DNA of 64,000 bases, from the NCBI RefSeq assembly GCF_019056395.1, contig NZ_CP077639.1, positions 1,614,001 through 1,678,000 on the forward strand. Direction: 5' to 3'. The DNA comes from Terribacillus sp. DMT04 (GTDB lineage Bacteria; Bacillota; Bacilli; Bacillales; Amphibacillaceae). Positions 1 through 64,000 of this stretch are shown here, in pieces. The notes under the pieces are model-generated. The model was not told the origin of the DNA and made no database searches. It saw only the letters and a list, made by a program, of their open reading frames with translations. How positions within the stretch are numbered: the stretch's first letter is position 1; each line of letters starts with the position of its first letter. A program made the position numbers and the translations under genes.

Positions 1-278
1 CATTTGAAGCAGGTCAGTATGACAGCGACGTTGCTTATATTGTAACTGGCAGTGAAGGGGAACTACTTTGTGCTGCAGAAAACGGAAAACAGCAAGATGT
101 AGGTGAACTGCCCAATGATATGAACGTATTAGATGCTGTTGCGGTGTTCGAGGAAGCTGGCACGAGTGTCTTACCGGTAACGAAGGACAATAAAGTAATT
201 GGCACGATAACCCAGCAAGAGCTGCTGCGCTTTTTAGCCAGTAAGACGGAAGTCAAGAATGGGGTGGTAACACAATGA
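1..278 (+). CDS. ABC transporter ATP-binding subunit, CBS-domain C-terminus (partial)
   Basis: An open frame enters from the left edge and ends with TGA at 276-278. The visible 91 residues end in a CBS-domain pattern (a VLDAVAVFEEAGTSVLPV stretch followed by VIGTITQQELL), as in the C-terminal regulatory domains of OpuCA/ProV-type ATPases of quaternary-amine importers. The ATPase core lies outside the window. Its stop overlaps the start of the next gene (ATGA), which encodes the matching permease/binding protein, so the two are translationally coupled. The CBS domains of this family sense ionic strength or nucleotides. The substrate cannot be read from this fragment. Confidence 0.85.
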   Translation, partial: FEAGQYDSDVAYIVTGSEGELLCAAENGKQQDVGELPNDMNVLDAVAVFEEAGTSVLPVTKDNKVIGTITQQELLRFLASKTEVKNGVVTQ

Positions 279-1795
279 ATACATTTCTTGAAGTTTTCCA
301 GCAGCGCAGTGATTCGTTTTGGACAGCTTTAGGTGAACACTTGCAAATATCAGTGATCGCCTTACTTATTAGTATTGCAATTGCGGTACCGCTCGGTTTG
401 TTACTGAGCCGGTCGAAAAGATTAGCAGAACCGATTATTGCGATAACAGCTGTGTTGCAGACGATACCGAGCTTGGCTATTTTAGCTTTTCTCATTCCGC
501 TAATCGGAATTGGAACACGCCCGGCCATTGTGGCGCTTATCGCCTATGCACTGCTTCCAATTTTGCGAAATACATATACAGGTATCGCCGGCGTAGACCC
601 AGCACTAAAAGAAGCTGCAACAGGCATGGGAATGAACAGCTTCCGGCGTCTTCGCAAAGTGGAATTGCCGTTGGCGATGCCGGTCATTATGGCAGGTATT
701 CGGACAGCGATGGTCATGATTGTTGGAACAACGACAATTGCTGCATTGATTGGCGCCGGCGGATTAGGGGAACTTATTCTGTTAGGAATTGACCGCGGCG
801 GAGATGTAAACTTGATTTTGCTCGGTGCAATTCCGGCAGCTTTACTGGCTATTCTATTGGATCTGGTTATTCGGGTATTTGAACGTACCAGCAGACGATT
901 TGGATTTAAATCACTGTTAGTGCTGTTAATCGTAGCGATTATCGGTGTTGTAACCCCATTTGTGGTTGGCAAGGATAATCAAGCTGATCTAGTAATCGGC
1001 GGTAAGCTGGGTGCCGAGCCTTCTATCTTAATCAATATGTATGAACTATTAATTGAGGATCAGACCGATCTACAAGTAGAATTAGAGACGAATCTTGGGA
1101 AAACAGATTTCCTTTTTGAAGCATTACAGAGCGGCAGTATTGACATTTATCCAGAATTTACTGGAACAGCGCTTGTGACCTTCCTAGGCGAACAAGCCGA
1201 GACGAATGATGCTCAAAAAGTATATCAGCAAGCAGAAGCGGGTATGGCAGAGCGCTTTGACATGGCGTATCTGGAGCCAATGCTATACAATAATACGTAC
1301 ACACTAGCCGTGAAACAATCTTTCGCAGAAGAAAATAATCTAAAAACGATTGGCGACCTTCGACGTATCGATGATGATATGACCGCTGGTTTTACTTTAG
1401 AATTTAGTGATCGCCAAGACGGTTACCTAGGCATTCAGGATATATATGGGGTGGAATTTGGTGAATTGAAGACGTTGGATCCTGGTATTCGTCAGCAAGC
1501 TATTGAGGCTGGCGATGTCGATGTGATTGATGCTTATTCAACAGACAGCTATATTCGGGATTTGAACCTCGTTACGCTGGATGATCCAGAGAATTTGTTC
1601 CCGCCATATCAAGGAGCACCGCTAATGCGTCAAGAAACACTTGATAAATATCCGGAGCTTGCGGACATATTGAGTCAGCTTGCAGGGAAAATAACAGATG
1701 AGCAAATGACAGAGATGAACTATCAAGTGGACTTTGAAGACAAGAAGCCAAAACAAGTAGCAAAAGAATTCTTAGAACAAAAAGGACTACTTTAA
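275..1795 (+). CDS. Fused permease/substrate-binding protein of an OpuC/EgtU-type ABC importer
   Basis: This 506-residue protein joins two domains. Residues about 1-230 are a BPD-type permease with several membrane spans and an EAA coupling loop (EAATGMGMNSFRRLRKVELP, about 113-132). Residues about 235-506 are an OpuAC/ProX-type binding domain, beginning near DLVIGGKLGAEPS and containing DIYPEFTGTAL. The last membrane span (about 213-231) tethers the binding domain outside the cell. Fused proteins of this kind import glycine betaine, carnitine or choline, and the EgtU branch (Streptococcus, Listeria BilE) imports ergothioneine. The sequence alone does not decide the ligand. It forms an operon with the upstream CBS-type ATPase (4-base overlap) and probably with the CoA-binding gene 17 bases downstream. 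Confidence 0.88.
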   Translation: MNTFLEVFQQRSDSFWTALGEHLQISVIALLISIAIAVPLGLLLSRSKRLAEPIIAITAVLQTIPSLAILAFLIPLIGIGTRPAIVALIAYALLPILRNTYTGIAGVDPALKEAATGMGMNSFRRLRKVELPLAMPVIMAGIRTAMVMIVGTTTIAALIGAGGLGELILLGIDRGGDVNLILLGAIPAALLAILLDLVIRVFERTSRRFGFKSLLVLLIVAIIGVVTPFVVGKDNQADLVIGGKLGAEPSILINMYELLIEDQTDLQVELETNLGKTDFLFEALQSGSIDIYPEFTGTALVTFLGEQAETNDAQKVYQQAEAGMAERFDMAYLEPMLYNNTYTLAVKQSFAEENNLKTIGDLRRIDDDMTAGFTLEFSDRQDGYLGIQDIYGVEFGELKTLDPGIRQQAIEAGDVDVIDAYSTDSYIRDLNLVTLDDPENLFPPYQGAPLMRQETLDKYPELADILSQLAGKITDEQMTEMNYQVDFEDKKPKQVAKEFLEQKGLL

Positions 1796-1812
1796 AGGAG
1801 GCAGAGAAGCAC

Positions 1813-2241
1813 ATGATATTTCAAAATCCTGAAAATAGCGTAATTCGTGATACATTAACAAAAGCAAAGACAATTGCAGTGGTTGGATTATCCGATTCTC
1901 CCACGCGCACATCTTATGGTGTATCACAGGCGATGCAGCAGGCAGGATATCGTATTATTCCTGTCAACCCGACGATAACGGAAGTACTAGGTGAAAAAGC
2001 ATATCCTTCCTTGGCTGATGTACCAGACCAAATCGACATCATCAATGTTTTTCGCCGGCCGGAATACTTACCGGACTTGGCAAGAGAAGCGAGTAAAACG
2101 AATGCACGCGTCTTTTGGGCGCAGCAAGGCGTTTATGACGAAGAAGCAGCTGCCTATTTAAAGCAAGAAGGATTTACAGTCATGATGGACCTTTGCATTA
2201 AAGTAGCACATAGTGTACTTGTCGGACCTTCCAATAATTAA
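1813..2241 (+). CDS. CoA-binding domain protein, YccU/YneT family
   Basis: This 142-residue protein is a single Rossmann CoA-binding domain. The N-terminal half shows a hydrophobic beta strand followed by VVGLSDSPTRTSYGVS and RIIPVNP, which matches the small YccU/YneT family. These resemble the CoA-binding domain of succinyl-CoA synthetase but lack the rest of the enzyme, and their cellular role is not settled. An AAAGGAGG ribosome site lies just before the ATG. It follows the transporter gene by 17 bases and is closed by a strong terminator, so it is likely the last gene of that transcript. Confidence 0.85.
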   Translation: MIFQNPENSVIRDTLTKAKTIAVVGLSDSPTRTSYGVSQAMQQAGYRIIPVNPTITEVLGEKAYPSLADVPDQIDIINVFRRPEYLPDLAREASKTNARVFWAQQGVYDEEAAAYLKQEGFTVMMDLCIKVAHSVLVGPSNN

Positions 2242-2244
2242 GCT

Positions 2245-2282
2245 TGCCCCATCTGCACCCAGCAGGTGGGGTTTCTCTCTCA
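2245..2282 (+). terminator. Rho-independent terminator after the CoA-binding gene
   Basis: CCCCATCTGC (2247-2256) pairs with GCAGGTGGGG (2262-2271) and is followed by a T/C-rich tract. It ends the transporter operon. Confidence 0.8.
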
Positions 2283-2328
2283 TTAGCGTATAATAAGACA
2301 TACAAACCTTAAAAAAGGGGGAAGAATC

Positions 2329-3756
2329 ATGTTCTTAGACAAGAAATTGCACGCATCCTATGCAACCAAATTGCCGGAAGTTTTTTATTCGAAGGTGGAG
2401 CCAAACCCTGTAAGCGAACCGAAGCTAATCAAATGGAATCAATCACTAGCCGAACAGCTCGGTATCGAACAAGAAGGCATACTGCAGGCGTTGGCGGGTA
2501 ATAGCTTCCCAGAAGCATCCAAGCCTATTGCACAAGCTTATGCCGGTCACCAATTTGGGAATTTCACCATGCTTGGTGATGGACGAGCCACACTTATAGG
2601 AGAATGGCAAAACAATGCAGGTGAGAAACTGGATATTCAGCTAAAAGGCTCAGGAAGAACTCCTTATTCACGAGGAGGAGATGGACGAGCAGCACTTGGA
2701 CCAATGCTGCGTGAATATATAATCAGCGAAGCAATGCATGGACTAGGCATCCCAACAACGCGCAGTTTGGCTGTCGTTTCAACAGGTGATCCTGTCTATC
2801 GCGAAACGGCGCTGCCAGGAGCGGTATTGACTAGATTAGCCAAAAGTCATATTCGTGTAGGAACATTCGAATATGCACGCAGATTTTGTTCGGAAACGGA
2901 CTTACTATCTTTGGCGGATTATAGCATCGAACGCCACTATCCTGAATTAGTTGAGAAATCAGACCGCTATCTTCGTTTCTTCCAAGCTGTTGTCGATCGT
3001 CAAGCTTCTTTACTAGCTCAATGGGTTAGTGTTGGATTTATTCATGGTGTGATGAATACCGACAATATGACGATTAGTGGAGAAACGATTGATTACGGGC
3101 CTTGTGCTTTTTTAGATGAATATGATCCGAAAACTGTTTTTAGTTCTATTGATGTGCAAGGGCGCTATGCATATGCGAATCAGCCGCCAATCGCTGCTTG
3201 GAACTTAGCTCGATTTGCGGAAACACTGCTGCCGCTCATGGATGATGTACCTGAGGAGGCGGTTAAGAAAGCGGAGGCTATCTTGAAGGAATATCCGAGT
3301 ATTTACCGCAAGTACTGGCTGGATATAATGTATCGGAAACTTGGCATACAGGAAGCAGCAGCAAGTGATGAAGCGCTCGTTGAGGATCTACTGAAGTGGA
3401 TGGAGCAGACTGGTGCGGATTATACGAACACTTTCCGCGCTTTGACCATTGATGATTTAGCAACGATTCAACAAGATGAAGATTTTCTTTCTTGGAAAAA
3501 ACGGTGGGATAAACGCACAAGCGCTGTGCATACAGAAACAGTCAGACAAACGATGAAACAAGCGAATCCAAATATTATCCCGCGCAATCATTTGGTCGAA
3601 GAGGCATTGGATGCGGCAGGAAATGGCGATTATACATTATTTGATTCCTTATTGGAAGCTGTTTCCGACCCTTACAATTATACGCCATCAGATCCGAAAT
3701 ACACTGCAAATCCCCCTGAGCCAGACGAACCGTTTCAGACGTTTTGCGGTACATGA
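2329..3756 (+). CDS. selO: Protein adenylyltransferase SelO (YdiU family)
   Basis: SelO is a pseudokinase-fold enzyme that transfers AMP from ATP to Ser/Thr/Tyr of target proteins and has been linked to redox control. The 475 residues carry the family signatures: YAGHQFGNFTMLGDGRA (71-87), LKGSGRTPYSRGGDGRAALG (105-124, Lys106 the likely ATP-contacting lysine), HGVMNTDN (239-246) and DYG (255-257). The family's usual length is about 480. The C-terminus ends FCGT, leaving a cysteine at the place where some eukaryotic SelO proteins have selenocysteine. A GGGGGAAG ribosome site precedes the ATG. A TATAAT hexamer at 2289-2294 may be the -10 box. It stands alone between terminator-like hairpins. 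Confidence 0.93.
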   Translation: MFLDKKLHASYATKLPEVFYSKVEPNPVSEPKLIKWNQSLAEQLGIEQEGILQALAGNSFPEASKPIAQAYAGHQFGNFTMLGDGRATLIGEWQNNAGEKLDIQLKGSGRTPYSRGGDGRAALGPMLREYIISEAMHGLGIPTTRSLAVVSTGDPVYRETALPGAVLTRLAKSHIRVGTFEYARRFCSETDLLSLADYSIERHYPELVEKSDRYLRFFQAVVDRQASLLAQWVSVGFIHGVMNTDNMTISGETIDYGPCAFLDEYDPKTVFSSIDVQGRYAYANQPPIAAWNLARFAETLLPLMDDVPEEAVKKAEAILKEYPSIYRKYWLDIMYRKLGIQEAAASDEALVEDLLKWMEQTGADYTNTFRALTIDDLATIQQDEDFLSWKKRWDKRTSAVHTETVRQTMKQANPNIIPRNHLVEEALDAAGNGDYTLFDSLLEAVSDPYNYTPSDPKYTANPPEPDEPFQTFCGT

Positions 3757-3761
3757 TTCAC

Positions 3762-3782
3762 CACCTGCCCTCGAGGCAGGTG
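3762..3782 (+). terminator. Hairpin after selO
   Basis: CACCTGCC (3762-3769) and GGCAGGTG (3775-3782) form a perfect 8-bp stem with a 5-base loop. No clear T tract follows, so termination may be weak. Confidence 0.45.
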
Positions 3783-3933
3783 TACATATATAGCAAAAGA
3801 AGCGTATAGTTAGAGAGCAGAGACTTTCATTTTATACAGAAAACATAACAACCTATTGATTTTATCTCAAAAATGGCTATTATAAGGCTCTCAGCTAACG
3901 TTTAATTTGAATGAATCCCAAAATGTGGATTGA

Positions 3934-3962
3934 TTGACTGGCATTATTCTGCTACTTTTAAT
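3934..3962 (+). promoter_or_regulatory. Putative sigmaA promoter for parE-parC
   Basis: TTGACT (3934-3939) and TTTAAT (3957-3962) are spaced by 17 bases, about 150 bases upstream of parE. The leader that would result contains the 8-bp hairpin at 4047-4066. Confidence 0.5.
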
Positions 3963-4063
3963 TAGGCATACACTGGACTCTGCTAACCAAGGGGGCCAGT
4001 TTACACAAACGTATGTTCGGTGTTATGATGAACATAGCGTATTGTCTCTTCAGCGCGGGCTGA

Positions 4064-6067
<2,004 letters not shown>

Positions 6068-6079
6068 GGGGGATTTCTT

Positions 6080-8518
6080 TTGGAAAAATATTTGGATCTG
6101 CCATTGGAGGAAGTCATCGGAGACCGATTCGGCAGATACAGTAAATATATTATTCAAGACCGCGCGCTGCCGGATGCCAGAGATGGTTTAAAGCCGGTAC
6201 AGCGCCGGATTTTATATGCAATGTACGATGAGCGGAATACACATGATAAGCCGTTCCGGAAGTCTGCTAAAACCGTCGGTACGGTAATCGGTAACTTCCA
6301 CCCGCACGGTGATAGTTCCGTGTATGAAGCAATGGTTCGGCTCAGTCAAACATGGAAAGTTCGTAATGTGCTGGTAGAAATGCACGGCAATAATGGTAGT
6401 GTCGATGGCGATCCGCCAGCTGCGATGCGTTATACCGAAGCAAGGCTTTCCAGCATTGCTTCGGAATTATTGCGTGATATCGATAAAAATACGGTCGAAT
6501 TTGTCCCGAACTTTGACGATACAAACGCAGAGCCAACGGTACTTCCAGCGAAGTTCCCGAATCTGCTTGTGAACGGATCTACTGGTATATCAGCAGGATA
6601 TGCAACGGAAATTCCGCCGCACCAGCTAGGTGAGGTCATCGATGCAGTTATTATGCGAATGGACAAGCCAACTGTCACTGTAGACGAATTGATGACCGTC
6701 ATGAAGGGACCAGATTTCCCGACAGGCGGGATCATCCAAGGTGTCGAGGGCATTAAGAAGGCGTATGAGACTGGTAAGGGTAAGATCATTGTTCGCGGAA
6801 AAACAAGCATGGAAGATATTAAGGGCGGCAAACAGCAAATCGTTATTGATGAGATTCCTTATGAAGTAAATAAAGCGAATCTTGTCAAACGGATGGATGA
6901 GCTGCGGCTGGACCGAAAAGTCGAAGGTGTCGCTGAAGTAAGAGACGAAACCGACCGTACTGGTATGCGTATCGTCGTGGAGCTGAAAAAAGAAGCAGAT
7001 GCACAAGGTATTTTGCATTATTTATATAAAAATACAGATCTGCAAATCTCTTACAATTTCAACATGGTGGCCATCAAAGATAAAACGCCGCAGCTGCTTG
7101 GTTTAACACAGCTGCTGGATGCGTATATCGAGCATCAGAAAGAGGTTGTAACAAGACAGTCACAATACAATTTGCAAAAAGCGAAAGACCGCAAACACAT
7201 CGTCGAAGGTTTAATCAAAGCTATCTCGATTCTTGACGAGCTTATTGCGACCATTCGGGCGTCTAAAGATAAAGCAGATGCCAAGCGTCGAATTGAAGAA
7301 GCTTACGGCTTTACTGAAGCACAAGCCGAAGCTATCGTAAACTTGCAGCTGTATCGTTTGACGAATACAGATATTACGGCCTTACAGAAGGAATCTGACG
7401 AGCTGGATGAACAAATTCAAAAGCTTGAAGATATCTTGAAAAACGAAAAGGTTTTGCATAAAGTTATCAAGCAGGATCTTCGTGCGATTAAAAAGAACTT
7501 CCATACCGATCGTCGTACACAGATCGAAAATGAAATCGAAGAACTGAAAATCAATCTTGAAGTTATGGTTGCATCAGAGGAAGTACTCGTAACGGTAACA
7601 TATGATGGATACATTAAACGGACAAGCCTGCGTTCCTACCAAGCCTCAAATGGCGATGGTTTGGCCATTAAGGAAGAAGATCATCTTGTTGGCTTGCAAG
7701 AGATAAATACAACGGACAAACTGCTCGTGTTTACGAATAAAGGGAAATTCAGTTATTTGCCGGTGCATGAACTGCCGGACATTCGCTGGAAAGACCAAGG
7801 ACAGCATCTGGCCAATATCGTCAGTATGGAAAAAGACGAAAAAGTAATTGCCAGCATACCAGTCCGTGATTTTAAAAATGGCGGCTATCTTGTATTCTTC
7901 ACAAGAAATGGGCTTGTAAAGCGAAGCGAGTTGCAGCTGTACGAAGCATCACGAGCGAATAAGTCACTCACTGCTATCAATTTGAAAAATGACGATGAAG
8001 TATGTCATGTTGCATTAACAGATGGACAAAAGCAGCTATTTATGGCTACGAATACGGGCTATGGCCTATGGTTTACTGAAGAAGAAGTCAGTCCGATTGG
8101 TATACGTGCAGCTGGCGTAAAAGGCATGCAGCTGAAAGAAGGCGAGCACATCGTAGGTGCACAGACATTTGATTTGCAACATGCACCAAGTATTGCGATT
8201 ATAACGCATCGAGGCGCAGCAAAACGGATGAAACTGAAAGAATTTGAACCAACCGGCAGAGCAAAACGTGGTGTTGTAATGCTTCGTGAATTAAAGAAAA
8301 GTCCACATCGCATAGTCGGACTTTATGTAGTAGAACAAGAAATGACGATTCATATGGAAACAAAAGATAAAGAAAATCATCTGCTGGAGCCAATGAAGCT
8401 GAATGCCAATGACCGGTACAGCAATGGCTCTTACGTTTTAGATACAGATAAGCACGGAGAAGTGATTGACACATATCCGGAAGCAGTCTACGATATTGCT
8501 TTTCCACAAGAAGAGTAA
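6080..8518 (+). CDS. parC: DNA topoisomerase IV subunit A
   Basis: ParC cuts and rejoins DNA in topoisomerase IV. The 812-residue protein has the winged-helix breakage domain with catalytic Tyr118 (in AAMRYTEARLS), followed by a beta-pinwheel C-terminal domain. The quinolone-determining region reads HPHGDSSVYEAM, with Ser79 and Glu83 at the positions where resistance changes occur, so this copy looks fluoroquinolone-sensitive. The start is TTG 6080, preceded by AAGGGGGA. A terminator follows the stop. Confidence 0.96.
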   Translation: MEKYLDLPLEEVIGDRFGRYSKYIIQDRALPDARDGLKPVQRRILYAMYDERNTHDKPFRKSAKTVGTVIGNFHPHGDSSVYEAMVRLSQTWKVRNVLVEMHGNNGSVDGDPPAAMRYTEARLSSIASELLRDIDKNTVEFVPNFDDTNAEPTVLPAKFPNLLVNGSTGISAGYATEIPPHQLGEVIDAVIMRMDKPTVTVDELMTVMKGPDFPTGGIIQGVEGIKKAYETGKGKIIVRGKTSMEDIKGGKQQIVIDEIPYEVNKANLVKRMDELRLDRKVEGVAEVRDETDRTGMRIVVELKKEADAQGILHYLYKNTDLQISYNFNMVAIKDKTPQLLGLTQLLDAYIEHQKEVVTRQSQYNLQKAKDRKHIVEGLIKAISILDELIATIRASKDKADAKRRIEEAYGFTEAQAEAIVNLQLYRLTNTDITALQKESDELDEQIQKLEDILKNEKVLHKVIKQDLRAIKKNFHTDRRTQIENEIEELKINLEVMVASEEVLVTVTYDGYIKRTSLRSYQASNGDGLAIKEEDHLVGLQEINTTDKLLVFTNKGKFSYLPVHELPDIRWKDQGQHLANIVSMEKDEKVIASIPVRDFKNGGYLVFFTRNGLVKRSELQLYEASRANKSLTAINLKNDDEVCHVALTDGQKQLFMATNTGYGLWFTEEEVSPIGIRAAGVKGMQLKEGEHIVGAQTFDLQHAPSIAIITHRGAAKRMKLKEFEPTGRAKRGVVMLRELKKSPHRIVGLYVVEQEMTIHMETKDKENHLLEPMKLNANDRYSNGSYVLDTDKHGEVIDTYPEAVYDIAFPQEE

Positions 8519-8544
8519 GTAGACAGGAATATTATTATGTAAAC

Positions 8545-8572
8545 TAGAGGGGCGTCTTGCCTCTCTTTTTTT
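8545..8572 (+). terminator. Terminator after parC
   Basis: AGAGG (8546-8550) and CCTCT (8560-8564) form a short stem followed by a run of T. Confidence 0.7.
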
Positions 8573-8612
8573 ATATTTCCAGCACAAGATAAGCCTTTGA
8601 AGGATAGAATAA

Positions 8613-8643
8613 TTGACAGCTAAACTAATTTGCATGGTATAGT
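8613..8643 (+). promoter_or_regulatory. Putative promoter for the flavin reductase gene
   Basis: A perfect TTGACA (8613-8618) is followed 19 bases later by TATAGT (8638-8643). The next gene starts about 35 bases downstream. Confidence 0.5.
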
Positions 8644-8678
8644 TTTACGTATAGTTCATGTACGGAGGGGGATACAAG

Positions 8679-9143
8679 ATGGATAATAGAACATTTCGAG
8701 ATGCAATGGGGAAATTTGCGACAGGTATTACAATTGTATCAACAGAAGCAGCTGGAGAAATGAAAGGCATGACAGTGAACGCTTTTATGTCTGTGTCATT
8801 GGAGCCGCATTTAATTGCTGTGTCAATCGATGAGAAGGCTACATTATATAATGTTCTGCAGGTAAATGACACATTCGGAGTCAGTGTTTTAGCAGAAGAG
8901 CAAAAAGAAGTGAGCATGGTGTTCGCCAAACAGATTGCACAAGATAAGCCGCTGCCGATTACAAAACTGAAAGATGTTCCTGTTGTGGAAGGTGCACTCG
9001 TTACACTTGCTTGCAAAGTTGTAGAAAAGGTAAAAGCTGGAGATCATGTCATATTGATTGGCGAAGTTGAAGACTTAGTACAGCGTGATGGTGACCCCGT
9101 CCTGTATTACGGAGGAAGCTACCGAGAGATCAAAGCGACATAA
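8679..9143 (+). CDS. Flavin reductase-like FMN-binding split-barrel protein
   Basis: The 154 residues begin RTFRDAMGKFATGITIVST, the usual opening of HpaC-type NAD(P)H:flavin reductases with a split-barrel FMN fold, and go on with MTVNAFMSVSLEPHL and a DHVILIGEVED stretch near the end. Such enzymes supply reduced flavin to a partner monooxygenase. No partner is adjacent. I start it at ATG 8679 because the strong GGAGGGGG site (8664-8671) lies just before it; an ATG at 8658 sits upstream of that site. It ends 18 bases before the two-component system and could share its transcript. Confidence 0.85.
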   Translation: MDNRTFRDAMGKFATGITIVSTEAAGEMKGMTVNAFMSVSLEPHLIAVSIDEKATLYNVLQVNDTFGVSVLAEEQKEVSMVFAKQIAQDKPLPITKLKDVPVVEGALVTLACKVVEKVKAGDHVILIGEVEDLVQRDGDPVLYYGGSYREIKAT

Positions 9144-9161
9144 GGAAAGGAAGCAAAGCCT

Positions 9162-9854
9162 ATGGAGCAGACAACAATTTTGGTTGTGGAAGATGAAAAG
9201 AAAATGGCGCGTTTGCTGCAGCTGGAGCTCGAACATGAAGGGTTCACAGTTGATGTGAAATACGATGGCTTGGATGCATTGGAAGCATTTTATGGAAACA
9301 GTTATCAACTTATTCTGCTGGATGTGATGCTGCCATCGTTAAGTGGCATGGAGCTGCTGCGCCGCATTCGTAAGAACGATGCGCATGTACCAGTTATGCT
9401 GCTGACGGCAAGAGACGCTGTTCCTGATAAAGTCAGTGGTTTTGATTTAGGTGCAACCGACTATATGACAAAGCCATTCGAAATTGAAGAGCTGCTGGCA
9501 CGCATTCGTGCACATCTTCGCCATACGAGCACAGCTGCTGAGCAAGCGCCAGTATTGCAAGTAGGGGATTTGACGTTAGACGAAAAGACGCGAACAGTAA
9601 TGCGCGGTAAACATGAAGTAGAGCTCACACCGCGTGAATATGATTTGCTGTTATTTTTGATGAAGCATGAAAAGCAAGTTCTAACAAGAGATCAGCTGCT
9701 GGAACGTGTGTGGGGTTTTCAATACGCCGGAGATACAAATGTCGTGGACGTTTATATTCGCTATCTTCGGAAAAAAGTGGATGCCAATACGAATCGCAGG
9801 CTAATCAAAACTGTCAGAGGCGTGGGTTATACAATAAAGGATGAAGAGAAGTGA
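9162..9854 (+). CDS. OmpR/PhoB-family response regulator
   Basis: The 230 residues consist of a receiver domain and a winged-helix DNA-binding domain. The receiver shows the acidic pocket E10-D11, the phosphorylated Asp54 (LILLDVMLP), Thr82 and Lys104 (YMTKPFE). The C-terminal part has ELTPREYDLLLFL and the typical VVDVYIRYLRKK recognition-helix region. The stop overlaps the GTG start of the sensor kinase by 4 bases. With the PepSY gene behind the kinase, the trio resembles B. subtilis ykoG-ykoH-ykoI and ArlRS-type systems. Confidence 0.94.
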   Translation: MEQTTILVVEDEKKMARLLQLELEHEGFTVDVKYDGLDALEAFYGNSYQLILLDVMLPSLSGMELLRRIRKNDAHVPVMLLTARDAVPDKVSGFDLGATDYMTKPFEIEELLARIRAHLRHTSTAAEQAPVLQVGDLTLDEKTRTVMRGKHEVELTPREYDLLLFLMKHEKQVLTRDQLLERVWGFQYAGDTNVVDVYIRYLRKKVDANTNRRLIKTVRGVGYTIKDEEK

Positions 9855-11188
9855 AGCTGCGCACAAGGATCCAATTATACATAATTGTGACCCTCGTTAT
9901 TTTATTGCTGATCGTAAATGCATCTATTTATTTCTTGTTTCGGCAGGTGAGTTTACATAACAGCATAGAGCGACTTCATGATCAAGGGCGCGCACTGGCA
10001 GAAACAGCAGCTACCGTTGATTGGAAGGATACGGCGCGAACAAGTTTGTTCCAAGCTGATTTGCCAGCAGAGGGAATGGTTCGCTTTATTGGCCCGAATG
10101 GCCAGAGCGAGGGTGTCATTACCAGAGCCGAGAAATATCGAGAGCTTCCTTTTACATTTTCAAGTCAAGAAAAAGATCATACATACTACCATGAGGGAAG
10201 CTGGTATGCCGAGGTAGAGATTCCAGTTATCCGCAATAATGACATTTATACGATGCAAGTTGCTGAAGAGCTGGTCAGTCTGAACCAGACACTTCAAGTG
10301 CTGAAATACAGTCTGACGCTTGCAGGACTGATTATCCTGATTCCTTGTATTTTTGGCGGCAGATTGCTAGGGAGCTTTCTACTCCGACCAATTCTTGCAT
10401 TAACTTCAACAATGCAAGCTATACGCAATAGCGGTAAATGGGAACGAATGAAAATCGATAATAGAAGGCATGACGAATTACAGGCTCTTAGTGATACGTT
10501 CAATGAGATGGTCAACCAGCTGGAAGCCAACTTCTCTAAGCAGCAGCAGTTCGTCTCCGATGCATCTCATGAGCTTAAAACGCCGATTAGCATTATCAAA
10601 AGTTACAGCAAGCTGCTTGATCGCTGGGGAGCCGATGATCCTGCTGTTCAGCAGGAAGCAGTACAAGCCATTCATAGTGAGACAGAACGCATGCAGGCAT
10701 TGGTCGACCAGTTGCTTATCTTGGCAAAAGATGACCCAGCTTTACTGGAAAAAGAAACTGTCAATCTGTCTGAGCTAGCTAGAACTTGTTCCCTAGCAAT
10801 GGAAACAGCGCATCAGCGTGAGATTACCGTGCATGCAGAGCAAGCTGTCACGGTATTGGGTGATGCGAACATGCTTAAGCAAGTTATCTATATCTTGCTG
10901 AGCAACAGCATTAAATATAGTGACCAGCACATTGAAGTCTCTGTTACATCAACGCAAGATGAAGCGCTTCTTTCTGTGACAGACTTTGGAGAGGGTCTAG
11001 ATAAAAAGGATCAGCAGCTTATATTTGACCGTTTTTACCGAGTAGACAAAGCGCGTACACGATCTAAAGGCGGAAGTGGACTTGGCCTCGCGATTGCCAA
11101 GCAGCTAGTCGAGCTGCATGAGGGGAAAATCAAAGTCGATAGTACTCCAGGTGTAGGCTCTGTTTTTACTATTGTCCTGTCACGCTGA
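9851..11188 (+). CDS. Membrane sensor histidine kinase
   Basis: The 445-residue kinase has membrane spans at about 9-30 and 152-178 flanking an extracellular sensor of about 120 residues. HAMP and dimerisation segments follow, with phospho-acceptor His240 in [14 protein letters not shown]. The ATPase domain shows an N box ([11 protein letters not shown]), G1 (DFGEGLD) and G2 ([12 protein letters not shown]). It starts at GTG 9851 and overlaps the regulator gene, as usual for cognate pairs. Its signal is unknown. The PepSY protein encoded next is probably its target or a modulator. Confidence 0.94.
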
Positions 11189-11284
11189 TGTGTTGACTCT
11201 CATCAAATTCTAATAATACACACAGCCATTCTTTAATGAGAGAAGGATATACTAACTGTAGAATGCTACCTGGAGGCGATCAGA

Positions 11285-11911
11285 ATGAAGAAAAGATGGA
11301 TCATTCCTGTCACAATTGCCGTGCTCGTTGTTGCTGTCTTTGGTCTTTATCGGATGCAAGCATCAGCTGGTGAACCGGAAATGACAATTGAGCAAGCACG
11401 TCAACAAGCGGAGAAACAATATAGTGCTACTGTTACTGAAATTGAATTAGACAGAAGCGGCAGCGAACCTCGGTATGAAATTGATTTGGAAAATGGAGAA
11501 ACACGGTACGACCTGATTTTGAATGGAGATACCGGAGAAGTGATTAACTTGAAGGAAAGTAATATACAATCTACCTTAATGCCAGAAGTTACGGAAAAAG
11601 GCGAAGATTCTGCTGACGACAAGAAGCAGGAAGATAGCTCGGAACCAGACCCGGAACAGTCTGCTGACAAGCAAACCACTCCTCCAAATAAACAAGCATC
11701 ACAAGCAGAAGTGAAGATTACAATGGATGAAGCAATCAAGATTGCTACTGACGAAGTGGGCGGCAGCGTTACAGAATCGGAGTTTGACGAAGAAGACGGA
11801 CTGCCAGTTTATGAATTGGAACTCCAAACAGCTGATGACGAAGCTGATGTTGTCATCAATGCACAATCCGGAGAAATTGTTACTATCACATACGATAGGG
11901 AAGATGATTGA
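11285..11911 (+). CDS. Double PepSY-domain protein, YkoI-like
   Basis: The 208-residue protein begins with one hydrophobic segment (about 6-24, signal anchor). Two PepSY repeats follow: MTIEQARQQAEKQY...GDTGEVINLKES and ITMDEAIKIATDEVGG...AQSGEIVTITYD. A very acidic, Ser/Asp/Glu-rich linker of about 40 residues separates them. PepSY domains often inhibit peptidases or bind cell-wall or metal ligands. It lies about 95 bases behind the kinase in the same direction, with its own GGAGGCG site. It resembles B. subtilis YkoI, which is likewise found with YkoGH. The exact function is unknown. Confidence 0.8.
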   Translation: MKKRWIIPVTIAVLVVAVFGLYRMQASAGEPEMTIEQARQQAEKQYSATVTEIELDRSGSEPRYEIDLENGETRYDLILNGDTGEVINLKESNIQSTLMPEVTEKGEDSADDKKQEDSSEPDPEQSADKQTTPPNKQASQAEVKITMDEAIKIATDEVGGSVTESEFDEEDGLPVYELELQTADDEADVVINAQSGEIVTITYDREDD

Positions 11912-11937
11912 AGCAGCGGCGAGCTGCTTCTTTTTTT
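11910..11937 (+). terminator. Strong terminator after the PepSY gene
   Basis: GAAGCAGC (11910-11917) pairs perfectly with GCTGCTTC (11923-11930) and is followed by seven T. Confidence 0.92.
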
Positions 11938-12008
11938 GCACCTGTTTTTAGAAACTTTCGAGACAGTGTATCGTATAGACAAGCAGAAGAATGAAGGCGG
12001 TGTATACA

Positions 12009-12187
12009 ATGTCTGGAAAAAGCCTGTATGTTCGCATTGTGATGAACAGATCAATGCTGATGATCTCATATATGTGAAAATGCGATATCCAAAGCGCAAG
12101 GGAATGACAGAAATAATTGCGTTTTTAAAGAAAGAAGACAACTTTACTTGTGAAAAGTGCTTTAACAGTCATGAGGGCAAGTGTTAG
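12009..12187 (+). pseudogene. Small zinc-ribbon protein gene with an apparent one-base frameshift
   Basis: The coherent protein frame encodes KKPVCSHCDEQINADD, then MRYPKRKGMTEIIAFLKKE and CEKCF, a two-CxxC zinc ribbon like small Bacillaceae hypothetical proteins. Its own frame has no good start codon. An ATG at 12009 with a well-spaced AAGGCGG site (11994-12000) opens a different frame. One extra A in the A5 run at 12017-12021 would join that ATG to the ribbon as MSGKKPVCSHCDE. The gene is therefore either frameshifted, misread in a homopolymer, or translated by slippage. A GTG at 11966 is an in-frame alternative start but has no ribosome site. Function unknown. Confidence 0.6.
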
Positions 12188-12210
12188 ATCCTCTCTAGTG
12201 CATCGAAGAG

Positions 12211-12777
12211 CTAGTTTACTGATTTGTATGCATTACTTCCCGGCAGTTTCTTGATGTTATTCCAAGCTTCTATAGCATCCTGGCGGCTTTTTTTACGATT
12301 TTTCGGATCAGCAAAAAAGTCACGAATGAAGCGATTGTACTCAAACTGGGGCGCAATATTTTTCGTATAGGATGGACTTTTCTTACGCGCCTCCTCCTCA
12401 TACCACGCCTCGACAACATCTTGATACGTTTTGCCAATATTGGTTTTAAAGTAGTTCTGAATGTGAGTGGAGAAATGGAACGTGGGGATAACCGATTTAA
12501 AAAATGTGCGGACTTCTTGGCTGCAGCGGTGATGTTCCCTAATAACTGTTTCAAGACTTAATGCTGCTTGAGGCGTTTTTTGCTTCCCTTTCGTCTTACG
12601 GATTGGTTTCTTAATTTCTCCGGTCTGCAGAAATACTTCAATTCTGTCGGCAATCTCCATCTTTGAACCGGAAGCACTAATAGCATGTTCTCTGCAGAAG
12701 TGCTGCAGTTCTTCTTTTAACCAGTAAAAATCTCGAAACTCTTGAATAGTTATATCTTTCGTAAGTTCTGGCCTCAT
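12211..12777 (-). CDS. SAP-like / DUF6434 domain protein
   Basis: This 188-residue basic protein starts RPELTKDITIQEFRDFYWLK. It has a SAP-like helix-turn-helix segment (LQHFCREHAISASGSKMEIADRI, about 26-48), a Lys-rich linker (KKPIRKTKGKQK), and a C-terminal half that repeats a pattern around IGKTYQDVVEAWYEEE and KKSRQDAIEAWNNI. This matches DUF6434 proteins, which carry a SAP domain (a nucleic-acid binding fold) in front. The role is unknown. It is the only minus-strand gene between 4 and 21 kb, so it has its own promoter in the 12.78-12.90 kb gap. Confidence 0.75.
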   Translation of the reverse strand: MRPELTKDITIQEFRDFYWLKEELQHFCREHAISASGSKMEIADRIEVFLQTGEIKKPIRKTKGKQKTPQAALSLETVIREHHRCSQEVRTFFKSVIPTFHFSTHIQNYFKTNIGKTYQDVVEAWYEEEARKKSPSYTKNIAPQFEYNRFIRDFFADPKNRKKSRQDAIEAWNNIKKLPGSNAYKSVN

Positions 12778-12909
12778 CTCAAACTATACCACCTTCATCA
12801 GTTTCTTTTCTTTATTTTAGAACATTTGTTCCCTTTCATCAACAGTAATCTAGGAATAATTTACATAAAAAACTGATATAAACAGTTAGTAAAAGAAAGG
12901 AGCAGGATT

Positions 12910-13083
12910 GTGCGGATACTAAGCTCAATTATTGTCTTGTTTGGAATGATTTCTGGATTGCTTTTTTTGGAGCAGCGTTTCTTCGTTTGGCTTGCTTTGG
13001 GAGTCTTGGGACTGGCTGGTGTATGGAGCTGGGGGAAGCCGCTTTCTGCTTATTTGTCCAAACGGGATAGGAAAGAAAAGTGA
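12910..13083 (+). CDS. Small membrane protein (57 aa)
   Basis: The frame starts at GTG 12910, preceded by AAAGGAGC at a good distance. It encodes two hydrophobic segments (about 3-20 and 25-42) and a short basic tail ending RDRKEK. It overlaps the following lipoprotein start by 4 bases (GTGA), which supports it being a real gene. I do not recognise a family. Confidence 0.65.
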   Translation: MRILSSIIVLFGMISGLLFLEQRFFVWLALGVLGLAGVWSWGKPLSAYLSKRDRKEK

Positions 13084-13358
13084 AGTACATGGCTATGTTG
13101 CTTTTAGCACTATTGTTTGCAGGCTGCTCCACTGCAAAACCTACACCAGAAGAATGCCATCAAGTAATGACTGGCTATCTGGATACAAAAGAAGATGGAC
13201 AATATTTTCTTGTGTCTGAAGACAAAACACAATACATACTAAGGGATGCCGTCATACCGGATACAGTTGAAAATGGCGATGAGATTACTGTGCTATATAC
13301 GAGTGTTCTGGAGTCTTATCCGATGCAGCTTACAGTTTGTAAAGTGGAGGAGGGTTAA
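13080..13358 (+). CDS. Small lipoprotein (92 aa)
   Basis: The N-terminus is a short signal peptide (MKYMAMLLLALLFAGC) with lipobox LFAGC and Cys16 as the lipidated residue. The mature part, about 76 residues, has a C-terminal segment DAVIPDTVENGDEITVLYTS that suggests a small beta-barrel of the OB type. It starts at GTG 13080, coupled to the upstream membrane-protein gene. Family and role are not known. Confidence 0.7.
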   Translation: MKYMAMLLLALLFAGCSTAKPTPEECHQVMTGYLDTKEDGQYFLVSEDKTQYILRDAVIPDTVENGDEITVLYTSVLESYPMQLTVCKVEEG

Positions 13359-13431
13359 GCATATCATTTCCCTCGGTCCGGTATTGTATTGGATAATAGG
13401 AAGACACTATAGAAAAAAGAAGGGTTCTCCT

Positions 13432-14478
13432 ATGAAACAAATACAATCAAGCGTGTTCACCTTTAGAGGATCGCATTACGACTTTGGCGTTATGCAAGGG
13501 GAACGTTTAAAAGATACACCTTTATACACGTATCAGCAAAAGCAGAAACAGCGGAACCGCCGTCGTTACACAGTTGCTGCCGCGGATGCATTTCGCATGT
13601 TCCGCAGCTACCATTCTGGCATTTACGAAGAGCTGACAGGATTGAGTGATGCGCTCGGCCTTTCCATTGAAGAGACATTGATGGATTACAGCGGTTTTCA
13701 GCAAGAATACCGAATCAATTCCGGCTGCTCCATTGTTACTGGAAATGATTTTCTTGCTCGTAATTACGATTATCATCCAAAAACATATGAAGGCCGTTTT
13801 GTTCTGTTTCAGCCGTCAGATAAAGAGTACTTTGCTACAATCGGACCTTCTCAGCGGATTCTTGGCCGCATTGATGGGATGAACGAGAAAGGATTGACGA
13901 TTGGGTATAATTTTGTGCATCAGCGTTTTGCCGAGGAAGGCTTTATTTGCAACATGCTGGCACGAATCGTATTAGAAACAGCTTCTACTACGGAAGAGGC
14001 GGTAGAAAAGCTGACAGAAATGCCGCATCGGCATTCATTTAACTATGTGATAAACGATGCAGCTGGAACCCGCCGCGTAATAGAGGGAAGTCCGCGGGGA
14101 ACGGCTGTGAAAAAAGCGCATTATAGTACGAATCATTTTGATGTGCTGACGAAAGAAAATCGTCATTATCTTGTCGACAGTGAGCGCCGCATGGATATTA
14201 TTCAACAACATCACCAAGAAGAGATGCATGCAAACGAAGGTTTCCGTCTTTTGAATGATCCAAAGTATGATGTTTTTTCCGACAGCTATCGCAACTGGGC
14301 GGGCACAATTCATACCTCTGTCTACAAACCAAAAGAACTGAAAATGGGGTTTGCTATTGGTCATAAAGAGCCAGTCGAAATAAATTTTGCTAGCTGGATA
14401 AAAGGAAATGATTTGTCAATCAGCCAATTTACAGGTGAATTGGAGACCGATGTTCATATTCCATATATGGGAGAATAA
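13432..14478 (+). CDS. C45-like autoproteolytic acyltransferase/hydrolase
   Basis: The 348 residues fit the N-terminal-nucleophile family of choloylglycine hydrolase/acyl-CoA:6-APA acyltransferase type enzymes (C45). The predicted self-cleavage site is Gly98-Cys99 in INSGCSIVTG, making Cys99 the nucleophile. NYDYHP and GRIDGMNEKGLTIGYNFV follow, as is typical. These enzymes hydrolyse or exchange amide bonds; the substrate is unknown. I place the start at ATG 13432, behind AGAAGGG, rather than further upstream, where the frame overlaps the lipoprotein gene. A terminator follows. Confidence 0.82.
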   Translation: MKQIQSSVFTFRGSHYDFGVMQGERLKDTPLYTYQQKQKQRNRRRYTVAAADAFRMFRSYHSGIYEELTGLSDALGLSIEETLMDYSGFQQEYRINSGCSIVTGNDFLARNYDYHPKTYEGRFVLFQPSDKEYFATIGPSQRILGRIDGMNEKGLTIGYNFVHQRFAEEGFICNMLARIVLETASTTEEAVEKLTEMPHRHSFNYVINDAAGTRRVIEGSPRGTAVKKAHYSTNHFDVLTKENRHYLVDSERRMDIIQQHHQEEMHANEGFRLLNDPKYDVFSDSYRNWAGTIHTSVYKPKELKMGFAIGHKEPVEINFASWIKGNDLSISQFTGELETDVHIPYMGE

Positions 14479-14483
14479 ACAAA

Positions 14484-14515
14484 AAAACCGCATTTACAAT
14501 GGTAAGTGCGGTTTT
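14484..14515 (+). terminator. Terminator after the C45-like gene
   Basis: AAAACCGCATTTAC pairs with GTAAGTGCGGTTTT around a short AATG loop, with one bulged base pair, and ends in T. Confidence 0.85.
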
Positions 14516-14568
14516 CCTGTTTTATAATAAAAAATATGAATGCGCATACATAAGAGGAGGGGTCATCT

Positions 14569-17500
14569 ATGCGGCGTACAGCAGAAACAAAGGAATTGTT
14601 CAGTCTGTCGGCATTATATCAATTTTTCGAAGCAAAAAACGAGGCACAGTTTAGTAGAAAGACACTTGATTTAGTCGAGAAAGCGGAAAACCGAACAGCT
14701 TTTATTTGTTTTACGGGTCATTTTTCGGCAGGGAAAAGTTCTCTTATTAACGCGCTGCTCGGCACCCACGTACTGCCAACCAGTCCGATTCCAACAAGTG
14801 CTAATATCGTAACGGTTCAACAAGGTACACCGCAAGTATTTGCGTATGGATCCGATGAAACAAAGTATGAGCTGCCAGCTCCTTACCGAAAAGAAACACT
14901 TGATGCATATTGCCGGAATAAGGATATCCGTAAAATTGCTATACAAGATAAGGAAACCGGACTTCCAGAACAAGTTGCTTTGATGGATACCCCCGGTATT
15001 GATGCCAGTGATGATGCGGATCGTTTTATGACTGAGTCGGCCTTACATCTGGTGGACAGTATGTTTTATGTGACAGACTATAACCATGTACAATCAGAAG
15101 TGAATTTGCTGTTTTTACAAGAGCTTTCAGCACAGCAGCAGCCGTTTTATCTTATCGTTAACCAAATAGATAAACATCGCGAAGAAGAGCTATCTTGGAC
15201 GGTTTTTCAAAAAGGTGTGCAGACAGTATTTCAGCAATGGCAAATTACACCCGAAAATATCTTCTATACCACATTAAAAGATCCAGCACATCCGCATAAT
15301 CAGCTGTATGATGTAAAGCGAAAGATGCAGCAGCTGCTTACAGAGAAAGAACAGCTGCACAAAGCAGGTTTAGAACGGGGAAGACAGCGGCTGATTCAGG
15401 ACTATCTGTATGAAGCAAAGCAGCAGGCAGAAGAAGAAAAAGCAGCGCTGGCAGAACAGCTTCATGAACTAATGGATGATCAGACAAATGAAGCTGCCAA
15501 TTGGCGAAAAAAACAGCAAACAGCAGAAGAAAACGGGCGGGAAACCATCCAACAGACGCTAAAAAATGCGAACTTAATGCCTTTTGAAGTCCGTGAATCA
15601 GCAGAGAAATACTTAGAGTCCACCTTCCCAGACTTTAAAATTGGTCTGCTTAACAGCAAACGAAAAACAGCAGAAGAAAGAGAACGGCGGCGTGTTGAGA
15701 CAGAGGAGCATATCCAAAAACAAATCGAAAAGCAGCTGATCTGGCGCTTGCGTGACAAACTAATTGAATGGGCCAATCAGCATGATGTGTATACCGAATC
15801 GGTGCAAAAACTGCTGCAGGATTTTAAAGCAGACATACCAGCTGACCTGCTGGAGCAGCATATTCAGCAAGGAGCAAGTATGAATGGAACGTATACACTC
15901 GTTTATACAGCTGCTGTGCAGGATCATATTAAGCTAGCGTATAAAAAAGCTGCTCTTTCTGTAGTGGAAGCGGCTATTGCTACGACAGATACTGCTTTTG
16001 AACAAGCAGAACAGCTGGAAAAGCAGGAAAAACAAAAAGTAGCAGAAAATAATCATATCCAGCAAAAAATCAACCAGCTCCAGCTTGGTTTTGAAGAATT
16101 AGCTGCGAACATACACCGAACTGAGGACCATATCGAAACGGAAACAATCGACCAGGCGAAGCAAGCGATAGCGAACAGATATGATGAGAAAAACAGTGCA
16201 GATTTATTGCGTGCTGAAGCGGCTGTTAAACAAGTTGAACTTGAGCAGGAAATACAGGTACAACATGACTTAGGATCAAAGCTATCACCCGAGGAAATGG
16301 CACAGCTTCTCGACAATGCTGCAGCTGCTCTCACGGAAATGGAAGGGTTTCAATCTGCTATTGAAGATTTAAAGAATAGAAAAGAAAAATTGACGCACCA
16401 AGATTATACACTCGTGTTATTTGGTGCTTTCAGCGCAGGAAAATCTTCATTTGCGAATGCATTGCTTGGGGAGAGTCTGCTGCCAGTATCGCCAAATCCG
16501 ACAACCGCTTCCATTAATATGCTGAAGCAGGCAACAAAGACGCACCCACACCAAACTGTTGTTGTCAAGTGGAAATCACAGGATCACATAAAGGCAGATA
16601 TCGAAAGTCTTAGCGGTAAACAGCTCGACATGGATACATTCTTAACAGAGGATCCATCAGACTTGGCGGAAGATAAAAGGCATCAAGCGTTTCTGCAAGC
16701 CGTCCAATCTGGTTATCAATTTGTGCAAACAAATCTGGGATCAGAAGGGAAAATCCCATTTGAACAGTTCAGCGAGCACGTCACAAAAGAATCGTTAAGC
16801 TGTTTTATTGAGCAAATTACTGTCTATTTGGACAATATGTTCCTGAAGCAAGGTGTGACGCTAATTGACACTCCAGGAGCTGACTCTATTAATGCACGCC
16901 ACACGGATGTCACATTCCAATTCATGAAGCACGCGGATGCTATCTTGTTTGTTACGTATTATAATCATGCTTTCTCCAAAGCAGACGAACAAGTATTGCA
17001 GCAATTAGGAAAAGTAAAAGGTGCCTTGGAAAAGGATAATATGTTCTTTATTGTGAACGCTAGTGATTTAGCAAAGGATGAAGCAGAGAAAGACTATGTT
17101 ACGAATTATGTTGCAGAAAATCTGGCAGCCTTCCAAATTCGTCAGCCGCGGCTCCTTGCGTTAAGCAGCTTACTCGGTTTGCAGGAGAAGCAATCCGACC
17201 AACTGCTGGACTCTGGATTAGGAAAACTTGAACAAGAGTTAAACAGCTTTATTCGGCATGAATTGACGGATGTGATTATCGACAGTGCGAGAAAAGAACT
17301 GCAAAGGCAATATAACCAGCTGCGTGCATATGGGAAAGCAATGGACCTGGATGAAAAATCCAAGCAAGAAAAAGTCCGCCAATACAAAGTGGAGCAAGAA
17401 AACGTACTGCGCACAATTAAAACGTATACACAGCCAGTATTCAAACAAGCGATCAGCCAGCACATTGAAAAGCAACTGCACTATGTAAAAGAAAGACAGC

Positions 17501-18132
17501 TGCTGGAAGCAAACGATTTGTTCAAGCAATGCTTCAATCCTTCTCGTATAAGAAGCAGCGGCGCTTCAGGCAGAGAGGAAGTCGGCCGTCAAGTGACGGA
17601 ATTCTCTCATCAAATTCAATTGCAGCTGGAACAGGAGTATCGAGCTGTTACCATCCGAGTCGACAGGACTGTCCGAGAGCAGTTGGAGCGCTGGCGAATT
17701 GGAGCGGAACAAACAGTACAAGAAGTTAATAAAGCATTAACGGTTGCTGCTGCGGTCGATAACAGACTTCCTGAAACAACGCCGCCCGAGAGAGAGCTTA
17801 CTTTCCAGAAAACAGATATAGCACGAATACAAAAGCTATACCGTGGAGCAAAGGCATTTTTCCAAGGAAATGAAAAAGAAAAGCTAAAAGAGGAGCTGTT
17901 AAAACTTCTGGATCCGATGCTGACAGACATGTTGAAGGACTATATTGTTGCTATGGAAAACCATTACAGCCAAATATGGCAAGCGGAAGAAAAGCGTCTG
18001 CAAAAGCAGGCGTACGAGCAGCTAGCAGGCTATTATAGCGGCATGCTTCGTGCATTGACCGACACTTCTTCTAAGCAAAAGCTTCAAGAAGTGCTAGAAA
18101 CGTTTCATTTACTATTGCGCAAAAAAGTTTGA
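14569..18132 (+). CDS. dynA: Tandem dynamin-like GTPase, DynA type
   Basis: At 1187 residues this is a head-to-tail fusion of two bacterial dynamins, as in B. subtilis DynA (YpbR). The first GTPase domain has the P-loop GHFSAGKSS (50-58), switch DTPGIDAS and NQID. The second begins near residue 620 with GAFSAGKSS and has DTPGADS and NASD. Long Gln/Glu-rich helices between and behind form the stalks and membrane-binding paddles. DynA tethers and fuses membranes and helps cells survive membrane damage and phage. A strong AGAGGAGGGG site precedes the ATG. It has no obvious partner nearby and seems to stand alone. Confidence 0.94.
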   Translation: MRRTAETKELFSLSALYQFFEAKNEAQFSRKTLDLVEKAENRTAFICFTGHFSAGKSSLINALLGTHVLPTSPIPTSANIVTVQQGTPQVFAYGSDETKYELPAPYRKETLDAYCRNKDIRKIAIQDKETGLPEQVALMDTPGIDASDDADRFMTESALHLVDSMFYVTDYNHVQSEVNLLFLQELSAQQQPFYLIVNQIDKHREEELSWTVFQKGVQTVFQQWQITPENIFYTTLKDPAHPHNQLYDVKRKMQQLLTEKEQLHKAGLERGRQRLIQDYLYEAKQQAEEEKAALAEQLHELMDDQTNEAANWRKKQQTAEENGRETIQQTLKNANLMPFEVRESAEKYLESTFPDFKIGLLNSKRKTAEERERRRVETEEHIQKQIEKQLIWRLRDKLIEWANQHDVYTESVQKLLQDFKADIPADLLEQHIQQGASMNGTYTLVYTAAVQDHIKLAYKKAALSVVEAAIATTDTAFEQAEQLEKQEKQKVAENNHIQQKINQLQLGFEELAANIHRTEDHIETETIDQAKQAIANRYDEKNSADLLRAEAAVKQVELEQEIQVQHDLGSKLSPEEMAQLLDNAAAALTEMEGFQSAIEDLKNRKEKLTHQDYTLVLFGAFSAGKSSFANALLGESLLPVSPNPTTASINMLKQATKTHPHQTVVVKWKSQDHIKADIESLSGKQLDMDTFLTEDPSDLAEDKRHQAFLQAVQSGYQFVQTNLGSEGKIPFEQFSEHVTKESLSCFIEQITVYLDNMFLKQGVTLIDTPGADSINARHTDVTFQFMKHADAILFVTYYNHAFSKADEQVLQQLGKVKGALEKDNMFFIVNASDLAKDEAEKDYVTNYVAENLAAFQIRQPRLLALSSLLGLQEKQSDQLLDSGLGKLEQELNSFIRHELTDVIIDSARKELQRQYNQLRAYGKAMDLDEKSKQEKVRQYKVEQENVLRTIKTYTQPVFKQAISQHIEKQLHYVKERQLLEANDLFKQCFNPSRIRSSGASGREEVGRQVTEFSHQIQLQLEQEYRAVTIRVDRTVREQLERWRIGAEQTVQEVNKALTVAAAVDNRLPETTPPERELTFQKTDIARIQKLYRGAKAFFQGNEKEKLKEELLKLLDPMLTDMLKDYIVAMENHYSQIWQAEEKRLQKQAYEQLAGYYSGMLRALTDTSSKQKLQEVLETFHLLLRKKV

Positions 18133-18191
18133 TGGCTGGCAAATAAGGTTACTGTATAACCAAAAGGCGATAGTCCAGGAGGTTAGCAGTT

Positions 18192-19694
18192 ATGGAGCAA
18201 ACAAAAAAGATATTCTCAGATAAACCAACATCATACTGGCGAAATTCCACCGATATGCCGTCCTATCCGGCCCTTGAGAAAGATCTGGATACAGATGTAT
18301 TGGTCATCGGTGCAGGCATTGCTGGCATTACGACAGCTTATGAACTGACAAAGCGAGGCCGAAGCGTTGTTCTAATTGAAGGCCGTGAGCTTATTTCAGG
18401 AACTACTGGTTACACGACAAGTAAACTGACAGCACAGCATGATATTATTTACCAAGGCTTGATTGAGCGATATGGGGAGGAAACAGCCAAGCAATATTTC
18501 CAAGCCAATCTGCAAGCCATCAACTATGTAAAAGATACGTCAGCTGAACATGGTATTGATTGTGAATTTGAAGAGCAAGACGCTTATATTTATACCCAGC
18601 TGGATGAAGGTACCGAAACAATTGAGAAAGAAGTCGAGGCGTATCGCAAACTGCAAATCGACGGGTATTTAACCGATAACCTGCCACTTGATATACCGAT
18701 TAAAGCAGCGGCTGTTATGCGTCAGCAAGCGCAGTTTCATCCGGTGAAGTACTTGGTAGGATTGCTGAAAGAGATTGAGCTGCGCGGCGGTAGCATTTAC
18801 GAACACAGCTTGGCTGTATCTTTTGATACCGAAGACCGTCCAGTTGTTCATACCGAAAGCGGCTATTCCATTACAGCGAATAATGTTGTAAGTGCGACAC
18901 ATTTCCCATTGGAGCTTGAAAATCAATACTTTTCCTCCAATATGAATCCAAAGAACTCATACGGTATTGCAATCAAGTCGAAGAAACCTTATCCAAAAGG
19001 CATGTACATTAGTCTCGAGTCTCCGAAACGATCGATTCGCAGCTTGAAAAAAGGCGAAGATCACTATGTGTTAGTCGGCGGAGAATCACATGTGACAGGT
19101 GACGGTACTTCGGTCCTTGATCGCTATGAAAGAATCTATCAATTTGCTGACGAACAGTTCGGAGTAGAGGAGCTGTATGAGCATTGGTCCAGCCATGACT
19201 TGCTCACAACTGACCAGCTGCCATTTGTCGGCAAAGTGAGTGATGAAGCACCAGGTGTTTATACCGCAACTGGATTCGGAAAATGGGGATTATCCAACGG
19301 TGTAGCAGCTGCAACCTTGCTGGCAGATTTAATCGACGGAAAAGAAAATGCGTTTGCTGATTTATATAAGATTGGACGCGACATGGAAGAAGCAGAAGCT
19401 GCTAGTTTCGGAGAAGATGACGTTAATCGAATTAGTAATGAAAAGGTTGTCCAACCGGATGATTTGCCCAACGGAAAAGGTGCTCTTTTAGAGAAAGACG
19501 GCCAGACAATGGCTTATTACCGAGATAAAGACGGAGAGCTGCACAAAATGAATGCAGCCTGCACCCATAATGGCTGCCCGGTTGCGTGGAATGACGCGGA
19601 TCATACGTGGGATTGTTCTTGTCACGGCTCACGCTTTACGGCTGTCGGAGAAGTAGTGGAAGGTCCGGCCGTTCGGGATTTGGATAGAGAATAA
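18192..19694 (+). CDS. FAD-dependent oxidoreductase with C-terminal Rieske domain (YhfW-like)
   Basis: The 500-residue protein starts with a DAO-type FAD fold (VLVIGAGIAGITTAYELTKR, with the dinucleotide glycines) and ends with a Rieske [2Fe-2S] domain. The cluster ligands are in CTHNGCP (from Cys457) and CSCHGSRF about 17 residues later. The end, EGPAVRDL, is typical for the family. It matches B. subtilis YhfW in layout and length. The substrate is unknown; the cluster may relay electrons between the flavin and an outside partner. A CAGGAGG site precedes the ATG and a terminator follows. Confidence 0.9.
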   Translation: MEQTKKIFSDKPTSYWRNSTDMPSYPALEKDLDTDVLVIGAGIAGITTAYELTKRGRSVVLIEGRELISGTTGYTTSKLTAQHDIIYQGLIERYGEETAKQYFQANLQAINYVKDTSAEHGIDCEFEEQDAYIYTQLDEGTETIEKEVEAYRKLQIDGYLTDNLPLDIPIKAAAVMRQQAQFHPVKYLVGLLKEIELRGGSIYEHSLAVSFDTEDRPVVHTESGYSITANNVVSATHFPLELENQYFSSNMNPKNSYGIAIKSKKPYPKGMYISLESPKRSIRSLKKGEDHYVLVGGESHVTGDGTSVLDRYERIYQFADEQFGVEELYEHWSSHDLLTTDQLPFVGKVSDEAPGVYTATGFGKWGLSNGVAAATLLADLIDGKENAFADLYKIGRDMEEAEAASFGEDDVNRISNEKVVQPDDLPNGKGALLEKDGQTMAYYRDKDGELHKMNAACTHNGCPVAWNDADHTWDCSCHGSRFTAVGEVVEGPAVRDLDRE

Positions 19695-19705
19695 GGAAAG
19701 AGGAA

Positions 19706-19738
19706 AGGACTGCTAGGTATTTCTGGCAGTCTTTTTTT
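19706..19738 (+). terminator. Terminator after the Rieske oxidoreductase
   Basis: GGACTGC pairs with GCAGTC around an 11-base interior and is followed by seven T. Confidence 0.85.
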
Positions 19739-19885
19739 GTGTCTGTTTGCTGAAACTTAATGAGGAACACTTCGTAAATAAGTGAACAAAATAACAAGTA
19801 ATAATCATGTTATCAACTTACAAAATATGGTTTATTCGTGATATGCTTTACTTGAACCATACGAAGGGAAGGAGGTTTCGAATTA

Positions 19886-20182
19886 TTGAGCAGAAATAAC
19901 AAGAAAGGTCGCGCGAGTTTAACGAAGAAGTGGACGATAACGTTAATTGGATTCGTTATCATGCAGACAATATTTATCATTATTGATGATACATTTCTGG
20001 AACCTAACCTAAACCTAATGGGTAATTTTGCGCACAGTTTAGTCAACACGCATTTGTTTACGGAATATATCACTCTGTATGAGAACCCTTATTTCAAGAT
20101 TATTACTTTCTTGGCAGTACTTCACATTGTATTCACCTCTATTAAAGACATCGTTGTTCATCTTATTCCCAACAGAAACTAG
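19886..20182 (+). CDS. Small membrane protein, possibly YfzA-like
   Basis: The 98-residue product has two or three hydrophobic segments (about 17-34, 65-80) between short basic ends. It starts at TTG 19886, about ten bases after a perfect GGAAGGAGG. The pattern of a basic N-terminus, a first span ending in an acidic DDTFLEPN loop and a FTEYITLYENPYF segment reminds me of the YfzA-like family, but this is a tentative match. No function is known. Confidence 0.6.
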   Translation: MSRNNKKGRASLTKKWTITLIGFVIMQTIFIIIDDTFLEPNLNLMGNFAHSLVNTHLFTEYITLYENPYFKIITFLAVLHIVFTSIKDIVVHLIPNRN

Positions 20183-20262
20183 CCCATCAAGTACTTTTGA
20201 ACAACCAATTTTTTTCGCCCAAGCACGAAACCTCAATTACAGTTTGGAGGTGGAGCATTCTA

Positions 20263-20703
20263 ATGATTTTCCGTTCCAAGGTAGATGCTTTTTTTGTGAA
20301 TTTCATTTTAATCGTATTGGCTATCGTTGCTTTAGCATGTTTCTGGCCGCTGATGTTTATGAAGGGGGTTACCTGGTTAGCGGCCTTCCTTATGATAGCA
20401 GCATTCTCTCTGATGGTGAGTATACTTATATGGCCCATTTTTTCTATTAAATATGTTTTTTGTCAGAAACACTTATTCGTAAAAGGGGGACTATTCAGAA
20501 GTCGAATTTCTTACGGTGATATAATAAAAGTAGAGGCAACGAAAGATATATTTACAGGTTATCGTATTTTGTCATCTAGAGATGCATTGGAACTATACTA
20601 TAAAACAGGTATAGCTGGAAGTGTGAAAATTTCACCAGAACTAAAAAAAGAGTTTCTTAGTGAGCTGCAGAAACGCTGTCCGCACGTGCGAGTTAGCGAA
20701 TAA
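20263..20703 (+). CDS. Bacterial PH-domain membrane protein (YyaB-like)
   Basis: The 146 residues have two membrane spans in the first 55 (FFVNFILIVLAIVALACFW and a second LMIAAFSLMVSILIW). A soluble bPH-type domain follows, with LFVKGGLFRSRISYGDIIKVE and RILSSRDALELYY. This is the layout of the bPH_4/YyaB proteins. The ATG at 20263 follows GGAGGTGGAG; earlier in-frame codons lie before this site. Function unknown. Confidence 0.72.
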   Translation: MIFRSKVDAFFVNFILIVLAIVALACFWPLMFMKGVTWLAAFLMIAAFSLMVSILIWPIFSIKYVFCQKHLFVKGGLFRSRISYGDIIKVEATKDIFTGYRILSSRDALELYYKTGIAGSVKISPELKKEFLSELQKRCPHVRVSE

Positions 20704-20733
20704 ACATAAGGCAAGCAACATTTGGAGGAAGCT

Positions 20734-21315
20734 ATGCAAACATTTATTTATATGGTAAGACACGGAGATTCACCTAAAGAAGGGAATGAAAGAACAAGAG
20801 GGTTAACGGAGAACGGTTACATAGATGCGCAAAGAGTGACGGCAATAGTAGCAGACGAAGGAATAGATGTTGTTGTATCAAGCCCATACACACGTGCTAT
20901 TTTAACCGTTAATGAAATAGCGAAGCAAATCAACCAAGACGTTCTCGTGTATGAAGATTTAAAAGAGAGAAGATTCTCAGCTGACGATAATCGAGTAGGA
21001 GATAAAGAATTAATTCCGCTGCTGGAGACGTCATTTAATGATGCAAGCTATGCTTTAGAGGGTGGAGAATCTAATGCCGATTGTCAAAAAAGAGCGGTAA
21101 ACGTTTTGTTAGAACTGTTAGATAAATTCCAGGGTAAGAAAGTTGTAATAGGTACCCACGGAGCAGTAATGACATTGATGTTGGGGTATTTCGACAGCTG
21201 CTATGGATTAGATTTTTTACATAGCACGTCGAAACCGGATATTTATAAGATGGAATTTATGGGAAGAGAATTAGTAAATGTGCAAAGGATGTGGGATATA
21301 GAAGCTGATAACTAA
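20734..21315 (+). CDS. Histidine phosphatase superfamily protein
   Basis: The 193-residue protein begins MQTFIYMVRHGDS, where RHG holds the phospho-accepting histidine. The later HGAVMTLML is the second catalytic histidine, typical of the phosphoglycerate-mutase-like fold (PhoE/GpmB-type phosphatases). The substrate is not evident. The start is ATG 20734, six bases after a GGAGG site; an upstream TTG includes that site and is less likely. Confidence 0.85.
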   Translation: MQTFIYMVRHGDSPKEGNERTRGLTENGYIDAQRVTAIVADEGIDVVVSSPYTRAILTVNEIAKQINQDVLVYEDLKERRFSADDNRVGDKELIPLLETSFNDASYALEGGESNADCQKRAVNVLLELLDKFQGKKVVIGTHGAVMTLMLGYFDSCYGLDFLHSTSKPDIYKMEFMGRELVNVQRMWDIEADN

Positions 21316-21387
21316 TTGACAATAGCTGAACAAATAATCCTGTGAATAAAGATTTTCATAGAGTAGATTTTACCCACTGGTTCAGAA

Positions 21388-21416
21388 AGGTAAGTACCTA
21401 AAATAGATACTTACCT
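21388..21416. repeat. Inverted repeat between convergent genes
   Basis: AGGTAAGTA (21388-21396) and TACTTACCT (21408-21416) are perfect 9-bp arms. The position between two converging genes suggests a terminator, though there is no T run on either side. Confidence 0.5.
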
Positions 21417-21418
21417 AA

Positions 21419-21934
21419 TTATAAAGCATTTTTTATGTCCATTGCTTTTATTAGTTCATCCGGATTTTTTGCGCTTATCACGACAGTCTGATATTTCAAC
21501 GTTAGTTCAATGCCCTGTTTTCCGCTTGATATATACCCCGTTTCTCCCTTGAAGTTTACACGAAATCCCCAGCCGCCAAAACGAGTAAACGGGCTGAATT
21601 TGATGGACTTGTAGCTCTTTATTTCTTTGTATAAAAACTTCTTATATTCCAAATGAAATGGCATGAAGCGAATGTATAGACCGTCCTCATGCACTTCTAC
21701 AATTAGTTTCGTCCATTTTAGTAAGATTAAAGGAAACGCGAGCCCAAATATAAGCCAAAATACGATTACAGTAGCATTTGATGCGGGTTTGCTTCCAAAT
21801 GGATTTCCAAGCAAAACTTGGTGAATAAACGCATACCACATGAGTGCGGCAATGGATAGGAATATTATCCAAATAATGAGCTGGGGCCTTTGAACTTCCT
21901 TGTATAGTACGTTTCTTGTTTTTATATCGTACAC
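21419..21934 (-). CDS. Membrane protein of the DUF6141 type
   Basis: The 171 residues have two membrane spans (about 20-40 and 55-72) and a soluble C-terminal domain beginning VEVHEDGLYIRFMPFH. This is followed by an aromatic-rich FTRFGGWGFRVNFKGETGY stretch and NPDELIKAM. This matches small DUF6141 membrane proteins of Bacillaceae, with a PH-like fold plausible. The only usable start is GTG 21934, with its AAAGGGG immediately adjacent, so the true start is uncertain. Function unknown. Confidence 0.65.
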   Translation of the reverse strand: MYDIKTRNVLYKEVQRPQLIIWIIFLSIAALMWYAFIHQVLLGNPFGSKPASNATVIVFWLIFGLAFPLILLKWTKLIVEVHEDGLYIRFMPFHLEYKKFLYKEIKSYKSIKFSPFTRFGGWGFRVNFKGETGYISSGKQGIELTLKYQTVVISAKNPDELIKAMDIKNAL

Positions 21935-21983
21935 CCCTTTGGTAAGAATAAATAATTCTACTTTTTAAACGCTATCGAATGCA

Positions 21984-22304
21984 TTAAGGAGCGAATGAAG
22001 CATCTCCATAAATAAAGGCAGATAAAAGTATCATGGGAATGACAAAGAGAATCGAGAAAATCAAATTAATAATTACTAGAAGAATCTTAAACTTTTTCTT
22101 TTTTATAAAGAAAGAACACACAAGGCCGATTAGAGGATTGATTAACAGAAAGACGATTAGAAAGTTCATGACTTCTCTTACATGGACTACACTTGGCGGT
22201 ACTACATTGATAGCTATATCCAATAAAGCTGCTGCAATCAGAGTCAAAAGTGGGGATAGAATAGAGAAAAGAAAGGGAAAGCTATATTTTTTCAATGTCC
22301 TCAC
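21984..22304 (-). CDS. Small multi-span membrane protein
   Basis: The 106-residue product has three or four hydrophobic segments separated by a basic FIKKKKFK loop. I do not recognise its family. The frame opens at GTG 22304, but a TTG nine bases inside has a better placed AAGGA site, giving a start at KKYSFPF. It lies behind the lipoprotein gene on the same strand, with a hairpin in between. Confidence 0.5.
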   Translation of the reverse strand: MRTLKKYSFPFLFSILSPLLTLIAAALLDIAINVVPPSVVHVREVMNFLIVFLLINPLIGLVCSFFIKKKKFKILLVIINLIFSILFVIPMILLSAFIYGDASFAP

Positions 22305-22332
22305 ATCCTTAGTTTGGTGAAGCTATAAAGCT

Positions 22333-22367
22333 GTAAGAAGAAATGAAATAGATTTATTTCTTCTTAC
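22333..22367. repeat. Perfect hairpin between lipoprotein and membrane-protein genes
   Basis: GTAAGAAGAAAT (22333-22344) and ATTTCTTCTTAC (22356-22367) are perfect 12-bp arms with an 11-base loop. A T-rich tract follows only on the plus side, so termination of the minus-strand gene is uncertain. Confidence 0.6.
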
Positions 22368-22395
22368 CTTTATATTTTTAGTATGGAAGGTACTT

Positions 22396-23112
22396 TTATT
22401 GATTGATAAACTCGATAAGCCTTTTGACTGCTTCATCGTTTCCTGGATCAACGTATATTTCTTCTGTAGCAGCAATAATTTCTTCAAACGTTTCTCGCAT
22501 TGCAGCTGTGTCCAGATTTTCATCAGGTGGAGTGCCTCCGAACCATCTTCCAAGCAGAGGTACATTGAAAACATTAATGGTACCATCTCCATTACTACTA
22601 TACGTGACAGATTCATCTGCTATGCGGGAACCGCTCAGCTGGGTTACATCTTCTGGATAGTCCACAATTGGGAAATACTCAGGTTCCAGCGGTGTGCCTG
22701 CTGGGATATGTGTTACATTCAACTCGCCGATTTGTTGATTTGGTCCGAGCAGCAGCCAGATACGGGCATATTCGATTTCTTCATCGGAGTATCCCGCTAA
22801 CAAATCCTCGTTCTCATCTGTAGGATCTGAATTGCTATCTTGTTTTTCATTTGTAACAGTTTCTTCAGTACTGTTTTCTTTAGATTCCTCTACAGAATCA
22901 TCTCTCTTAGTAGCATCTAATCTTGCGTTAGAGGCTGATGTTTCGTCTGCGTCTGTCTGCGTATTCTCATCATTCGTATGTTCTTCTGCGCTGGAAGCAC
23001 TATTGTTTGGAGCTTGTTGGGTTTCGTTTTCATTATTTGCACAGCCAGTCAGTAACATTACTAGCACGAATAAAATAGTATGGCAGTAAATGATGATTGT
23101 TTGCTTTTTCGT
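22396..23112 (-). CDS. Lipoprotein with Ser/Glu-rich linker; start codon apparently ACG
   Basis: The mature protein begins at the lipobox LLTGC and has a long acidic, Ser/Thr/Asn-rich linker. A C-terminal domain follows with DLLAGYSDEEIEYARIWLLL, PAGTPLEPEYFPIVDYPED and VTYSSNGDGTINVFNVPLLG, a pattern seen in Bacillaceae surface lipoproteins of unknown role. The natural signal peptide reads KKQTIIIYCHTILFVLVMLL directly before the lipobox Gly-Cys. The codon where the initiator should be (23112-23110) is ACG, nine bases after AGGA. The first standard start lies inside the signal peptide and would leave no charged N-terminus. Either ACG is used weakly, or the gene has just been lost. Confidence 0.6.
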   Translation of the reverse strand, partial: TKKQTIIIYCHTILFVLVMLLTGCANNENETQQAPNNSASSAEEHTNDENTQTDADETSASNARLDATKRDDSVEESKENSTEETVTNEKQDSNSDPTDENEDLLAGYSDEEIEYARIWLLLGPNQQIGELNVTHIPAGTPLEPEYFPIVDYPEDVTQLSGSRIADESVTYSSNGDGTINVFNVPLLGRWFGGTPPDENLDTAAMRETFEEIIAATEEIYVDPGNDEAVKRLIEFINQ

Positions 23113-23292
23113 GTGATTATTTCCTTTTCTCTTAAAACTAGTCTGTATACATATTCAATAGTACCATATAAAGGAAGTGTGATTGAGTTTTTAAGAATAT
23201 TACCATGCAGACAGCCATTTGCTAATATGTAATTTTATAGTAATATTTATAGGTGGTGTCACCATTATTACATGTTTTAGGAGGTGGAGGGG

Positions 23293-23502
23293 TTGAAAAA
23301 GAGTACGCCAGAAGAATGTAAAAAAAGTTCGCTTATGTGCTTTATTATTACAGGATTACTAATTGTGGGGTATACATTCGATTTTCTTATTGAGGAAGGA
23401 TTTGATGAGAGTATGTTTACTTCGTCGCCTTTATTTTTTGCTTCTTTAATCGCAGGTTCCTATTATAAAGTGAGAGCGAAGAGACTGATACGACAGAGTT
23501 AA
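23293..23502 (+). CDS. Small membrane protein (69 aa)
   Basis: Starts at TTG 23293, seven bases after an excellent TAGGAGGT site. The product opens KKSTPEECKKSS, has two hydrophobic segments (MCFIITGLLIVGYTF and PLFFASLIAGSYY) and ends basic (RAKRLIRQS). No family is recognised. Confidence 0.5.
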   Translation: MKKSTPEECKKSSLMCFIITGLLIVGYTFDFLIEEGFDESMFTSSPLFFASLIAGSYYKVRAKRLIRQS

Positions 23503-23919
23503 AGTGAGCATGATGAAAGTCCCTTATCGTGTATGTCGTTCAGCAGATTGCCTAAACTGTTACGATTTATATTGTGCGGCACTTCGCAATTTGCATCAAA
23601 TGATTTCCCGATTAGGAAGCCAGCAGTGTACGATGTGGAAATTTGCAGGCTGATTATGGCTGCTGGATACATAGCGAATGAAGAGAAAAACGATTTATAG
23701 GGTGCAGTGTGATAAATTGTTTAGGTGCTGGACAAGCTGTATCACAGAAGACTTTTTTAGAAAAAGGCTGTCGGTAGTATCCGGATGGTGTCGAGAAAAT
23801 GTTCCACGTGGCCCACTTTATAAAGACCATCTCATTGGTAGATAACACGTTTTGTTAGAAGGACCCTTTCTTTATCATAGCTGCGCTAAACAGATTTTAG
23901 CGCAGCTATTGTATTATCA
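23503..23919 (+). other. Gap with only weak short open frames
   Basis: A Cys-rich frame of 47 residues (23510-23653; five cysteines, opening PYRVCRSADCLNC) and an overlapping 55-residue frame (23533-23700) are both open, but neither has a good ribosome site. The remainder looks like decayed coding sequence. A perfect 14-bp hairpin lies at 23877-23909. Confidence 0.4.
23877..23909 (-). terminator. Hairpin after hisJ
   Basis: ATAGCTGCGCTAAA and TTTAGCGCAGCTAT are perfect 14-bp arms with a 5-base loop, just behind the hisJ stop. There is no long T tract. Confidence 0.55.
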
Positions 23920-24738
23920 TTATGTTTGCGGAAGCTGTAACGGATAGTCTTGCAGTTCTTCAAAACCTTTCCCAATTCCTGCAGCTGCATGACTATCAGA
24001 CCCCGAAACTAGCGGAATGCCAAGCTCTATGGCGTGGTGAATAAGTCGAACTGGCGGGTACATTTCTTTACATAATGGCTTGAACAGCCCGGCCGTATTC
24101 ACGTCCAGTTCATAACCGTTCTTTTTAATCAATGCTAATAGCTGCTGTTGTTCTTCCCAAAAGTCAGCAGGCTGGGGGTAAGCGAGTTGGAATTTTTGAA
24201 TCAACGTGATGTGGCCAATACGTTTTGGCTTAAATCTGCCAAGTTCTGCTTCAACAGACGCTTGTAAACTGTCATAATAAGCTTTATAGAGTAGGTTCAG
24301 TCCGCCAAAAGCTTTTGCTGCACGACCAAACGTTTCTTCACTAAAATCCATGCAGAAAAAAGACTTATTTGGCGCTTGCAGCATATGAACAGAGAGGATA
24401 CTGTCATCTATTTCGGCTCCATACATATCAAGAAACTGCTTTGTTTCGTACTCATAACCTTGGATATAATCGACTTCAAATCCGATGTTAATTTGCAAAT
24501 CTTGCTCATACTGCTTCTGCAGCGCTTGTCCTTCTTTCAAATAAGCTTCCACCTTATCCCGATCCATGGTGCTGTCTTGCTGGGGAGCGGGGTCCGTAAA
24601 GCTTTCCGGAAGCGGAGCGTGTTCGGTGAAAGAAAGATGAGTCAGTCCTTTCTCTATTGCCTGCAGGACATAAGCTTCCATTTTATCGGCGGATCCGTGC
24701 TGGCAATATTGAGTATGTACGTGAAAATCTCCAATCAT
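23920..24738 (-). CDS. hisJ: Histidinol-phosphatase, PHP family
   Basis: HisJ removes the phosphate from L-histidinol phosphate, the next-to-last reaction of histidine synthesis. The 272 residues begin with the PHP metal motif DFHVHTQYCQHG. Further metal ligands appear in FTEHAP, GFEVDYI, SVHML and GSDSHAA. The length fits Bacillus HisJ (about 268). It is transcribed away from the his operon, with 120 bases between the two starts. This is useful because the operon encodes a HisB with only the dehydratase activity. The AAAGGAGC site precedes the ATG. Confidence 0.92.
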   Translation of the reverse strand: MIGDFHVHTQYCQHGSADKMEAYVLQAIEKGLTHLSFTEHAPLPESFTDPAPQQDSTMDRDKVEAYLKEGQALQKQYEQDLQINIGFEVDYIQGYEYETKQFLDMYGAEIDDSILSVHMLQAPNKSFFCMDFSEETFGRAAKAFGGLNLLYKAYYDSLQASVEAELGRFKPKRIGHITLIQKFQLAYPQPADFWEEQQQLLALIKKNGYELDVNTAGLFKPLCKEMYPPVRLIHHAIELGIPLVSGSDSHAAAGIGKGFEELQDYPLQLPQT

Positions 24739-24806
24739 ATGCTTGCTCCTTTCGTTATGTGTTGACGCTAGTATCTCATTATGTTACATTCAAATCAATA
24801 GAAATC

Positions 24807-24831
24807 CTTTACTTTGGTAAAGTGGTAGAAT
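24807..24831 (+). promoter_or_regulatory. Palindrome and -10 box in front of hisZ
   Basis: CTTTAC (24807-24812) and GTAAAG (24817-24822) form a perfect palindrome with a 4-base centre, directly before a TAGAAT (24826-24831) that is a good -10 hexamer. No convincing -35 is seen. The palindrome could be a regulator site for the his genes. There is no room for a T-box leader. Confidence 0.4.
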
Positions 24832-24858
24832 GATAAAGATAGAATCGGAGGGTTCGAG

Positions 24859-25977
24859 ATGTTCTTACCTGCAGGGAGCCGCGATTTGACAGGCAAACAG
24901 CTTACTAATCGCGTCGCTATATATGAAACGTTCCAGTCTGTTGTGAATTTACGGAATTATCAATCGATTGAGACGCCAGTTATTGAATATAGCAATACTT
25001 TCACTAATTCATATGCCGGAATGACAATGAAAAAGATGCTCAAATGGTTTGATGAAGAAGGAGAGATTGAAGTACTGCGACCTGATTGGACAATCGCTGT
25101 AGCAAGAGCTTTATCCAATCAGCAGTCAAAGCAGCAGAAATGGGCTTACGCGGGTTCCGTGTTTCGAAAAGATCATAATGGCGTCGAAAGTCATCAAGCA
25201 GGAATTGAAATTATTCGAACACCAGGGCTTTACGGGGAATATGAAAGTCTGTTCACTGCCGTTCGTTTCTTACGAGAGCTTGGCGTGGATAGTTACAGCG
25301 TTGAACTCGGGCATACCGAAATCTTTGAAACGTTTATCGCTTCGTTAGAATTGGATGAAGAAAAAGCATCTCAAGTAAGGCAGGCTATGCATGATAAACG
25401 AAAAGACGAAGTGTATCGGTTGATTAGCGAAACAGGCAGCGAGCAAACAGCGGCAGCGGTTGCTGATTTGGCCGATGCTTTCGGCGGGACAGCTGTATTA
25501 GCTAAATACGAGCAGGAATGGGCCGAGGAACCGAAGCTGCTTGCTGTTATTCAAGAATTGCAGCAGCTGGCATTAGCGTTAGAAGAGCTTGGGCAGGACG
25601 TTATTGTTGATCTTGGGCGTGTCAAACAGCTCCCTTATTATAATGGCGCCATGTTCCGCGGATTTGTAGCAGCAAACGGAGCAGAGTGCTTCTCTGGAGG
25701 CAGATATGATGAGCTGTATGAACAGTTTGGCGGCAGCATGAGTGCTGTCGGATTAGCATTTGATATGGATGTCCTCGCAGCAGCACTACCAGCAGCAGCT
25801 AAGCAAGAAAGAGTGTGCCTCATGACTGATGAACAAGGTTTGATTGCTGCAGAAAAACTGCGTGATAAGTTCCCGCATGCTGTCGTAGATGTCAGAGTGG
25901 GTGAAACGGCAGAATCATATGATCAAGTCTTTCAGCTAGTTCGAAACGGCGAAGAATACGAGGTGAAGGTTAAATGA
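24859..25977 (+). CDS. hisZ: ATP phosphoribosyltransferase regulatory subunit
   Basis: HisZ is a histidyl-tRNA synthetase paralogue that activates the short HisG and mediates feedback by histidine. The 372 residues show class II synthetase traits: PAGSRDL at the start, the RPDWTIAVARAL and GSVFRKDHNGVESHQAGIEII motifs, and LGRVKQLPYYNGAMFRGFV with SGGRYDELYEQFG. It lacks the anticodon-binding domain of HisS. A CGGAGGG site precedes the ATG. It overlaps hisG by 4 bases and leads the his operon. Confidence 0.94.
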   Translation: MFLPAGSRDLTGKQLTNRVAIYETFQSVVNLRNYQSIETPVIEYSNTFTNSYAGMTMKKMLKWFDEEGEIEVLRPDWTIAVARALSNQQSKQQKWAYAGSVFRKDHNGVESHQAGIEIIRTPGLYGEYESLFTAVRFLRELGVDSYSVELGHTEIFETFIASLELDEEKASQVRQAMHDKRKDEVYRLISETGSEQTAAAVADLADAFGGTAVLAKYEQEWAEEPKLLAVIQELQQLALALEELGQDVIVDLGRVKQLPYYNGAMFRGFVAANGAECFSGGRYDELYEQFGGSMSAVGLAFDMDVLAAALPAAAKQERVCLMTDEQGLIAAEKLRDKFPHAVVDVRVGETAESYDQVFQLVRNGEEYEVKVK

Positions 25978-26591
25978 AACCAGTTATTGCGTTAACGAAA
26001 GGCCGTGTTGAGAAACAATTCCTTGCTTACTTGGAGGAGCGCGCCATTGATAGCACACCGCTTGTGGAAAAAGGGCGCAAATTGAGTGTGGAGACAGATC
26101 AAGCTATTTATTTCTTCGCAAAAGGCGTTGACGTGACCACGTACGTGGAGCATGGCATTGCCGATCTAGGTGTAGTTGGCGAAGATATTATAGCGGAGTT
26201 TCAGCCTGATGTGTTCAATCTCTTTCCGCTTCCGTTCGGTGCTTGCAAGATGGCGGTTGCTGCGGAAAAAACGAAAGTTTGGCCTGACCGGAAGAAAAGA
26301 ATCGCCAGCAAATACACGAATATAACAAAGCAATTTTACTTAGATAAAGGTGAATCAGTCGATATTATTAAGCTGGAAGGATCTGTTGAATTGGCTCCGC
26401 TGCTTGGATTGGCGGATGCGATTGTCGATATCGTGGAAACTGGCACTACGTTAAAGGAAAACGGATTAGAAGTTATCGAGGATATTCAACACTTCACTGC
26501 CAGAGTCATTGCCAATCGTTCTTCTTTAAAAATGAAACGTGATATATTGCAGCCTTACTTAAACATTCTGCAGGAAGAAGTGAGCACATGA
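25974..26591 (+). CDS. hisG: ATP phosphoribosyltransferase, short form
   Basis: HisG condenses ATP with PRPP, the first step of histidine synthesis. At 205 residues it is the short form without the C-terminal regulatory domain, so it depends on HisZ encoded just upstream. The typical pattern ALTKGRVEKQFLAYL, DLGVVGEDII and a phosphate-binding ADAIVDIVETGTTLKENGLE loop are present. It overlaps hisZ and hisD by 4 bases each. Confidence 0.95.
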   Translation: MKPVIALTKGRVEKQFLAYLEERAIDSTPLVEKGRKLSVETDQAIYFFAKGVDVTTYVEHGIADLGVVGEDIIAEFQPDVFNLFPLPFGACKMAVAAEKTKVWPDRKKRIASKYTNITKQFYLDKGESVDIIKLEGSVELAPLLGLADAIVDIVETGTTLKENGLEVIEDIQHFTARVIANRSSLKMKRDILQPYLNILQEEVST

Positions 26592-27868
26592 TGAAGAGAC
26601 TTACTAGCGCGCAATTTCTGGAACAGTTTTGCACTCGCAATACAGACAGTGGTTTTGATGCTGAAGTACTGCAGACCGTTTCGGCAATTTTGCAGGATGT
26701 TCGCCTGTACAAAGATGAAGCCGTACAAAAGTACACAGCAAAGTTTGACGGTACCACAGCGAAGGGGCTGCTTGTATCAGAAGCAGAAATCCAAGAAGCC
26801 AAGGCAAAAGTTGCGCCTGCAACACTGGCAGCTTTACAAAAAGCGGCTGCTAATATCCGATCGTTCCATGAAAAACAGGTTATCACTTCTCGTATCATGA
26901 CTGCAGAAGATGGCAAACAGCTCGGGCAACTCGTGCTGCCGATGGAGCGGATAGGTATTTATGTACCTGGGGGCAAAGCTGTATATCCATCGACAATTTT
27001 AATGAATGCTATACCAGCTCGTCTGGCAGGCGTTCAGGAAATTATTATGGTGACACCAGTGAGAGATAACGGAGCTATTATGCCAGTACTTGTTGCTGCA
27101 GCAGAAATTGCTGGCGTTGATAAGATTTATAAAATTGGCGGTGCTCAAGCAATCGGTGCTTTAGCTTACGGCACCGAAACGATTGCGCCAGTCGATAAGA
27201 TTGTCGGACCTGGCAATGCTTATGTAGCTGCAGCTAAAATGCTCGTGTTTGGACAAGTAGGAATCGATATGATTGCTGGACCATCTGAAGTTGCCATCAT
27301 TGCGGATGAAACAGCGGATCCGGCATTTGTTGCAGCAGATTTGTTAGCACAAGCTGAACACGATGAAAATGCCAGGGTTGTGCTTTTGACAAATAGCGAT
27401 ATGCTTATCTATTCAGTGGAACGTGAGCTGGAAAGACAGCTGGAGAAGCTGCCCCGCAGAGCTATCGCCAAAGAAGCACTGAACGGGAACAGCGCTATTG
27501 TACAGACAGATTCACTGGAGGAGAGTTTTGCATTATCCAATAGCTTCGCCCCAGAACATTTGGAAATACAAACAAGCAATCCACAAGCAAAGCTAGGCAA
27601 AATTAAACATGCCGGATCCGTTTTTTTAGGCGCATATGCTCCGACAGCATTAGGCGACTATTATGGAGGAACAAACCATGTGCTGCCGACCAATGGCACA
27701 GCTAGATTTTCATCTGGCCTCAGCGTGGATGACTTTATTAAAAAAACGACGTACACGTACTACGATAAACAAGCACTAAAACAAAGCCAAGGAAGCGTCG
27801 TCCAGTTAACAGACGAGGAGCAGCTGGCAGGGCACGGAGAATCGATTAACATTCGTTTCAAGGAATAG
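26588..27868 (+). CDS. hisD: Histidinol dehydrogenase
   Basis: HisD oxidises L-histidinol to histidine in two NAD-dependent steps. The 426 residues include the ERIGIYVPGGKAVYPST stretch, the KIVGPGNAYVAAAK segment, GIDMIAGPSEV, the zinc-region LAQAEHDENARV and SFAPEHLEI. All are standard, and the length matches the family (about 430). It is coupled to hisG by overlap, and hisB follows after 15 bases. Confidence 0.96.
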   Translation: MMKRLTSAQFLEQFCTRNTDSGFDAEVLQTVSAILQDVRLYKDEAVQKYTAKFDGTTAKGLLVSEAEIQEAKAKVAPATLAALQKAAANIRSFHEKQVITSRIMTAEDGKQLGQLVLPMERIGIYVPGGKAVYPSTILMNAIPARLAGVQEIIMVTPVRDNGAIMPVLVAAAEIAGVDKIYKIGGAQAIGALAYGTETIAPVDKIVGPGNAYVAAAKMLVFGQVGIDMIAGPSEVAIIADETADPAFVAADLLAQAEHDENARVVLLTNSDMLIYSVERELERQLEKLPRRAIAKEALNGNSAIVQTDSLEESFALSNSFAPEHLEIQTSNPQAKLGKIKHAGSVFLGAYAPTALGDYYGGTNHVLPTNGTARFSSGLSVDDFIKKTTYTYYDKQALKQSQGSVVQLTDEEQLAGHGESINIRFKE

Positions 27869-27883
27869 ACAGGGGGAAGTACG

Positions 27884-28471
27884 ATGCGCAAAGCCGAAAA
27901 AGCACGCGAAACGTTAGAAACAAAAATCAGTATCTCAGTGAATTTAGATGATAACAGCAATATCTCTATCAATACAGGTGTAGGTTTCTTCGATCATATG
28001 CTTACGCTGTTCGCAAGTCATGCAAGAATTGGCTTAGTAGTGGAAGCAGAGGGTGATTTGCATATCGACAGCCATCATACAGTGGAAGACACTGGCATTG
28101 TACTCGGACAGCTGATAAAAGAAGCGCTTGGCAGCAAAGAAGGGATAAACCGATACGGGCATGCTTTTGTGCCGATGGACGAGACATTAGGATTTGTCGC
28201 GCTTGATATAAGCGGCCGTCCTTTCTTAGTTTTCGATGCATTGTTTGACAATCCAAAACTCGGAAACTTTGATACCGAGCTTGTACGAGAATTTTTCCAA
28301 GCTTTTTCGGTTCATGCTGGTGTGACACTTCATGCAAAAGTCCACTACGGTTCCAACACGCATCACAAAGCAGAATCGTTGTTTAAAGCGCTTGGGCAGT
28401 CGCTAGCGATTGCTATTCAAGTGAACCCTGCTATTAAAGGCGTCAACAGTACGAAAGGGCTGATTGAATGA
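27884..28471 (+). CDS. hisB: Imidazoleglycerol-phosphate dehydratase
   Basis: The 195-residue monofunctional dehydratase shows the duplicated metal-binding pattern: [13 protein letters not shown] and [15 protein letters not shown] in the first half, [21 protein letters not shown] in the second. It lacks the phosphatase domain of enteric HisB, which agrees with the separate hisJ. A GGGGGAAG site precedes the ATG, and it overlaps hisH by 4 bases. Confidence 0.96.
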
Positions 28472-29091
28472 TTGCAATCGTTGATTATGGTGTTGGCAAT
28501 GTGGCTAGTGTGGCCAACGCTTGTAAACAGCTAGGCTATGAAACGATTCTGACGGATAAGAAAGAAGAATTTGAACAAGCAACGCATATTATTCTGCCCG
28601 GAGTCGGATCGTTTCGTGCCGCAATGGAAGAAATCGAGCGACGGAATCTTCGCAATTTGCTCCTAGATTTGGCATCTCGCAAACCATTTATCGGCATTTG
28701 TGTCGGCATGCAGCTGCTCTTTGAGAAAGGCTTTGAGCATGGCGAAACCGAGGGACTCGGTCTCCTGCCTGGAACAGTTGCCAAGATTGAAACAGAGCAT
28801 TTGCTTCCTCACATTGGCTGGAATGCACTAGAAGTGAGCGATAACTTCCCAACTTATTCTGATCATCAAGGGAAGCATGTCTACTTCGTGCATAGCTATC
28901 AAGCCTATACACCAGCAGCGTACATTGTCGCCAGTACAGAATACGGCACACAAATCCCGGCTATTGTGCAAAAGAATAATATTTGCGGTATTCAATTCCA
29001 CCCGGAGAAAAGTGAGAAAGTGGGACAGCTATTGCTGCAAAGTGTGTTTGAAAGCAGCCAGCAGTCTGTGCGCAAGGAGGAAAGCAAATGA
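28468..29091 (+). CDS. hisH: Imidazole glycerol phosphate synthase, glutaminase subunit
   Basis: HisH frees ammonia from glutamine and channels it to HisF. The 207-residue class I amidotransferase has nucleophile Cys78 in [11 protein letters not shown] and the His/Glu pair in GIQFHPEKS. It overlaps both hisB and the next gene by 4 bases. In B. subtilis hisA lies directly after hisH; here hisF follows immediately and no hisA remnant is left between them. Confidence 0.96.
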
Positions 29092-29846
29092 TCGCCAAAC
29101 GTATTATCCCATGTCTGGATGTAAAGGAAGGAACAGTTGTGAAAGGGACAAATTTTGTTTCGCTGCGTGAATTAGGAGACCCTGTGGCAATGGCAGCAGC
29201 TTATTCGAAAAGCGGAGCCGACGAAATTGTTTTTCTCGATATTTCTGCAACGCATGAAGGACGAGCTACAATAATGGATATTGTCCGCCAAACTGCATTG
29301 CATGTGTTTGTACCATTCACAGTTGGAGGCGGCGTTCGTACAATTGAAGATATGAAGACAATGCTGCAAGCTGGAGCTGATAAAGTAGCGGTTAATTCGG
29401 CTGCAGTCACAAATCCAGCGTTGATTACGCAAGGAGCAGAGAGATTCGGTTCCCAATGTATCGTGGTTGCTATTGATGCAAAGCGTTTTGATGACGGCTG
29501 GCACGTTGTCACGCACGGCGGGCGCAAAGATACTGGTATTGATGCTATCGAATGGGCGAAAGAAGCCGAAGCAAGAGGTGCAGGAGAGATCTTGCTAACC
29601 AGCATGGATGCAGATGGTGTGAAAACCGGTTATGACTTGCCGCTTACCAAAGCAATCGTGGAAAAAGTTCGTATTCCCGTCATCGCGTCAGGAGGCTGTG
29701 GCAGTCCTGAACACATAACCGAAGTATTCCAGCAAACAGATGTATCAGCAGCGCTTGCTGCTTCCATCTTCCATGATAAAACATTCAGCATTGATGAAGT
29801 GAAACAAAATTGCCAACAGGAAGGAGTGCGCATCCGTGAAGCCTGA
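29088..29846 (+). CDS. hisF: Imidazole glycerol phosphate synthase, cyclase subunit
   Basis: HisF is the (beta-alpha)8 cyclase that makes IGP and AICAR. I call it HisF and not HisA because it begins [16 protein letters not shown] with the catalytic Asp11, carries the second Asp in VVAIDAKR, and ends with [16 protein letters not shown]. It has 252 residues, normal for HisF. Overlaps with hisH and hisI make it part of the operon. Its paralogue hisA is missing from this locus. Confidence 0.95.
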
Positions 29847-30483
29847 TTTTACAAAAGGACTTGTCCCAGCCATCGTGCAGGATAGCCAGACGAAGCAAGT
29901 GCTGATGCTTGCTTACATGAATGAAGAAGCATACGAAAAAACAGTCGAAACAAAACAAACATGGTTCTATTCCCGCTCAAGAGAAGCGCTATGGAACAAA
30001 GGAGCAACGTCTGGTAACACCCAGCAAGTTGTCGACATGAAACTAGACTGTGATCAGGACACCATCCTGATTAGCGTCCTTCCGAAAGGACCAGCCTGCC
30101 ACACAGGAGAAGTGAGCTGTTTCTATAACGAGACGCCAATTACAGGAGAAACAGAAGAAACAAATATCTTCCATACAGTGATGGAAGAAGCTGAAGATCG
30201 GAAAAAACACCCTGTCGAAAATTCCTACACAAACTATTTGTATCAAAAAGGAGTCGATAAAATCGGTAAGAAAGTCATCGAAGAAGCTGGGGAAGTTGTT
30301 ATTGCAGCAAAAAATGATGACGCAAAAGAATTGGTCAATGAGGTAAGTGATTTGCTGTATCACAGCTTCGTTTTGCTCGCCAATCAAGGCGTTCGCCTGC
30401 AGGAAGTTGAAGCAGAGCTAGCACGGCGTTTCCAAAAGAAGGGGAATAATAAAGGAGAGCGTCCGCCGATTGAAGAGTGGTGA
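29836..30483 (+). CDS. hisI: Bifunctional phosphoribosyl-AMP cyclohydrolase / phosphoribosyl-ATP pyrophosphatase
   Basis: The 215-residue protein fuses two steps. The N-terminal half is the cyclohydrolase, with [33 protein letters not shown] and metal ligands in MKLDCDQD and GPACHTG. The C-terminal half is the pyrophosphohydrolase of the MazG-like fold ([21 protein letters not shown] and EVSDLLYH). It starts at GTG 29836, inside the end of hisF, after AAGGAGTG. It is the last gene of the his operon. Confidence 0.95.
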
Positions 30484-30520
30484 CGCTCTTCTTTATCATC
30501 TAAGAACGCTAAAGGGATTA

Positions 30521-30550
30521 TTGACAACCGTTACGACTCTGCAATACGAT
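30521..30550 (+). promoter_or_regulatory. Putative promoter for the PadR regulator
   Basis: A perfect TTGACA (30521-30526) is followed after 18 bases by TACGAT (30545-30550). The regulator starts about 85 bases further on. Confidence 0.5.
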
Positions 30551-30635
30551 ATAGCGGACGCGAAGTAGGTAATGCGAGGTACGGCATAAAGTCCTGTGTT
30601 ACAATGCATCTAGATTAATAATGGGAGAGAACTTC

Positions 30636-30962
30636 TTGGAAAACATACCAGAAATGCTGATAGGATTACTAGAAGGCTGTGTGCTTGAAATCATTAGCCA
30701 CGGCGAAACGTATAGCTATGAAATCACAAAACAGCTGCGAGAACTTGGTTTTACAGATGTGATGGAAGGTACAGTGTATACAATTACAACACGTCTTGAG
30801 AAAAACAAGCTTGTGGACATTGAGAAAAAGCCATCCACGATGGGGCCGCCCAGAAAGTTCTACACGCTAAATGCCGCAGGTCAAAAGCAGCTAAAAGTCT
30901 TTTGGGAAAAATGGGGCTTTATTTCGAGTAAGATTAACGAACTAAAAACTAAAAGAACATAA
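30636..30962 (+). CDS. PadR-family transcriptional regulator
   Basis: The 108-residue protein is a winged-helix PadR regulator. It shows EGCVLEIISHGETYSYEITKQL, then EGTVYTITTRLEKNKLV with the recognition helix and the wing ending GPPRKFYTLNAAGQKQL. These proteins repress drug-efflux, phenolic-acid or lipid genes and usually themselves. I favour TTG 30636 as start, eight bases after GGGAG; ATG 30621 would include the ribosome site. No target gene (for example DUF1048 or a transporter) follows directly, which is unusual. Confidence 0.85.
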   Translation: MENIPEMLIGLLEGCVLEIISHGETYSYEITKQLRELGFTDVMEGTVYTITTRLEKNKLVDIEKKPSTMGPPRKFYTLNAAGQKQLKVFWEKWGFISSKINELKTKRT

Positions 30963-31069
30963 AACAAACAAGAAAGTTTTGCTGCTACAGATGCTGAGTA
31001 CCTCAAAACAGAAGGACTAAAAGCAGGAATAAATCTGCTTTCAGTCACCTCGTTTTCTCCGATATTTCT

Positions 31070-31270
31070 CTACGTATTATTTAGAAGATCTTGAAGAAGT
31101 GAGATAGTGAGAATTAGCGTTAGTAAGGTACCTGCACATATTAAAGTCAATACTTTTACTCCTAACCCTTCTTTCTCATTATGGCCTTTGTCTTTTATCA
31201 CTTCTCGGCTGACCTCATTCCAGATTAAGGCTGACGCTAATACGACAATGACGATAAAGGATGCAGACAT
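31070..31270 (-). CDS. Small membrane protein (66 aa)
   Basis: Starts at ATG 31270, behind a GGGGG stretch. The product has an N-terminal span (SFIVIVVLASALIW), a charged loop (EVIKDKGHNEKEG) and a second span (VLTLICAGTLLTLILTISLL). No family is recognised. Confidence 0.5.
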   Translation of the reverse strand: MSASFIVIVVLASALIWNEVSREVIKDKGHNEKEGLGVKVLTLICAGTLLTLILTISLLQDLLNNT

Positions 31271-31520
31271 TTTATACCCCCATCTTTTTCTGAATTTTAA
31301 CACATTTGATTAAATGAAGATTGCATTATTATCCAGAAACACAAAATTTCTAAAGTGCTTTTCTAAAAAGAACTAGAATGATGGCTCAGATTCGTAGTTA
31401 GATTTAAGCCGTCATCAATTTTGTTTCATGGTATGTTAGTTATTTGCTTTTTCACTTAAGGTGTTCAATGTAACAAGAATATGTTATGGTAAAAAAAACC
31501 ATATGAGTGGGGGGATACTT

Positions 31521-31772
31521 ATGAAAGTATCTTGGATTGCTTGGTGGATTATTAATGCTATATTACTTACAGGAATAATTACAATTTCAGTTTTTGTCTG
31601 GACCAGAAGTGTAGACGCAGCTGGAATTGTACAGACTTATGAAACCAGAATGATTAGCTTTATCATTCTTACTTTGGTATTTATTATCCCATTGGCCGTA
31701 CAGATTATTTGGATGATTATTAACTTCGTGGTAGCGAAAAACAAGAAAGGAAATACCTTGGACCTGCAATGA
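31521..31772 (+). CDS. DUF3923-family membrane protein
   Basis: The 83-residue product starts MKVSWIAWWIINAILL, has a loop with RSVDAAGIVQTYE and a second long span (IILTLVFIIPLAVQIIWMIINFVV). This matches DUF3923 small membrane proteins. The ATG at 31521 follows GGGGGGAT at good spacing. Function unknown. A strong hairpin terminator lies about 65 bases behind the stop. Confidence 0.72.
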   Translation: MKVSWIAWWIINAILLTGIITISVFVWTRSVDAAGIVQTYETRMISFIILTLVFIIPLAVQIIWMIINFVVAKNKKGNTLDLQ

Positions 31773-31836
31773 ATCACAGTCACTAATAACGTAATTGTGC
31801 GCAAGATAGCTTGTTAAAAGAAGATTGACTATTGCA

Positions 31837-31882
31837 ACAAAAATAAAGCCTAGGACATTTCCTTGGCTTTATTTTTGTTTTT
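31837..31882 (+). terminator. Bidirectional terminator
   Basis: AAAAATAAAGCC pairs with GGCTTTATTTTT around a short imperfect inner stem. Runs of A before and T after let it serve both strands. Confidence 0.85.
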
Positions 31883-31995
31883 AAAACAATTCCAGGATGG
31901 TAAGGTGGAGATTTTTTCAGCAAGTTAGTCGGGAGAATCGGAGAATATAAAATATCAGCATACAACATGAAAAAATCCTAGATAAATAATCGTTA

Positions 31996-32298
31996 CTAAT
32001 GAATTTGATTACTCCTGTCTAACGTATACATACCAGCTAAAAGTATCATCGTACTTGGAATTAAAGAAAGAAAAGCAAGTGCATAAATACCAGTAATGGA
32101 AGTCAAGATAAGTAACGTGCCGCTTATCATTGGTTTTTTAGTGACATAAAAGGAGCTAATTGCTGCGGTGATTCCACTAAGCATACCTAAGAAACCTATA
32201 TTCCCAAACGTATACGAATCGTCGATAACGGCAAAGAGTTGTGCTGCAAGCGAAACAAGCAGACCAAGCATACCGCCAATTAGAGCTAAATACTTCAT
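31996..32298 (-). CDS. Small four-span membrane protein
   Basis: The 100-residue protein has about four hydrophobic helices (near 3-22, 33-50, 57-72 and 75-92). It starts at ATG 32298, eight bases after AAAGGGTG. It looks like a small DUF4064-type membrane protein, but I am not sure of the family. Nothing in the context shows its role. Confidence 0.55.
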   Translation of the reverse strand: MKYLALIGGMLGLLVSLAAQLFAVIDDSYTFGNIGFLGMLSGITAAISSFYVTKKPMISGTLLILTSITGIYALAFLSLIPSTMILLAGMYTLDRSNQIH

Positions 32299-32468
32299 AC
32301 CTGATCACCCTTTTAAATGAGAGTAGAGAAGCGAAAAGCTAAGAATACTTTATAGTGAAAATTCTCACCAATAGTACCTTTAGGGATGTTTGAAAATTAT
32401 CCCCACTACTTCAATTTAGAAAATGGATTAGCTGAGTAGCAACATCTTGATGAAAAGGCGAAATAAGA

Positions 32469-32498
32469 GTTTAAAATGATGCAAACCGGGAAACAATT
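32469..32498 (+). promoter_or_regulatory. Overlapping sigmaB/sigmaF-like promoter of the catalase gene
   Basis: GTTTAA (32469-32474), 13 bases, GGGAAA (32488-32493) fits the sigmaB pattern GTTTAA-N12-14-GGGWAW. Shifted slightly, GTTTA, 15 bases, GGAAACAATT (32489-32498) is close to the sigmaF pattern. B. subtilis katX is known to be read by both sigma factors. Confidence 0.6.
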
Positions 32499-32516
32499 TG
32501 TAACTAGAAGTTATCT

Positions 32517-32531
32517 TTTAATTCATTATAA
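32517..32531 (+). promoter_or_regulatory. Possible PerR/Fur-like half-perfect box
   Basis: TTTAATTCATTATAA has a perfect right half (ATTATAA) of the PerR consensus and a poor left half. It lies in the leader, downstream of the sigmaB/F promoter, so its role is doubtful. Confidence 0.25.
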
Positions 32532-32566
32532 GAATCAGTATGAATTATTTAAGGAGGTACTCCATT

Positions 32567-34198
32567 TTGGCTGAAGACAAAAATAAGAATGTTGAGAGAA
32601 AATCGTTAACTACGAGGCAGGGGCATCCTGTTACGGATAATCAGAATATCCGTACAATTGGTGACCGTGGACCAGCAACACTTGAGAATTATCACTTTAT
32701 TGAAAAAATCTCCCATTTTGATCGTGAAGAGGTACCTGAAAGGGTCGTACATGCTAGAGGAGCTGGCGCCTTCGGTTATTTTGAAACGTACGGAAAAGTA
32801 GGGGACGAACCTGTAGAAAAGTATACACGGGCTAAAGTATTTTCAGGCGCTGGTAAGAAGACGCCTTTAATGGTTCGTTTTTCAACAGTAGCAGGCTCGA
32901 AGGATTCTCCAGAAACAGATCGAGATCCGCGTGGATTTGCGGTGAAAATGTATACAGAAGATGGAAACTGGGACTTGGTAGGTAACAACCTTAAGATTTT
33001 CTTTATCCGCGATGCGATGAAGTTTCCTGATATGATTCATGCGTTTAAAGCTGACCCAGTGTCAAATGTGCCCAACCCGCAGCGTATGTTTGACTTTGTT
33101 TCACGTACACCAGAGGCAACACATATGATTACATTTTTGTTTTCCCCATATGGCATACCAGCAACCTACCGCCATATGCAAGGTTCCGGCGTGAATACGT
33201 ACAAATGGGTAAATGAAAAAGGCGAGGCTGTCCTTGTGAAATACCACTGGGAACCGAAGCAAGGCATCCGGAATCTGACCCAAGAAGAAGCAACTTACAT
33301 TCAAGGGAAAAATACAAGCCATGCTACACAAGATTTATACGAGTCAATCGAGCGTGGCGAATACCCGGAATGGGAGCTTTTTGTACAAATCATGGAAGAT
33401 GGCTACCACGAAGAACTTGACTTCGATCCTTTGGATGATACAAAACTATGGCCGGAAGATAAATTCCCATGGCTGCCAGTCGGGCGTATGGTTCTAGACC
33501 GCAATCCAGTAGATTATCACGCAGAAATTGAGCAAGCTGCCTTCGGTACAGGCGTACTTGTTGACGGAATGGATTTCTCGGACGATAAGATGTTACAAGG
33601 TCGTACGTTCTCCTATTCCGATACACAGCGCTACCGGGTAGGAGCAAACTATTTGAAACTGCCGGTTAATGCACCGAAAGCCCCTGTACACACCAATCAG
33701 CATCGTGGGCAAATGGATACACGCGATCCGCAAGAATCTGGTGATGACCCACATATCAATTATGAGCCATCCATGCTTGGCGGTTATCAGGAAGCGAATA
33801 AAGAAGAACGTGTACCACACCGTCCAACCTATAACGCTGCAGCAATGACCGCACCAATTGATCGTCCTAACAATTACGGTCAAGCAGGAGAAACATACCG
33901 TAGTTTAGAGGATTGGGAGCGGGAGGAACTGATCAAAAATCTTTCTGACGCATTAACAGTATGTGATAAATCTATCCAAGATGCCATGGTCGAACACTTT
34001 ACGCAAGCAGATGAAGAATACGGCCGTCGTGTGAAAGAAGGCATTGAAGCAAAATTAAAAGAGATCAAGGAAAATAACCAGGAAGATCAACTTCCTGGAA
34101 GAGAATCAGGGAAAACAAAGTTTGGACAAGGTTCCTTATCTGCAAACGAAGCAACAGAAGATGCAGTGGAAGAAAGTCGAGAATCAGATCGTTATTAA
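32567..34198 (+). CDS. katX: Catalase, spore KatX type
   Basis: The enzyme breaks hydrogen peroxide into water and oxygen. The 543 residues carry His62 ([12 protein letters not shown]), the distal Asn in WDLVGNN (about 140) and the haem-ligand Tyr350 in [10 protein letters not shown]. Length and the [22 protein letters not shown] start fit B. subtilis KatX, which protects germinating spores. A sigmaB/sigmaF-like promoter supports this. The start is TTG 32567, eight bases after a perfect AAGGAGGT; an ATG at 32540 precedes that site. The C-terminus adds a hydrophilic Glu-rich tail. Confidence 0.9.
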
Positions 34199-34209
34199 TT
34201 AGTTAATCG

Positions 34210-34240
34210 AAAAAGTCGCCAATCTTGGCGGCTTTTTTTG
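34210..34240 (+). terminator. Terminator after katX
   Basis: AAAGTCGCCAA pairs with TTGGCGGCTTT (one mismatch) and is followed by T residues. Confidence 0.88.
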
Positions 34241-34292
34241 TGTGTATAATGGTTCCAGTTGATTTTTACTTGTACTTATAGTCAGCTTATAT

Positions 34293-34931
34293 TTATTTAT
34301 AGATAAGGCAAAATTCCCTCTCTAAATAAACAGTTAAAGCATCAATAGGAGTTACTATTTTTACATGTGAATTAGATTGGATAAGCGTTGCAGCATCAAC
34401 CATAGATAGTTGTGGAAAAGCAATAACTCCACTAGCTTCTGCATTAAGTACATGTTCGATTATCGCTTTCGTGTAATCGTTTTTTCTGTTAGCCATAATA
34501 AGCTGAAATGCGTTAGGAATGATTTCAAATAAATACCTCTTGCTGTTTGCTTTATCGTTCACTGAATACAGTCGGTCCATGGTTCCTTGGACTGTATCTG
34601 GATTCGTAAAGTACAATCTGGCAGTTTCATATCTGTCTAACTCATGAAAGAATGGCTCATCAATTTTTATGATTGGAATATCTATGTTAATGTCTGTCGG
34701 TAAATAGAGAATATAGTTCGTACAGGTAATAAGGATAGCGTCTGGATTAGTTGAGCTTATCCAATGTATTTGTTCCTCGACCTTGCGATATGGATTAAAT
34801 GATTGATTTTCTTTAAAATGATGCATCAGGGCTGGGTCTGTAAAGTGTGTTAAAGCAACATCGTAGGGAGCCAAAGCTTTCTCAATATAGTTTATATTCG
34901 AATAATGGGCATGTAAGCATGCTATATGCAA
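34293..34931 (-). CDS. Asp/Glu-racemase-fold protein of unknown substrate
   Basis: The 212-residue protein resembles the Asp/Glu/hydantoin racemase fold. A strand ending AILITCTNYI supplies a cysteine where the first catalytic Cys is expected, followed by PIIKIDEPFF. The second catalytic cysteine seems absent (VIAFPQLSMVDA), so it may not racemise amino acids. I prefer TTG 34931, seven bases after GGAG; an upstream TTG at 34946 overlaps that site. It stands alone, facing katX. Confidence 0.6.
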   Translation of the reverse strand: MHIACLHAHYSNINYIEKALAPYDVALTHFTDPALMHHFKENQSFNPYRKVEEQIHWISSTNPDAILITCTNYILYLPTDINIDIPIIKIDEPFFHELDRYETARLYFTNPDTVQGTMDRLYSVNDKANSKRYLFEIIPNAFQLIMANRKNDYTKAIIEHVLNAEASGVIAFPQLSMVDAATLIQSNSHVKIVTPIDALTVYLEREFCLIYK

Positions 34932-35078
34932 ATGATCACTCCGCAAATTTGTGTTATGTATTTTTTCCTAGGATTAATAACACCTTCGACAAGTTCTGTC
35001 AGGAAACCTCTATAAAAATAGCTATTGCTGATTCTCTGTTATAATAGACTTAAATCGTGGTCAAGAAAGGCTTAAATA

Positions 35079-36041
35079 ATGATAACTCAAAACAAAGCAC
35101 AACCAGAATACCTATACACGTACGCACATGGGCTCGAAGAAGATTCTCTTTGTGGATTAGAACAAAGAGCCCTTTTCGGGGAAGAAACAGACAACCTTAT
35201 AAAAAGTACGAAAAATATAGATCCAAGCAGAAGTCCGTTTATAAAGGGAAGACTTTCGATTCTTTATACAGCTGATACAGTTGAAGCTATTTCCAAACAA
35301 GTGGAACAGATAGAGCTGCATGACCAAACGTTTAAGGTGCTTTACCTGAAAATAAATGACCTTCCTGATGATCAAAAAATTGAATTTGCACAAAGACGGG
35401 AAATTGAGAGAGAAATTGGCTGGAACATTGTCGGAGAGGCAGATATGCATAATCCTGACATTCTATTTGGTATTGTTCCGTTTCAAGGGCGCTGGTATTT
35501 CGGTGCCTACCAGGAAAGCGAATCTGTGTGGCTGCATCATGTAAAGAAACCGCAGGAATACTCCACTGCACTAAGCACACGTTTGGCCAGAGCGGTTGTC
35601 AATATAGCAGTTCCTGACCCATTAGGTGTCCGTGTGATCGATCCGTGCTGCGGAATAGGGACGGTGCTCGTTGAAGCGCTCTCGATGAATATTCCAATTA
35701 TCGGATCGGATCGAAATCCTTTAGTAGTCAAAGGAGCTAGAGAGAATATTGTCCATTTTGATTACCAAGGGCAAGCAGAAGTAAAAGACATTGCAGACGA
35801 ACAAGGCCATTATGATGTGGCAATTGTAGATATGCCATACAACATTTATTCCCGAGCAACAACGGAAGAGCAGTATACAATTATTAAGCACGCCAGAAGA
35901 ATAGCGGATAAAATGGTTATTCTAACGATTGAAAATATGGACGAGATGATTCTAAAAGCAGGCTTCACCATAGTGGATCGCGGTGTGGCGAATAAAGGTG
36001 TGAAAGCCCTGTTTTCGAGGCAGGTACTTGTATGCGAGTAA
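35079..36041 (+). CDS. TRM11/UPF0020-like methyltransferase
   Basis: The 320 residues have an N-terminal region with a THUMP-like character and a C-terminal SAM-dependent methyltransferase. The SAM site is DPCCGIGTVLVEAL, and the catalytic motif reads VDMPYNIYS where DPPY/NLPY is usual. Such enzymes modify guanosines in tRNA or other RNA. The ATG follows AAGAAAGG. The gene has its own terminator and no partners. The target RNA cannot be told from the sequence. Confidence 0.82.
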   Translation: MITQNKAQPEYLYTYAHGLEEDSLCGLEQRALFGEETDNLIKSTKNIDPSRSPFIKGRLSILYTADTVEAISKQVEQIELHDQTFKVLYLKINDLPDDQKIEFAQRREIEREIGWNIVGEADMHNPDILFGIVPFQGRWYFGAYQESESVWLHHVKKPQEYSTALSTRLARAVVNIAVPDPLGVRVIDPCCGIGTVLVEALSMNIPIIGSDRNPLVVKGARENIVHFDYQGQAEVKDIADEQGHYDVAIVDMPYNIYSRATTEEQYTIIKHARRIADKMVILTIENMDEMILKAGFTIVDRGVANKGVKALFSRQVLVCE

Positions 36042-36079
36042 AAAACCATCCTAACTATTGTCTGGACATAAATTGAGGT

Positions 36080-36114
36080 AAACCCCTGATGAGCTATAGC
36101 TATCAGGGGTTTTA
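36080..36114 (+). terminator. Terminator after the methyltransferase
   Basis: AAACCCCTGAT pairs with ATCAGGGGTTT around an 11-base self-complementary centre and is followed by TATT. Confidence 0.88.
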
Positions 36115-36153
36115 TTGCATACATTAGGCTATTTTCACATAATGGTTTCGAAA

Positions 36154-36182
36154 TTGACATAACAACATATCGTTGGTATAAA
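36154..36182 (+). promoter_or_regulatory. Near-consensus sigmaA promoter
   Basis: TTGACA (36154-36159), exactly 17 bases, TATAAA (36177-36182). It is about 30 bases before the next gene's start. Confidence 0.85.
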
Positions 36183-36211
36183 TTGGTTGAATACAAAATT
36201 GGGGTATTCTC

Positions 36212-36505
36212 TTGAGTTATAAGAACTTCTTTAAAGGTCCTGCTGCTATAAGTACTTTGTGCGCTTTATGTTCGTTAACTTTAGGGCTAACAAATTTCTT
36301 GCTCATAAAGTTAACTCTTGAATTCTGGAAGGAATTAAGATTTCTTGTTGATGGCGTTATCACCATTATACTAATCACCTCCTTGATTGCCTTTCTGTTT
36401 TCTTTGTTTGTCCATGATAGAAAAGTGAGACTGCCACTTATTATATCAACTGCGGTTATAGGTCTTGTATTAACTCCTCTTACAATGATAACTGGTGTTT
36501 TTTAG
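36212..36505 (+). CDS. Small three-span membrane protein
   Basis: The 97-residue product has hydrophobic segments at about 12-32, 46-66 and 75-95, with a short basic HDRKVR loop. It starts at TTG 36212, behind GGGG, and is driven by a near-perfect promoter, which speaks for a real gene. No family is recognised. Confidence 0.6.
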   Translation: MSYKNFFKGPAAISTLCALCSLTLGLTNFLLIKLTLEFWKELRFLVDGVITIILITSLIAFLFSLFVHDRKVRLPLIISTAVIGLVLTPLTMITGVF

Positions 36506-36818
36506 ATATAAATACATGAAAAGGATCAAACGGAAGAGATGATTAGAAGAGTAGAAAATAATAACAGCATTTTACTTTTTATAAGTTTCTAAGCCGTAGA
36601 ATGTTTCTTATCGAGTTACTTCTGATTTTTGGTTCGTCAACAACTCATGAGGTAATATGTCCTTTTCGATATGAGTAAATTCATATTCATACAATCTATT
36701 TAAGAATTTCTTGCTAAAATCCCTTAACTTGAAAGCAGTATGTTATCTATAACGAAATTTTCTAATTCAATTTTTCATTTAATCAAGGTATAAATAGTTA
36801 GGAGCTGTGTGTGAACTT
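36506..36818 (+). other. Gap without recognised gene
   Basis: This A+T-rich stretch of about 310 bases contains only very short frames. A TATAAA at 36789-36794 with a poor TTCAAT 17 bases upstream is the best candidate promoter for the aminopeptidase gene. Confidence 0.5.
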
Positions 36819-38069
36819 ATGAAAGGAATATTTGAACTGGTTAGTGAAAACCAATTACAAAAGTATGCCGAACTTGCGGTACGATTTGGTGTAAATGTGC
36901 AAAAAAATCAATTAGTGGTTATCCATAGTGACGTAAAAAATGTAACTTTTGCACGTCTTATCCAAATGGCAGCCTATGAAGCGGGGGCTTCAAATGTAGT
37001 GATGGACTGGACAGACGAAGAGTCTACCAAAGCATTTTATATACATGCCGCAGATGATGCCATCAATCACTTTCCCAACTGGCAGCATGCACGGTATAAG
37101 GAGTGGGACGCTGCAGGTGCTGCTTACATCCACATTATTTCTGAAAACTTCGACATCTCTAAGGGCGTTTCCACAGAACGAATTAGCCACTTTCAAAAGG
37201 CCTTCCGCACCAAGTTGGAGAATCATTATGCAAAGATTAGGTCCCACGAGGTACGCTGGTGCCTTCTAGCTGTTCCGTCCTTCTCATGGGCCGCAAAAGT
37301 ATTTCCTCACGTAAGGAAAGAAGAAGCCGTGCAATTGTTATGGCAAGCCATCTTAAGTGGGGCACGGGCAGATGGAATATATCCTATCAAAGACTGGGAA
37401 AATCATAACCGAGCCTTTGAGTCCAGGAAAACATTTTTAAACAATCATCAATTTGAAGCCTTGCATTTTACCAATAGCCGAGGAACGGACCTCGTCGTCG
37501 GCATGCCTAACAATCATGTATTTATCGGCGGGGGAGTGACAGATAACAAGGGAATCTCGTTCTTTCCGAACATCCCTACAGAGGAGATATTTTCAGCACC
37601 GCATAAAGACAAGGTGAATGGCAGACTAGTAGCCACAAAACCGCTTGTCTATGGGGGGAGAGTCATCCATGATGTTTCCCTCATTTTTCAAGATGGACAG
37701 ATTACGGCCTATGATGCCGCCACTGGCCAGGAAGCGTTAGAACATCTCATCGAAACAGACGAAGGTTCCCATTATCTCGGGGAAATTGCCTTGGTCTCTA
37801 ACCATTCTCCTCTTGCTCATGCGGATATGCTTTTTTACAATACCTTGTTTGATGAAAATACGGCCTGCCATATTGGCATCGGCAACGCTTCTCCATCCAA
37901 CCTACAACATGGCAGCAACCTATCAGGGAAAGCGTTGAAAGAAGCAGGACTGAATTCGTCCCTCTTGTTAGTTAATGTGACTTTTGGTTCCGAAGATATG
38001 AATGTGGCAGGGAGGAAAGAAGGGAGAGCAGAAGTTTTATTGATGAAAGATGGTGATTTTCAATTTTAA
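36819..38069 (+). CDS. Aminopeptidase, M29 family (AmpS/PepS type)
   Basis: The 416-residue metallopeptidase matches M29 leucyl/aminopeptidase II. It has LHFTNSRGTDLVVGMPNNHVFIGGG, NIPTEEIFSAPHKDKVNGRLVATKPL with a catalytic Glu pair, and LGEIALVSNHSPLAHADMLFYNTLFDENTACHIGIGNA with metal-binding Glu, His and Asp. It trims N-terminal residues from peptides in the cytoplasm. The start is uncertain: AGGAG at 36800-36804 is far from ATG 36819 but too close to GTG 36807. Confidence 0.93.
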   Translation: MKGIFELVSENQLQKYAELAVRFGVNVQKNQLVVIHSDVKNVTFARLIQMAAYEAGASNVVMDWTDEESTKAFYIHAADDAINHFPNWQHARYKEWDAAGAAYIHIISENFDISKGVSTERISHFQKAFRTKLENHYAKIRSHEVRWCLLAVPSFSWAAKVFPHVRKEEAVQLLWQAILSGARADGIYPIKDWENHNRAFESRKTFLNNHQFEALHFTNSRGTDLVVGMPNNHVFIGGGVTDNKGISFFPNIPTEEIFSAPHKDKVNGRLVATKPLVYGGRVIHDVSLIFQDGQITAYDAATGQEALEHLIETDEGSHYLGEIALVSNHSPLAHADMLFYNTLFDENTACHIGIGNASPSNLQHGSNLSGKALKEAGLNSSLLLVNVTFGSEDMNVAGRKEGRAEVLLMKDGDFQF

Positions 38070-38519
38070 GAAAAGGGTCAAATGGTATTTATAAACGACA
38101 GTTGGTTAAGGTTATAATCAATTCCTTTGTAGGAGCATCTCGCTGTGAACATACGAATACGTGCACTAGCAACAATAGTTGGCAAGAGTCTAAATTTGTT
38201 AGTGATAATTTCGATGAATTTGCGGATAAAGGTTTCACAGAAAAGCAACTATCACCACACAGCAGTTAACAAATAAGAAAAAGCGTTGATTAATGATTGA
38301 CAGGGATTTTAAAGATAAAGTATTTATAAGGATCCTATCCCTATAAATAAGTTTAGAAAGAATATTATCAACCGTTAAAAGATATGCTGCCTCTATTTTT
38401 GATCTTATAAAAACTCCTATTGTAAACATTTCTCCTAATTAGAGGGAAATGGTAGAAAGAGATAAATTCAATAATGATGACGATTAAATAAAAATAAGGA
38501 AGGGGATAAATACCCTTCC
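38070..38519 (+). other. Gap with a decayed open frame
   Basis: A frame at 38102-38269 has protein-like composition (ending NSWQESKFVSDNFDEFADKG), like the tail of a once longer protein, but it has no ribosome site. It is probably a remnant. Nothing else is recognised in this 450-base gap. Confidence 0.35.
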
Positions 38520-38933
38520 TTATTTAAGTAATTCTACTATGTTAGAAATATCTTTTGGTAATAAGGATTTGTGTAATGCTTCATCAATAGTCTTTAACAT
38601 GGATTCTAACAATTCCTCTCCCGTTTCTGACAAGACTATATAGGCACTTCTTTTATCATCAAGTGAAGTCACTCGGGATACAAGTTCTCCATCCTTATAA
38701 TTTTGCAATCTGGATGCCATTCTCGACAATGCACTTAAACTTAAATCAATTTTGGAATGTAGATCTTGTAACCGTAGCTTTTTTTCGTCCGCTTCAGAAA
38801 GTGTATAGAGTAAAGTAAACTCTTTTAGTTCCAGACCGAAATGTTCTTTTAGAGTATAGTCAATTGCGTTTGAGATTCTATTGTAGTATTTGGAAAAGTT
38901 GAACCAAGTTTCAATTAAGTTCTCAGTTTTCAT
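38520..38933 (-). CDS. MarR-family transcriptional regulator
   Basis: The 137 residues fit the MarR winged-helix fold: helix ELKEFTLLYTLSEADEKKLRLQDL, recognition helix LSLSALSRMASRLQ, and the wing around GELVSRVTSLDDKRSAYIVLSETG with the conserved DDKRS. AGGAG precedes the ATG. It is divergent from an OYE gene. A perfect TTAAGGATACCTTAA palindrome lies 28 bases in front of its start and is the likely autoregulatory site. Confidence 0.9.
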   Translation of the reverse strand: MKTENLIETWFNFSKYYNRISNAIDYTLKEHFGLELKEFTLLYTLSEADEKKLRLQDLHSKIDLSLSALSRMASRLQNYKDGELVSRVTSLDDKRSAYIVLSETGEELLESMLKTIDEALHKSLLPKDISNIVELLK

Positions 38934-38961
38934 AGCGTGCTCCTAATTTTAGTATCTTAAT

Positions 38962-38976
38962 TTAAGGATACCTTAA
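38962..38976. promoter_or_regulatory. Perfect palindrome, probable MarR operator
   Basis: TTAAGG-ATA-CCTTAA is perfectly symmetric, with 6-bp arms. It sits in the MarR/OYE divergent region, close to the marR start. Confidence 0.6.
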
Positions 38977-39036
38977 TGAAATAATGGCTGCAATCTAAAA
39001 CATGTTTAAGAAATGCAAGAGAGGTGAATATATAGT

Positions 39037-39059
39037 TATAAAATTGCTTGCGCAAGCAA
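39037..39059 (+). promoter_or_regulatory. -10 box followed by 16-bp palindrome, OYE operator 1
   Basis: TATAAA (39037-39042) is followed after one base by the perfect palindrome TTGCTTGCGCAAGCAA (39044-39059), which covers the expected transcription start. Almost the same palindrome sits in the same position at the second OYE gene. Confidence 0.7.
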
Positions 39060-39080
39060 ATAAAAGAAAGGTGTTGTATT

Positions 39081-40208
39081 ATGAATAAATCTTATACCAA
39101 GTTGTTTGAACCTTATACTTTTCCAAATGGAGTCTCTGTTAATAACAGAGTAGTCATGGCACCAATGACAACCCAATCGTCCTTTGAGAATGGCATGGTC
39201 ACAACGGATGAACATAATTATTATAAACGCCGCACTAATGGAGTGGGGTTAGTTATTACTTCGTGTGCCCATGTAATGAATAACGGTAGATTCCCTGGAT
39301 CGTTAAGTGCAGCTTCAGATGAGCATATTCCAAGCCTTACAAAGTTAGCCGACACGATAAAGGCCAGTGGTTCAAAAGCAATATTACAAATCTTTCATGT
39401 GGGCAGGATGGGAACGAGTGCATCAATTGGAGGAGAACAGTTGGTTAGTGCAAGTCCCGAATCTGCATTACGAGATGATGCTGAAAAGCCGAGAGAACTT
39501 ACACTTGGAGAAGTAAGTGAAATGGTCAAAGCATTTGGACAAGCTGCGCGTCGCGCAATTCTGGCTGGATTTGATGGAGTAGAAATTCACGGTGCAAATA
39601 CGTATTTAATACAGCAATTCTTTTCCCCGCATTCTAATCGTCGTAACGATGAATGGGGAGGCTCACTTAGCAATAGAATGAGATTTCCGTTAGAGGTGAC
39701 AAGAGAAGTAAAGGCGACTATAGAGAAGTATGCTAAAAATCCATTTATCTTTGGATATCGTATTTCTCCAGAAGAGATAGAAGAACCAGGGATTACATTG
39801 GAGCAGACTTTGCAGTTATTAACCGCACTTAAAAAAGAAAATTTAGACTATATCCATATCTCGTTAGGGCATTTCATGCAAAGTTCCTTGAGAGATAAAG
39901 AGGATTCAACACCGGTCATTCAAACAATCAAGAGACATCTTGGGGAAGACATCCCACTTATTACTGTAGGACAAATTAAAACACCTGATGAAGCAATTAA
40001 AGCATTGAACACTGGCGTACCATTGGTTGCTTTGGGAAGAGCATTACTAGTAGAACCAGATTGGATAGAGAAAGTAAGCAATGGAGATGAGTCGTTGATC
40101 CGAACTGAAATTAAGTCTAATGACTGGGATGATTTAACTTTACCAGATGCAATGTGGGAATACGTGCAAAGCCGACCTGGGTGGTTACCGTTCTCTACTT
40201 TAGATTAA
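39081..40208 (+). CDS. Old Yellow Enzyme-family NADH:flavin oxidoreductase
   Basis: The 375-residue FMN barrel enzyme shows VVMAPMTTQSS, QIFHVGRMG, the substrate-binding pair in GVEIHGANTYLIQQFFSP (His/Asn), RNDEWGGSLSNRMRFPLEV and GRALLVEPDW. OYEs reduce alpha,beta-unsaturated carbonyls and quinones with NAD(P)H. The start is ATG 39081, eight bases after GAAAGGTG. It heads a gene group with doxX and a glyoxalase-like gene, and is controlled by the palindrome 22 bases upstream. Confidence 0.9.
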   Translation: MNKSYTKLFEPYTFPNGVSVNNRVVMAPMTTQSSFENGMVTTDEHNYYKRRTNGVGLVITSCAHVMNNGRFPGSLSAASDEHIPSLTKLADTIKASGSKAILQIFHVGRMGTSASIGGEQLVSASPESALRDDAEKPRELTLGEVSEMVKAFGQAARRAILAGFDGVEIHGANTYLIQQFFSPHSNRRNDEWGGSLSNRMRFPLEVTREVKATIEKYAKNPFIFGYRISPEEIEEPGITLEQTLQLLTALKKENLDYIHISLGHFMQSSLRDKEDSTPVIQTIKRHLGEDIPLITVGQIKTPDEAIKALNTGVPLVALGRALLVEPDWIEKVSNGDESLIRTEIKSNDWDDLTLPDAMWEYVQSRPGWLPFSTLD

Positions 40209-40288
40209 CTTAACAGTACTGCTCCTTGCGTCAATAGCCACAATGAAAGTCGCTGTACGGTTAGAGTAGTCAGAAAGAGGTGACGGAA

Positions 40289-40684
40289 TTGAGTTTAGCT
40301 ATATTGTTAGTACGAGTTCTATTAGGACTTACTTTCATTGGACATGGATTACAAAAGACCATGGGTTGGTTTGGGGGAAACGGATGGAATAAGACTATAA
40401 CGGGTTTTCGTAATATGAGATTAAAGCCTCCAAAGTTAATGGCCTTCTTTGCAGCACTATCTGAAATGGGAGGAGGATTACTATTAGCTCTTGGTCTTTT
40501 AACACCACTTGCTTCCGTTATGATTATCGCTGCCATGGTGGCAGCAATAATTACGGTTACAGGAAGAAATGGGTATTGGATTACCAATAATGGCGCGGAA
40601 TATAACATACTTATCATTTTTGTTGCAATTGCCGTAATTATTATGGGACCAGGCGTATATTCATTGGATTATTTATTATTTTAA
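40289..40684 (+). CDS. DoxX-family membrane protein
   Basis: The 131-residue protein has four membrane helices and the family features LLVRVLLGLTFIGHGLQK near the N-terminus and FFAALSEMGGGLLLALGLLTPLA. DoxX proteins take part in quinone or thiol-based redox protection in several Firmicutes. I start at TTG 40289, six bases after GAGGTG. It follows the OYE gene by about 80 bases and precedes the VOC gene by 31 bases, so a shared transcript is likely. Confidence 0.85.
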   Translation: MSLAILLVRVLLGLTFIGHGLQKTMGWFGGNGWNKTITGFRNMRLKPPKLMAFFAALSEMGGGLLLALGLLTPLASVMIIAAMVAAIITVTGRNGYWITNNGAEYNILIIFVAIAVIIMGPGVYSLDYLLF

Positions 40685-40715
40685 ATTTTATCTAGTAGAA
40701 AGGTAGTGAGTGACT

Positions 40716-41249
40716 ATGGATAACTTTATAAGAGGTATTGATCACATCGGTATTACAGTTCCGGATATGGAAGAAGCAACTGCATTCTTACAAAATGCAT
40801 TTGACGCTAAAGTAGCTTATGATTCCAAGAAGCCTGAAGAGGGAGCTATGGGCGGAGAAGAAATCGAGACGATTCTTGGGTTGAAAAAAGGTTCAGAGGT
40901 TGTTCATATGAGAGTAGTGTCTATAGGAAACAGTATTAGTATGGAGCTATTCCAATATCAAGGTATAGAACAAAGAAAACCGAGTAATCCAGATGATTTG
41001 GGTATCCAGCACTTTGCTGTTTATGTTGATAATATGGCGGAAGCTGTTACAAAGTTTGAACAAGCTGGTGGCCAATTAAATACGAAACCAACGAAGATTC
41101 TAAATGAAATAGAGGGAAATGCTGAGGAGAATCAATTCGCATATGGAACAGCTCCATGGGGGATGGTAGTTGAGCTAATAACTTATCCTAATGGAATAGA
41201 GTACCCAAGTGATAGTAATGCAAAGAGATTTACTCCTCCAAAGAGATAA
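40716..41249 (+). CDS. VOC (glyoxalase/dioxygenase) family protein
   Basis: The 177 residues open GIDHIGITVPDMEEATAFLQNAF, with a metal-ligand His. A second module begins IQHFAVYVDNMAEAVTKFEQAGG and ends AYGTAPWGMVVELITYP, with the closing Glu. VOC enzymes act on glutathione- or bacillithiol-like adducts, aromatics or lactoylthiols. In this setting a role in electrophile detoxification is reasonable but inferred. ATG 40716 follows AAAGGTAGTGAG. Confidence 0.82.
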   Translation: MDNFIRGIDHIGITVPDMEEATAFLQNAFDAKVAYDSKKPEEGAMGGEEIETILGLKKGSEVVHMRVVSIGNSISMELFQYQGIEQRKPSNPDDLGIQHFAVYVDNMAEAVTKFEQAGGQLNTKPTKILNEIEGNAEENQFAYGTAPWGMVVELITYPNGIEYPSDSNAKRFTPPKR

Positions 41250-41258
41250 AATTATAAG

Positions 41259-41292
41259 AAAAACAACCAATCCAGCTTGGGTTGGTTGTTTT
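41259..41292. terminator. Bidirectional terminator between VOC and OYE genes
   Basis: AAAACAACCAA and TTGGTTGTTTT are perfect arms around a short centre and serve both converging genes. Confidence 0.88.
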
Positions 41293-41309
41293 AAGATGTA
41301 CTGTAAAAT

Positions 41310-42356
41310 TTATCGTATACCTCTACTATACTGTACTGGAGGTGTAACTTTATGGGCGATAGCTTTTATAGCGTGTAATCCCCAGTAAGGATCGTTTAGC
41401 ATGCCTCTGGCGATTGCTACAAGATCAGCATCTTTATTGGCTAATGCTGCCTCTGCAACTTGGGGAATACTCAACTTGCCTACGGCTATAACAGGTATTT
41501 GCAAAGCTTCTTTAAATGCACGAGCAAAAGGAACCTGGTATGCAGGGTGGTTACCGGGCTTTTTCTTCCCAGGAAGACCTTCACCACCACTTGATACGTG
41601 GAACATATCTACCCCGGCATTTTTAAAGCGTTTGGCCATCTTTATTGCGTGATCTATTTCATAACCTCCATCAATATATTCAATCGCTGACATTCTCATG
41701 ATAAGCGGCATATCTTCTGGTATTACGGAACGAACAGCTTTGACTACTTCTTCTCCAAATAGAGCAAGGTCCTTACCGTAAGCATCCTCTCTGTTATTGA
41801 TAGCAGGGGACATAAATTGATGTAACAAATAACCATGTGCTCCATGCAATTCTATAGTGTCAAATCCAGCTTTTACTGCTCGACTTGCAGCATCTTTGAA
41901 TTGCGTAATTATAGTCTGGATTTCTTTAACATCCAAAGCTCTAGGTGGCTTGAGACTGCCATTTTTTGTCTCCTCAGGTAATACTTCGACTGGTATATCC
42001 GATGGTCCGACAGGCTGTTTAGCATCCTCAGCTTTTCGACCAGCATGAGCAATCTGTATAGCTGCTTTTGTTCCGTATTTATGAATTTCATCAATGATTC
42101 GTTTATATGCAGGTACTGAATCATCAGACCATAACCCTAAGTCGCCATTGGTAATTCTACCTTCTGGAGTAACACTTGTCATTTCCATAATGATTAATCC
42201 TGTACCACCAATAGCTCTGGAAACATAATGGACAAAATGCCAATCATTAGGGATACCGTCTTCTTTTTCGACAGAGTATTGGCACATCGGAGCCATAACT
42301 ATTCTATTTTTAAGATCGAGATCTTTCAGTTTATAAGGCGTTGTAATTATTGCCAA
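41310..42356 (-). CDS. namA: NADPH dehydrogenase, YqjM/NamA-type Old Yellow Enzyme
   Basis: The 348-residue enzyme matches YqjM: VMAPMCQYSVEKEDGIPNDWHFVHY with the redox-tuning Cys, QIAHAGRKAE, ELHGAHGYLLHQFMSP (His/His substrate pair), and RGMLNDPYWGLHAIK. It reduces activated alkenes, nitro compounds and quinones. The start is TTG 42356, eight bases after GAGGAG. It converges on the OYE-DoxX-VOC group and carries the same operator as the first OYE gene. Confidence 0.92.
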   Translation of the reverse strand: MAIITTPYKLKDLDLKNRIVMAPMCQYSVEKEDGIPNDWHFVHYVSRAIGGTGLIIMEMTSVTPEGRITNGDLGLWSDDSVPAYKRIIDEIHKYGTKAAIQIAHAGRKAEDAKQPVGPSDIPVEVLPEETKNGSLKPPRALDVKEIQTIITQFKDAASRAVKAGFDTIELHGAHGYLLHQFMSPAINNREDAYGKDLALFGEEVVKAVRSVIPEDMPLIMRMSAIEYIDGGYEIDHAIKMAKRFKNAGVDMFHVSSGGEGLPGKKKPGNHPAYQVPFARAFKEALQIPVIAVGKLSIPQVAEAALANKDADLVAIARGMLNDPYWGLHAIKAIAHKVTPPVQYSRGIR

Positions 42357-42380
42357 TTTTATCACTCCTCATACATTTTA

Positions 42381-42429
42381 TTTGCTTGCGCACGCAAATA
42401 AATATATATTAATTATCCTAAATAGTCAA
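42381..42429 (-). promoter_or_regulatory. namA promoter with OYE operator 2
   Basis: Read on the minus strand, TTGACT, 17 bases, TATATT form a clear promoter (plus coordinates 42424-42429 and 42401-42406). Two bases after the -10 lies TTTGCGTGCGCAAGCAAA (42381-42398), differing from the first OYE operator by one base in the core. Confidence 0.8.
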
Positions 42430-42445
42430 TTTAACCGTTTATAAA

Positions 42446-42687
42446 GCAGCATTTTCTTCGCCAATCCCGGCATCCCTTTCCAACGGATGCTAAATGAAAA
42501 CTCAAATGGTCGATTGCGAAAGGATGGGCTACCGAAAGAGATGGAATTCAATGAAGTTGACCGGGATGTCGTTTCAGCAGTCGCAAACAAACGAAACCAT
42601 ATTCCGAGAAAGTCCTTAAATTACCGCACACAAATGGAGAAATTTTTGAGTTATTTGGGTGAGTTGATAATGTCTAGCTTAAACTGA
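42446..42687 (+). pseudogene. C-terminal fragment of an IS30-family transposase
   Basis: The frame reads FFANPGIPFQRMLNENSNGR, then PKEMEFNEV and NHIPRKSLNYRT. These correspond to the NENxNGLLRxxFPKG and NxxPRKxLxYRTP motifs at the end of IS30 transposases. The earlier DDE parts and the inverted repeats are not found, so it is a remnant. Confidence 0.75.
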
Positions 42688-43000
42688 CAATTGAGAGTAT
42701 AAAACGTTTTTAAATCACTTGATGGGGAGTGTACATACCAAAAACGGAAATAGAATCAGCTATTAGCGTTATTTAAGAAATTGCGCATGTATATTCGTTT
42801 TCAAAATCGACAGCATATTTTAACTCATTTTAGGAATCATTTGTCAGCACATTCTAAAGTAGCACCAGAAGTTCTGTGATTTCAGGTTACGTGTTTAGAG
42901 TGTCTGGATTAATGGAAACCGACTCATGCCCCCAGGTACTGAAAGAGTCTATATAGATCTTTTCTTGAAAGAGCTCCAGTTTCTTTTTATATTGGTCATT

Positions 43001-43837
43001 TTAGAAAAAACGATCGGCGTCGAGTGCCTTGGCGACGTTTTCTTCGTAATTCTCTTGAAATAAGCAGGCGTATAAAATATTTAAGATATATTCAAAAGAT
43101 AGCTGAGAAGAAAACGTACCAATCTTTGCAAATTTTTCTTCGCTGTTTGGCACAATCAAATTAGTAGTACCCCACTTCGTCAACTTTCCTTCTTCTTCTG
43201 CAGTAATGACAAGGATTGGCGTTTCTTGTGCATGTAGATAAGCAGCTGCTTTGGCGAGTGTATCACTCATCCCGTGGTAGCTTAACATAATGGCGCAGTC
43301 GTTTTTATCGCTATTTTGTGTATGGTAGGCCCATTCCGCTAATTCAGTAGCGATAATCACATGCTTGTGGATCTTCAGCATTTTGTTTTGGAAGCTTGAT
43401 GCCCGAATTTGTGAATCGCCATACGCATATATATAAATTCGATTCGCACTGCTCAGCATTTGAACGGCGTTTGCAAGATCCTCTTGTTGTAAGTAATTGA
43501 ACGTTTTCTCTATAGTACTGGACATTAACTCGGCCATTTCATTAGCTAATTGCAGGGCTGGTACAGTGGAGTCAAATGGATAATTGATATCAATTGCAGA
43601 ATGAGCCGCTGTTACTTGCAGTTCTTGAGCTAAACCAACAATGAATTCTTTATATCCTTTTAGATCTAACTTCTGAATAAGGCGAATTATGGCCGAGTGT
43701 GAGGTATAAGCTACCTTTGCCAACTGCTGGACATTCAAATGTATGACATCTTCCTTATGTTCTAGAATGTACGCAGCAATTGTCTTTTCAGTTGGTGTGA
43801 AATGACGCATTGTCATTAATTTTCCTATAATATTCAT
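43001..43837 (-). CDS. MurR/RpiR-family transcriptional regulator
   Basis: The 278 residues have an N-terminal helix-turn-helix (FTPTEKTIAAYILEHKEDVIHLNVQQLA, then YTSHSAIIRLIQKLDLKGYKEF) and a C-terminal SIS sugar-phosphate-binding domain (NRIYIYAYGDSQIRA, SYHGMSDTLAKAAAYL). These regulators respond to phosphorylated sugars. AGAGGATGCC precedes the ATG. It faces the dehydrogenase pair across 153 bases and probably controls it. Confidence 0.92.
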   Translation of the reverse strand: MNIIGKLMTMRHFTPTEKTIAAYILEHKEDVIHLNVQQLAKVAYTSHSAIIRLIQKLDLKGYKEFIVGLAQELQVTAAHSAIDINYPFDSTVPALQLANEMAELMSSTIEKTFNYLQQEDLANAVQMLSSANRIYIYAYGDSQIRASSFQNKMLKIHKHVIIATELAEWAYHTQNSDKNDCAIMLSYHGMSDTLAKAAAYLHAQETPILVITAEEEGKLTKWGTTNLIVPNSEEKFAKIGTFSSQLSFEYILNILYACLFQENYEENVAKALDADRFF

Positions 43838-43990
43838 GGCATCCTCTTTTGAAGCTAAACATTTTGTCCAAATCTTTATGACCTTTACGCTTCTCTACAA
43901 ACAATTTTACCATCTTCCCCATTTTGTAACTACATGTCTGCTATTTTCTATACAATTAAGATGGATTTATGCTGAATGGAGGATTAATAC

Positions 43991-45007
43991 ATGCTGAAAA
44001 TTGGTTTTATAGGAAATGGTAAAAGCACGAATCGCTATCATCTTCCTTTTCTTATGCACCGTGAGCATATAGAAGTAACGATGATTTATGCCCGCAATCT
44101 AGATAAAAAGGATAGGCCGGATTATCCATCTTTTACGTATACAGACGATTTGACTGCAGTCATGACCAATCCAGCAATCAACCTTATATCTGTTTGCACT
44201 CCGATAGAATCACATTATATGTATGCAAAAATGGCGCTGGAGAATGGCAAACATGTGATGGTAGAAAAGCCGTTTGCTTTAAATACCGAGGAAACAAAAG
44301 AATTATTTGCTTTAGCAAAGGAAAAGGATTTGGTTATCCAATGCTATCAAAATAGAAGACATGATGCTGATTTCCTTACCATACAAAAAGTAATCGAAAG
44401 CGGCAAGCTTGGCGAACTTATTGAAGTAGAAATGAATTACGATTATTACCGCGCAGAATTGCCAGCCCAACAGCCTTTTTCCGAGCATAACAGCTTTTTA
44501 TATGGCCATGGCGTTCACACTGTTGATCAAGCGATTTCCTACTTCGGAGATCCAGAACGAACGCATTTTGATGTTAGACAGCTTTCAGGAGCTGATAAGA
44601 TGAACGATTACTTTGATTTAGATCTTTATTATCCGACGTACAAAGTATCGATTAGATCAAGTTTCTATCGCTTAAAACCGCGTCCTAGCTTTGCTGTCTA
44701 CGGAAAAAAGGGCGTATTTATCAAAGAAACACAAGACAGGCAAGAAGAACATTTAAAACTGAATTACTTACCAGAAGGGCATGATGATTTCGGGGTAGAT
44801 TTGCCTGCCCACTACGGTACATTAACGTATCTTGATAAAAACGGTATCTACCACGAAGAAAAGGTTATATCCGTAAATGGTGATTATGGCCGCGTCTATG
44901 ATGATGTGTACCGAGTAATTTTTGAAAGCGCAGAAAAGAAGATTAAAGATGAAGAAACGATACGCGTAATGGACATCTTAGAACGGGCGATGAAGGAGCG
45001 TAACTAA
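43991..45007 (+). CDS. Gfo/Idh/MocA-family oxidoreductase
   Basis: The 338-residue enzyme has an N-terminal NAD(P) Rossmann fold (LKIGFIGNGKSTNRYHLPF), the family signature MVEKPFALN with the catalytic Lys, and a C-terminal mixed sheet domain with YGHGVHTVDQAISYFG. Family members oxidise or reduce sugars and inositols. A TGGAGGA site precedes the ATG. It forms an operon with a second member of the same family, one base apart, under the facing RpiR regulator. The substrate is unknown. Confidence 0.92.
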   Translation: MLKIGFIGNGKSTNRYHLPFLMHREHIEVTMIYARNLDKKDRPDYPSFTYTDDLTAVMTNPAINLISVCTPIESHYMYAKMALENGKHVMVEKPFALNTEETKELFALAKEKDLVIQCYQNRRHDADFLTIQKVIESGKLGELIEVEMNYDYYRAELPAQQPFSEHNSFLYGHGVHTVDQAISYFGDPERTHFDVRQLSGADKMNDYFDLDLYYPTYKVSIRSSFYRLKPRPSFAVYGKKGVFIKETQDRQEEHLKLNYLPEGHDDFGVDLPAHYGTLTYLDKNGIYHEEKVISVNGDYGRVYDDVYRVIFESAEKKIKDEETIRVMDILERAMKERN

Positions 45008-45008
45008 C

Positions 45009-45980
45009 ATGAATATGGGGATTATTGGTGCGGGTATGATCGTGCACGACTTGTTTAATTTTATCGATCAAATACCATCTATTACTGTCCAGGCTCTTTG
45101 TTCCAAGCCTTCTCACCAACAAAAGCTGGACAAGCTAAGGGAAGAACATGCCATAACGAGTATTTATACAGATTATCAAGCGCTGTTGAATGACCCTAAA
45201 GTAGACACGATTTATATTGGATTACCAAATCATTTGCACTTTACCTATACAAAACTAGCTCTCGAAAGCGGCAAAAATGTAATCTGCGAAAAGCCATTCA
45301 CTGCTACGTTAGAAGAATTTACCGTGCTTAAAACACGCGCTCTTGAAAAACAATTAATTTTGCTTGAAGCTATCTCTAACCAATATGCTAAACAATATCA
45401 GTTAATTCGAGATAGCCTAAGTGAAGTAGGAACCGTAAAAATCGTCGAGTGCAATTATTCCCAGTACTCTTCTCGCTACAGTGATTTTCAAAAAGGAATT
45501 GTTCATTCCGTTTTTGATCCTGCTAAAGCTGGCGGAGCACTGATGGACATTAACATTTATAATATACACTTTACCATTGGATTATTTGGTGCTCCAAAGC
45601 AGGTAACCTATATGCCAAACATAGAAAAAGGTATCGACACATCAGGAATACTGCTGCTCGATTACAATTCATTTAAATGTGTATGTATAGGGGCAAAAGA
45701 CAGCACATCACCAAACCATATTTCGATTCAAGGTGACAAAGGTTCTATTCATTTAAGCGGCAGCTCAAATGATATTACTAATTTTGAGCTAACCTCTTTG
45801 AGCAGACAAGCAATTATGTCATCACTTAACTATCCGCCACATCGGATGTACGATGAATTTGTTGCTTTCAATGAAATTATCAACAGAAATGATCTAGATA
45901 AGGCATTTGCTATGCTGGAGCACAGTGAAAAGGTGATGCAGGTAATTGACTCCGCGCAAAAGCAGATGCTAGAACACTAG
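45009..45980 (+). CDS. Second Gfo/Idh/MocA-family oxidoreductase
   Basis: The 323 residues start NMGIIGAGMIVHDLFNF and include GLPNHLHFTYTKLALESGKNVICEKPF with the catalytic Lys, and a GGALMDINIYNIHFTIGLFG motif in the second domain. It is related to, but distinct from, its neighbour. Paired genes of this kind often catalyse successive or reversible steps of a sugar oxidation-reduction. An alternative start, MGIIGAG, is six bases further on. Confidence 0.9.
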   Translation: MNMGIIGAGMIVHDLFNFIDQIPSITVQALCSKPSHQQKLDKLREEHAITSIYTDYQALLNDPKVDTIYIGLPNHLHFTYTKLALESGKNVICEKPFTATLEEFTVLKTRALEKQLILLEAISNQYAKQYQLIRDSLSEVGTVKIVECNYSQYSSRYSDFQKGIVHSVFDPAKAGGALMDINIYNIHFTIGLFGAPKQVTYMPNIEKGIDTSGILLLDYNSFKCVCIGAKDSTSPNHISIQGDKGSIHLSGSSNDITNFELTSLSRQAIMSSLNYPPHRMYDEFVAFNEIINRNDLDKAFAMLEHSEKVMQVIDSAQKQMLEH

Positions 45981-46085
45981 TAACGGGTTCACCAATGCAT
46001 ATTTACAGAGGGAAATACGAAGAGATGCAGATATTTACGATTTATCTTTGACTACAACACATTAACAAAATAATGGATACTGTAC

Positions 46086-46098
46086 TTTACAAAGTAAA
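46086..46098 (+). promoter_or_regulatory. Palindrome in front of the aldo/keto reductase gene
   Basis: TTTAC-AAA-GTAAA is a perfect palindrome, 33 bases before the start. It shares the TTTAC...GTAAA arms with the palindrome before hisZ, so both may be sites of related regulators. Confidence 0.35.
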
Positions 46099-46130
46099 AT
46101 AAGTACTATTATCGAAAGGGGCAAGCCATC

Positions 46131-46976
46131 ATGAAAACAACTATTCCAACAATAAAGTTGCACGACGGTAATACAATACCAGCTATGGGCTTTGGAACTT
46201 CTGGTATATCTGGAGCGCAAGGCGCCCAATCCATCATTAGCGCCATTGATGCTGGATACCGACTAATTGATACAGCCTACATGTACGAAAATGAAGGGAC
46301 TGTAGGTAAAGCGATTCGTAATAGCAGCATGCCCCGAGAGAAACTTCAAGTAACATCTAAACTTCCTGGGCGCCATCATGCATACAACAAAGCAATTACA
46401 GCTATACAAGAATCACTTTATCGCGCCAATTTAGATTATTATGATCTTTATCTAATTCATTGGCCAAATCCAAAGCAAGATCTTTACGTGGAAGCTTGGC
46501 AAGCCTTACAAGAAGCAAAGCGCTGGGGCTTAGTTCGTTCTATAGGTGTATGTAATTTTCTTCCGGAACATATGGAGAAGCTTAAACTGGAAACAGGCGA
46601 GCTTCCTGCTGTTAACCAGATAGAACTGCACCCATACTTTAACCAGGAAGAACAGCGCAATTGGAACAAGTCACACGACGTAGTAACACAATCTTGGAGT
46701 CCACTAGGGTTCGGAGGCGACCTTTTACAAAATGAAAGCCTGAATGAGTTGGCGCATACACATCATAAATCTGTCTCCCAGATTATTCTGCGCTGGCATT
46801 ACCAGTTAGGAACCGCTTCAATACCTAAATCATCCAAGTTTTATCGCCAGCAGGAGAATTTGGCAATATTCGATTTTGAATTAAATGATGAAGAAATGAA
46901 GACCATCTCCTCTTTCACTAAAGAGGATGGACGAATCAGAAGTTTCCTAAATCCAGCTACTTTTGAAGAAGAATAA
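46131..46976 (+). CDS. Aldo/keto reductase
   Basis: The 281-residue TIM-barrel enzyme carries the full catalytic tetrad Asp47, Tyr52, Lys77 and His110 (RLIDTAYMYENEG, QVTSKLP, LYLIHWP) and the NADPH-binding SIPKSSKFYRQQEN near the end. It reduces aldehydes or ketones. It resembles Bacillus YtbE/YvgN-type enzymes, but the substrate is unknown. AAAGGGG precedes the ATG. It stands alone. Confidence 0.92.
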   Translation: MKTTIPTIKLHDGNTIPAMGFGTSGISGAQGAQSIISAIDAGYRLIDTAYMYENEGTVGKAIRNSSMPREKLQVTSKLPGRHHAYNKAITAIQESLYRANLDYYDLYLIHWPNPKQDLYVEAWQALQEAKRWGLVRSIGVCNFLPEHMEKLKLETGELPAVNQIELHPYFNQEEQRNWNKSHDVVTQSWSPLGFGGDLLQNESLNELAHTHHKSVSQIILRWHYQLGTASIPKSSKFYRQQENLAIFDFELNDEEMKTISSFTKEDGRIRSFLNPATFEEE

Positions 46977-47128
46977 TATATTTACTATCTATAAATAAAA
47001 GAGGTAGTCGAGAAAGTCTGAACTATGCTTGCGATTTGATTCTGTAAGTATAATTCTGGACATCTGTATAACCTCGCTCCTAATAGGATCTTGACTATAA
47101 ATGACTATTTTAGGTCATCAAGCACCAA

Positions 47129-47174
47129 TACCCTGAATGAGGGAACTTTTTTAAAAGTGTCCTCATTCGGGGTA
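47129..47174. repeat. 46-base inverted repeat
   Basis: TACCCTGAATGAGG (47129-47142) pairs with CCTCATTCGGGGTA (47161-47174), one G-T pair. An inner ACTTTT/AAAAGT stem continues it. It may be a small mobile-element footprint or a terminator. Confidence 0.6.
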
Positions 47175-47287
47175 CTTTTAGCAGAGCAGTAACCTTGTAC
47201 AACTGTTCATCGGACAAGTTTTCCTTCACCAGGTTAACTTTATCTTTATGGGGGCAAGTGACATGACATACTGCTGTATTTCGTCAC
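47130..47287 (-). pseudogene. Truncated, frameshifted ArsR/SmtB (CadC-like) regulator
   Basis: A GTG at 47287 has a perfect AAGGAG site eight bases before it and opens TKYSSMSCHLP. Removing one base from the G5 run at 47250-47254 (C5 on the coding strand) continues the frame as CHLPHKDKVNLVKENL, then SDEQLYKVTALLKV. This is the N-terminus of CadC/ArsR metalloregulators, just before the usual LGDPTR motif. The match stops where the 46-base inverted repeat begins, and the DNA-binding half is gone. A TTATTCA/TGAATAA inverted repeat directly upstream fits an ArsR-type operator. Confidence 0.6.
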
Positions 47288-47548
47288 GTTGTTATCTCCT
47301 TATTCAAAACTTGACTGAATAATAGTATATAAGAAGCTGTTACATTATCCGAAACATTATTCGAAATATTATTTTAATACTATATAAAAAAATACATGAT
47401 AAGTTCCTTCGAAAAACCTAGATTTAGAGATTATATTATTCGTACCTTTATGTATAAAAGCATCCGTATTTCCTCAGATCCGTATCACTATCCTTTCTAA
47501 CTATTACATTTAATAAAGAGTCAATTTATAAATACCAATTATACTTAC

Positions 47549-47577
47549 TTGTCAATCTGCCTTATGATAAAAATAAT
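47549..47577 (+). promoter_or_regulatory. Putative promoter of the NtaA-type monooxygenase gene
   Basis: TTGTCA (47549-47554), 17 bases, AATAAT (47572-47577), about 30 bases before the start codon. Confidence 0.55.
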
Positions 47578-47606
47578 ACAATTACATTCAGAAGGGGTAG
47601 ATGCGC

Positions 47607-48935
47607 ATGGCAGGGAAAAAGCAAATTCAGTTTGGATTGATGCTGCATGGTCCGGGCGGTCATATGAATGCATGGAAGGACGAATCGGTGCCAGCAGATG
47701 CAAGTGTGAACATTGATTATTATCAATCAATAACGAAACAGGCAGAGGAGTCAGGGTTTCGATTTGTTTTTGTCGCGGATGGTCTTTATATAAGTGAAAA
47801 GTCGATTCCGCATTTTCTAAATCGGTTTGAGCCGTTAACCATTTTATCTGCGCTTGCGTCTGTAACAAAACATATCGGTCTTGTTGGGACCGTTTCAACT
47901 TCCTACAGCGAGCCTTTTACTATTGCGCGACAGTTTGCATCCCTCGATAAACTAAGTAAGGGGCGGGCAGGATGGAATTTGGTCACGTCACCGCTTGAGG
48001 GTTCGGCTGAAAATCATACAATCAGAAATCATCCCAATCATGCACTAAGGTATGAGATTGCAGAGGAGTACTTGGACGTTGTGAATGGGCTTTGGAGTTC
48101 TTGGGAAGATGATGCTTTTGTTAGAGACCGTACAACAGGTACGTTTTTTAATAAAGAAAAACTTCATACGCTGAATTATGAAGGCAATCATTTCTCCGTA
48201 AAAGGTCCACTTAATATTGAACGGTCGGATCAAGGACAGCCGGTTGTTTTCCAGGCGGGGTCTTCCGAAGCGGGAAAAAATCTCGCGGCAAAGGGGGCGG
48301 ATGCTGTCTTTACGAATGCAGACTCCCTGGCAACAGCGCAGGCCTTTTATAAAGATGTAAAGAATCGTGCTGCGGCTATGGGAAGAGAAAAGTCTGCAAT
48401 AAAGATTTTCCCTGGAATACACCCGATAGTTGGAAGTACCGTAGATGAGGCAGAGAAAAAATACGATGCCATCAAAAATTTAGTGTCCATTGAGGAAGCG
48501 TTAAATTATTTAGGAAGATTTTTTGATCATTATGATTTTAGTCAATTCCCATTGGATGAGCCATTCCCGGATATTGGAGAGGTTGGGTCAAACAGCTTCA
48601 AATCGACAACGGATGGAATCAAAAAACTAGCAAAAGACAATCAGCTTACATTGCGGGAAGTTGCCTTGCAAGTGACTACTCCGAAAAGTGCATTTTTCGG
48701 CACGTATGAACAGGTTGCAAATCAGCTGATACAATGGGTAGAAGAAGAAGCTGCCGATGGCTTTATTTTTGGGGCTCCTATTCTTGCCAGCGGCCTGGAC
48801 GAATGGGTAGAGCATGTGATCCCCATATTAGAGGAGAAGGGATATTACGATAAAAGTTACAAAGCTGAAACGCTGCGGGGGAATCTTGGATTGGCATATA
48901 AAGAGAATGTTCATCGTAAAGAAACTGTAAGGTAA
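47607..48935 (+). CDS. NtaA/SnaA/DszA-family FMN-dependent monooxygenase (CmoJ/YtnJ-like)
   Basis: The 442-residue LLM enzyme starts [20 protein letters not shown] and contains the family landmarks [55 protein letters not shown] and [21 protein letters not shown]. These two-component monooxygenases use FMNH2 from a separate reductase. The best match in a known locus is CmoJ (YtnJ), which cleaves N-acetylated S-modified cysteines in B. subtilis. Here it lies behind the LysR regulator in tail-to-tail orientation, apart from the operon that encodes the other Cmo proteins. ATG 47607 is nine bases after GAAGGGG. Confidence 0.88.
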
Positions 48936-48937
48936 TA

Positions 48938-48972
48938 GAAAAGAGGTTAGCCTGGTTGGCTAACCTCTTTTT
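48938..48972. terminator. Bidirectional terminator
   Basis: AAAAGAGGTTAGCC and GGCTAACCTCTTTT are perfect 14-bp arms with a 5-base loop, with A and T runs outside, between two converging genes. Confidence 0.95.
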
Positions 48973-49887
48973 TCAGTTACTAACTGCACGAGCAATGCCA
49001 GCAGCCGACTTGTTATGAAAGGCATCTTCTATTAATTCAATTAACTGTGTGGCAGCTTTTCCTGGCGTGTCATGTGTTCTTCTAAGCAGACCGATCGGCG
49101 GGGAAACCGATATCCCGTTTATTTCGACCACTTTAGTACCGGGGATGGAGAAGGAATGGGCAGTCCGTGTAAATAGAGAGACGCCCAAACCTGCCTGCAC
49201 GTAGTGTTTATGAGACATACTGCTCGTTATTTCAATTTTTTTATAAGCTGTACCGATTGCTTCCACGATATTTTGTTCAATTTGAATGCGTATCGGACAA
49301 TTATGCGGTGTGAATAAAATGGTTTCATGCTGCAGTTCCGTTATGTCTGCAGTACTCTTTTCTGCAAGTGGATGGGAAGAGGGCACTAACAACACAATAT
49401 CATCTTGATACAGCGGTTTGAATACATTCTTCATGGAAACTTCAGGGGCTCCGCAAATGGCAAAGTCAATCTCGTCATTATACAGCAGCGAGCTTAGTGT
49501 ATTGGCATCCGCAACTTGTATCGATAACTCTACATGTGGATATTTCTCTTTAAAGTCAGCAATGATGCTAGGAAACTCTAAGCTGGCAGTAGGTTCCGAT
49601 ATGCCTATACGAATCAATCCTGCCATACCAACTTCTAAATCTTGCAGCGTGTTCGTTAGTTTTTCGTACTCTTGCAGCAGCGTTTTAGCTCGCTCATAAA
49701 AGACTCGGCCAGATTCGGTCAATTTTAACGTTTTTCCTCTTTCAAGCAGTTTCTCACCAATTTCTTCTTCTAAGTGTTTGATGTGCAAGGTGATGGTTGG
49801 CTGCGAATAATTTAAAACTTCGGCAGCTTTTAAAAAGTTGCCCTGTTTGACGATTGTAGCAAAAGTTCGGATAGCGCGAATCTCCAT
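48973..49887 (-). CDS. LysR-family regulator, YtlI-like
   Basis: The 304-residue protein has a LysR helix-turn-helix (IRTFATIVKQGNFLKAAEVL, NYSQPTITLHIKHLEEEIG) and an inducer-binding domain with ELSIQVADANTLSSLLYNDEIDFAICG. The position, facing an operon for S-compound uptake and oxidation, is that of B. subtilis YtlI, the activator of the ytmI operon. I start at ATG 49887, behind GAGGGG; the longer frame upstream has no ribosome site. Confidence 0.88.
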   Translation of the reverse strand: MEIRAIRTFATIVKQGNFLKAAEVLNYSQPTITLHIKHLEEEIGEKLLERGKTLKLTESGRVFYERAKTLLQEYEKLTNTLQDLEVGMAGLIRIGISEPTASLEFPSIIADFKEKYPHVELSIQVADANTLSSLLYNDEIDFAICGAPEVSMKNVFKPLYQDDIVLLVPSSHPLAEKSTADITELQHETILFTPHNCPIRIQIEQNIVEAIGTAYKKIEITSSMSHKHYVQAGLGVSLFTRTAHSFSIPGTKVVEINGISVSPPIGLLRRTHDTPGKAATQLIELIEDAFHNKSAAGIARAVSN

Positions 49888-49973
49888 GATAACCCCTCGC
49901 TCCTCTCTAATTTCAAAGTTCTGAATTGTGCGTTTACTAAAACTAATTATACTTTTTTGATTGTTTGCCTTAT

Positions 49974-49979
49974 TATAAT
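49974..49979 (+). promoter_or_regulatory. -10 box of the sulfur operon
   Basis: A perfect TATAAT without a usable -35 hexamer at 16-18 bases. This is typical of promoters that need an activator, here probably the facing LysR protein. Confidence 0.5.
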
Positions 49980-50032
49980 TTACATGATCAACTATTCCAA
50001 GTGGTTTAGGTGGAATTAAAAGGAGGATCACG

Positions 50033-50593
50033 ATGACAAGAGTTACCATAGTGGCCGGCGGAAATTCTGTTCATTCCCGACTTACTGGCGTACTGCAGCA
50101 TGTTCAACGTTCTTTGGAAGCAGGAGGAGCGGAGCTAAATGTCATTCAAGTGCACCAGCTGCCAAGTAAAGCCTTGCTGACTGCTGATTTTTCTAACAAA
50201 GAAATGAAAGAAGCAATTGAGCGAGTAAAAGCTAGTGATGGTGTCGTCTTCTTGTCGCCCGTATACAAAGCAGCTTACTCCGGTATTTTAAAAACGTTTT
50301 TAGATATGCTTCCGCAGAAAAGTTTAACAGGAAAGTCGGTGCTGCCGCTCATTTTAGGCGGAACCAATGCGCATCTGCTTGTCCTTGATTATGCACTCAA
50401 ACCAGTTATTCATAATTTGGGAGCCACTGCGGTTCATACGGGCGTTTTCGTATTAGACAAACAAGTTACAAAACTGGAGGAAAATCAATACGTGCTGGAT
50501 TCAGAAGCAGTAACGCGGCTAAACAACGCGCTTGCATTGTATAAAAGTTCTTTAGGAGGGAAGATGGATGTCTATCACACTCAATATTCTTGA
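50033..50593 (+). CDS. NADPH-dependent FMN reductase (SsuE/MsuE-like)
   Basis: The 186-residue flavodoxin-fold protein starts TRVTIVAGGNSVHSRLTGVL and contains SDGVVFLSPVYKAAYSGILKTFLDMLPQ, the hallmark of SsuE-type reductases. Its product, reduced FMN, is what the monooxygenases at 47.6 and 50.6 kb need. In the B. subtilis ytm operon the flavin-related gene is ribR instead. AAAAGGAGG precedes ATG 50033. It overlaps the next gene by 26 bases. Confidence 0.88.
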   Translation: MTRVTIVAGGNSVHSRLTGVLQHVQRSLEAGGAELNVIQVHQLPSKALLTADFSNKEMKEAIERVKASDGVVFLSPVYKAAYSGILKTFLDMLPQKSLTGKSVLPLILGGTNAHLLVLDYALKPVIHNLGATAVHTGVFVLDKQVTKLEENQYVLDSEAVTRLNNALALYKSSLGGKMDVYHTQYS

Positions 50594-51599
50594 TCAAAGT
50601 CTTGTAGGAGAAGAAGAACAAGCAGAGCAGGCTATTCAGAATACGGTCAGACTCGCACAGGCCGCAGAAAAACTTGGATACCACAGATTTTGGGTATCCG
50701 AGCATCATAACAGCAGAGACGTAGCAGGGTCGGCTCCAGAAGCGCTTATCGGCTACTTATTGGCAAGAACAAACACACTGAAAATCGGCTCAGGCGGTGT
50801 AATGCTGCAGCACTATAGTCCCTACAAGGTGGCCGAGATATTTCATGTGTTAGCTTCACTTGCTCCTGGCAGAGTAGATCTTGGCGTCGGCAAAGCGCCT
50901 GGCGGATTAAACGTTTCTACGCAAGCATTACAGGAGGACTTAAAGCCAGCACATAAAGACTTCACACAAAAATTACTGGATCTGAAAGCATATGTGAATA
51001 GAGAGGAGCAGACAGAAAAATTAGAAGCGACGCCAGTTCCAAGTTCTGCACCCGAAATGTTTTTGTTAGGTGGAAGCGCCGAGAGTGCGGAACTTGCGGC
51101 AAAACAAGGCATATCCTTTGTATTCGCTTATTTTATAAACGGAGACAATGTGGTACTACAAGAAGCTAGAGAGGCCTTTGAAAAACACAGCCCTAAAGGT
51201 GCGAAGCATAAATTTCTTCTGGCGCTCACAGTCGCTGTGGCAGAAGACGAAGAAAAGGCGCTTTCGTACATAAAACAAAAAGAATCTGTTAAAATAACAT
51301 TCTCTGATGGAAGAAAGCTTAATGTCGGATCAATAAACGATGCAAAGGAGCTTGTGAAAGACGCCGATAAGGCAGACTACTTTATAAAAATCCAGAAAGC
51401 AGGCTATCTGGCAGGAACGAAAGAAACAGTAAGCAAAAACTTGCATGCATTATCTCGAACATATGACATTGACGAAGTGATTGTGCTATCGCCAATTGCA
51501 GACATCGAGCAAAGAATTGCAATGTTTACATCGCTTAAAGAAGCATTAGACACCGACGATAATTATAATCAAAAATTTACTGGTGAGGTGCGTATTTGA
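50568..51599 (+). CDS. Luciferase-like monooxygenase (CmoO/YtmO-like)
   Basis: The 343 residues fit the bacterial-luciferase fold: LNILDQSLVGEEEQAEQAI, YHRFWVSEHHNSRDVAGSAPE, TLKIGSGGVMLQHYSPYKVAE and ASLAPGRVDLGVGKAPGG. In B. subtilis the related YtmO/CmoO is encoded with the glutaredoxin-like CmoI and CmoJ, exactly as the next gene here. It probably oxidises an S-alkylated cysteine derivative with FMNH2. ATG 50568 follows TAGGAGGG. Its stop overlaps the next start. Confidence 0.88.
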   Translation: MSITLNILDQSLVGEEEQAEQAIQNTVRLAQAAEKLGYHRFWVSEHHNSRDVAGSAPEALIGYLLARTNTLKIGSGGVMLQHYSPYKVAEIFHVLASLAPGRVDLGVGKAPGGLNVSTQALQEDLKPAHKDFTQKLLDLKAYVNREEQTEKLEATPVPSSAPEMFLLGGSAESAELAAKQGISFVFAYFINGDNVVLQEAREAFEKHSPKGAKHKFLLALTVAVAEDEEKALSYIKQKESVKITFSDGRKLNVGSINDAKELVKDADKADYFIKIQKAGYLAGTKETVSKNLHALSRTYDIDEVIVLSPIADIEQRIAMFTSLKEALDTDDNYNQKFTGEVRI

Positions 51600-51862
51600 T
51601 GGCCGCTGAGAAAAGAATAGTAGTATGGAGCAAGCAAGGCTGCAGTTATTGTGAGACAGTGAAAGCATTTTTAACAGAGAAAGAAATTCCTTTTTCAACA
51701 ATAGATGTGACAGCAAATGATACATTTCGTGATGTTTTGGAGGTGAAATATGACATCCGCTATGTTCCTGTTGTAGAAATAGGTACGGGAACAGCATCTT
51801 ATCAAGCGGTGTTGAAACCCGATATAGAAGCTTTGAAAGAAGCTTTAACTTTGTATAATTAA
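51599..51862 (+). CDS. Glutaredoxin-like protein (CmoI/YtnI-like)
   Basis: The 87-residue thioredoxin-fold protein has a CxxC pair at Cys15 and Cys18 (SKQGCSYCETVKAFL) and RYVPVVEIG with the conserved cis-Pro. It is the counterpart of YtnI/CmoI. Its job may be to reduce a disulfide or to support the monooxygenase cycle. It starts at ATG 51599, overlapping the stop of the preceding gene (TGATG), eight bases after GAGGTG. Confidence 0.87.
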   Translation: MAAEKRIVVWSKQGCSYCETVKAFLTEKEIPFSTIDVTANDTFRDVLEVKYDIRYVPVVEIGTGTASYQAVLKPDIEALKEALTLYN

Positions 51863-51876
51863 ACTGGAGGATCATG

Positions 51877-52443
51877 ATGAGTAAAGACATTTTTCGTATT
51901 GCAACCGAAGCCGATGCACCGGCATTTTTAGAACTGCTATCTAGTGCTTTTAAACCACTTGGAGAGATGGGAATTGATTGGCCGTCAACGAGAGCTACAT
52001 TGGAGATGGTCACAGACAACATTAAAAATTCGACAGCGGTCGTCTTGGAAAGAGACGGCAGATTGCTATCAACCATTACGATTCGTTTCCCATGGGAAAG
52101 CACGTCGCCGGTTTCAGGCTACCCATTCGTGTGGTGGTTTGCGACAGCTCCAGACTTAGCGGGTCAAGGAATCGGAAATAAATTGCTGGACTATGTGGAG
52201 AACACATTGTTAATAGAAACATTTAAAGCACCAGCATATACATTAGGCACTTCTGGTCGTAAACACCCTTGGCTGCTGCAGATGTATGAGGGCAAAGGGT
52301 ATAAGCGATATTTTGAGCATGAAAATGACAATGGAGACTTAGGCGTCCTTATGTACAAAGTTCTTATTCCTGAACGATTTGATGCTAATGTTTTAGGTAC
52401 TCCGGCATTTGCTGATAAGAAAGTGGAACAATCTTCTAAGTAA
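51877..52443 (+). CDS. GNAT-family acetyltransferase (YtmI-like)
   Basis: The 188 residues include the acetyl-CoA binding pattern WWFATAPDLAGQGIGNKLLDYVE and a late GRKHPWLLQMYEGKGYKRY motif. In B. subtilis, the acetyltransferase of the S-(2-succino)cysteine route N-acetylates the imported amino acid before oxidation. The same role is likely here from the neighbourhood. ATG 51877 is six bases after GGAGG; an ATG three bases earlier is less well spaced. Confidence 0.8.
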   Translation: MSKDIFRIATEADAPAFLELLSSAFKPLGEMGIDWPSTRATLEMVTDNIKNSTAVVLERDGRLLSTITIRFPWESTSPVSGYPFVWWFATAPDLAGQGIGNKLLDYVENTLLIETFKAPAYTLGTSGRKHPWLLQMYEGKGYKRYFEHENDNGDLGVLMYKVLIPERFDANVLGTPAFADKKVEQSSK

Positions 52444-52458
52444 AGAGGAGGTACAGCA

Positions 52459-53220
52459 GTGAATGAGTTCTTCAAATGGGAATATGTGATCACTTTATTC
52501 CCTAAAGTGTTGTCGGCATTGCCGACAACATTACTCATTGTTTTATTCGCCACGCTAATTGGCAGTTTTTTAGGCCTGATCATTGCGTATTGCAGGATTG
52601 AAAGGATACCATTTTTAAATCAGATTAGTGCTGTTTATGTCTCTTTTATCCGAGGAACGCCTATTTTAGTCCAAATGTTCATTGTATTTTATGGAGTTCC
52701 AAGCTTACTTGGCGCATTAGGTATAGATATATCAAACTGGAATAAGCTGTACTTCATTTACATCACCTATGGCATAAATACCTCAGCATACTTTTCAGAG
52801 ATCTTCCGTTCAGCTATATCAAGTGTTCCTGCATCCCAATATGAAGCAGCTGCATCCATCGGCTTGACCAAGTGGCAGGCGTACCGGCGAACATTAATTC
52901 CGCAAGCAGGGAAAATTGCGTTTCCGAACTTTGGTGTTTCGATTGTAAACCTTCTTCAAAATACGTCGTTAGCCTTTTCTTTAGGTGTGCTGGACATTAT
53001 GGGCAAAGTGCAAACCTTAGGAGCTTTATATTATCGTGTGTTAGAAGGGTACTTTATTGCAGCCATCATCTTTATCGCCCTAAGCATAACATTGGAGAAA
53101 CTGTTCAATATGCTGGAAAAAAGGATGCATGCACCTAAAAGAAGCAAACAGGTTACCATGCAGCCATTATCGATAGAGAGAGCCGAGAGTGCAATGACAA
53201 TACAAAAAAGCATAAAGTAA
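52459..53220 (+). CDS. Polar amino-acid ABC importer permease (TcyL/TcyM-like)
   Basis: The 253-residue permease starts at GTG 52459 after AGAGGAGGT. It has about five membrane helices (LPTTLLIVLFATLIGSFLG at the start) and the coupling loop EAAASIGLTKWQAYRRTLIPQ. It is of the HisM/TcyL type that works as a pair with the second permease of the operon. The C-terminus carries a cytoplasmic tail rich in charged residues, slightly longer than usual. Confidence 0.9.
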   Translation: MNEFFKWEYVITLFPKVLSALPTTLLIVLFATLIGSFLGLIIAYCRIERIPFLNQISAVYVSFIRGTPILVQMFIVFYGVPSLLGALGIDISNWNKLYFIYITYGINTSAYFSEIFRSAISSVPASQYEAAASIGLTKWQAYRRTLIPQAGKIAFPNFGVSIVNLLQNTSLAFSLGVLDIMGKVQTLGALYYRVLEGYFIAAIIFIALSITLEKLFNMLEKRMHAPKRSKQVTMQPLSIERAESAMTIQKSIK

Positions 53221-53241
53221 AGCCAAACAGGAGGTAAAATT

Positions 53242-54075
53242 ATGAAAATTTATTCAATATTCAAAATATACAGTATATTAGGCGTTGCTGTTCTTATGAC
53301 GCTACTGCTTTCCGCTTGCGGAAGTGCAGATAATGCAGAAGAAGCGAGTGCTGCTAATAACGATCATGATGCAAAAGAATTGGTGATTGGAACAGGGAAC
53401 GCCTACCAGCCATTTGTGTATTTGGATGAAAACGGGAAGCTGACAGGGTATGAGAAAGCTGTTCTGGATGAAGTAGATAATTTGCTGCCGCAATATAAAT
53501 TCAAATATGAGTCATTTGAATTTAAGAACGTGCTGCCTGCATTGGATGCAAACAAAGTAGATTTAGCAGCACATCAATACGAAATCAACGAAGAAAGGCA
53601 AGAAAAGTACCTATTTGGAACAGTCGGTTATACAGATTATACAAGCTATGTAGTTGTAGATGGAGATTCTAAAAATGATTTCCAAACGCTGGACGATCTG
53701 GCTGGAAAGAAAGTGCACACATCAGCGGGAAGCAACTTTGCTTACCTTTTAGAGCAGTATAACAAAGAACATAACAATAAAATTGAAATTATCTATGGTG
53801 ATGGTGGTAATGAATTGCTCATAAACAATCTCCAAAATGGGACAGTGGATGCGACGCTTTTGACCAAATATGATATAGATAAATTAAACAAACAATTCAA
53901 TGCAAATCTTATTACATCAGGAGAGCCGGTGAATGTGTCTAAAACATATTATCTCTATCAAAAAGATAATACAAAACTTCAAAAGGAAATAGATGGAGCT
54001 TTACAAGAATTAATTGACAACGGAAAATTGGCCGAGCTTTCAGAAGAATATCTTGGAGGAGACTTTACCAAATAG
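53242..54075 (+). CDS. Amino-acid ABC importer substrate-binding lipoprotein (TcyJ/TcyK-like)
   Basis: The 277 residues start with a lipoprotein signal ending LLLSAC (Cys26 lipidated). The SBP_bac_3 fold follows, with ELVIGTGNAYQPFVYLDENG, GYEKAVLDEVDNLLPQYKF and a mid-protein YGDGGNELLINNLQNGTVDA. Relatives bind cystine and other sulfur amino acids. B. subtilis has two such proteins (TcyJ and TcyK); here there is one. AGGAGGTAAAA precedes the ATG. Confidence 0.9.
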   Translation: MKIYSIFKIYSILGVAVLMTLLLSACGSADNAEEASAANNDHDAKELVIGTGNAYQPFVYLDENGKLTGYEKAVLDEVDNLLPQYKFKYESFEFKNVLPALDANKVDLAAHQYEINEERQEKYLFGTVGYTDYTSYVVVDGDSKNDFQTLDDLAGKKVHTSAGSNFAYLLEQYNKEHNNKIEIIYGDGGNELLINNLQNGTVDATLLTKYDIDKLNKQFNANLITSGEPVNVSKTYYLYQKDNTKLQKEIDGALQELIDNGKLAELSEEYLGGDFTK

Positions 54076-54090
54076 GAAGGAGCTCAGTGT

Positions 54091-54801
54091 ATGGATTTTG
54101 ATTTTGCGTTTATGTTGGAAGCTTTTGTGGCTGCGTTGCACTATTTACCTACTACGCTGTTATTAGGGTTTCTGCCGCTTCTATTTGGCTCGGTTATTGG
54201 GTTGGGCATCGCGTTAATACGTCATTATAAGATACCGATACTCGCTGTATTCTTTAAATGGTTTGTGACGATATTTAAAGCTATACCAGTTGTGTTAATT
54301 TTGCTCGTTTCCTACCTTGTTTTTTCAGACGCATTGGATAAAATGGCAGACTCTCTCGCCCTGTCTATCTCTTTCAGTGACATAGATAGAAGGTGGATTG
54401 CTATTTTTGCACTCACTTTATACGCGACAAGCGGCTTATCGGAAATATTCAGAGGCGCGTTAGCTTCGATCCCAAAAGGACAGACTGATGCAGCCTATTC
54501 TGTTGGCTTGACTAACTTACAGGTTTTACGAAGAGTGATGATTCCGCAAGTCATTCCGCTGGCATTGCCTTTAGTGAATAATATGCTAATCAGTTTAATT
54601 AAAGCTTCTTCTCTTGTCTCGATGGTATCTGTCGTAGATATTCTCAATGGTGCGGTAATTGAAGCAAATGTAAATTATCGTTATCTGGAAGCATATGTAG
54701 CCGTGTCGATCATTTATTGGGGAGTATGTGCGTCTATCGAAGCAGTAACGGCAGGATACGAGAAATACGCACATAGAAGCAGAAGGAGACAGTTTGCATG
54801 A
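54091..54801 (+). CDS. Polar amino-acid ABC importer second permease
   Basis: The 236-residue permease has about five helices and the coupling loop [21 protein letters not shown]. Together with the permease at 52.5 kb it should form a heterodimer. AAGGAGC precedes ATG 54091. It overlaps the ATPase gene by 4 bases. Confidence 0.9.
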
Positions 54802-55532
54802 TAGAAATTAAGAATATATCCAAATCCTTCGGTAAAAACGCTATCTTAAAGGGAATGAACGTGAGAATCGACAAAGGAGAAGTAGTAGTGATAGTAGGAC
54901 CGAGCGGCTCCGGAAAATCCACGTTCTTAAGATGCATCAACTTCCTGGAAAGAGCTGATGCAGGAGAAATCAGTATCGGTCAGACAAAAGTAGAATTTAA
55001 GAAAGCAAAATCGAAGGAAATACTCGCAGTACGCAGACAAACAGCAATGGTCTTTCAGCAATATGATCTATTCCATCATAAATCAGCAATTGAGAATATT
55101 GTAGAAGGCCTTATTGTTGCACGAAAAGTGCCTAAAGAAGAAGCTTATGAAAAAGGCCTGGCGTTATTAAGTAAAGTAGGCTTGAAGGATAAAAGAGACG
55201 CTTACCCGCATCAATTATCTGGAGGACAGCAGCAGCGAGTTGGAATAGCCCGCGCACTCGCGCTAAATCCGGAAGTGATCTTATTCGATGAGCCTACATC
55301 AGCACTAGATCCCGAATTAGTTGGAGAAACATTGGATGTCATAAAAAAAGTCGCACAAACCGGTGTAACGATGATTATCGTAACGCATGAAATGAGCTTT
55401 GCTTACGAAATTGCAGATCGCGTCATCTTCATGGAAGATGGTGTAATAGTGGAACAAGGTTCGCCAAAAGAATTATTTGAACAAACGAAGGAGGAAAGGA
55501 CAAAGCAATTTTTGGCTAGGTTTAGCAGATAG
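54798..55532 (+). CDS. Polar amino-acid ABC importer ATPase (TcyN-like)
   Basis: The 244-residue ATPase has the Walker [10 protein letters not shown] (34-42), Q-loop MVFQQYDLF, signature [16 protein letters not shown], Walker [14 protein letters not shown] and the switch His in IVTHEMSFA. It energises the importer encoded just before. It ends the sulfur operon; no deacetylase gene of the SndA type follows in this window. Confidence 0.94.
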
Positions 55533-56022
55533 TGAAAAAGTTGCGGACATAGGAACTGACCCATTTCTCAGCCAGCGATCAAAACCCCTTCAACCATCCG
55601 CTTGCCGATATGTATCGGTGATTGGTTTATAGATAATATGCAAGAAGTAATTCGTAACCTGATAGAGAGTAGCAAAGGTGTAAACGTCACCAAACGTCAC
55701 CATTGTGTTACTCTCAGGGTTACAGTTCAATCTCTGTATATGCTTTTTTTACACTCGTTTTTGTTTAAGAAAGACAAAACTTACATTTATTTCTCGACAC
55801 CATATATCTTCGGAACAAATAGGAAGCTAATAACGACGCCAATAACTCCAGTAAAGCAATCAAAAATTACACCGTTCCAAACATTTTCGGGCATTGGGAT
55901 TTAGACAGGATATACCGAAATACAAAATCTGCCTTAATCCTCGTTTTAGTTTTGTTATGTGATCAGCAGGTTTTATGATAAGTTCGTAACTAAGTATTAG
56001 AATCTTCGTTTAAAAAGGGTTG
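55533..56022. other. Gap after the sulfur operon
   Basis: Near 55548-55573 the minus strand reads GTCAGTTCCTATGTCCGCAA, which reminds me of ends of IS21-type elements. A short tandem repeat AACGTCACCAAACGTCACC lies near 55683. A minus-strand frame (55787-55897) could be the end of a lost membrane protein. No convincing gene. Confidence 0.35.
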
Positions 56023-57285
56023 TCAGATAAAAAGGTTAGTATTACTCCCTTTGTTATATTTGAATTTTTTAGGTGTGGTTCCGGTGTACTTTTTAAAAAC
56101 TTTTGTAAAATGGCTTTGATCGTGAAAATTAAGCAAGGTATAAATTTCAGAAATTTGATAATCAGTTTGAGTAAGAAGCCTTTTTGATTCTTCTACTTTT
56201 TGATTAAGAATATATTCCGTCATAGACATGCCTACTTCTTTCTTAAACAATGCTGATAAATAGTTTTGATGCATATTCACTAACTTCGCCATTTGTCCCA
56301 ATTTAATTTCCTCATAAAGATGTTTAAAAATATAGGATTGACACTTATTAATAGGAGGAGTGTACTTTTGCTGTTTAATCTCATCTACACGATCTGTAAA
56401 AGCATATAGGACTTCATTAAGATAATACTCCATACCTAACACTTCTTTAAAGTCTTCCACCCCTTGTATATAGTGATCACTCATGGTGTAAGCCAATTCA
56501 TGATGAAGTCCGCCCTCAATGGCATAACGTGTAGCAAGAGTGATAGACGTTATAACTAAGTTTTTTTGACTTCTTAAATGACTTTTTTTTGAAAGAATCC
56601 CTAAGTGCCCATCAAAATCAGGGTTATTTAAGTAGTTTTTGAGGTTCTCTTTATCTCCCTCTTTAACACATTTCATCACCATTTGTTCCCATTTGTAAGA
56701 ATTGTGAAAAAAGTTTTCTTGTCGATTTTTAGATATATGTAAATCAGGATTCTCTTCTAGAGTGGCATTCTTTGATAAATGGTTGTTCTTTTGAATAACT
56801 TCATTAACTGTAAGGCGCTCATCATACAAAAGATTAGCAGCTATAACGCTTATGTGCAGAAGAGTACGCTGATTTATCACAGATAAAGATGCATAATAAT
56901 TTGCCAAGGTGTCCATTGAGAATCTCAGTTGACTATCATTTATTAACCCGAATACTGTTTCATTACCAATAGACGAATAGATGGAGGGGCCTAAAACCCA
57001 AAAACCATGTAATTTATCATTGTCTCCAACCTTGAAAAAGATATAGTTCTCCAATAAGCTTGTGGTGCATAAAACGGGAACATTTAAAGGAGCAGTAAAA
57101 AAATCTAGTTGTTGTAATAATTTGTCATAAGATGGATAAAGGAGATTGCTCGTTACATTTGCCGGAAAACTTGTAACAACCTTAAAGTTCTTATTTAAAT
57201 AAAAAGCAGGTATGTGCATTGTTTCATACATTAACTCACTAAGGTATTTTATATCCTTTAAATTCTTTGGAGTGACTGCACTCAT
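56023..57285 (-). CDS. AraC-family transcriptional regulator with long N-terminal sensor
   Basis: The 420 residues end in an AraC DNA-binding domain: GQMAKLVNMHQNYLSALFKKEVGMSMTEYI and ISEIYTLLNFHDQSHFTKVFKKYTGTTPKKF. The first 300 residues are an extended sensor part, similar in layout to Bacillus regulators of the YdeC/YisR kind. GGGAGGT precedes ATG 57285. A cre-like site lies 20 bases upstream, so CcpA may repress it. No obvious target gene is adjacent on the minus strand. Confidence 0.85.
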   Translation of the reverse strand: MSAVTPKNLKDIKYLSELMYETMHIPAFYLNKNFKVVTSFPANVTSNLLYPSYDKLLQQLDFFTAPLNVPVLCTTSLLENYIFFKVGDNDKLHGFWVLGPSIYSSIGNETVFGLINDSQLRFSMDTLANYYASLSVINQRTLLHISVIAANLLYDERLTVNEVIQKNNHLSKNATLEENPDLHISKNRQENFFHNSYKWEQMVMKCVKEGDKENLKNYLNNPDFDGHLGILSKKSHLRSQKNLVITSITLATRYAIEGGLHHELAYTMSDHYIQGVEDFKEVLGMEYYLNEVLYAFTDRVDEIKQQKYTPPINKCQSYIFKHLYEEIKLGQMAKLVNMHQNYLSALFKKEVGMSMTEYILNQKVEESKRLLTQTDYQISEIYTLLNFHDQSHFTKVFKKYTGTTPKKFKYNKGSNTNLFI

Positions 57286-57304
57286 TAATAAGATACCTCC
57301 CGTT

Positions 57305-57318
57305 TTAAAGCGCTTTCA
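57305..57318. promoter_or_regulatory. cre-like site 1
   Basis: TTAAAGCGCTTTCA matches the CcpA consensus TGWAANCGNTNWCA with one mismatch. It lies directly upstream of the AraC-type gene. Confidence 0.6.
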
Positions 57319-57379
57319 AAAAAGATTAAAGTGACTATTTAATTACAAGAAAAGATAATGAGATACTAATAACGTACTA

Positions 57380-57393
57380 TGAAAGCGGTTAAA
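57380..57393. promoter_or_regulatory. cre-like site 2
   Basis: TGAAAGCGGTTAAA matches the same consensus with one mismatch and lies between the AraC gene and the plus-strand oxidoreductase gene. Confidence 0.5.
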
Positions 57394-57514
57394 AATCAAA
57401 TCGAATCATAAGAAGCTAACAGAATGCCGGTGTCTATGAGCGGATACCTTGTATGCGAGCTGCCATTTTCCCTACAATAAGATAAAGAAAGAAGAGAAGA
57501 GGGCAGGTGAGCGT

Positions 57515-58519
57515 ATGAAGCTCAGTGTATTAGATCAGGCGCCGATTAGAAGAGGCGCTTCGCCGGAGGATGCGTTGCAGGAGAGCGTTGAATTAGCGCA
57601 GCATGCAGAACAGCTTGGCTATGCGCGCTATTGGTTTGCTGAGCATCACAATACGAATGGATTGGTAAGTGTGGCGCCTGAGATTATGGCAACACGGATT
57701 GCCAGTGCGACGAATACAATTAAAGTTGGAACTGGCGGTGTTTTGCTGCCTCAATATAGTCCGCTGAAAGTAGCGGAAACATTTCATACATTGGCTGGTC
57801 TGTTTCCCGGACGAGTTGATCTTGGCGTGGGCCGATCTCCTGGAGGGACGGAACAAACGAGAAGTGCCTTAGCTGATGGTGCGGAAAGTGGGATGGGAGC
57901 GTTTCCGAGAAAACTGGAGGAACTGCAAGGTTTCCTATATAATACGCTGCCTCGTGCCCATCCTTATCGCTCGGTAAAAGCTTCTCCTCGTATAGCAGAA
58001 GCAGCGCCGTTATGGGTTCTCGGATTATCGGAAGGAAGTGCGAAGCGGGCTGCTGATTTAGGTATTGGTTTTGTGTTCGGTCATTTTATCAGTCCTGCTA
58101 AGCCGAAAGCAATGCCTTTATATAAGGAAGCATTCCGCCCATCTAAAACGAGAAACAAGCCATACGGTATTGTTTGTATCTTTGTTGTGTGTGCAGAGAC
58201 AGAGGAAGAAGCTGAAGCATTAGCGGAAAGTCAGGATCATTGGCTGCTTAGTGTCGGCAAAGGACGCGATACGCAAATTCCATCTCCGGAGCTGATAAGC
58301 AAGCGCGAACTAACAGAAGCGGATAAAGAGTCGATACGAAAAAATCGCCAACGCTGTGTGATTGGAACACCAGAGAAAGTAAGGATAGAGCTGGAAAGAC
58401 TGCAAGAGGTTTATCAAGCTGATGAGTTTATGCTGATTACCAATATCTACGATAAAGAAGCAAAATGGAAATCATATGAATTAATCAAACGTGAAGTTGA
58501 CCATAATAATATTATGTAA
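57515..58519 (+). CDS. LLM-class flavin-dependent oxidoreductase
   Basis: The 334-residue protein has the luciferase-like pattern LSVLDQAPIRRGASPEDAL, ARYWFAEHHNTNGLVSVAPE, TIKVGTGGVLLPQYSPLKVAE and LFPGRVDLGVGRSPGG. It is a distant relative of the enzyme at 50.6 kb and close to the YwcH/YddN-type group. The substrate is unknown. ATG 57515 follows AGGTGA; the longer frame upstream lacks a ribosome site. Confidence 0.88.
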   Translation: MKLSVLDQAPIRRGASPEDALQESVELAQHAEQLGYARYWFAEHHNTNGLVSVAPEIMATRIASATNTIKVGTGGVLLPQYSPLKVAETFHTLAGLFPGRVDLGVGRSPGGTEQTRSALADGAESGMGAFPRKLEELQGFLYNTLPRAHPYRSVKASPRIAEAAPLWVLGLSEGSAKRAADLGIGFVFGHFISPAKPKAMPLYKEAFRPSKTRNKPYGIVCIFVVCAETEEEAEALAESQDHWLLSVGKGRDTQIPSPELISKRELTEADKESIRKNRQRCVIGTPEKVRIELERLQEVYQADEFMLITNIYDKEAKWKSYELIKREVDHNNIM

Positions 58520-58532
58520 ACAAATGTGTGCG

Positions 58533-58560
58533 AAAAGGAGCGAAAATTATCGCTCCTTTT
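58533..58560. terminator. Bidirectional terminator
   Basis: AAAAGGAGCGA and TCGCTCCTTTT are perfect arms around AAATTA, between converging genes. Confidence 0.92.
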
Positions 58561-59089
58561 ATTTGTCCCAATGCGCTTCAATAAATTCATCACGGCCGGA
58601 TTTCGCACGGTCTTCTTCATAAGCTTCGGTTTCTTTCTTATAGAAGTCCTGGTGATAGTCCTCGGCAGGATAGAAGACGGCTGCCGGCAATACTTCAGTG
58701 ACAATCGGCTGTTTGAATTTGCCGCTTTCCTCAAGTGCTTTCTTCGAGAAGTTTGCTAATTCTTCTTGTGCAGCATCATGATAAAAGATGGCAGTCCGGT
58801 ACTGGTCGCCGCGATCGTGGAATTGACCTCCTGCATCTGTTGGGTCGATTTGCGGCCAGTAGAGATCTAATATTTGCTGGTACGCTATTTTTGTTGGATC
58901 ATACGTAATTTCAACAGCTTCATAATGACCTGTTGTACCTGTTTTTACTTGTTCATATGTCGGGTTTTCGACATGGCCTCCCGTATAGCCGGAGATGACC
59001 GATTCCACGCCGTCCCACTGGTCGAACGGCTTTACCATACACCAGAAGCACCCTCCTGCAAATGTTGCTTTAGCAAAGTTTGTTGTCAT
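58559..59089 (-). CDS. msrA: Peptide-methionine (S)-S-oxide reductase
   Basis: MsrA repairs methionine S-sulfoxide in proteins. The 176 residues carry the active-site AGGCFWC (Cys14 as nucleophile, Cys17), [27 protein letters not shown] and [14 protein letters not shown]. No MsrB domain is fused. GGAAGGAG precedes the ATG. The stop lies at the base of the shared terminator. Confidence 0.96.
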
Positions 59090-59202
59090 TGTTTCTAGCT
59101 CCTTCCAGGTGTTACTACGACTTATTTTACCCCATTTAATCTGCTTGTACTAGTATGGTAAACTAGAAGGATGAAAGATATGAAGGAGACAAAGATATTA
59201 TT

Positions 59203-60090
59203 ATGAAAAATCATATATTATTAGTAGATGGCATGGCAATCTTGTTCCGTGCATTCCACGCTACGGCTTACCGCAATTATTTTATGGTAAATTCGAAAGG
59301 TATGCCGACGAACGGCTTGCATGGCTTTATTCGTCACTTAGCTGCGGCTGTCGATCATTTTGAGCCGACACATGTTGCTGCTTGCTGGGATATGGGTTCG
59401 AAAACGTTCCGCAGCGAGATGCTGGATACGTATAAAGGGAACCGCGAGGCACCGCCTGTTGAGCTAATCCCGCAATTTGATGCAGTAAAGCAAGTTGCTG
59501 CGGGTTACGGTATTCCGAATATTGGCCTGAAGAATTACGAAGCAGATGACTGTATTGGCACATTGGCTTGTTTGTATGCGGAAGAAGGTCATCATGTAAC
59601 AGTTCTTACAGGAGATCAAGATATGCTGCAGCTGGTTCGTCCGAATGTAGATATTGCGATTATGCGAAAAGGTGAGGGCAACTACGAAGTATTCCAAGAA
59701 GCTAGCTTTTTGGAACAAAAAGGCCTGACACCTGCCCAAATCATTGATATGAAGGGCTTGATGGGGGATAGCTCCGATAATTACCCAGGCGTAAAAGGGA
59801 TTGGTGAAAAGACAGCAATCAAACTGCTTACGCAATATGAAACAATTGATCAGCTTCTAGAGAAGCTAGAAGAACTGCCGAATGGCGTACGAAAGAAAAT
59901 TGAATCTGACTTAGATAACCTGCATTTAAGCAGAAAGCTTGCAGCTATTCATTGTGAAGTGCCGATTAGCTGTTCGCTTGAAGATGCAAAATGGGAAGTA
60001 GACGTGAAGCAGAAGCAGGCAATGCTTGAAGAGTTCGAATTAACAAAGCTGAGCCGTTTGCTGCATCCGGCTGACAGTGTAACAAACTAA
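59203..60090 (+). CDS. 5'-3' exonuclease (YpcP/PolI N-domain type)
   Basis: The 295-residue nuclease equals the N-terminal 5'-nuclease domain of DNA polymerase I, without a polymerase. It has LLVDGMAILFRAFHA, the metal-binding YEADDCIGTLA and LTGDQDMLQLV, and the H2TH region LMGDSSDNYPGVKGIGEKTA. B. subtilis YpcP, which removes RNA primers, has the same layout. GAAGGAG precedes ATG 59203. A perfect terminator follows. Confidence 0.93.
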   Translation: MKNHILLVDGMAILFRAFHATAYRNYFMVNSKGMPTNGLHGFIRHLAAAVDHFEPTHVAACWDMGSKTFRSEMLDTYKGNREAPPVELIPQFDAVKQVAAGYGIPNIGLKNYEADDCIGTLACLYAEEGHHVTVLTGDQDMLQLVRPNVDIAIMRKGEGNYEVFQEASFLEQKGLTPAQIIDMKGLMGDSSDNYPGVKGIGEKTAIKLLTQYETIDQLLEKLEELPNGVRKKIESDLDNLHLSRKLAAIHCEVPISCSLEDAKWEVDVKQKQAMLEEFELTKLSRLLHPADSVTN

Positions 60091-60129
60091 AAAGAGTAAT
60101 TGTGCATCTTGCACAATTACTCTTTTTTT
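60090..60129. terminator. Perfect bidirectional terminator
   Basis: AAAGAGTAATTGTGCA and TGCACAATTACTCTTT form a 16-bp perfect stem with a 3-base loop, followed by T residues. Confidence 0.96.
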
Positions 60130-61030
60130 ATCTGAACTGCTGCAAGCGAGAAAAGAACTCACGGACAAAATCATAAAATAAGCGTTCAGAAGGCGCCACT
60201 TGTCTTTCTTTTGGCATGATAATACCGACAGATCTTCTGACTTCCGGGAACGTGATAGGAATTTTCGTCGTAAGCCGAGGTGTCGCATCATAAAATGTAC
60301 TTTCCGGTAAAATGCTGATACCGATATTAGCTGCGACAAGTCCTTTTATCGCATCCAAATCTTCCCCCTCTGACGATACTATTGGCACGAAACCAGCTTT
60401 TTTACATCCATCCATCACGAGCTGCCTTAATTTAAATCCGTGTGGAAAGAGAACAAATTGCTCGTTTTGTAAATCTTTTAACTGCAGCTGTTCGCGTTCT
60501 GCGAATTGGTGTGCAACTGGCACGAGAGCAGAAAAACTTTCGGTAAACAGAATTTCGCCTTCGATACGGTCATGTTCTCTTGGTACAGGACCAATAAAGG
60601 CGACATCAATATCACCACGTGATACTTGCTCAATTAAAAATTGGTAAGTTCCCTGCCGGAGCTGGAACTGTATATTCGGGTAGGCCTCTTTAAAGGAATA
60701 AATAACAGTTGGCAGCAGCTGACCTGCTAAGCTGGTTGGAAAACCGATTTTAATGGAACCTCGTTCTGGATCCAAATGCTCATCAATTTGTTTTTTCGCG
60801 TAATCAATTGCATGCATAGCTTTTTCAATATGATTCAAAAAAGTCCGGCCGATTTTAGTCAGTTTCACATTTCTGCCTTCCCGTTCAAACAGATCGACAC
60901 CGAGTTCATCTTCTAAATTGCTGATTTGTCGACTGATGGCAGACTGTGCAACAAGTAAATATTCAGCAGCTTCCGACATATGCTCCCGCTTGGCGACCTC
61001 GATAAAATAGCGCAGTTGACGCAATTCCAT
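60128..61030 (-). CDS. gltC: LysR-family activator of glutamate synthase
   Basis: GltC activates gltAB when 2-oxoglutarate is high and represses its own gene. The 300 residues begin MELRQLRYFIEVAKREHMSE, with helix-turn-helix VAQSAISRQISNLEDELG, very close to B. subtilis GltC. It faces gltA, and a GltC box lies between them. AGGAGG precedes the ATG. Confidence 0.93.
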   Translation of the reverse strand: MELRQLRYFIEVAKREHMSEAAEYLLVAQSAISRQISNLEDELGVDLFEREGRNVKLTKIGRTFLNHIEKAMHAIDYAKKQIDEHLDPERGSIKIGFPTSLAGQLLPTVIYSFKEAYPNIQFQLRQGTYQFLIEQVSRGDIDVAFIGPVPREHDRIEGEILFTESFSALVPVAHQFAEREQLQLKDLQNEQFVLFPHGFKLRQLVMDGCKKAGFVPIVSSEGEDLDAIKGLVAANIGISILPESTFYDATPRLTTKIPITFPEVRRSVGIIMPKERQVAPSERLFYDFVREFFSRLQQFR

Positions 61031-61048
61031 TGTGTTTTCCTCCTACCT

Positions 61049-61063
61049 ATCTCAAAATGAGAT
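61049..61063. promoter_or_regulatory. GltC box
   Basis: ATCTCA-AAA-TGAGAT is a perfect palindrome and the reverse complement of the GltC box I of B. subtilis. It overlaps the gltC promoter side and lies about 100 bases before gltA. Confidence 0.85.
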
Positions 61064-61084
61064 TGATTCTATCTAAATTATATA

Positions 61085-61114
61085 TTGTTTCGATTAATTA
61101 GAAAACCTTACAAT
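61085..61114 (+). promoter_or_regulatory. gltA promoter
   Basis: TTGTTT (61085-61090), 18 bases, TACAAT (61109-61114), downstream of the GltC box as expected for an activated promoter. Confidence 0.55.
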
Positions 61115-61165
61115 GGTTACTAAGACAACATGTCGGTTCGAGACAGAGAGAGTGAGGGATTAATA

Positions 61166-64000
61166 ATGGCATTTCATTTTCTACCAAAAGCACAAGGCTT
61201 ATATCGCCCGGAATTTGAGCACGATGCATGCGGTATCGGCTTATACGCGCATATGAAAGGGGAAGCCGCCCATTATATCGTTCAAAAAGGATTGCAGCTG
61301 TTATGCCAGCTGGATCACCGCGGCGGACAGGGGAGCGATCCTGCATCAGGAGATGGTGCTGGAATAATGGTACAGCTTCCACATCGTTTTTTTTCCGAAA
61401 AGACAGAATTTTCATTACCTGAACCAGGTGCCTATGGTGTGGCAATGGTATTCTTCAATACACAAGATGCACAGCAGGAAGAGCTGGAAAGCAAAATAAA
61501 CGCTCTTGTAGAAGCAGAAGGACAGCAGGTAATCGGCTGGCGCACTGTGCCTGTTGATGATACACATATCGGAACAATGGCGAGTGATGTGAAGCCTTTC
61601 GTCCGTCAGCTTTTCGTTGGTATTGGAGAAACAACAGAAAAAGGGCTTCCGTTCGAACGGAAACTTTACGTGATTCGCAAACAGGCGGAACAAGAATCGA
61701 AAGAAATGCAGCAGCATTTGTATTTAGCCAGCTTCTCTAGTGAGACCATCGTCTACAAAGGGATGCTCACATCTGTTCAAGTGGACCAGTTCTACCTTGA
61801 TCTGCAAGATCCGCTCTTTGAAAGTGCATTTGCACTTGTGCACTCTCGCTTTAGTACGAATACATTCCCGAGCTGGGAACGTGCGCATCCAAATCGTTAT
61901 CTTATTCATAATGGAGAAATTAACACGCTGCAGGGGAACGTAAACTGGATGCGTGCTCGTCAGAAGCAGCTTGTATCCGAAGCATTTGGAGCAGATACAG
62001 CAAAGATTCTTCCTATATTAGACACAGACGGCAGTGATTCCTCCATCATGGATAATGCTTTTGAATTCTTCGTGCTAGCTGGCCGCAAACCAGCTCATGC
62101 TGCCATGATGATGATTCCGGAACCATGGGATAAGAATCCATATATGGATGCAGAAAAACGAGCTTTTTATGCTTATCATAGCACGTTAATGGAACCATGG
62201 GATGGTCCGACTGCCATTTCCTTTACAAATGGCAAACAAATTGGTGCCGTTCTTGACCGAAACGGATTACGTCCAGGCCGCTATTATGTGACGAAGGATG
62301 ATCATCTTATCCTTTCTTCTGAAGTAGGCGTCTTAGACGTGGAAGAGGAAAATGTACTGGAGAAGAATCGGATCAGTCCTGGAAAAATGCTGTTATTAGA
62401 TATTGAGCAGGGCCGCTTGATTCCGGACGAAGAAATCAAGCAGGAAATGGCTGCACAAGCACCATATCAAAAATGGCTGGATAACAATATGGTGTCACTG
62501 GAAGATCGGACAACAACGGACGACAGCAAAGTAGAAGATTTGGTCACCAAACAGCGAGCTTTCGGTTATACGTATGAAGATGTACAAAAATACATCGTAC
62601 CGCTCGTATCTGAAGGCAAGGACCCAATCGGTGCCATGGGAAATGATACACCGCTAAGTGTACTGTCTGACCGCCCGCAATCTTTGTTCCATTACTTTAA
62701 ACAATTGTTCGCACAAGTAACAAACCCGCCGATTGACGCGTATCGCGAACAAATCGTTACAAGCACACTTTCTTATCTTGGGAAAGAAGGCAATCTGCTG
62801 CATCCTGATGAAGCAAACTGCCGACGAATCAAGTTAGCATCTCCTATTATGACGAATAATCAGCTGGAGCAACTTGTTGCTGAACCTAGCGGTGATTTCA
62901 AACTGCAGGAGATCCATACATTATTCGGTGAAGATTTGAAAAAGAGCGTGCAGCGAATTTTCCAAGAAGCAGAGGAAGCAATCAGCAAGGGCGTCAGCGT
63001 TCTTGTGCTGACGGATCGCTTGATGTCGGATCTTTATGTACCAGTACCTACACTTCTTGCCGTAAGCGGCTTGCACCAGCACCTTGTTCGCAAAGGTTTG
63101 CGCACAAAAGTCAGCTTGATTGCTTCGGCCGGAGAAGTACGGGAAGTACATCATGTTGCGACACTGTTAGGCTATGGTGCAGATGCTATTCATCCTTATT
63201 TGGCTTATGCTACGCTGAAAGAAAGCATTGATAACGAAGATATTAAGCTATCCTATCCGGAAGCTGTGAAACAATATGCTGCGGCAATGACAGAGGGCGT
63301 TGTGAAAGTGATGTCGAAAATGGGCATCAGTACGGTACAAAGCTACCGAGGTGCACAAATTTTCGAAGCGGTTGGTATTAGTCATGCTGTTATTTCCAAG
63401 TATTTTACCGGAACTACCTCCCAGCTTGATGGGATTGACTTGCATACAATTGCTGCGGAAGCGAAAAAACGTCATCAAGCTGCTTACAAATCAGCAGCTG
63501 CAACACTGGATACAGGCAGCGAGTTCCAATGGCGTGCAAATGGTGAGCATCATGCCTTCAACCCAAAAACAATTCATACGCTGCAATGGGCATGCCGTCA
63601 AAATAACTATGATTTGTTTAAAGAATATACTGAGGCGGCCGATCAGGAGCGTCTAGGATTCTTACGAAACTTGTTTGACTTCAAACATGTCAATTCTATT
63701 CCGATTGAAGAAGTGGAATCAGTCGAAAGCATTGTCACGCGATTCAAAACAGGTGCCATGTCATTCGGTTCTATTAGCGAAGAAGCACATGAAGCACTCG
63801 CTATTGCGATGAACCGTCTTGGCGGTAAAAGTAATAGCGGAGAAGGCGGCGAGAATGCCAAGCGTTATCAGTTGGACGAAAACGGTGATTCCAGACGAAG
63901 TGCGATTAAACAAATCGCTTCCGGCCGCTTTGGCGTAATGAGTTCTTACCTTGTCCAGGCAAATGAGCTGCAGATTAAAGTGGCACAAGGAGCAAAACCA
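61166..64000 (+). CDS. gltA: Glutamate synthase large subunit (partial, runs off the right edge)
   Basis: GltA makes two glutamates from glutamine and 2-oxoglutarate. The frame is open from ATG 61166 to the window end (945 codons of about 1500). Self-processing should expose Cys22 in [15 protein letters not shown] as the glutaminase nucleophile. [21 protein letters not shown] and HNGEINTL follow in the amidotransferase domain. The central domain and the start of the FMN domain ([22 protein letters not shown]) are seen near the end. GTGAGGGA precedes the ATG. It faces gltC. Confidence 0.96.

Follow-up and report, generated by a model that had tools for sequence, protein, structure and literature searches.

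A probable MarR-type repressor and its candidate operator at two Old Yellow Enzyme promoters of Terribacillus sp. DMT04

Introduction

Two Old Yellow Enzyme (OYE) genes of Terribacillus sp. DMT04 carry a similar palindrome in the same promoter position, which raises the question of which regulator controls the pair. Redox- or electrophile-sensing regulators of OYE-family reductases are known from Corynebacterium glutamicum (CyeR) and E. coli (NemR, acting on nemA). There, too, a sensing regulator stands over an OYE-family reductase, but NemR is of the TetR type and CyeR is not known to be of the MarR type, unlike the MarR protein encoded next to the first OYE gene studied here. We analyzed the locus within a 64,000-nucleotide stretch of the genome (hereafter the window) and across related genomes.

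Results

The two palindromes described in an earlier note on this DNA were both found at their places, TTGCTTGCGCAAGCAA at 39044-39059 and TTTGCGTGCGCAAGCAAA at 42398-42381 on the minus strand, and each belongs to a full 18-bp inverted repeat (O1 and O2; Table 1). As that note had proposed, they lie just behind -10 boxes, O1 directly after TATAAA and O2 2 bases after TATATT.

Table 1 Features of the MarR-OYE locus (window coordinates)
Feature	Position	Strand	Remarks
MarR/SarA-type winged-helix regulator	38520..38933	-	137 aa, no cysteine; putative repressor acting at O1 and O2
Imperfect inverted repeat GTATCTTAATTTAAGGATAC at MarR start	38952..38971		20 bases, 7/10 pairs by hand count
OYE1 probable -10 box TATAAA	39037..39042	+	Read by eye, directly before O1; -35 weak
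Operator O1 (candidate)	39043..39060	+	ATTGCTTGCGCAAGCAAA, full 18-bp inverted repeat at the OYE1-DoxX-VOC promoter
OYE1, OYE-family reductase	39081..40208	+	Best solved relative 3L5A
DoxX-family membrane protein	40280..40684	+	71-bp gap after OYE1; possibly in the OYE1 transcript
VOC/glyoxalase-fold protein	40710..41249	+	Same direction as OYE1 and DoxX
OYE2, related to NamA/YqjM	41310..42365	-	NamA model 362 bits
Operator O2 (candidate)	42398-42381	-	TTTGCGTGCGCAAGCAAA, full 18-bp inverted repeat at the OYE2 promoter
OYE2 promoter-like TTGACT-17-TATATT	42401..42429	-	10/12 matches, ends 2 bp before O2

The genome scan suggested in the earlier note showed the motif to be rare: with up to one mismatch, the 16-mer TTGCTTGCGCAAGCAA occurs at four places in the 3.52-Mb genome, and the only promoters among them are those at O1 and O2. 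The other two matches fall within ORFs whose translations read as cca-like and thrS-like. A loose scan of the window (up to three mismatches) gave 2 matches against 1.1 expected and does not discriminate. Four of ten Terribacillus genomes have a 16-mer match at up to one mismatch. Matches in promoters are confined to our genome (G000) and G003, the two that encode an OYE1 orthologue at 94-100%, and G001 and G007 have one match each, both within ORFs. A counterpart of O1 is found in the same place in T. halophilus (L020/L057) and on the same MarR side in the next relative, L095, which looks like the Terribacillus arrangement. O2 has its counterpart in the same place in G003, and a variant precedes an 84% OYE2 in G452, a genome of another family (MarR 76%) with the same two-site layout as Terribacillus.

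Both target genes are members of the Oxidored_FMN family (PF00724, 262.8 and 253 bits; cut-off 27). OYE2 did not qualify as a NamA equivalog (NF010047), scoring 362.4 bits, below the cut-off of 431. Homologs of the VOC gene also adjoin other MarR-OYE loci (L069, L070, L086, and L087). The sigma-70-like promoter scan found 12 sites as a whole against 12.2 in shuffles, so it is the position of the OYE2 promoter that counts, and not the scan itself. At the OYE1 promoter, the scan gave no sigma-70-like site with 9/12 matches, and the -10 box there is therefore regarded as weak.

Perfect or near-perfect palindromes at the start of a transcript might serve as RNA or DNA structure (a 5'-UTR hairpin, a terminator, or a repeat element) instead of binding a protein. 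We regard this as scarcely credible: no terminator-like site was found at the palindromes and no Rfam match in 38000-44000, and what is kept between genera is the sequence together with its distance to the -35 and -10 boxes.

The protein encoded next to OYE1 scores above the curated cut-offs of both MarR (PF01047, 27.3 bits; cut-off 24.6) and SarA/Rot (PF22381, 35 bits; cut-off 27). Consistent with the MarR class, its gene lies beside a likely target, and a palindromic putative operator of 18 bp, within the 16-20 bp expected of the class, overlaps the promoter. The earlier note had pointed to a different palindrome at the promoter of this gene, and this is indeed what is seen: the imperfect repeat at 38952-38971 lies at the MarR start, with no operator copy there. 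The sole copy in the Terribacillus MarR-OYE1 gap is on the OYE1 side, and the best match elsewhere in the gap reaches 11/18. This one-sided layout, together with the different repeat, explains why the regulator had been thought to be encoded elsewhere.

Relatives of this MarR were compared in 63 loci, made up of 30/32 and 28/31 places from MarR searches and 5/12 plasmid records. Two duplicates (L021 of L066 and L105 of L077) and a second copy of the window locus (L094) were left out, while L089 and L097, whose MarR proteins are identical, were each counted. An OYE gene is present in 59 of these loci. The operator consensus is the inverted repeat TWTGCWTGY-RCAWGCAWA, and at least 15 of its 18 letters are matched upstream of MarR or OYE in 45/63 loci against about 1.2 expected from dinucleotide shuffles, with the consensus drawn after the loci had been seen and many loci being close relatives. 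In the clade to which the window MarR belongs (clade A), 22/24 loci have the site, and in clade B 23/39. When only regions upstream of OYE genes were considered, 43/58 loci reached at least 15 and 38/58 at least 16; of 27 OYE1-like genes that lack this MarR and served as controls, three reached 15 and none 16.

Placement is conserved as well. Counted from the initial base of a TTGAC, 35 of 53 OYE-side sites begin 27-32 bp further on, and 27 of these at 29-30 bp; the background is 1.25%. Chance as the origin of O1 and O2 was ruled out by their rarity in the genome, the shuffles, and this placement. The site also follows the regulator at OYE2 loci, where it was found in 15/15 MarR-linked against 2/14 unlinked cases (Fisher p 1.8e-6, the rows not being independent; 30 of 75 places, with L187, the second V. 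salexigens tandem gene, set aside from the 2x2 table). A matrix built from clade A without Terribacillus ranks O2 (25.4) and O1 (23.8) as the top two sites of the window. With the clade B matrix, the two sites reach only 15.2 and 11.7, behind a site at 14535 (21.7), and the rest of the window stays at or below 7.3.

In other genera, the operator lies within the MarR-OYE intergenic region. Two copies are present in L058-L061, L066, L068, and L092, the first closer to the start of MarR and the second right before the OYE start. In V. salexigens, the MarR gene is divergent from an OYE1-OYE2 tandem, with two sites in between. The earlier note had named random occurrence, or a lack of conservation at orthologous OYE genes, as what would speak against its motif; as the operator is conserved at the OYE promoters of other genera, the motif came through this comparison. 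The proposal of one repressor over both OYE genes is thus well supported by the shared promoter position and by the conservation of the operator at OYE promoters elsewhere.

The suggestion that this repressor may be encoded elsewhere was not supported, given that the adjoining MarR family sits beside OYE genes and that its relatives have the operator in the MarR-OYE gap. A distant regulator binding O1 and O2, with the neighboring MarR using only its own different repeat, would fit the lack of an operator copy at the MarR start. It would also fit a second MarR of the same family in this genome (G000:C1:1206487) and L175, which has a 17/18 site without a MarR in the locus; the genome of L175 (G073) has only weak MarR matches (best E 3.8e-10). 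We nevertheless consider it unlikely, in view of the intergenic operators of other genera. Moreover, in the eight Terribacillus genomes whose sole MarR of this family is the paralogue, the 16-mer has no match at a promoter when up to one mismatch is allowed, and all nine Terribacillus paralogue loci looked at are among the 18/63 MarR loci from which the operator is absent. The motif is therefore most probably (at a probability of roughly 0.88, judged from sequence comparison) the Terribacillus form of the TWTGCWTGY-RCAWGCAWA operator, recognized by the MarR-type repressor encoded at 38520-38933.

Both MarR clades appear to use this same operator consensus. Gene order is divergent from OYE in 19/24 clade A loci and tandem before OYE in 33/39 clade B loci. 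A cysteine pair, with one residue shortly after the recognition helix and the other within the wing, is present in 36/39 clade B proteins versus 0/24 in clade A (Cys81 in 39/39 and Cys90 in 36/39 of clade B). It is tempting, at somewhat less than even odds, to see here a Bacillales-wide MarR-OYE module with one operator and promoter geometry, in which a cysteine-free ligand sensor (clade A) stands against a cysteine-pair clade (clade B), the sensing chemistry having changed and the DNA code hardly at all.

Further regulon members were sought with the consensus. In the DMT04 genome, ten places besides O1 and O2 lie within two mismatches, seven of them in ORFs of at least 100 aa; the remaining three are at 1324939, 3275742, and 1628535 (window 14535). 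At three mismatches there are more than 90 places. Eight module-bearing genomes, with one mismatch allowed, gave 11 further places (excluding G389:C21:11405): the OYE2 promoter of G452, eight inside ORFs, L150 outside ORFs, and L153 at an ORF edge.

The site at 14535-14552, next to a dynamin-like gene, is identical in 10/10 Terribacillus genomes, and its flanks are conserved too. Outside the genus, at most 13/18 letters match in the 20 loci compared, but ORF starts there may be off, because in 6/10 Terribacillus loci the start was too far upstream for the site to be scored. The dynamin-like gene stays a lead as a regulon member.

Discussion

We infer the following scheme of binding, repression, and induction. 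A MarR dimer would bind the 18-bp repeat, which begins where the -10 box ends, so that the transcription start would be covered, and binding would block the OYE1-DoxX-VOC and OYE2 promoters together. An electrophile or quinone-like inducer would be bound by the MarR protein, the DNA would be released, and both reductases would be made. A thiol switch in this MarR was excluded, as the protein has no cysteine.

The closest known system is MhqR of B. subtilis and S. aureus, whose operator is likewise an inverted repeat of 18 bp that spans the start of transcription. According to the sections available of PMC6798810 and PMC12893000, its targets detoxify electrophiles and include dioxygenases, and it has no thiol switch. 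That the regulator is MhqR itself could be argued from the S. aureus operator, which has the same size and position (9-9 bp, -6 to +12), from similar kinds of target genes, and from sensing without a thiol mechanism, again as given in these sections. This identity is very unlikely. The MhqR operator TATCTCGAA-ATCGAAATA differs from TWTGCWTGY-RCAWGCAWA, and neither it nor a close relative is what O1 and O2 match. The solved MhqR structure (9QDR) is only 12th of 35 family-profile matches and so not the closest solved relative, and the partners here are OYE genes. Among the residues of the MhqR quinone pocket (F11, F39, E43, and H111), F11 and E43 do not appear to be kept in the window MarR family when compared by residue number only; on the same numbering, F39 is found in 24/24 clade A rows, position 11 is variable, and 43 is mostly Y. 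Of genes that might be set beside the mhqED/mhqNOP-type targets of MhqR, the locus has DoxX and VOC genes.

The window MarR, as the probable repressor, can also be set beside other systems. YodB, CatR, and QsrR serve quinone/diamide detoxification in Firmicutes as well, but, in the part of PMC6798810 available, they are thiol-based quinone regulators that sense through cysteine, which the window MarR lacks. In Clostridia, MarR-family bilQ forms an operon with the OYE-family reductase gene bilR, a pairing like that in the window; BilR reduces bilirubin and falls in a different OYE clade, and the available portion of PMC10769871 gives no BilQ operator. OfrA/OfrB of S. aureus and YqiG/YqjM of B. 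subtilis are Firmicute OYE enzymes like those of the window. The extract of PMC9152700 describes ofrA as induced by electrophiles and names no MarR regulator or operator for these four; it also describes OYE reductases as biocatalysts.

In the literature searched, we found no defined operator for OYE genes in Bacillus relatives and no paper describing the TWTGCWTGY-RCAWGCAWA operator or this MarR-OYE module. A candidate operator, a likely repressor gene, and a promoter geometry make the question of OYE induction directly testable, and they might serve to build a promoter part that responds to electrophiles. The two-site layout of Terribacillus, compared with the OYE1-OYE2 tandem of Virgibacillus, illustrates how a single unit or two separate units of transcription may be placed under the same control. 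Finally, the cysteine pattern of the two clades offers a way to test how a repressor family may change its sensor while its DNA site is kept.

A common operator at two Old Yellow Enzyme promoters

Both Old Yellow Enzyme (OYE) genes of the cluster carry at their start a copy of a single inverted repeat (O1 and O2), which bears out the claim of the earlier note that a common palindrome occupies the same promoter position at both. The promoter-like TTGACT-17-TATATT of OYE2 ends 2 bases ahead of O2; the OYE1 promoter is weaker, and the position of O1 relative to TATAAA is, by eye, equal to that at OYE2. A different, imperfect inverted repeat is present at the MarR start (38952-38971), as was also claimed, and a similar one is found in T. 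halophilus and, weakly, at locus L095.

Features of the cluster and of the dynamin-like gene in the window (G000:C1:1614001-1678000, Terribacillus chromosome)
Feature	Position	Strand	Remark
MarR gene	38520-38933	minus	divergent from OYE1
OYE1	39081-40208	plus	divergent from MarR
DoxX	40280-40684		downstream of OYE1
VOC protein	40710-41249		after DoxX
OYE2	41310-42365	minus	convergent with OYE1-DoxX-VOC
O1	39043-39060		operator at OYE1 start
O2	42398-42381	minus	operator at OYE2 start
TATGAATGCGCATACATA	14535-14552		before dynamin-like GTPase gene (14569-18132); matrix scan

Allowing up to one mismatch, a check for random occurrence of the motif located the 16-mer TTGCTTGCGCAAGCAA at four places in the 3.52-Mb genome: two are the O1 and O2 promoters and two lie inside ORFs. 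At the same stringency it is present in 4/10 Terribacillus genomes, with promoter copies only in the window's own genome and in G003, the two genomes with an OYE1 orthologue at 94-100%. The T. halophilus orthologue (L020, L027; G003:C13:1833837-1834961) has one in-frame TAA, and the operator upstream of it is intact.

The operator in MarR-OYE loci of relatives

Relatives of the MarR protein were detected in 30/159 genomes of the family (E <= 1e-8), in 28/397 of the order (E <= 1e-25) and on plasmids of Priestia and Paenibacillus (12 records, of which 5 were analysed). An OYE gene is present in 59 of the 63 MarR loci analysed, so that the earlier idea of a regulator perhaps encoded elsewhere gives way to one that likely adjoins the OYE genes. 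The consensus TWTGCWTGYRCAWGCAWA, which is post hoc, was scored over the 250 bp preceding the MarR or the OYE gene; 45/63 loci, many of them related, reached at least 15/18 and 40/63 at least 16, with 1.2 loci expected at 15/18 from 60 dinucleotide shuffles per locus. Conservation upstream of OYE genes elsewhere was confirmed, as 43/58 OYE-upstream regions alone reached 15 and 38/58 reached 16, compared with 3/27 and 0/27 for control OYE1-like genes without this MarR. Among the OYE-side sites, 35/53 begin 27-32 bp past the first base of TTGAC (background 1.25%), 27 of these 35 at 29 or 30 bp.

In a partial hold-out, a matrix built from 26 sites of MarR clade A (which includes the window protein), Terribacillus excluded, ranked O2 (25.4) and O1 (23.8) first and second in the 64-kb window, followed by the site before the dynamin-like gene (21.0) and then by a place at 8.4. 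A second matrix, from 25 sites of clade B (the other MarR clade), placed the dynamin-like site first (21.7), then O2 (15.2), O1 (11.7) and the next place (7.3). The dynamin-like site is identical, with conserved flanks, in 10/10 Terribacillus genomes; no counterpart was found in 20 loci of other genera.

In divergent loci, the intergenic MarR-OYE region contains sites such as TATGCATGCGCAAGCAAATA. L058-L061, L066, L068 and L092 have two, the first closer to the MarR start and the second immediately ahead of the OYE start; other divergent loci have one copy common to both genes. Where tandem loci have a site, its place is mostly between MarR and OYE and it is of the form TATGCATGTGCATGCATA; the arm TTTGCTTG of the Terribacillus operator is a variant of TATGCATG. 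Plasmids of Priestia megaterium (L086, L087) carry a MarR-OYE2-VOC module with two operators. We consider the operator real and well conserved, and its regulator likely encoded next door.

Co-occurrence of OYE2 sites with MarR

The family has 75 listed OYE2 places, and the analysis covered 30 of them; one of the 30, L187, is the second gene in the V. salexigens tandem and was left out of the counts. All 15 OYE2 loci with MarR (13 with MarR in the locus and 2 from Terribacillus with MarR in the same cluster) carry a site scoring 15 or more, versus only 2/14 without MarR, namely L175 (17) and L184 (15, poor right arm; Fisher p 1.8e-6, relatedness of rows ignored). L172 and L173, whose gene neighbours are as at L175, have what look like eroded copies, with scores of 14 and 12. 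The MarR proteins encoded in the genomes of these three loci are all distant (best E 1e-10 to 6e-10). L175, L172 and L173, OYE2 loci that all lack MarR and belong to one genus, have the operator intact, damaged and eroded, respectively; regulator loss followed by operator decay would look like this, in three genomes.

Two-site layouts also occur outside Terribacillus. In V. salexigens, an OYE1-OYE2 tandem is divergent from MarR, with 17/18 and 15/18 sites in between. G452, a genome of another family, encodes a MarR that is 76% identical and has TTTGTGTGCGCAAGCAAA upstream of an 84% OYE2; its site ahead of DoxX-VOC is still intact, and no OYE1 ORF is left at that locus, only an apparent remnant (by eye) of the OYE1 start. 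These layouts imply that one regulator's control over both units predates Terribacillus or moved between the two.

Proposed mechanism and two MarR clades

OYEs reduce activated alkenes, quinones and nitro compounds, and in Corynebacterium an OYE is reportedly under the control of CyeR. The MarR-OYE operator system is ordinary in kind. In published accounts, the operator of MhqR, a quinone-sensing MarR repressor, is 9-9 bp and spans -6 to +12 (PMC6798810), ofrA of S. aureus is electrophile-induced (PMC9152700), and bilQ-bilR of Clostridia is a precedent for the MarR-OYE neighbourhood as such (PMC10769871). By analogy with MhqR, a MarR dimer placed over the start site would keep both OYE promoters blocked until binding of an electrophile, the presumed inducer, ended the block. 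No paper that could be tied to the OYE operator was found in the open-licence full-text literature, nor among the 20 listed of 42 papers that contain GCAAGCAAAT.

In the midpoint-rooted tree of the 63 MarR proteins, clade A has 24 rows and clade B 39, and both are supported at 100/100. A site of at least 15 accompanies 22/24 clade A rows (the misses are L064 and L093) and 23/39 clade B rows. The 16 clade B misses are 11 rows that group together with support (9 Terribacillus paralogues, L078 and L116), L110 and L114 at 14/18, and L096, L111 and L115, with no OYE start within the locus. The paralogous MarR is present in 10/10 Terribacillus genomes, and the OYE operator was not found at any of the 9 paralogue loci examined. 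A second MarR-OYE pair of the window's own genome (G000:C1:1206487-1208038) belongs to clade B and has two cysteines.

Gene order is divergent from OYE in 19/24 clade A rows and tandem before OYE in 33/39 clade B rows. Cysteine is absent from 21/24 clade A proteins, with 0/24 at the column of either window residue 81 or 90; in clade B it occupies these columns in 39/39 and 36/39, respectively. At the sequence level, this suggests that clades A and B may be two sensor types that share a single DNA code, and the cysteine split between them is an interesting feature of the system.
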